Origin: a virus
Length of the DNA stretch: 22,751 bases
Virus record (IMG/VR): IMGVR_UViG_3300021961_000683
Location: 1-22,751 of that record
Strand: one strand, 5' to 3'
Under the pieces are notes generated by a model. It did not search any database. It saw only the letters and a program-made list of their open reading frames with translations, and was not told the origin of the DNA. The position numbers and the translations under genes are program-made. Within the stretch, counting starts at the first letter, position 1; every line of letters begins with the position of its first letter. Shown here piece by piece: positions 1-22,751 of the stretch.

Positions 1-186
1 GTTTGCGCCGTCTGCGCCATTCGCTCCAGAGGTGCCGCTTGTGCCAGAAGTTCCGTTTGCGCCGTCTGCGCCATTCGCTCCAGAGGTGCCGCTTGTGCCA
101 GAGGTTCCATCTGCACCGTCTGTGCCATTCGCTCCAGAAGTACCGCTTGTGCCAGAAGTTCCGTTTGTGCCATTCGCTCCAGCAGG
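1..186 (-). repeat. 54-bp tandem repeat (collagen-like coding repeat)
   Basis: A 54-base unit begins at about 1, 55 and 109, and a shorter degenerate copy begins at about 163. The first two copies are almost identical and the third carries a few substitutions. Each unit encodes 18 residues (six Gly-X-Y triplets) of the collagen-like protein read on the minus strand. The array continues past the left edge, so the copy number is unknown. It is coding sequence, with no spacers, and is not a CRISPR array. Confidence 0.9.
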
Positions 187-285
187 GCCTTGCGTTGAAT
201 TTGCAGAAATTTCTACCGTAGTTGTATCCGTTGAAGATACAATTATCTGATCATTATCAGGTTGAATAACTACAACTTCACTCAT
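1..285 (-). CDS. Collagen-like (Gly-X-Y) virion/fibre protein, N-terminal part
   Basis: The minus-strand frame opens at ATG 285-283 and stays open to the left edge, so the C-terminus is missing. The first ~35 residues (beginning [13 protein letters not shown]) look like a short attachment segment. After [10 protein letters not shown] the protein becomes uninterrupted Gly-X-Y triplets of the type [18 protein letters not shown], encoded by the 54-base repeats. Such stretches form trimeric collagen-like shafts in phage tail fibres and appendages. The start lies one base after the stop of the BppU-like gene, so the two are probably translated together as anchor and shaft. Any receptor-binding or enzymatic tip would lie outside the window. 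Collagen-like is secure from the sequence; fibre is an inference from context. Confidence 0.85.
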
Positions 286-286
286 A

Positions 287-625
287 TTAAATAGTCACTG
301 AAGGATTTATTATAAATTTACCATTTAAAATATTTGATACAAAACCATCATTTGTAGTATATTTTTCTAAATCATAACGAGCGACTGTTATTGGTAAAGA
401 CGCAGTTCCACTAGGAGCTACATTGATAGTAATGTAGCCAGAAGAACCATCGCCAGAAATTTGAGGAGAAAGATTTAAAAGGTAATCTTCTGAGCCAAAA
501 GAGTATTTAACCTTACCTCTTACATTATATCCAGAAAGATTGATCGCATCACCATTTGAATCTTTTAATTGAACTGTAAGAGATAAAGAGTCGCCTTGTA
601 TCAATGATATATTGTATGAACTCAT
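287..625 (-). CDS. BppU N-terminal-like baseplate/fibre anchor protein
   Basis: This is a complete 112-residue protein. Its pattern resembles the BppU N-terminal domain of phage baseplate and fibre-anchor proteins: an opening segment SLIQGDSLSLTVQLKD, then a DxxGDAINLSGY segment, a central GYITINVAPSGT strand pair, and a closing YDLEKY...LNGKFIINPSVT. In that family the small beta-sandwich anchors receptor-binding appendages to the tail. Here it is the whole protein and is followed after one base by the collagen-like gene, which fits a separate anchor subunit. The start at ATG 625 is preceded by AGTGTAAT at 635-642. No Shine-Dalgarno sequence is visible. The fold call rests on a remembered pattern and was not checked by a search. 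Confidence 0.55.
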   Translation of the reverse strand: MSSYNISLIQGDSLSLTVQLKDSNGDAINLSGYNVRGKVKYSFGSEDYLLNLSPQISGDGSSGYITINVAPSGTASLPITVARYDLEKYTTNDGFVSNILNGKFIINPSVTI

Positions 626-634
626 ACAATATAC

Positions 635-642
635 ATTACACT
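635..642 (-). promoter_or_regulatory. AGTGTAAT motif upstream of the BppU-like gene
   Basis: On the minus strand, AGTGTAAT is followed by nine bases (GTATATTGT) and then the ATG at 625. It is one of four copies found just upstream of starts in this window (also 10232-10239, 15190-15197 and 20874-20881), each oriented towards its gene. It could be a promoter element or an mRNA leader element; its function is inferred. Confidence 0.4.
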
Positions 643-644
643 TT

Positions 645-1007
645 TTATTTACCTTCGTCTAAAATTTTTCTTATTTCTGAAGAAAGTTTATGTGTAGTTT
701 GATTTTTTGCGTTTGCTGGAAATCTGTACATGCTTACATGCTTTGAAAACTCCTTCATAAGCCTCTGTCTAAGCAGGCTAAGATTGTCGATTGGAACTAT
801 ACCTAATTTACTGGCATGATGAAACAATTCGCTTCTTGTTATTTCATGAATCCAATCATAATACTTGTCTCTGTCCATAGTATTGTACCTCCCGTTTCCA
901 TCGTCTCCCCAAATTTGATCTAGGGTTACCGGTTGAAATTCAGAAGATTCATCTTTTCCGTGAGCTTGATTTAAATCATTTAATTTTACTTTTTTAGTTC
1001 TTGGCAT
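645..1007 (-). CDS. Conserved small phage protein downstream of the capsid gene
   Basis: The protein has 120 residues and begins MPRTKKVKLNDLNQAHGKD. It has a polar N-terminus, a TLDQIWGDDGNGRYNTMD segment (about 28-45), a predicted helical middle (YDWIHEITRSELFHHASKLG, IPIDNLSLLRQRLMKEF) and a basic tail. The layout (basic start, then TLDQIWGDDG, then helix-loop-helix) resembles short uncharacterised proteins I recall encoded next to capsid genes in large myoviruses. No catalytic motif is visible and I assign no function. Unlike its neighbours it has a good Shine-Dalgarno match (AAAGGA, eight bases before ATG), and it starts beyond the capsid gene's terminator, so it may be expressed separately from the capsid operon. 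Confidence 0.8.
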   Translation of the reverse strand: MPRTKKVKLNDLNQAHGKDESSEFQPVTLDQIWGDDGNGRYNTMDRDKYYDWIHEITRSELFHHASKLGIVPIDNLSLLRQRLMKEFSKHVSMYRFPANAKNQTTHKLSSEIRKILDEGK

Positions 1008-1015
1008 ATCCTTAT

Positions 1016-1021
1016 TCCTTT
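1016..1021 (-). promoter_or_regulatory. Shine-Dalgarno AAAGGA for the 120-aa gene
   Basis: AAAGGA lies eight bases before the ATG at 1007. It stands out because most other starts in the window, including the capsid gene, lack any such sequence. It supports 1007 as the true start. Confidence 0.6.
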
Positions 1022-1051
1022 ATTTATATTATTGAATTTTTAAAAATAGTT

Positions 1052-1085
1052 AAAAAAAAACTGGAGGAGATTTCTCTCCCCCAGT
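1052..1085 (-). terminator. Intrinsic terminator after the major capsid gene
   Basis: On the minus strand ACTGGGGGAGA pairs with TCTCCTCCAGT to give an 11-bp stem with one G-U pair and a GAAA loop. A run of T follows. This is a textbook Rho-independent terminator, starting about 24 bases after the capsid stop codon. It marks the 3' end of the long head operon and isolates the 120-aa gene downstream. Confidence 0.93.
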
Positions 1086-1108
1086 CTTGATATTTTAATC
1101 TTATCTGA

Positions 1109-2236
1109 TTAAGCTTCCAAGATGATACCGGAAACTGCACGGGAGTCCAAGCAAACGCGACCCTCTTCCATGTGACCCCAGAATCCAGCCTTGTCAACGC
1201 GAGCAAGGTTGAACTGGTCGTCAGGAAGAACTTGGAATGTGCTTCCATTTTCACCACGGGCAACAGGGCGAACAAAGGCTCCACGGCTGTTGTCGATAGC
1301 GACGATAACTTCATCGCCTGCGCTGCTTCCGAATGTTCCGCTCGCAAAACCATAATCAGTGCTTGCAGCGAAGGTATCGAAGAGCGTGTTGTACTTCTTG
1401 CCAGCACCAAACTCAACCATAGAGTTGATATTGACGCCGAAGATGTTGCTCATTCCAGCATTACGATAGATTTCGGCGCGAACACCATCAGGTAGAGTCT
1501 GATCGAAGGTGGAACTCGCACCAGTTGTATTAACTGGATTGTAAGCAAATGCGCGAATCTGACCCATAACTTCGGCTGATACATAAAGATCAGTTGGACC
1601 ATTGCTATAAGCTTCAACGGGTGTGTTGCCAGAGTATGATTCATTCAAACGTACGTGTCTGACCATCAAATTATTGAGATCAGCAAGAGTGAATGTGGAC
1701 CCACCAACTATAGCATGTTTCAAAGCGCTTCCACCTTTAGGAGTTGTGCTTGCTTCAGCAAGAGCTTTGAGAATAACCGCCCAAGCATTTCTTTCTTGCT
1801 TGACAAGAACTTCGTTGATCATGCGCTCTGTGGCACGGCTAACGATATCCAAGCGGCTCTTACGAGCATAGCGTTTGTTGAAACTTACAGCGCTATCAAG
1901 CGTGTAGGTCATAAATTTCATCTCTTGATTTCCAGTGACTTGAGATGTAGGAAGGCCACCAGCTACATTTTGTGACCAAACCGTTACAGCGCCATCTTGC
2001 TCGCCATAATACAAGTCGAGAGGATAAGAAGGACTGTCATCTTCATTATAGGGAGTATCGGTAAAGATGGTGGAAGCTGTACCTTTGGTCATCAAAACTT
2101 TTTGAATTACAGGTCCGATGAAAGCGGCAAGAGCTTGCTGCGCTTCCATAGAAACCTGAATGTTTTTGGAACCAATAGCTTGTACCAAAGCTACCTGCTC
2201 GGGTGTTTCTTTGAGTTTAAAATTTGCTTTGTTCAT
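1109..2236 (-). CDS. Major capsid protein (HK97-fold type)
   Basis: The protein has 375 residues and would form the head shell. Evidence is mainly position and character: it lies directly after the protease-scaffold and decoration genes, its size fits a capsid subunit, it has a strong terminator, and its base composition is markedly richer in G+C than neighbouring genes (sampled lines near 45% against 22-30% in terminase or protease). Recognisable segments include a helical N-terminal region with QALAAFIGPVIQKVL, the stretch YARKSRLDIVSRATERMINE at about 122-141 (spine-helix-like), and a C-terminal end rich in short strands (DEVIVAIDNSRGAFVRPV). The start at 2236 has no Shine-Dalgarno sequence, only an A/T-rich leader. 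No signal for proteolytic removal of a delta domain is obvious. Confidence 0.9.
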   Translation of the reverse strand: MNKANFKLKETPEQVALVQAIGSKNIQVSMEAQQALAAFIGPVIQKVLMTKGTASTIFTDTPYNEDDSPSYPLDLYYGEQDGAVTVWSQNVAGGLPTSQVTGNQEMKFMTYTLDSAVSFNKRYARKSRLDIVSRATERMINEVLVKQERNAWAVILKALAEASTTPKGGSALKHAIVGGSTFTLADLNNLMVRHVRLNESYSGNTPVEAYSNGPTDLYVSAEVMGQIRAFAYNPVNTTGASSTFDQTLPDGVRAEIYRNAGMSNIFGVNINSMVEFGAGKKYNTLFDTFAASTDYGFASGTFGSSAGDEVIVAIDNSRGAFVRPVARGENGSTFQVLPDDQFNLARVDKAGFWGHMEEGRVCLDSRAVSGIILEA

Positions 2237-2269
2237 ATTAATTTTTAATTTAGAATTTTATTTTAGTTA

Positions 2270-2818
2270 TTAGAGAGCAATTCTGATCAATGTATATCCG
2301 TTGCTATCAGTATTTCCGAGAGCTTTGCCTACGGCGACAGATCCTACCGTTTCGAGTTCTCCGCTAGCTCCAGCATAGATTGTTGAACCAGCAGTAACTC
2401 CAGTCAATGTAGAGCCGCTGTACAAGAAGATACCTTTTGTAGCAACAGGAACTGTTTGTCCAGAAATAACGGCTTCGATTTCAGCAGCCTTGCGAGGATT
2501 GAATTTCAAAGGCTCGCCGTTCTCGTCTACTTCTTTAATGTCGTAAAGAGTGATTCCAATAGGGGCATCGCCTGTTCCGCAAAGAGAAACTTTAGCGGTT
2601 GTTGCATATCTGTTGGAAACAGTGTTGCCGAAAGAAGTTCCGGGAGTTCCTTCAATACCGAAAGGCTCATCGGAGGCTTTCCAACCAGCACCTTGAATTT
2701 TAACAAGGGTACCAGCAGGAACTGAATCTCCAGCCGCTGTTCCAACTGTTCCAGAAAAAGCATAAAGATTAATTACGTCTTTTTCATTAACGTCTCTGAA
2801 TTGTTTAATTTTTGCCAT
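2270..2818 (-). CDS. Head decoration/cement-type protein
   Basis: The protein has 182 residues, beginning MAKIKQFRDVNEKDVINLYA, and is rich in Gly, Ala, Thr and Val. The C-terminal half has the order seen in capsid decoration proteins of the DUF2190 type: a VPVATKGIFLY strand, then AGSTIYAGASGELETVGS, VAVGKALGN and a closing GYTLIRIAL. Those proteins bind the outer capsid lattice and stabilise it. It sits between the protease-scaffold gene and the major capsid gene, where cement proteins are commonly encoded, and shares their raised G+C content, pointing to a high copy number. The start at 2818 has an A/T leader without Shine-Dalgarno. The family call is from pattern memory, so the alternative is another abundant head protein. 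Confidence 0.65.
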   Translation of the reverse strand: MAKIKQFRDVNEKDVINLYAFSGTVGTAAGDSVPAGTLVKIQGAGWKASDEPFGIEGTPGTSFGNTVSNRYATTAKVSLCGTGDAPIGITLYDIKEVDENGEPLKFNPRKAAEIEAVISGQTVPVATKGIFLYSGSTLTGVTAGSTIYAGASGELETVGSVAVGKALGNTDSNGYTLIRIAL

Positions 2819-2860
2819 AATATTTTGTTATATTTAATTGTTTTGTTTATTATACCGAAA

Positions 2861-3493
2861 TTATTTTACGATTATATCACTTTCATTCAAGCACTTTTCC
2901 CATTTATTCTTGGGGGATTCTGTTTGAGTAGAATTAGCTATAACTTCTTTTTCAACTACTCCATTTTCCAAAGCTTGTTCGACTACTTCTGTTTTCTCTT
3001 CAACAGTTGTTTCTACAGAAGCTTTAGCCTCTTCAGACTCATCCTTTTTTGATTCTTTTTCTTCTTTTGAAGAGTCTTTCTTTTTAAAAGGCTTCATGAA
3101 TACAGACATAGAGTTAAGCCACTCAGCGTAACTTTCGTCTGTTTCCAATTTGGAAACTTGTTTGGCGATAACTTCCTTGGCTTCATCAGAAAGATCGTAA
3201 CCGTTGTCGATTTCGCTCATTCTTGAACTAAATTTAGCCAATTTTTCTTGTTCAGCCTGTTGAGCTTCAATTTCAGCCAACTTGGACTCCAAAGTCTTGA
3301 GTGTTTCCTGAACTGTTTGATGTTGAGAAGCTAAATCTTCGAACTGTTTTTTAGCAACCTCATTTGCATCTCTTTCTTGCAAATACTTGTCATTGGCTAC
3401 TTTGATTTCTTCAGCTAGAAAATCAGCGACAACTGACGCGCTCATTTCTTTCAATGAAGCATCTGTTATATCTTCAATTTTAGTTATCTTCAT
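2861..3493 (-). CDS. Internal in-frame start: stand-alone scaffold protein
   Basis: An in-frame ATG at 3493 (MKITKIEDITDASLKEM) would give a 210-residue protein consisting only of the scaffold half: a leading helical segment, a long heptad-like coiled coil (FEDLASQHQTVQETLKTLES onward), a DEAKEVIAKQVSKLETDESY segment and a charged Lys/Glu tail. Base composition jumps at this ATG, from roughly 23-30% G+C upstream to about 40% downstream in sampled lines, matching the abundant decoration and capsid genes. The leader is A/T-rich like other starts here. Phage lambda C/Nu3 is the known precedent for a scaffold made from an internal start of the protease gene. That the shorter protein is made here is inferred. 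Confidence 0.6.
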   Translation of the reverse strand: MKITKIEDITDASLKEMSASVVADFLAEEIKVANDKYLQERDANEVAKKQFEDLASQHQTVQETLKTLESKLAEIEAQQAEQEKLAKFSSRMSEIDNGYDLSDEAKEVIAKQVSKLETDESYAEWLNSMSVFMKPFKKKDSSKEEKESKKDESEEAKASVETTVEEKTEVVEQALENGVVEKEVIANSTQTESPKNKWEKCLNESDIIVK

Positions 3494-4510
3494 AATTTTA
3501 TTTATATTAGAATTGTCGTTAGTTATTATTACATCAGAATTATCATTTTGTGAAATTTTTTCTTCTTTATTTGGTATTAATTGAGAGTCAATAGAAGCTT
3601 CTGTGTTATCAGATACATTATCTAAAATATTAATTAATTCCTCTTTGTCGGAAGATTCGGATTTTTCTTCTATTTTATTTTCTTCGTTTTCATCTTCCTG
3701 CTCTTTTTCTTCTTCATTTTGATCTTCGGAAGGTTTTTCGGAATTTTCAAATTCAGTAACTTCTTGAGTTTTATTCGTGGCGATACCCTTCACTTCAGCC
3801 GCTGGATTTTCCGTAAGACCTATTCCCAATGGAATTACAACCTCAACAGGTTTTCTATACAACATATATTCATCTACCTTGCCAGAACCACCCATACTCC
3901 TTAAATGAGAAGAAAGAGATTTTATTGAATTTTCATCATTTACAATTTCTCCGTCTTCTATATTTTTTGAAGAACCTTTTATTTTAATTATTTCAAATTT
4001 ACTAAACCCAAGCTCCCAACTTGCTGAAATTTTACCATATTCAGGAGAATTAGGATCGCTGGCTTCTTGTATGCTTTCAGCCAAATCCTTGTCGGCCACT
4101 TTCCATATAACTCCACCGAGAGTAACATTGAAAGGTTTCTTATATCCTTTTACTTCTTCTTCTGTTAAAGGTTTGTCTGTTCCAAATTCGCTAAATCCGG
4201 TTTTTAAAATTACACCGATTATATTTTTTCTGTTATGCTCGGAGTTGATTGGTTTATTTATGAAATTTTTATAAATAGCAACTGCTGTATCCGTATCAAT
4301 AACATCGCCGTTTTTATTTACTCTATTTACTACAAAAGCATTAAAAGCAACCGGCAAAAGATCAATGTTAGATTCAGTGTCAATGTCAGGAATGATTTCT
4401 TTGATTTGATCCAAAGACGCTGTAGATAAATACTTATCAAACTCTTCGGAAATCAAAGGTTTTACATGACTACTGAATGTAGAATATATTAATTTAGATT
4501 TTCTTTTCAT
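2861..4510 (-). CDS. Prohead maturation protease fused to scaffold domain
   Basis: The protein has about 549 residues. I chose ATG 4510, two bases after the upstream stop, over ATG 4555, which would overlap the previous gene by 44 bases. The N-terminal ~240 residues look like a prohead serine protease: a His at about 92 in INSEHNRKNIIGVI and a Ser at about 162 or 164 in GKISASWELGFSKFEI. This is the usual His...Ser order, and it is followed by VEVVIPLGIGLTENPAAEVKG. A very acidic linker (DQNEEEKEQEDENEE) follows. The C-terminal ~210 residues are a coiled-coil scaffold (about 360-430) with a Lys/Glu-rich tail. The two halves differ sharply in base composition. By analogy with other fused protease-scaffold genes, the enzyme would cleave the scaffold and capsid during maturation. 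The assignment of the third catalytic residue is left open. Confidence 0.82.
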   Translation of the reverse strand: MKRKSKLIYSTFSSHVKPLISEEFDKYLSTASLDQIKEIIPDIDTESNIDLLPVAFNAFVVNRVNKNGDVIDTDTAVAIYKNFINKPINSEHNRKNIIGVILKTGFSEFGTDKPLTEEEVKGYKKPFNVTLGGVIWKVADKDLAESIQEASDPNSPEYGKISASWELGFSKFEIIKIKGSSKNIEDGEIVNDENSIKSLSSHLRSMGGSGKVDEYMLYRKPVEVVIPLGIGLTENPAAEVKGIATNKTQEVTEFENSEKPSEDQNEEEKEQEDENEENKIEEKSESSDKEELINILDNVSDNTEASIDSQLIPNKEEKISQNDNSDVIITNDNSNINKIMKITKIEDITDASLKEMSASVVADFLAEEIKVANDKYLQERDANEVAKKQFEDLASQHQTVQETLKTLESKLAEIEAQQAEQEKLAKFSSRMSEIDNGYDLSDEAKEVIAKQVSKLETDESYAEWLNSMSVFMKPFKKKDSSKEEKESKKDESEEAKASVETTVEEKTEVVEQALENGVVEKEVIANSTQTESPKNKWEKCLNESDIIVK

Positions 4511-4511
4511 T

Positions 4512-4778
4512 TTATTGTTCGGGCTTGTTTTCTTCTTCAGTTTCATCTTCTTCATACTTATCGTACTTCATATAATTTAACACGGCATTTAAACTATGAT
4601 AAGAATGAGAAATTTTATCTATTGCCCAAGGCTCTATTTCAGCCATTGGATCTTTTATCATTTTATCTATTTCCACAGCGAAATTGCTTATGGCGTACAA
4701 TTGGTTGCATGTCATTTCAATCTGTTCAGTATCATGCGAAGATACTAAATTTTTTAATTTAAATAAATCTATATTCAT
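4512..4778 (-). CDS. Small acidic helical head-region protein, function unknown
   Basis: The protein has 88 residues and appears all-helical, with an acidic tail (KYEEDETEEENKPEQ). The middle reads MIKDPMAEIEPWAIDKIS followed by HSYHSLNAVLNYM. Short phage proteins with a similar 'acidic turn - W - xxKI - helix ending in Y' layout occur beside prohead proteases in other myoviruses as far as I recall; their role is unknown to me. It starts two bases after the stop of the upstream head protein and its stop lies two bases before the chosen protease start, so the three are almost certainly co-translated. A small core or chaperone protein of the prohead is possible but unproven. Confidence 0.8.
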   Translation of the reverse strand: MNIDLFKLKNLVSSHDTEQIEMTCNQLYAISNFAVEIDKMIKDPMAEIEPWAIDKISHSYHSLNAVLNYMKYDKYEEDETEEENKPEQ

Positions 4779-4780
4779 AA

Positions 4781-6358
4781 TTATAAGTATTTTTGATAGT
4801 ATTTTTCTAAAGTTTCTTCTTCTAAATAAACATCTTCCAATTCAAAATCATAATTTATATCAAAAGCTATAGCGTCTTGCATAGCTTCTTGTAATTCAGC
4901 TTCATCGTACTCGTAATTATCAAAAAGGTCTATAGAGCTAGCCTTGGCTACGTCCTTGTCCGCTTGCTTGTAACTCTCTTTAACTTTTCCCCCTCTTAGC
5001 ATTTTTAAAAACATATTCACTCTAGCCATAGCCCACTGCCCTCTTGTTTTTCCGGGACGATGAGAAGAAGAAAAGGCTCCAGCGCCCCTACGATAAACTT
5101 TTTTTAATTGAGATAAAGTAACTTTTTTAGAATACTTTTCGTTATGTTCTTTTACTTTATTTTTTAATGCTTCAGTCACTTGATTGGAAAACTGAATGGC
5201 TGCTTCTTGAGAAGCTATTGTACTTTTTTTATCTTTTTTATTTAACTGTTCTACAGCTTTTTCTTTTGCATCTGGTTTTGTTCCAGCAGATCCGGGCTCA
5301 TTTTTATCAGACCCTTTTTTTCTTTCCTCTGGTTTTGCTGGATTCTGGGCAGAAGATTTTGGTCCGGGACGAGAAGACATTGAATCATCTATTTTCTTTT
5401 TATATGAAACTGACCATCTTTTTTTACTTAATGAGTTTGGATTATCTATGGCAGCTTCCTCTTTCCCTATCTTTTGTAAATATTCTGGAGACTTCGAAAC
5501 AATTTGACCTTCCGCCCAACAAGAACCAGAATTTAAAGCCATATAAGAAACAGAATAACTACTAAAAGTTTGAACTTCCATTTCTGGATTTTGATCTATT
5601 GGAGTATATTCTACATTTTTAACGGAGCCAATACATCCATACATAGAACAAGAAGAATCTATATTTTTTACAATATCACCTTCTTGAAATTCGGCATGTA
5701 CTTCCACCTCTTCAAATTGGTGCTGCTCTTGAAATGAACCGGAAGATGTATTCTTATATTCTTCCAAGCAACTTTTAAAAACTTCCTTAGCACTTCCTTT
5801 TTTATTAGCCATGCAGTTTTTAATATATTCGGATACGTTCTGTTCTCCATTTTTAACTATGATAGATTTATATTCTTCAATTTCGGCTTCGCTATCAAAG
5901 TATTCTATATTATAATTTAATTCAGTAATGTCTTCCGCGCAGCTTTGACAATCATCGTCTTCGGTTATTTCTTGAGCAAGCGCAAACTCTGGATTTAAAC
6001 TCAATAAATCTTCTTGCTCTGCAAATGTTTCACCATCCCATTCCTCTTCTGCTTTTAATAAATTAGTGACACTAGGATTGCTCCAAAACTTGCAACTCCA
6101 ATAACGAGCTTTCCATTTTGGCCCCGGATTATCACAATTGTGCCTTGCTCTAAAATTTTTTCTGCGATTTGGATCATCGCGCTTTATCTCCATGTTCGGA
6201 TCACCAAAGTTAACTTTAACGACATTGCCTTTGTCATTCTTGACGTAAACAGAAAATTTCTTTGGCCCACCAGAAGTTCTAAAGGGCTTGTTAAGGGATT
6301 TACCCTTATTTTTTTCTGCTATTAATTGCTCACTAAAGTCAATTTCATCCATATTCAT
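4781..6358 (-). CDS. Multi-module prohead/structural protein
   Basis: The protein has about 525 residues from ATG 6358; an in-frame GTG at 6367 and an ATG at 6352 are alternatives. Three modules are visible. Module A (about 30-92) reads GPKKFSVYVKN, VKVNFGDPNMEIKRDDP, FRARHNCDNPGP, KARYWSCKFW, with conserved Cys/Trp. Module B (about 226-297) is an SH3-like segment starting GDIVKNIDSSCSMYGCIGSV. Module C (about 412-472) is basic: LKKVYRRGAGAFSSSHRPGK then GQWAMARVNMFL and SYKQADKDV. I recall each module in head-region proteins of T4-like marine phages, usually annotated as structural or prohead core proteins. A disordered Pro/Lys/Gly-rich linker (about 328-378) separates B from C and the C-terminus is strongly acidic. 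No enzyme motif was recognised; a role in the prohead core is inferred from position next to the protease. Confidence 0.7.
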   Translation of the reverse strand: MNMDEIDFSEQLIAEKNKGKSLNKPFRTSGGPKKFSVYVKNDKGNVVKVNFGDPNMEIKRDDPNRRKNFRARHNCDNPGPKWKARYWSCKFWSNPSVTNLLKAEEEWDGETFAEQEDLLSLNPEFALAQEITEDDDCQSCAEDITELNYNIEYFDSEAEIEEYKSIIVKNGEQNVSEYIKNCMANKKGSAKEVFKSCLEEYKNTSSGSFQEQHQFEEVEVHAEFQEGDIVKNIDSSCSMYGCIGSVKNVEYTPIDQNPEMEVQTFSSYSVSYMALNSGSCWAEGQIVSKSPEYLQKIGKEEAAIDNPNSLSKKRWSVSYKKKIDDSMSSRPGPKSSAQNPAKPEERKKGSDKNEPGSAGTKPDAKEKAVEQLNKKDKKSTIASQEAAIQFSNQVTEALKNKVKEHNEKYSKKVTLSQLKKVYRRGAGAFSSSHRPGKTRGQWAMARVNMFLKMLRGGKVKESYKQADKDVAKASSIDLFDNYEYDEAELQEAMQDAIAFDINYDFELEDVYLEEETLEKYYQKYL

Positions 6359-6403
6359 ATAATACACAATATTTAAATATAATTATTATAATTTTTTAAA
6401 AAA

Positions 6404-7675
6404 TTAACTACAACCCACTACATCGCTTGGGCATGGAGCGCTCCAAGTTATTTTTGTCGATATGTCTAATACATTTAAAACGTCTTTAAAAAAGTAATCG
6501 TCAGAAGGTAAATTTGACATATTTATTGTATGACTTGTTGTATTTATATCTCCAGTTAAATAACCTCCTGTTGAATAAAATAAACAATCAGCAAATGGTA
6601 AATCCGACCCGTAAGAAAACACTAAAGATTTAGCTCTGTAATAATTTACTCCGTCTGACCAAGCTGATCTCGGCCAAGTATACAATCTTGACAAAGAACG
6701 AGATCTGTCAGTTGCTGTATAAGGCAATGGATATAAAGTTACGTTTTCATTTTCAAAGTAAGATATAGTGCTAAATGATGGATTTAGATAATCCCCAGTA
6801 CTTGGAAGAGTTCTATAACCTTTTCTTATTCGGTTTATTCTCCCATATTTTGTGTCTGCCAATTTTGCTGAATGAAAATCATATTTAAAAGTACAAATTC
6901 CGCTGTATCCACTAAATCCATCATCCACTGGTCCGCCATTGTATTGATTTACTTCAAACTCTAAATTATCAGTACTCAAATAAGCTCTTAAATAGAGCGC
7001 ATCTGAGATAGATGGCTCCAAGTATGGTCCGTAATTGCTTTGAATTGTTCCATTTGCAGATATCGTTTTTAATCCATGATGAATCAAAGAATAAGCCCCA
7101 GAAAGTTGATCCCAAAAAGTGCATGGGTCTGGTGGACCGACTGTTATAGCATTATTCGTATTAATAATATTTTCGAAATAATAAACTCCAGTTGGAACTG
7201 AAATATTTAATTTATAGGTTATAACAGAATAATCTCCACTTGGAATTACTATAGATCCTGTTATTCTAGAAAAAGCTTTACCAGAAGGATTATTGTTTAC
7301 TTGATTTGTTGGAGAAACCATTATTTCACCAATATTCAAACCACCTGATCCAATTCCTGATATATTCCAAGCTCTATATAAAGTTATGCCACTTAAATTT
7401 TCAGTTGTACCACACGCATTATTTACATAATTACTTTGTCCAAGATATGAATATGAAGGTATAACTGTATCTAATCCAGTTGTAGTACTTAAATTATTAG
7501 CGCTAGTACCACTTCCTAATGATAAATAACTAAAACAGCTAGCTACTGAAGTATCATATATATAAGAAAGTCCAGTTGAAGTTATAAAATTAGGATAGGT
7601 TTTGGTAGACTTTAATTCTCCTTTAGGATCATAAATGTCTACAACATATTCTCCTTTTAAACTAAAATAAGACAT
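6404..7675 (-). CDS. Virion protein, shorter paralogue of the 842-aa neighbour
   Basis: The protein has about 423 residues from ATG 7675, two bases after the upstream stop. The ATG at 7711 is possible but would overlap the upstream gene and add 12 residues that do not match the paralogue. It aligns with the N-terminal part of the 842-aa protein: VDIYDPKGEL...NFITSTGL, CFSYLSLGSGTSAN, TLYRAWNIS, AFSRITGSIVIPSG, LIHHGLKTIS and YLEPSISD. The 'NFIT..GL...F.YLS.G.G' opening resembles attachment domains of phage tail and fibre proteins. It is rich in Ser, Thr, Tyr, Asn and Gly and largely beta-like, with no signal peptide. A surface virion protein is likely; its exact place is unknown. Confidence 0.72.
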   Translation of the reverse strand: MSYFSLKGEYVVDIYDPKGELKSTKTYPNFITSTGLSYIYDTSVASCFSYLSLGSGTSANNLSTTTGLDTVIPSYSYLGQSNYVNNACGTTENLSGITLYRAWNISGIGSGGLNIGEIMVSPTNQVNNNPSGKAFSRITGSIVIPSGDYSVITYKLNISVPTGVYYFENIINTNNAITVGPPDPCTFWDQLSGAYSLIHHGLKTISANGTIQSNYGPYLEPSISDALYLRAYLSTDNLEFEVNQYNGGPVDDGFSGYSGICTFKYDFHSAKLADTKYGRINRIRKGYRTLPSTGDYLNPSFSTISYFENENVTLYPLPYTATDRSRSLSRLYTWPRSAWSDGVNYYRAKSLVFSYGSDLPFADCLFYSTGGYLTGDINTTSHTINMSNLPSDDYFFKDVLNVLDISTKITWSAPCPSDVVGCS

Positions 7676-7676
7676 A

Positions 7677-10205
7677 TTATATAGTAGGCTCGGTACAATT
7701 TGAAATTCCACCGCAAGTTGAAGACCAATTTAATTGAAAATACATTTCTAATGTATTGTCATAACTCATAGCTGGATAAGCGCCACCATATTCTCCAATA
7801 TTATAAGTATTGGATCCACTTTCTTGAATTACTCCATGATTAGGAAGAATTCTAAAACCCTCTTGATGTTTGATAACGCCGGATGGCCTATTAAAACTAG
7901 CTAATATTCCAGTATAAGGAAGATTTGATATATCGTATCTAATATTAACTCCATCTAAAGAAGAATCAACGGCGTGTAATGTCAAATCAAATGTCTCTCC
8001 GCCCCTACTTCCGCTTATGTTAAGTTCTACACCCGCAGAAACTCCAGTATAATTTCCACTCACACCTCTATTTAGCAGACCAGCATCTGAATTTTCGAAT
8101 AATCCAGTCAATCTATTGCCATACATACTGTCTTGGTCAGTAATAGAAAAAGGTTCGTTAGTAGTTATCTGATTTGATATATCAAATGTTTTAGTTGCAA
8201 CTTCTTCGCCACCAATGCCATAATACGTTATAGTTGCCTCGGCAAATATTACAGATATTCCTGATTCTTGAGATAAAAATGTACTATTATTTTTTATGCC
8301 TGAATTATTATAGGTGCCAGAAAATAAGAAATATCCACTTCTATAATCACCCCCTAAATTCGTAACGTCTCCATTTAATCTATGCGAGATTCCAGAAGCT
8401 AAAGTAGCATCTACGCTACTTAAGTCCAAAGTGTCAAATATTCTATAATTAGCATATCCACTATCTGAGATATAATCGTTTTGATCTGTAAAATTAAATG
8501 ATTCTCCACTATAAGTTAATTCCCTTAAGTTTAACGATAGTTGATTTCCAAAAATAGATGGATAATATACGGCTCCAGTGGCATTAGGTTCCACTCTGTT
8601 GTATAAAGAATGATCAGCTACTCCATAGTCAGGAATCGTTAATGGGTTATACCCATTGTTTTGAAAACCAGTAATATGGCCGCTAGAGTCAACTACTCCT
8701 GAAACGATATAGTGTCCCAAGGCGTTCGTGTCATAACCTAATTTATAAACTCCACTTCCAGAATTTAATATTCCAGCGCCACTTAATATTCTATATCTTT
8801 GAGGAGTAGCTCTTCCAGAAGAATCGAATAAAAGTCCATCAACTATTGGATAATATGTACCGTTGTTATTGTAAGCTATTACAAAACTTCCAACCCTACT
8901 ATTCCAACCTAAACTATTTACAGGTGGGAAAAATATTTTTCTTGTCAAAGATTGCGTTCTGCCAGTATCATAATTGTAAGCTAGGTTTGCTGTTAGTGCA
9001 GAAACTATTGCTTTATCTCCGAACGATAAATAATCATTATTTATTCCACTTGCTCCAACAGTGGCGGTATTTATATTTTTAGAATAAGTTAAATTCTTTA
9101 ATGTATAATCTATATCGCTAGTGGTTGTTTCAGTTCTATAGTCTGAAGTTATTGGTATTTTTCTTTGTTTTAATCTTATGTTAGATGGCAGTTTTTGAGA
9201 ATCAGGTATTGAAGAATTTAAGCCTAATTGAGTTATAGTTTTTATAGCCAAATCTCCAGTTTGATAATATTCTTCATCGGTAAGTTGATCCCTAGATGCG
9301 TCTGCTCCATAGAAATCTGGAGAATAATTTGTAATAAGACCATCTCCTAAATAAGAAGAACTAGACGAAGAATTTTTTCCACCAGTAACTGAAACCTCAA
9401 ATTCTCCTAGATCTGGAGAAAAATAAGCAGAAATTTTATTTTCATCAACTAAGCAAGGTTCCATAGCATCTCCATACTCTGGAGTAAATGTAGAGCCATA
9501 TTTGTCGATCAATCTAAATCCATGATATATTTGTTTATAATATCCAGAAGTATTTTTCCAACCACTAACTATTTCTCCATCATTATCTATATTAGCGTTG
9601 GTAGTTAAAAACGTGCCTGTATCAAAAGTAGTAACCCCAGTATTTAAAACATTTAAATTTAATCTATAACTTATAAGTGCTTTTGTTCCGGCTGGAATAA
9701 CTATTGATCGAACTACTCTACTAAAAGCAGAGCCAGTTCCGTACAAAGTGGAATCACCGCTGGTTGCGTGTACTGAAAATTCATTGATAGTTAAAGAACC
9801 AACTAATGTATTTTCTCCTGTTGGCATTTGCCAAGTTCTATATAAACTTGGCCCTTGAGGTCTGGATACAGTACCACAACCACCCCCGAAACCGTTGCTG
9901 TCAGGCATATGATAGATGTTCCTGCCCATAAAAATCCCACTTTGAGTCCCAGCGCTATGCTGCACACCATTTGTATGTGGAGTAGTTAGAAAAGTGGTTC
10001 CAGTTGTATTCGCGTTATTTCCCTGACCAATTGACAAAAATCTAAAGCAATCAGCGAACGGGTAGTAGCTTACCATTTTTAATCCGCTCTGTGTAATGAA
10101 ATTGTTGAACCATTCACCTTCTTGTATCAATTTATTGTTACCGTCATAAACATCAACTTTAAAAGCTCCTTCAAGTCCTAAATTTATTTCTTGTGCCTTA
10201 GCCAT
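7677..10205 (-). CDS. Large virion/adhesin-type protein
   Basis: The protein has 842 residues, beginning MAKAQEINLGLEGAFKVDVYD. The first ~300 residues are paralogous to the downstream gene (NNFITQSGLK, CFRFLSIGQGNNAN, SLYRTWQMP, AFSRVVRSIVIPAG, QIYHGFRLID, DAMEPCLVD). Parts of the C-terminal region also correspond (TRSLS-like and final YxLNWSS-type strands), while about 400 residues in between have no counterpart. The protein is rich in SG dipeptides, Asn, Tyr and Thr, typical of beta-structured phage surface proteins. No enzymatic motif was recognised. A leader of 61 bases with AGTGTAAT at 10232-10239 precedes it, one of the few real intergenic gaps in the operon, so it may have its own transcription start. 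Tail fibre, head fibre or neck appendage are all possible. Confidence 0.75.
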   Translation of the reverse strand: MAKAQEINLGLEGAFKVDVYDGNNKLIQEGEWFNNFITQSGLKMVSYYPFADCFRFLSIGQGNNANTTGTTFLTTPHTNGVQHSAGTQSGIFMGRNIYHMPDSNGFGGGCGTVSRPQGPSLYRTWQMPTGENTLVGSLTINEFSVHATSGDSTLYGTGSAFSRVVRSIVIPAGTKALISYRLNLNVLNTGVTTFDTGTFLTTNANIDNDGEIVSGWKNTSGYYKQIYHGFRLIDKYGSTFTPEYGDAMEPCLVDENKISAYFSPDLGEFEVSVTGGKNSSSSSSYLGDGLITNYSPDFYGADASRDQLTDEEYYQTGDLAIKTITQLGLNSSIPDSQKLPSNIRLKQRKIPITSDYRTETTTSDIDYTLKNLTYSKNINTATVGASGINNDYLSFGDKAIVSALTANLAYNYDTGRTQSLTRKIFFPPVNSLGWNSRVGSFVIAYNNNGTYYPIVDGLLFDSSGRATPQRYRILSGAGILNSGSGVYKLGYDTNALGHYIVSGVVDSSGHITGFQNNGYNPLTIPDYGVADHSLYNRVEPNATGAVYYPSIFGNQLSLNLRELTYSGESFNFTDQNDYISDSGYANYRIFDTLDLSSVDATLASGISHRLNGDVTNLGGDYRSGYFLFSGTYNNSGIKNNSTFLSQESGISVIFAEATITYYGIGGEEVATKTFDISNQITTNEPFSITDQDSMYGNRLTGLFENSDAGLLNRGVSGNYTGVSAGVELNISGSRGGETFDLTLHAVDSSLDGVNIRYDISNLPYTGILASFNRPSGVIKHQEGFRILPNHGVIQESGSNTYNIGEYGGAYPAMSYDNTLEMYFQLNWSSTCGGISNCTEPTI

Positions 10206-10231
10206 ATTATTAATACGTTATATAATTGTTA

Positions 10232-10239
10232 ATTACACT
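10232..10239 (-). promoter_or_regulatory. AGTGTAAT motif upstream of the 842-aa gene
   Basis: On the minus strand, AGTGTAAT lies 26 bases before the ATG at 10205. The spacer is AT-rich and includes TTATATAACG. It is in the 61-base gap between two virion genes. The orientation matches that of the gene it precedes. Function is inferred from recurrence. Confidence 0.4.
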
Positions 10240-10266
10240 CAAAAATTAAAAAAAAATATAGTTTTT

Positions 10267-10914
10267 TTAACTAGCTCCCAAATAGCTACCAGAAAATATA
10301 ACAAATTCAAATGATTCATAGTCTACACCAGTAAAAGGAATATTTGTTGGTACAAATGGTGGCACATAGTCCGAGTCGGCATACGTACCGCTATAAATTA
10401 AAAATTGAAAATTATTAAAATCAACATCTACTCTCTGGATGGAACCTGATTCTATTGGAAAATTTATGATTGTTTGATCGACATCGACTCCCGAATTTTG
10501 CCCAGAGTTTATCTGAAGATTTGCTGATGCTATATCTTTATTAAAGTCCTCGAAAGATCCAGAATTTATCGAATAATAAGAATTTAAGGAATCATTTGGA
10601 TCTGAAATCAAATGGCTTTCTATATTAAAATTATAAGAAAAAACGTCTCCTATACTTGGAAATAACTGCCCAGTTAAATCAAAATCTAAATTTGAAGAAT
10701 CATTAAATGCGGCGGTTGTGTTGCCACTTATACCTAAACTTATTTCGCTTTTATCATATACAAGCGGGAAATTAGTAAATTTAACTACTTTTATCTTAAA
10801 ATTTGAATCATCTACAGCTACAAACGTACTTCTGGTTTGTGTGCCGTAAGTTCTACTCTCATAATTTAGCTGAGAATATAGAGAGCTTTGCAGATGACCA
10901 TAAGGTGTTCCCAT
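10267..10914 (-). CDS. Unknown virion-type protein with duplicated C-terminal motif
   Basis: The protein has 215 residues, beginning MGTPYGHLQSSLYSQLNYES. It is rich in Ser, Asp, Asn, Phe and Tyr, without membrane segments or a signal peptide. The last 55 residues contain a tandem motif: VDVDFNNFQFLIYSGTY, then a Pro-rich joint (VPPFVPTNIPF), then VDYESFEFVIFSGSY at the very end. The same composition (SG steps, beta-rich) occurs in the adjacent 842-aa and collagen-like proteins, suggesting a virion component. It lies 11 bases after the portal stop codon and is followed by a 61-base gap. I do not recognise the family; a head-tail connector or appendage subunit is possible from the portal-adjacent position only. 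Confidence 0.7.
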   Translation of the reverse strand: MGTPYGHLQSSLYSQLNYESRTYGTQTRSTFVAVDDSNFKIKVVKFTNFPLVYDKSEISLGISGNTTAAFNDSSNLDFDLTGQLFPSIGDVFSYNFNIESHLISDPNDSLNSYYSINSGSFEDFNKDIASANLQINSGQNSGVDVDQTIINFPIESGSIQRVDVDFNNFQFLIYSGTYADSDYVPPFVPTNIPFTGVDYESFEFVIFSGSYLGAS

Positions 10915-10925
10915 TTTGTTTTAAA

Positions 10926-12896
10926 TTAAGCATCTTTAATGCTATTGTATAAAATACTAGCCAAATAAAAATCTAATCCATGTGTTGCCGCTATATCAGT
11001 AATTTCGGAAACTCTATTTGAATTTTTATCAATTGGATTGTCAAGATAGAAGTTTATATTTTCATTCCACTTGTCTGGAGCTTCATTTGCTATAATGGTT
11101 TTAACTATTTGGTCTATAATAAAATCATCTTTTTCTGATAATTTTCTAATTTTAGATTTTTTCTTGTAAGATTTTACAACTTCAGACTCAAGGCTTCCAG
11201 CTTTTATCATGTTTTCTTTAACTTTAGAAAGACTGTATTTTGCATTTGAGTTATTGCCAATTGGTGAAACAGTTTCCTTGCTCTTTGGAATGCCAGTTGT
11301 CCCAGATGGCCTACCTGAATTATGAAGTGAATTTCCCGGTATTTCAGGCTCATCATCTTTTCCATCTGTAGGAGCAACAGACGGCGCTCCTATTAACGGC
11401 TGATAAAGACCCTCTTTTCTAAAACCAGTAAATTCTCTTTGACTTTCGATAGAAGAAGATTGTTCTGGTAAGTTGTGGGTTTCAATAGCTTCAAGAAGTT
11501 CTTTTGGCGTGAGAATACCTAACTCAGCAAGTCTCGTATACACTTTGGCGTATGTTCCATTGTCCTTTAAATCAATTTCTTGTAAAATTGGCGTTGGATA
11601 GCTCTTGAATCCCATTTCTCTAGAAATTCTTTTTATTTCTGGATACAAGAAATTCTGCAAAAACGCCTGTCTAGCTTGCTTTAATCTCGCTACGAAAACT
11701 TCTATTTTAGCTGTTTGATTTGCATATTTTTCTCCACCGGCAAATACATTATTCAATCCGATGTTAATATCTCTATCAAATATTTCGTATTTTTTTGGAT
11801 CTAAAAGATCTGAAATTTGAGGTATTACAAATTGAACTTTAGTGGTATAATCAGCAACCAAAACCCTGCCAACAGATTGATTTTCAAAAAGTCTTTGTAA
11901 AGCAATTAAATTTTTATTATTTATTCCTCCTTTTTCTGGCTCTGTTCCTGTTGTAACAAGCAAAACTGCTTGCTGCATACAACGAGCAACAGCCATGTCC
12001 ATTTTCTTCATTTCGTATTTGAAGTTAATGTCTTCAAGTACTGGATAACCCATAGGCACACTAAATGGCTCGTAATCTTGTTTCTTATAGAAAACCGCTT
12101 GCATTTTTTCACGGTTAAGAGGAAACCAAATCTGAATATTAAATTTTTTAATTATTTGATCTTTTACATTGTCAGGCAGAGAATCTAAAAACTCCTTATC
12201 TTCTTCAGTTTGAGGAAAACGAAGTCTTTGTAATTCATAATCATTTAATAATTTATAATAAGTAGGTATACCAAAGTTTATTGTTCCCTCAATCTGAATA
12301 TCTGCTGGATTTAATATTACGTATCTAATGGGCAATTTATATTGCTTCGCCGCATAGGAAGATTTTGAAGATCCAAATAATTGGACGATTCGTGAAACGT
12401 CTTGTTGTTTTAATTTAGTATCAAATCTATATAAAAATACATTTCCACTTCTAAAATACTCACGGAAAAACTGGTCTTGTAAATTCCATAGATTTATTTT
12501 TTTGAAAAATGCATCAAAAAAAGATCTGGATTTAGCATTGCCTCCTTTGAAGTTTATGTCACTGACACTGAACTCGGTCATCAAATCAATTGTATTTCTA
12601 AATACAGAAAAATTATAATAAGCTTTTTGACATAATTCTATTGCATCTTTTACTGTTACTCCGCTTCTATTATTTATTTTTACTCCGCTGCTATACGGAA
12701 TCAAACCGTCTTCAATATTCTTAAATCTATCTGTTCGCTCAATTGAAGAAGAGATATTTCTCCTAGTTGATGTTTCCCTCGCAGCAGTTGTTGATGCTAC
12801 AGACTTGTAAGCTAAAACGTCATCTATCGAATAAGGAGATCCATCTTCGTTAGATGTATTTTTTGTATTTTTATTATTTTTATTCGCCGCTTTCAT
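10926..12896 (-). CDS. Portal protein
   Basis: The protein has 656 residues and would form the dodecameric ring at the packaging vertex, where the terminase docks. The sequence has the course of a portal: a disordered Lys/Asn/Ser-rich N-terminus, a helical entry region (CQKAYYNFSVFRNTIDLMTE), an FREYFRSGNVFLYRFDT strand pair, a central NPADIQIEG segment, a helical stem region near DRDINIGLNNVFAGGEKYAN and ARLKQARQAFLQNFLYPEIK, and the typical LAELGILTPKELLEAIETHNLP. A Pro/Gly/Ser-rich linker (about 500-560) leads to an extra helical C-terminal domain of about 95 residues, so it is longer than T4 gp20. The start overlaps the previous stop as TAATG, implying translational coupling. Confidence 0.92.
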   Translation of the reverse strand: MKAANKNNKNTKNTSNEDGSPYSIDDVLAYKSVASTTAARETSTRRNISSSIERTDRFKNIEDGLIPYSSGVKINNRSGVTVKDAIELCQKAYYNFSVFRNTIDLMTEFSVSDINFKGGNAKSRSFFDAFFKKINLWNLQDQFFREYFRSGNVFLYRFDTKLKQQDVSRIVQLFGSSKSSYAAKQYKLPIRYVILNPADIQIEGTINFGIPTYYKLLNDYELQRLRFPQTEEDKEFLDSLPDNVKDQIIKKFNIQIWFPLNREKMQAVFYKKQDYEPFSVPMGYPVLEDINFKYEMKKMDMAVARCMQQAVLLVTTGTEPEKGGINNKNLIALQRLFENQSVGRVLVADYTTKVQFVIPQISDLLDPKKYEIFDRDINIGLNNVFAGGEKYANQTAKIEVFVARLKQARQAFLQNFLYPEIKRISREMGFKSYPTPILQEIDLKDNGTYAKVYTRLAELGILTPKELLEAIETHNLPEQSSSIESQREFTGFRKEGLYQPLIGAPSVAPTDGKDDEPEIPGNSLHNSGRPSGTTGIPKSKETVSPIGNNSNAKYSLSKVKENMIKAGSLESEVVKSYKKKSKIRKLSEKDDFIIDQIVKTIIANEAPDKWNENINFYLDNPIDKNSNRVSEITDIAATHGLDFYLASILYNSIKDA

Positions 12897-15169
12897 TATA
12901 CAGTATAGTCAGTTGAGTATGTACCTAATATTATAGGGTTTGATCCTCTATTATTAAAACGAACAAATGTAAATAATGCTGAATGTCCTTGAGTCGTTGT
13001 AAATAATGGATTTGTATTTGCCAAAGGCCAATAAATTCCGTTCATCCATTGAAACGGAGCATCAGATACACTTGCTGGAGAGGCTCCAGAATTATTAATT
13101 TTTAAAATATAGACCGCACCCGTCAAAAATGTTCCAGTATTGAATTCTATAACGACTTCATTTCCTGTAATATAATATTCTTGAGCGTCGTAAGTCGAAA
13201 AATCTATTGTATTTGTAACGTGTGATGGTAAAAGAGAATTATTTCCAGAAACGCTATATTGAACAGTGCCACGATCTCCCTTTTCTCCTTGTATGCCTCC
13301 AGAACATAATATGGACCACCTTAATCCACTTATTCCATCTCCGTTTTCGTTTACATCCACAATTGGGTTATAATCTCCCGCATCAGACGTATATCTAACA
13401 AAAGACGATCCTGACAAAAATACAACATCATCTTCATAGTAAGTGGTCCCAATATCAGTCCAAATTCCTTTAAAATTATTTGAAAGGTTTCCTTCTGGTC
13501 CGATTGATCCGCTAGCGCCAGATGGTCCAATTTGACCTCCGCTAGCCAATAAACCCCATACATAGATTGGATTGCCAGTTATAGAATATAAAATTGGATC
13601 TAAATTAGAATTTCCAGAAAGAGCCAAATAACAGTTGCCACTTCTTGTTACAATATCTTGTGCCGAATAAGATGTAGAACTACTCCATATTCCAGAATAT
13701 TTATTAGATAAAGAACCTGCTGGTCCAGTGGCTCCAACGGCTCCGTTTGCACCATCGGCTCCTCCTGATGCAAGAACATACCAATATGTATCTACGTAAC
13801 TTTCTGGATTATAATTTAAATTACTTCCTATTATTGAAGTGTAACTACTTTTATTATAATAGACTACATCTCCTTGGTCATAAGAAACGCTTGCATTCCA
13901 AAGACCTTGAAAAGCATTTGATATATCTCCAGCATCGCCTTTTTCTCCTTGGATACCAGCATCTCCTTGTGGGCCTTGTGGACCTGTATCTCCTTGATCT
14001 CCTTGATCTCCTTTTGGACCTCTAAGACCTGATGCACCACTTGGACCCTGTGGGCCAACCGGAGCATGATCATAAATAGAAAAATCTCCAAGAACATAAT
14101 GTTCTTCTTCTTCAAATCTTTCACCGTTATATAAATCTCTGACTTCAAAACCCCACTTGTATTGGCCAGTAGAGGCATTAAGACTTAATGTAACATAATA
14201 ATTCAGTCTTCCAGATCCTTCTTCATAAGAAGAAAAAAGATCAACTTCATCTATTGTTCCACCAGATGGAAGAGCGGTATATCCTTCGGGTATAATATAT
14301 CTACCTGTTGGGGTTCCAGTATTATATAAAGTAAATTTTAAATATCTACCTGTATCAGATTCACCAGTTAGCCAATTAGTTTGGGTTAAAATTGGGGTGT
14401 AAGGATAAATTTCAGAAGGAATATAGTCTTGTAAAGTATTTAATCCCCCTTGTTGAATTACGTAACTGAATCCCTTTACAAAATTTAAATCTGGATTATA
14501 ACCATTGATACCATTCACTGAAGTATATGGATCAAATTCTCCAGAATAAATTCCGCTTATCTGTTCAAATATGTAATTTATTCCTCCTACCTGTCCCTGC
14601 ACCCCTCGCTCTCCTGTACCTCCAGCTACTTGTATCGTATCACCCGTCGTTCCGTTATCGAATAAGAAATTTATTAAAGTATAAGCTCCAGAGCCGCTAC
14701 TTACATATCCTGTTACTGAAACTCCAGACGCTCCAGATTCACCAGCAACGCCACTAGCTCCAGATGGAATACTTATAGGATCTAAAATTCCACCGTTACT
14801 TAATAGAAGATAAAAAGATGAATATCCGCCATTTGCAAAACCCGAACCAGAAGCTCCAGTTATTCCTATACCAGAAGCTCCAGATGGTCCGGTTTCACCG
14901 ACTGGACCCACGATACCCTCTGAACCTGTTATTAGTTGATCGTTTAGGTAAAGACCGCTTTCTCCAATACTTAAGTAATTATTTCCTAAATAAATTCCAG
15001 ACTCTAGCCACAAATCTTTAAAAGCTATTCCAGAACCACCTAAATTTTGCCCTAAACCAGTTGGAGTTATATTCCCAGTTATGTTAAGACCAGATTTAGA
15101 AATAACATCTAAAACAAACCCACTAAATTCAGGTTGGTTTACTTGTCTTAATTGTACTAAATTAGCCAT
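12896..15169 (-). CDS. Collagen-like/carbohydrate-binding mosaic virion protein
   Basis: The protein has about 757 residues from ATG 15169 (MANLVQLRQVNQPEF); a TTG at 15184 would add five residues and is less likely. In order it shows a fibre-like N-terminus (about 1-80), short Gly-X-Y stretches (GPVGETGPSGASG), a unique beta-rich domain (about 195-365), a longer collagen block (about 371-415, GPKGDQGDQGDTGPQGPQGD) and three related modules of 50-60 residues. Each module reads roughly 'F.GIW....Y..DDVV...S..Y....SN.NP....W.LLASGG', like CBM5/12-type chitin/carbohydrate-binding repeats, and they are separated by further Gly-X-Y. A C-terminal beta domain ends the protein (ITGNEVVIEFNTGTF, then LKINNSGASP). 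A trimeric adhesive fibre is the natural reading. Its place between large terminase and portal is unusual. Confidence 0.8.
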   Translation of the reverse strand: MANLVQLRQVNQPEFSGFVLDVISKSGLNITGNITPTGLGQNLGGSGIAFKDLWLESGIYLGNNYLSIGESGLYLNDQLITGSEGIVGPVGETGPSGASGIGITGASGSGFANGGYSSFYLLLSNGGILDPISIPSGASGVAGESGASGVSVTGYVSSGSGAYTLINFLFDNGTTGDTIQVAGGTGERGVQGQVGGINYIFEQISGIYSGEFDPYTSVNGINGYNPDLNFVKGFSYVIQQGGLNTLQDYIPSEIYPYTPILTQTNWLTGESDTGRYLKFTLYNTGTPTGRYIIPEGYTALPSGGTIDEVDLFSSYEEGSGRLNYYVTLSLNASTGQYKWGFEVRDLYNGERFEEEEHYVLGDFSIYDHAPVGPQGPSGASGLRGPKGDQGDQGDTGPQGPQGDAGIQGEKGDAGDISNAFQGLWNASVSYDQGDVVYYNKSSYTSIIGSNLNYNPESYVDTYWYVLASGGADGANGAVGATGPAGSLSNKYSGIWSSSTSYSAQDIVTRSGNCYLALSGNSNLDPILYSITGNPIYVWGLLASGGQIGPSGASGSIGPEGNLSNNFKGIWTDIGTTYYEDDVVFLSGSSFVRYTSDAGDYNPIVDVNENGDGISGLRWSILCSGGIQGEKGDRGTVQYSVSGNNSLLPSHVTNTIDFSTYDAQEYYITGNEVVIEFNTGTFLTGAVYILKINNSGASPASVSDAPFQWMNGIYWPLANTNPLFTTTQGHSALFTFVRFNNRGSNPIILGTYSTDYTV
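13295..13909 (-). repeat. Three carbohydrate-binding-like modules in tandem
   Basis: Three diverged coding modules lie at about 13760-13909, 13535-13696 and 13295-13474. Shared features are an opening GLW or GIW, a central Y..(Q/E)D(D/I)V segment, an aromatic strand, an NP or DP turn and a closing W..L.SGG. They resemble CBM5/12-type sugar-binding repeats and alternate with short Gly-X-Y linkers. Boundaries are approximate. Confidence 0.6.
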
Positions 15170-15189
15170 ATGCCTTATATACAAATAAA

Positions 15190-15197
15190 ATTACACT
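15190..15197 (-). promoter_or_regulatory. AGTGTAAT motif upstream of the collagen-like gene
   Basis: AGTGTAAT overlaps the end of the large terminase stop region and lies 20 bases before ATG 15169. The spacer contains TATTTGTATAT, an 11-mer also found just before the plus-strand gene at 20211. It is a candidate transcription or leader signal. Confidence 0.4.
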
Positions 15198-17044
15198 TAA
15201 ATTAAAAAAGGAACAAAAGTTTCTTGATTTTCTTCTTTATGTTCAGTCATTTCATAATAACTTTTCATCGCCCAGCAGCCCAACAATAAAGCCGTATAGC
15301 TATCTCTTCTCGCCCTGTCTTCTCCTGTTTCTCTATTTAAGTGTTGAGGTAAATCGAAGTTCTGAGTACCTCTTGCATTTGATTTTACTTCTATTAATGC
15401 ACACTGTTTCTTAATTAAATCTACATTATATCCAATATGTTCTACAAAATCCCCCTTACTTTCGACGTTTTTTATGTTTATCAACGCCATATCAAGATGG
15501 GTGTTTATCATTTTATCGAAAGAGCTAGCCCTTGCTTGAGCTTTGGATGCGAACCATATCTTTTTGTAGTCTATAAGCCCCTGAAGATATTCATTTGATT
15601 TACGAATAAAGTCATTGCTACTAAAAACTTGTTTATATGCTATTTTTCCGATTGTACAATTCAATTCTCTTTTTAATCTTCTTATCTCCTCTTGTCTATC
15701 TACTCCTTCTTTTGAACTTTCAAAATCTATGAATTTTATGTTTATTTTATTATCTATAAAGAGTTCGTGTTCATTTGCAGCGTCAATAAATTGATATCCA
15801 GCATTATCAATACATATAAGAGTAATATTAAAATTAGTTAATAAATAATAAAAATATAAAATATGATCTTTTAGGTCTTTACCATGCTCTGCATAACTAT
15901 TTACTATTATTCCTTGTTTTGATTGTTCGTCCAACTCTATAACACACATTGCAAAATCATCAGAGTTTGGAGCTTTTGAGAAAGACGGGTCGATTGCTAA
16001 TATGTATTTCTTGTCGGAATCGCCTTTTATTTTGCAGGTAGGTTCTTCTCCATCAGGTATAGTGCAAGCGTACATTTTCTTTCCTGAAAAATATCCTTCG
16101 CTGCCGTCTGTGAAATTAGCACAATATTCTCTTAGGAAAATCGCATTTGAAGTTCCACCACTTTCGGCTTCTTCTATAACAGACTTGTTTATCATATGTT
16201 TTGGGATAGAATCCCAAGCCAGTTGTGATATAAAATAGGTAGCTTCCGAGCCTTCCTCTGGAGTATTTATCTTTTTTATCCAATCAGAATAAGTAACGTA
16301 AAGATTTTCAAAAGTATAAGATGCAGAAGATAAAGCTATGAATTTGGTTTTGTTTTCGAAGACTGTCCTTTCTTCCTCTTTCATCAGTCTCTGCTGCACC
16401 ATTTTATTTTCTATTTCCATTATACTCATGCGCTCATCCATGTCTTGCGGTGCTGTCAAGAAAGGAATTAAAACAGTATCGATAATTTCTCTGCTCATCA
16501 GCAAATACTCATCAATCAGGAGAACGTTCGCTCGAAAACCACGAATTTTTTCTCCATTCAGCGGAATCGCTGTTATGGTAGATCCATTATCTAATTTCCA
16601 CTCATGAATGTCATTTCTTTTTGTAATATTTTGCCCAAAAGCTTGCCTTAACAAAACGGCGTCTTTTCTCTTTACTAATTCTTCAATTTTATTGAAAATG
16701 AAACGTGCAGTTCTAAAAGTGGGTCCAGCTATTAGAATTTTTGAATTTGGATAAAAAAGTGCTTGCATGATGCAGAATATTGAAGCGATAAACGTCTTTG
16801 CACAACCGCGACCCCACACGCACATGCTATAATTTCTATTCAGCATTCCTCTTATAGTTATCTCTTGATAAGGGGCTAATTTTATACCGCATAGCATTTC
16901 TATAGTAAATCCGACATTATTTCTCAAAAATTCATACAATGTAATCTTTGCAGTTTTATCATCAAGCTCTCCCTTTAAATTCTCCAAAAAATATTTATTT
17001 ATATCTTTGTATGGTTTAGTTTTGTATTGACCTTCGTACCACAT
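15197..17044 (-). CDS. terL: Terminase large subunit (packaging ATPase-nuclease)
   Basis: The protein has 615 residues and would power DNA translocation into the prohead and cut the concatemer. The ATPase shows LAPYQ at about 56-60 (adenine-binding region), a Walker A-like WGRGCAKTF at 77-85, a Walker B VLLIDE at 174-179 and a coupling segment FIALSSASY at about 235-243. The nuclease (RNase H fold) shows ILAIDPSFS with Asp352, LICIDNAGYQF with Asp413, and a late LDMALINIKN segment carrying a third Asp. A helical charged insert (about 201-232, ENKMVQQRLMKEEER) follows Walker B. Size and layout match T4 gp17-type terminases. The ATG at 17044 starts two bases after the stop of the ERCC4 nuclease. 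The protein is complete, with all key residues visible. Confidence 0.97.
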   Translation of the reverse strand: MWYEGQYKTKPYKDINKYFLENLKGELDDKTAKITLYEFLRNNVGFTIEMLCGIKLAPYQEITIRGMLNRNYSMCVWGRGCAKTFIASIFCIMQALFYPNSKILIAGPTFRTARFIFNKIEELVKRKDAVLLRQAFGQNITKRNDIHEWKLDNGSTITAIPLNGEKIRGFRANVLLIDEYLLMSREIIDTVLIPFLTAPQDMDERMSIMEIENKMVQQRLMKEEERTVFENKTKFIALSSASYTFENLYVTYSDWIKKINTPEEGSEATYFISQLAWDSIPKHMINKSVIEEAESGGTSNAIFLREYCANFTDGSEGYFSGKKMYACTIPDGEEPTCKIKGDSDKKYILAIDPSFSKAPNSDDFAMCVIELDEQSKQGIIVNSYAEHGKDLKDHILYFYYLLTNFNITLICIDNAGYQFIDAANEHELFIDNKINIKFIDFESSKEGVDRQEEIRRLKRELNCTIGKIAYKQVFSSNDFIRKSNEYLQGLIDYKKIWFASKAQARASSFDKMINTHLDMALINIKNVESKGDFVEHIGYNVDLIKKQCALIEVKSNARGTQNFDLPQHLNRETGEDRARRDSYTALLLGCWAMKSYYEMTEHKEENQETFVPFLI

Positions 17045-17046
17045 TA

Positions 17047-17988
17047 TTAAAGCCCTTTCATATCATAAAGAAGTTGCATGTCGTATTTTTTATAAGCATC
17101 TCCAGATGCATAAATTTTTTCCATAACACGAACGCATTCTTTTCTGCCTTGCACAAACAAAAACTGTATATTATCATATGTTTGAATAAGATCTCTTATA
17201 TTATGCATGATATAGTCTGGAGTAGCTTTTATTTTGCTGAATACATCATTTAAATATTTTATTTTATAAACATCTTCATATTTATTTTCAACAATAACTA
17301 TCATGTATTTTTTAGCTTCTACAGATTTTTCGATTTCCCTTTTGAATCTTTCAAATCCTTTAGATAAAGTATTAAAAAGATCATTTAATGATTTTCTTTC
17401 AAAAACAAGATCGTTGAAAGAATCATCTGATCCATTAGCCATGCTATAATCTCCGAATTTAAGGGTTCCGACTTCTGATTTTATACTTTTGAATATTAAA
17501 GGCTTCTTTTCCCTCGTATCTATAATAATTTTATTGTTATCTTTTAATTCACAGTCAGGAAGACATTTTATATAAGAAAATTTATTTTTAAATCCCAAAG
17601 ACTCACACGTTTTGTAATAGTCTCCGAATAAATTGTGCAAATAATTAACAGAAGGTATCATTACTGATCTTAACTCCACTTGGGTTGGAGTATAAATAAG
17701 ATTTTTAGTTCTTTTTCTTCTAGAAAGTATTTCCAAACAATAATCTTTGGCTACTTGAGGTGTTTGTTTGTTTAACCAGTATCTGAGATTGTTTTTATTA
17801 TTGAAATCACTGTTTAAATAGAATTCTCTATTTTTAAAAAGTATTATGTCTCCAGTATGCAAATCATGTTTGGGTATATAAGTCTGGTAATATTCGGCAT
17901 AAGTTATCTTGTGAACTCTAAGATGTTTTAAAAAATCTTTTGAGTCGTTAAACAATGTTTGACATATACTGCACTTTTCCTTATCCAT
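17047..17988 (-). CDS. ERCC4/XPF-type nuclease with N-terminal zinc finger
   Basis: The protein has 313 residues. At the N-terminus Cys6, Cys9, His22 and His26 form a C2H2 finger (CSICQTLF...HLRVH). A linker of about 125 residues contains a basic stretch RRKRTK. From about 153 the ERCC4 nuclease core appears: IIIDTREKKPL (Asp157, Arg159, Glu160), LKFGDYSM (Asp180), then VFERKSLNDLF, an exact ERKxxxD motif with Glu197, Lys199 and Asp203, and GFERFKREIEK. XPF/Mus81-family nucleases use these residues to cut branched or flap DNA. No helix-hairpin-helix pair is evident at the end. It overlaps the preceding gene by eight bases and precedes terL by two, so it probably resolves replication branches before packaging or assists cutting. 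That role is inferred; the fold and active site are clear. Confidence 0.88.
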   Translation of the reverse strand: MDKEKCSICQTLFNDSKDFLKHLRVHKITYAEYYQTYIPKHDLHTGDIILFKNREFYLNSDFNNKNNLRYWLNKQTPQVAKDYCLEILSRRKRTKNLIYTPTQVELRSVMIPSVNYLHNLFGDYYKTCESLGFKNKFSYIKCLPDCELKDNNKIIIDTREKKPLIFKSIKSEVGTLKFGDYSMANGSDDSFNDLVFERKSLNDLFNTLSKGFERFKREIEKSVEAKKYMIVIVENKYEDVYKIKYLNDVFSKIKATPDYIMHNIRDLIQTYDNIQFLFVQGRKECVRVMEKIYASGDAYKKYDMQLLYDMKGL

Positions 17989-19075
17989 TTATAGCTTCAT
18001 TTTTTGTTAATCCGAATATCTTTGTCTTTACGTCTTCCATAGAAGAAAGCCGGTCAACTTCTTCTTCAAGCGCTTTTTTCTGCATTTCTCCGATACGTAA
18101 AAGCTGATTTCTCTTTTGTTCGTCTTTCCAATATTCTATAAGATTGAGAATACTTGCATTTTCCTTAAGTTGTTTGCCAAGCCTGTCGCTCCTTTTTTGC
18201 TTTAACGAGTTGACCAAATCCTGCTGGCGTTTGACGCATGAGTTATATTCCTGTTGAGCTTTGCCAATAGCTTCTACCAATGACATGGCAATTCTGGCGT
18301 TTTCTTCTCCGTCTTCATTTGTTTGATTGTCAAGAATTCCCTGTAATCTCTCAGAACGAGCCTGTATTCGGTTAGCCATAACAGCTTCAGTAGCCAACAA
18401 AATATATTGGTCTACTTCTTCTTCTGTTAAATCAGACTTGTCGTAAGTATATCTTATAAAAGTAGATTCAAATAAAACTTTATCTTTTTCTGTTTCAAAA
18501 CTATTGATTTGATTTATAAATCTAAAGTTATGAAGGTAGCCTATGAGGGATTCTACTTCTTTTTTTATTCTATTTGTTATAGACTCCCTGTTTATTCCGT
18601 TCAAAACATATTTATTTACTCTGGCTACTGCTCTATCTAGTGTATTTGGCGGTTTCCAGCCGTTTTCAGATTCTTGAGATGAAGAACTTGTATTTTTAGG
18701 AGTTCCGAGTTGAGATTTTATATAATCACTTACAGTAATTGATTCTATATTTAAATTAGTTATGCTATTATTATTGAAAATAATTTTAGCCATTTCCACG
18801 CAAGATGTGTTTTGATAGTTGTTTTGAATGAACTCTTTCTGTTCGTCCGTTAAATCTAATTTTTCTTTTGCAACATAAACTTGGGCGGCTCTTGGAATTA
18901 TCTTATATGTAGCTAAATATTTTTTAATTGCCCTTCCGTATTTGCTTCGCCCATCAAATTCTTGACCAAAAACATCTTGCGTAAGTTTTGTCAAAGAAGG
19001 AGGACTACTTGAATTTTCGTTCCAAATTTTTATTATCAGAGCTTTTTGCTCGTCATTTAAATCAAATGTATCCAT
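17981..19075 (-). CDS. Probable terminase small subunit / duplicated-HTH DNA-binding protein
   Basis: The protein has 364 residues. Two related N-terminal units are visible: LNDEQKALIIKIWNENS...LTQDVFGQE...RSKYGRAIKKYLA (about 6-54) and LTDEQKEFIQNNYQNTS...AKIIFNN...ITVSDYIKSQL (about 74-125). Each looks like a helix-turn-helix with a DEQK opening. A polar Ser-rich linker follows, then a long helical region with a conserved-looking LDRAVARVNKY and, near the end, coiled-coil heptads (about 265-350). DNA-binding units plus an oligomerising coiled coil, placed just ahead of the nuclease and terL, fit a small terminase that recognises phage DNA. It is larger than T4 gp16. No sequence signature proves it; a transcription or replication factor is the alternative. 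Confidence 0.6.
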   Translation of the reverse strand: MDTFDLNDEQKALIIKIWNENSSSPPSLTKLTQDVFGQEFDGRSKYGRAIKKYLATYKIIPRAAQVYVAKEKLDLTDEQKEFIQNNYQNTSCVEMAKIIFNNNSITNLNIESITVSDYIKSQLGTPKNTSSSSQESENGWKPPNTLDRAVARVNKYVLNGINRESITNRIKKEVESLIGYLHNFRFINQINSFETEKDKVLFESTFIRYTYDKSDLTEEEVDQYILLATEAVMANRIQARSERLQGILDNQTNEDGEENARIAMSLVEAIGKAQQEYNSCVKRQQDLVNSLKQKRSDRLGKQLKENASILNLIEYWKDEQKRNQLLRIGEMQKKALEEEVDRLSSMEDVKTKIFGLTKNEAING

Positions 19076-19081
19076 AAAAAT

Positions 19082-19768
19082 TTAATAAATATCTAAATCT
19101 CCGTCGTCCATTGCTTTTTTTATTTTTTTTACTATTGATTTTGTGATATTCTTTATTTGTCTATAACCCGGACTTCTGTTTTTTTCAGAAGTTTTAAGTC
19201 CGAGTTTTTTAGCTACTTTACTTTCACTTTCATTGTTTATATATATTGATTCGTATACAATCCATTCGATAGACTTTAAAAGCGATTTTATCTTTTTATG
19301 AAATTCAGGATTTATTTCTTCATTCGAATAATTTCCGACTTGCTTATCATGTATTTCGTGTTCATGATTTTCAATAGATAAAGGCATTTTTATTTCACAA
19401 GCATCTCTTTTTTTATTGTACCATTTTTTGAACATTTTACATTGATCACTTTGCGTTTTATAAACACTACATCCTCCATCTGGTAATGCCGCAGCACATT
19501 TTAAACATGGCTTTGTATAATTGCTATAATTATTTCTTACAATATTTTTTATTTGATTTGATATTATTCTGTTTAGCCAAGGCTCTATAGGCTTTGTTGC
19601 ATCGTATTGACTCCATTTTTGGAATATATGCATTTTTAAAATTTGAGATACATCGTCAAAGTCCATCCAAGTGATAGAATTTAAAAGCCATCTGCTTCTC
19701 CTTTTTTCTATCTCCACATTTATACAAGGGAGAAAACTCTCAAATTTTTTAAGCTGCTTTTTATTCAT
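19082..19768 (-). CDS. Phage sigma-70-family-like factor with Cys-rich insert
   Basis: The protein has 228 residues. Residues about 34-80 look like sigma region 2: DFDDVSQILKMHIFQKWSQY, then PIEPWLNRIISNQIKNIVRN. Immediately after, Cys88 and Cys91 (PCLKC), Cys100, Cys110 and possibly Cys124 form a likely zinc site in the place where a normal sigma has its linker. The C-terminal part (about 165-222) reads IYINNESESKVAKKLGL...GYRQIKNITKSIVKKIKKAM, like a region 4 helix-turn-helix for -35 contact. By analogy with T4 gp55 it could redirect host RNA polymerase to late genes. Its start overlaps the TGA of the zinc-ribbon gene by four bases (ATGA), so the two are co-translated. Sigma-like is moderately sure; late specificity is inferred. 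Confidence 0.72.
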   Translation of the reverse strand: MNKKQLKKFESFLPCINVEIEKRRSRWLLNSITWMDFDDVSQILKMHIFQKWSQYDATKPIEPWLNRIISNQIKNIVRNNYSNYTKPCLKCAAALPDGGCSVYKTQSDQCKMFKKWYNKKRDACEIKMPLSIENHEHEIHDKQVGNYSNEEINPEFHKKIKSLLKSIEWIVYESIYINNESESKVAKKLGLKTSEKNRSPGYRQIKNITKSIVKKIKKAMDDGDLDIY

Positions 19769-20175
19769 TCAATTTCAGAAGGACTTTGTCCTCTAGTTTT
19801 AAACCCAGATTCTTTTCGATATTCTTCAATAAAGGATTCTTCCGAAATATTATGGTTTTTTGATTCTGGGTCTTGTGGCGAGTATGGCATTGGATTTTTC
19901 ATTATAGAACCCAAGCTTTGAGGTTTATTTTGAGAAAAATCAGCTTCGAATTCAAGTTCATCAATTTCCAGATTAAATTCCTGCACATCGATACCGTCCT
20001 CCGGGTCGTAATTATAATTTTTTCCTGATTTACTACCAAACAGTCTGGGTGCTGGAGTTGCTTCCGGCTTTGGGATACTTGCTTTCTTAAAAAAAGAATA
20101 TCCGCAACTCATACAGAATTTAGCAGTTGGGTCAGGGGACTTTTTTCCACATTCAGGGCAATAAACTATTTTCAT
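19765..20175 (-). CDS. Zinc-ribbon protein with acidic tail
   Basis: The protein has 136 residues. The N-terminus is a four-cysteine zinc ribbon: Cys6 and Cys9 (YCPECGKK) and Cys21 and Cys24 (FCMSCGYS). A Pro/Ala linker (PKPEATPAPRLFG) follows, then an acidic middle (DGIDVQEFNLEIDELEFEAD) and a polar end (GFKTRGQSPSEIE). There is no enzymatic motif. It is the first gene of the minus-strand block and is translationally coupled to the sigma-like factor. Small zinc ribbons that touch RNA polymerase or nucleic acid are common, so a co-activator or adaptor for that sigma factor is plausible, functionally like T4 gp33 but without visible similarity to it. The role is inferred. Confidence 0.75.
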   Translation of the reverse strand: MKIVYCPECGKKSPDPTAKFCMSCGYSFFKKASIPKPEATPAPRLFGSKSGKNYNYDPEDGIDVQEFNLEIDELEFEADFSQNKPQSLGSIMKNPMPYSPQDPESKNHNISEESFIEEYRKESGFKTRGQSPSEIE

Positions 20176-20190
20176 AATAATTAAGCATCT

Positions 20191-20210
20191 ATTTGTATAT
20201 TATAATACGT
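20191..20210. promoter_or_regulatory. Divergent promoter region with two opposed TATAAT boxes
   Basis: Between the divergent starts at 20175 (minus) and 20211 (plus) lies a near-symmetrical AT core containing TATAAT on the plus strand at 20201-20206 and on the minus strand at 20204-20199. For the minus gene this leaves a leader of about 15-20 bases; for the plus gene it would give an almost leaderless message if used with ATG 20211. The upstream part holds TATTTGTATAT (20192-20202), shared with the collagen-like gene's leader. The divergent layout makes a promoter here very likely; which box is used is unknown. Confidence 0.55.
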
Positions 20211-20393
20211 ATGGAACAAAAAGAATTAATAATTTTTTTAAAAAGTGTTATTGACTGCACCTATCCTCTTTGTCAGAGCGAGGATAGGGAAATAGCACGA
20301 TTAAGCGCCTCTATCAATAATAATTCGTATATATTAAGAAAATATCTAATTTCATTAAACTCAAAAGAAAAAGATGAAAACGATAAAATTTAA
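20211..20393 (+). CDS. Small protein of unknown function
   Basis: The protein has 60 residues from ATG 20211 (MEQKELIIFLKSVIDCTYPL). A TTG at 20193 would add six residues but lies inside the promoter-like region. It is mostly helical and charged, with two cysteines (about 16 and 21, CTYPLC) and a Lys/Asp-rich tail. It is the first gene of the plus-strand block and overlaps the next one by 20 bases. No family was recognised. The overlap and the position directly behind the divergent promoter favour a real gene, but at this length the call is tentative. Confidence 0.55.
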   Translation: MEQKELIIFLKSVIDCTYPLCQSEDREIARLSASINNNSYILRKYLISLNSKEKDENDKI

Positions 20394-20871
20394 AGAATTA
20401 TCAACAAAAGAAAAAATAAATTTGGTTGTTAAAGTACAAGAAATCCTTATAAATACAAAAAATAAAGGAGATTTCCTTACCACTGTGTCAAATTACTCTG
20501 ATAGTGTTTCTTTTTATATCAAAAAAATTAAATCTTTCTCTGGCGATGTTTGGCATGATGAAGAAAGTGGCACTTTAGCATTTTTCAAAAGAGTAAGAAT
20601 AGAAAACCCATACGAAACGAACAATGAATTTGTAAAAGCAATGGATTCAGAAAATGAAGCCAACCCTAATTCAATATTGATAGACATTGTTGTTGGTCAA
20701 GCGAATGATGAATCTTTGAAAATTTTTATAAATTTTTTTAAATATCTAAAAGATCAATTTTCGCCCATCAATGTGATATACAGCCGCAGAGGGAATGTAA
20801 TTATAGATAATTATGATGATTTTATTTTAAAATTGGAAAAAATGTTAAATAGAAAGATAAATTTTAAATAA
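20374..20871 (+). CDS. Unknown 165-aa protein
   Basis: The protein begins MKTIKFKELSTKEKINLVVKV. It has alternating helices and strands: KEKINLVVKVQEILI (helix), a DSVSFYIKKIKSF strand, FSGDVWHDEESGTLAFFKRV, then SILIDIVVGQANDE, a Phe-rich helix (LKIFINFFKYLKDQF), PINVIYSRRGNVIID and a basic end. The size and alpha/beta mix suggest a small globular domain. The order 'strand with SRRG, then NYDDFILKLEKML' does not bring a known enzyme to mind. It overlaps the preceding small gene by 20 bases and is followed by the AGTGTAAT-preceded lectin gene. I cannot assign a function. Confidence 0.75.
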   Translation: MKTIKFKELSTKEKINLVVKVQEILINTKNKGDFLTTVSNYSDSVSFYIKKIKSFSGDVWHDEESGTLAFFKRVRIENPYETNNEFVKAMDSENEANPNSILIDIVVGQANDESLKIFINFFKYLKDQFSPINVIYSRRGNVIIDNYDDFILKLEKMLNRKINFK

Positions 20872-20873
20872 TA

Positions 20874-20881
20874 AGTGTAAT
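20874..20881 (+). promoter_or_regulatory. AGTGTAAT motif upstream of the lectin-like gene
   Basis: AGTGTAAT starts two bases after the preceding stop codon and lies eight bases before ATG 20890. It is the only plus-strand gene-proximal copy; the other three precede minus-strand virion genes. The gene it precedes also encodes a probable virion protein, which hints that the motif marks a class of genes. Confidence 0.42.
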
Positions 20882-20889
20882 ATTCATAA

Positions 20890-21966
20890 ATGAGCGACAT
20901 ATATTTATTGTCAGAGATACACGGACAACTTAATAGCGGATATTTGTCCACGGGGTACTCGCAGCGAATAGCCAATTATATAAATAGCGGCGGAGCTTTC
21001 GAATCAGGATACGCTAAAAATCATATTGGCAGAGAATATTATAGAAAATTATTTAATTTCGGAATGTCGCACCTTATATCTGATGATTACGACGCCGGTT
21101 TTAGACCTATAACTTTGGATGCTTTGAGTTCTGCTTTTGATATTTCGTTTACTTCCACAACTTTGTCGTTGGGACTCAGTGTTTTTCTAAGAAATCCAGA
21201 TTACACTGGATATTGCATGAAAGTCAGAAGAGAAGAAGACGACTCAGAACAAGATTTTGGCTTCGCAAACGGCGTATTGAACACAGGAGCCATGATGACG
21301 TTTGTGGGAACCGGCAATGGTCGCGTAGTTAAATGGTACAGTCAAGACCCGAATAATAGAGACTTCCAAAAAACCACATCTTCAACTCAACCATATATAA
21401 TCAAAAGCGGCGCTGTAAATAATATCAAAGGAGTTCCTGCTATAGATTTCGATCCGGGTACAGCTTATGGCGCTCAATATTATCTCGATAGCGTTTCAAC
21501 CGGCTTATTCGAAGGATTTACTGGAATGTCGATGATGGTGGTCGCTTCTGTTCGAACTCCTCAATATGGTGGTCATGTATACGTAAATTCTTCAAATAGC
21601 GCCACGCACACACCATACCCCGGAGGAAGTTATTATGAAGGATTCTGCACGACAACAAGAAAAGACGCTATATTTACTCCAGAAACTGGCTACCTAGATA
21701 GCGGCTATTATTACAGTGTAAATTCTTATACGAATAACTGGAGCGCTAGATTTTGCAGTGGTAAATATACGAAAAGCTACGGCACAAACGCATTTACAAC
21801 AGCAGCAGGAAAATCTTATTTGGCATACAACCAATTAGGCAATGCATTTCGCGGCGATATTTCTGAAATATTGTTTTTCTCAACTGATTTGAATGCAGGA
21901 TCAGGCTTGACAATAAGGAATAATCTGGAAGAAGACATCAGAAACAATTATAATTTTAATTATTAA
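20890..21966 (+). CDS. ConA-like lectin/arabinofuranosidase-type receptor-binding protein
   Basis: The protein has 358 residues. After a polar N-terminal helical part (about 1-75) comes a pattern I recall from AbfB/LamG-like modules in phage and Bacteroidota surface proteins: GYCMKVRREEDDSEQDFGF, ANGVLNTGAMMTFVGTGNG, VVKWYSQDPNNRDFQKTTSS, TQPYIIKSG, then KGVPAIDFDP. A jelly-roll set of strands follows (GMSMMVVASVRT onward), ending in FRGDISEILFFSTDL and NNLEEDIRNNY. These modules bind or sometimes cleave sugars; no catalytic residue can be claimed. No signal peptide is visible, so it is likely a virion component rather than a secreted protein. It lies on the opposite strand from the head genes, with somewhat higher G+C than its plus-strand neighbours, so acquisition as a unit is possible. 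Confidence 0.75.
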   Translation: MSDIYLLSEIHGQLNSGYLSTGYSQRIANYINSGGAFESGYAKNHIGREYYRKLFNFGMSHLISDDYDAGFRPITLDALSSAFDISFTSTTLSLGLSVFLRNPDYTGYCMKVRREEDDSEQDFGFANGVLNTGAMMTFVGTGNGRVVKWYSQDPNNRDFQKTTSSTQPYIIKSGAVNNIKGVPAIDFDPGTAYGAQYYLDSVSTGLFEGFTGMSMMVVASVRTPQYGGHVYVNSSNSATHTPYPGGSYYEGFCTTTRKDAIFTPETGYLDSGYYYSVNSYTNNWSARFCSGKYTKSYGTNAFTTAAGKSYLAYNQLGNAFRGDISEILFFSTDLNAGSGLTIRNNLEEDIRNNYNFNY

Positions 21967-21971
21967 TTTAT

Positions 21972-22364
21972 ATGAATTTTTTAGTATCAACAAAAACAGA
22001 AGAAGTTCTACTTAATATCAGCAAATATATATGGAATTTGCAAATGCCGATAAAAAATGGAAATTCTACTATTTATTGGAATGATTTAATATCTCATCCA
22101 GAAACAGCGCAAAAAGCTTTTGCAATGATGAGCGAATCTATTTATTTGGATGAAAATTTAAACAGCGACGAGCTGCCAAATTATCTTGTTGAAATAGGAA
22201 CATTGAACCAAAGCCAAGCCGCCACTTTGAAAGCGTTTCTTGAGTCAAATAAAAATAAAGAAATTTCCGTTCTTGATTATCTTGTCGAACACGGCATAGG
22301 AACAGTTAAAACCGAACAAGAAATGTTTGATGAAGTCTGGTTTATCATACCGGAAGTTCCATAA
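21972..22364 (+). CDS. Unknown 130-aa protein following the lectin gene
   Basis: The protein begins MNFLVSTKTEEVLLNISKYIW and appears mainly helical with an acidic character. Notable segments are TIYWNDLISHPETAQKAFAMM, ELPNYLVEIGTLNQSQAATL, LKAFLESNKNKEISVLDYLV and a terminal FDEVWFIIPEVP. It starts five bases after the stop of the lectin-like gene, so it is probably co-expressed. It could be a chaperone or partner for that protein, as small genes often follow fibre genes in phages, but nothing in the sequence proves this. There are no metal-binding or catalytic motifs. Confidence 0.75.
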   Translation: MNFLVSTKTEEVLLNISKYIWNLQMPIKNGNSTIYWNDLISHPETAQKAFAMMSESIYLDENLNSDELPNYLVEIGTLNQSQAATLKAFLESNKNKEISVLDYLVEHGIGTVKTEQEMFDEVWFIIPEVP

Positions 22365-22375
22365 TTTAAGATAAA

Positions 22376-22699
22376 ATGAATCTGATAGTGATAGAGTCGC
22401 TTTCTCTCCCGCCATCAGAGCATTTTTGCCTCAGAACAATATCCATGTTCGCAAAATATAATAATTATGATGTTTTAATAGAGTCAAGACCATATATAAA
22501 AGACACTATATACAAACATTTAAAGTCAAAAGGATGTTTTGATTATATATCAGACATAATCAGTCACAATCAAGAACTTGGCATAAGAATTGACAATGAA
22601 TTAAATTATCCTCTTACAATTTTGGTGGATAAAATATGTCTTGAAAACCAAGACAATATAATCAAACAAATAAAAATGTTCAGCAATATAAACTATTGA
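22376..22699 (+). CDS. Unknown 107-aa protein
   Basis: The protein begins MNLIVIESLSLPPSEHFCLR, with a hydrophobic first strand, helices (ISMFAKYNNYDVLIES; IKDTIYKHLKSKGCFDYISD) and later strands (YPLTILVDKICLENQ). The 'LIVIES...KGCFDYISDIISH...DNELNYPLTILVDK' course gives an alpha/beta fold of Rossmann-like flavour, somewhat like a shortened HAD-type or nucleotide-handling domain, but without the DxD motif of HAD enzymes. It ends in TGA, one of only two TGA stops in the window, and is followed within about 20 bases by a terminator-like hairpin, so it closes the plus-strand unit. No function is assigned. Confidence 0.72.
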   Translation: MNLIVIESLSLPPSEHFCLRTISMFAKYNNYDVLIESRPYIKDTIYKHLKSKGCFDYISDIISHNQELGIRIDNELNYPLTILVDKICLENQDNIIKQIKMFSNINY

Positions 22700-22715
22700 T
22701 ATAGAAATTTAAAAT

Positions 22716-22740
22716 CCCCCGCTAAATCGGGGACTTATTC
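22716..22740 (+). terminator. Terminator-like hairpin closing the plus-strand unit
   Basis: CCCCG at 22717-22721 pairs with CGGGG at 22728-22732 around a CTAAAT loop, 17 bases after the last stop codon. The downstream sequence is moderately T-rich and a run of T begins at the window edge. The reverse complement also has a T-rich tail (GATTTTAAATTT), so it may act in both directions. Confidence 0.7.
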
Positions 22741-22751
22741 AATCAATTTTT

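Follow-up and report, generated by a model that had tools for sequence, protein, structure and literature searches.

Identification of an ERCC4 nuclease gene

The locus raises the question of what a nuclease of the XPF/ERCC4 family, which is mainly archaeal and eukaryotic, may do among the DNA packaging genes of a phage. The window, that is the whole stretch of 22,751 nt that was analysed (IMG/VR record IMGVR_UViG_3300021961_000683), contains on its minus strand an ORF (positions 17047 to 17988, ATG start) whose 313-aa product comprises an N-terminal finger, a helical middle part and then an ERCC4 nuclease domain. This domain (residues 156 to 291; 17116 to 17523, minus strand) matches Pfam PF02732 with E=4.8e-12 and 46.4 bits, the cut-off being 24, and was matched by Pfam in all 31 relatives (31/31); the 313-aa protein also matches an ERCC4-type nuclease in PHROG (E=5e-14). 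The AlphaFold2 model, computed from an alignment of 31 relatives, has a mean pLDDT of 91.9 and a pTM of 0.87. When this model was compared to the PDB with Foldseek, the top match was the Hef nuclease (E=1.2e-5, target TM 0.69) followed by XPF; Hef was found again by a profile search against PDB sequences (E=1.5e-5), and a halovirus ERCC4 protein was the top Foldseek match among viral models.

The catalytic box (GD...ERKSLND, residues 179 to 203; 17380 to 17454, minus strand) reads G179-D180...E197-R198-K199-SLN-D203 and matches the GDXnERKX3D motif. D180, E197, R198, K199 and D203 are invariant in 173/173 complete homologues, which correspond to 92 clusters at 90% identity, as are D157, R159, E160 and E218. 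By profile, predicted fold and motif, the window protein is a member of the ERCC4/XPF nuclease superfamily, and membership of the T4 endonuclease VII (gp49) family was discarded since the protein matches ERCC4. The sequence-only reading had recognised an ERCC4/XPF nuclease with a full ERKxxxD site and had proposed structure prediction and a fold search as a check; the ERCC4 fold was indeed recovered in this way, with Pfam, AlphaFold2, Foldseek and residue conservation in agreement.

Domain layout and comparison with related nucleases

In the model, the finger (residues 1 to 27) is followed by helices (about 30 to 135), by the nuclease and by short helices at the end. The window protein has the ERCC4 fold and the GDXnERKX3D motif in common with XPF, Mus81 and Hef, the closest structure being the Hef nuclease domain (1J22), but it is predicted to be without their canonical architecture and it belongs to a phage packaging operon. 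Indeed, neither the model nor Pfam reveals a helicase-type N-terminus as found in XPF and Hef, the finger and the helices occurring there instead, and an (HhH)2 domain is missing both after the nuclease in the model and among the Pfam matches of the 313-aa protein. The same nuclease domain occurs in ERCC4 nucleases of haloviruses (HSTV-2, HRTV-25, HF2; PHROG 3490) with 27-42% identity over the matched part, which is restricted to the nuclease and leaves the finger and the middle domain of the window protein unmatched; that of HRTV-25 is a short, single-domain protein with no annotated terminase gene within 5 kb.

The Cys2His2 finger (residues 4 to 27; 17908 to 17979, minus strand) has the spacing C6-x2-C9-x12-H22-x3-H26. 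Taken alone it stays under the Pfam cut-offs (zf-met, E=0.0027), yet it recurs in most relatives and a profile search matched zinc-finger chains in the PDB. The four zinc ligands, all present in the window protein, are complete in 64 of the 92 clusters and incomplete in 28. A large degenerate subclade reads ICKVDGKEF...LHxALKGY, with C9, H22 and H26 replaced, while its active site and gene order are unchanged; two changes are enough to account for the loss of ligands on a tree from which the finger region was left out. The finger is thus probably ancestral and dispensable. Because zinc ligands were lost in 28/92 clusters, it is not an essential targeting device, and the suggestion of the sequence-only reading that it targets the nuclease to DNA is not borne out, three of the four ligands having disappeared from a large subclade in which order and active site are intact.

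That reading had been right in describing a finger and an ERCC4 domain but had overlooked the conserved domain between them (residues about 30 to 135 in the model). By conservation and model, this all-helical middle domain extends over residues about 30 to 140 (17569 to 17901, minus strand), belongs to no confident family and is more conserved than the finger, with Y33, D42, I49, Y57, F62, N63, W71, E105, P112 and Y124 invariant. A weak Pfam match to HNH_repeat was obtained in the middle region of one of the 31 relatives; DUF3916 was rejected, having matched the window protein only, under the cut-off. Judging from conservation, the middle domain would be a likelier place than the finger for binding DNA or a partner. 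Beyond the nuclease domain, a near-invariant C-terminal motif, DLQxxYDxxxL, was observed (residues 303 to 313; 17047 to 17082), and this motif could be a docking peptide.

Gene order around the nuclease

The nuclease ORF overlaps the upstream gene (17981 to 19075, minus strand) by 8 nt and is separated by a 2-nt gap from terL (15197 to 17044, minus strand, starting at 17044), the product of which has an ATPase and the residues of an RNase H-like nuclease (Terminase_6N, E=9.7e-6; phrog_2, E=5e-24). This upholds the earlier placement of the nuclease between a probable small terminase gene and terL. The upstream gene encodes 364 aa that are modelled by AlphaFold2 as helical N-terminal units with a long coiled coil after them, a shape that fits an HTH part and oligomerisation helices next to terL. 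A fold search with this product returned nothing significant, HK97 TerS being among the insignificant matches; position and predicted shape make it a probable small terminase (terS). In TerL, D352, D413 and D581, putative catalytic acids by likeness to T4 gp17, are conserved in all complete copies, which rules out that the ERCC4 nuclease stands in for a dead TerL nuclease.

Further upstream are a sigma-70 region-2-like gene (19082 to 19768, minus strand; E=9e-5, barely below the cut-off, and synteny) and a gene for a zinc-ribbon protein (19765 to 20175, minus strand; profile match and synteny), the latter being the first in the conserved order. Both genes (19082 to 20175) precede terS in most clade loci, suggesting that a late sigma factor is expressed together with the packaging genes. 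After terL, the next conserved gene encodes the portal protein (10926 to 12896, minus strand; phrog_16240, E=3e-5, and synteny). A gene for a collagen-like protein (12896 to 15184) separates terL from the portal gene in the window, as it does in some but not all relatives, and a structural-region protein with a DUF5824 match (4781 to 6367; E=1.9e-9) is encoded near the capsid genes in part of the clade.

The wider order is therefore zinc ribbon, sigma-like, terS, nuclease, terL and portal. Searching viral contigs with TerL yielded 80 loci, 79 of which have the nuclease upstream of terL; on the 80th contig, terL begins at base 17. A search with a nuclease profile gave at least 565 confirmed stretches, and a divergent TerL search widened the set further. 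The gene is fixed beside the terminase genes, as is the case for packaging-associated nucleases: terL is located downstream in 177/177 distinct viral homologues of the nuclease, and the same terS-like gene upstream in 172/177, the remaining five having at most 61 upstream bases. In most of the 177, the nuclease and terL overlap or are at most 30 bases apart, a 4-base overlap being the commonest situation. The terS-nuclease-terL order holds down to about 40% identity while the other surrounding genes come and go. Contact between the nuclease and terL is not absolute since two extra ORFs separate them in one contig (L098:2317-4132). These ORFs are related to each other, encode about 300 aa each with a WYFIH-PKCAG start, and look sulfotransferase-like by eye, the first being without a Pfam match. 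Chance can be excluded, as the arrangement is kept in all 177 distinct homologues and the catalytic residues in all 173 complete ones.

Relationships of the phage group

The comparison with T4 made in the sequence-only reading did not hold for the one large relative surveyed (174 kb), which encodes a DnaE-type Pol III alpha, DnaB and a class II RNR, together with a RecA-family protein, a dUTPase, a RuvB-like ATPase and a RecB-like PD-(D/E)XK protein; its replication genes are not the T4 set and rule out a T4-like phage for this relative. TerL is at best about 22-30% identical to that of cultured phages, the nearest being Slash, Stahl and MaeS. No cultured member of the clade was found in searches with the nuclease and the terS candidate; the latter, taken from the close relative L117, matched none of 50,697 phage records. 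One clade contig (L163) is included in a Flavobacteriales MAG. No signal of homology linked the gene preceding terL in Stahl and MaeS to the window nuclease, or that in Stahl to the terS candidate. Directly upstream of terL, Bacillus phage Slash has a gene for an HNH_3 endonuclease (L286:13199-13774) that is absent in Stahl and is likely a mobile gene occupying the same slot.

Distribution of other resolvases

The terS-nuclease-terL order is thus kept in related phages and, as the sequence-only reading had anticipated, no gp49-like gene accompanied it in the records searched: endonuclease VII, RusA and Hjc were each found in 0/24 viral records and RuvC in 0/31, the RuvC search detecting its target in Slash, Stahl and MaeS as a positive control. 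The clade records reach 203 kb, but the two largest show no terminal repeats and are possibly incomplete, which leaves the absence of a further resolvase unproven. Searches for T7 endonuclease I and Pox A22 gave no matches and, their controls being silent as well, carry no weight. Neither of the outcomes that the sequence-only reading had named as contrary to it, namely a fold other than ERCC4 and another resolvase in the absence of a conserved order, was encountered.

With Pfam, a single ERCC4 gene was detected in 22 of 24 viral records, and in G027 and G028 a divergent copy missed by Pfam was found with the clade profile. Stahl and MaeS have no ERCC4 nuclease detectable with the ERCC4 PHROG profile. 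In Slashvirus and MaeS phages, which are nearest to the clade by terL among cultured phages, RuvC likely fills the same niche; it differs in having an RNase H fold and a gene far from terL, and its distribution is complementary to that of the ERCC4 gene. From sequence searches, the pattern fits one resolvase displacing another. To our knowledge, a RuvB homologue is unusual in phages; a RuvB-like ATPase with a RuvB_C winged helix occurs without RuvC in 7/24 viral records (G002-G006, G018 and G029; loci L271-L277), which would fit junction processing. GIY-YIG nuclease genes are present in 2/14 clade records, and these nucleases or the RecB-like PD-(D/E)XK protein could be alternative junction resolvers. 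The distribution of ERCC4 and RuvC resembles that of RuvC, EndoVII and RusA in jumbo phages, which is complementary as well, and in several phages no resolvase has been recognised (PMC7824862).

Possible role in DNA packaging

A nuclease located between packaging-motor genes with all its catalytic residues conserved suggests the cutting of branched or tangled DNA so that it can be packed. Family membership, a conserved active site and the fixed terS/terL linkage together point to a nuclease that works with the packaging motor. With evenly balanced confidence, we favour the reading that it is catalytically active and structure-specific and clears branched DNA. The nuclease would probably be transcribed together with terS and terL, may use its middle domain or C-terminus to dock on the terminase or on the portal, and would cut Y-forks, flaps and Holliday junctions in replicated concatemers, thereby keeping the motor from stalling. 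A precedent is T4 gp49, which binds the portal and releases branched DNA that has stalled in the course of packaging (PMC9958956; PMC3485210). The role proposed here is alike, namely clearing branched DNA at the motor, but the two nucleases belong to unrelated families. Gene 49 of T4 lies away from the terminase genes, so that position alone does not point to a resolvase. The (HhH)2 domain aids junction binding by XPF, Mus81 and Hef, and its lack in the model counts against branch clearing.

The main rival to branch clearing is assistance to the terminase, the protein being an ERCC4 counterpart of HK97 gp74 that stimulates or performs the cos/pac or headful cut. It would account for the constant placement of the gene between terS and terL, with few-base overlaps or gaps in most loci, and the finger and helical middle domain could confer some sequence preference; it also has a precedent in HK97, in which gp74, an HNH protein, promotes cos cleavage with TerL (PMC9410871). 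Like gp74 and related HNH packaging nucleases, the window protein would be a separate nuclease helping the terminase, though gp74 has an HNH fold and acts at cos. Against it, ERCC4 enzymes are known to cut by DNA structure and not by sequence, a large subclade has lost the finger, and the nuclease residues of TerL are intact in all complete copies; this last point is not decisive as HK97 TerL also retains its own. Branch clearing is preferred because of the RuvC-complementary pattern, the RuvB-like gene and the structure-specific family, and terminase assistance is considered possible but doubtful. A general recombination or repair nuclease that merely sits in a late operon is unlikely: the HRTV-25 gene has no annotated terminase gene nearby and a Bacillus phage study counts an ERCC4 nuclease among repair genes (PMC10535572), but the placement between terS and terL is without exception down to about 40% identity while other genes vary.

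Two further readings were weighed. T4 gp4, a TnsA-like head-completion nuclease, is virion-associated and does not belong to the ERCC4 family; a comparable trimming or completion of packaged DNA ends appears quite improbable here, nothing indicating a virion role, even though the gene is in the head-gene cluster and T4-type phages need a second nuclease besides TerL for packaging (PMC7824862). A selfish endonuclease of the homing type, inserted among the terminase genes, might be evoked by the finger, by the HNH_repeat match (a homing-endonuclease-associated profile) in one relative and by the HNH_3 gene of Slash in the same slot, missing in Stahl. Homing genes are, however, patchy in distribution, whereas this nuclease has an invariant active site and occurs in every clade locus with enough flank, no empty site being found among these; its universal presence makes this reading so improbable that it was discarded.

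Finally, it may be proposed tentatively that an XPF-family nuclease displaced RuvC in these phages and became obligatory in the terminase operon, possibly together with the RuvB-like ATPase, by which resolution and packaging would be physically coupled.

Significance

Each of the elements described is known, but a finger, a middle domain and an ERCC4 nuclease fixed between terS and terL form a combination unreported in the literature searched, in which no ERCC4 nuclease placed with terminase genes was found. Branched DNA stalls packaging motors, a problem that phages counter with unrelated nucleases. Here, hundreds of phage contigs from the environment, with no cultured representative, encode an XPF-family enzyme next to the motor genes. 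If branch clearing is its role, it would represent a further independent solution to motor stalling and, as far as we know, the first ERCC4 enzyme to serve this purpose. In a large group of uncultured tailed phages, an ERCC4 nuclease with all its catalytic residues conserved is thus fixed between the two packaging-motor genes.
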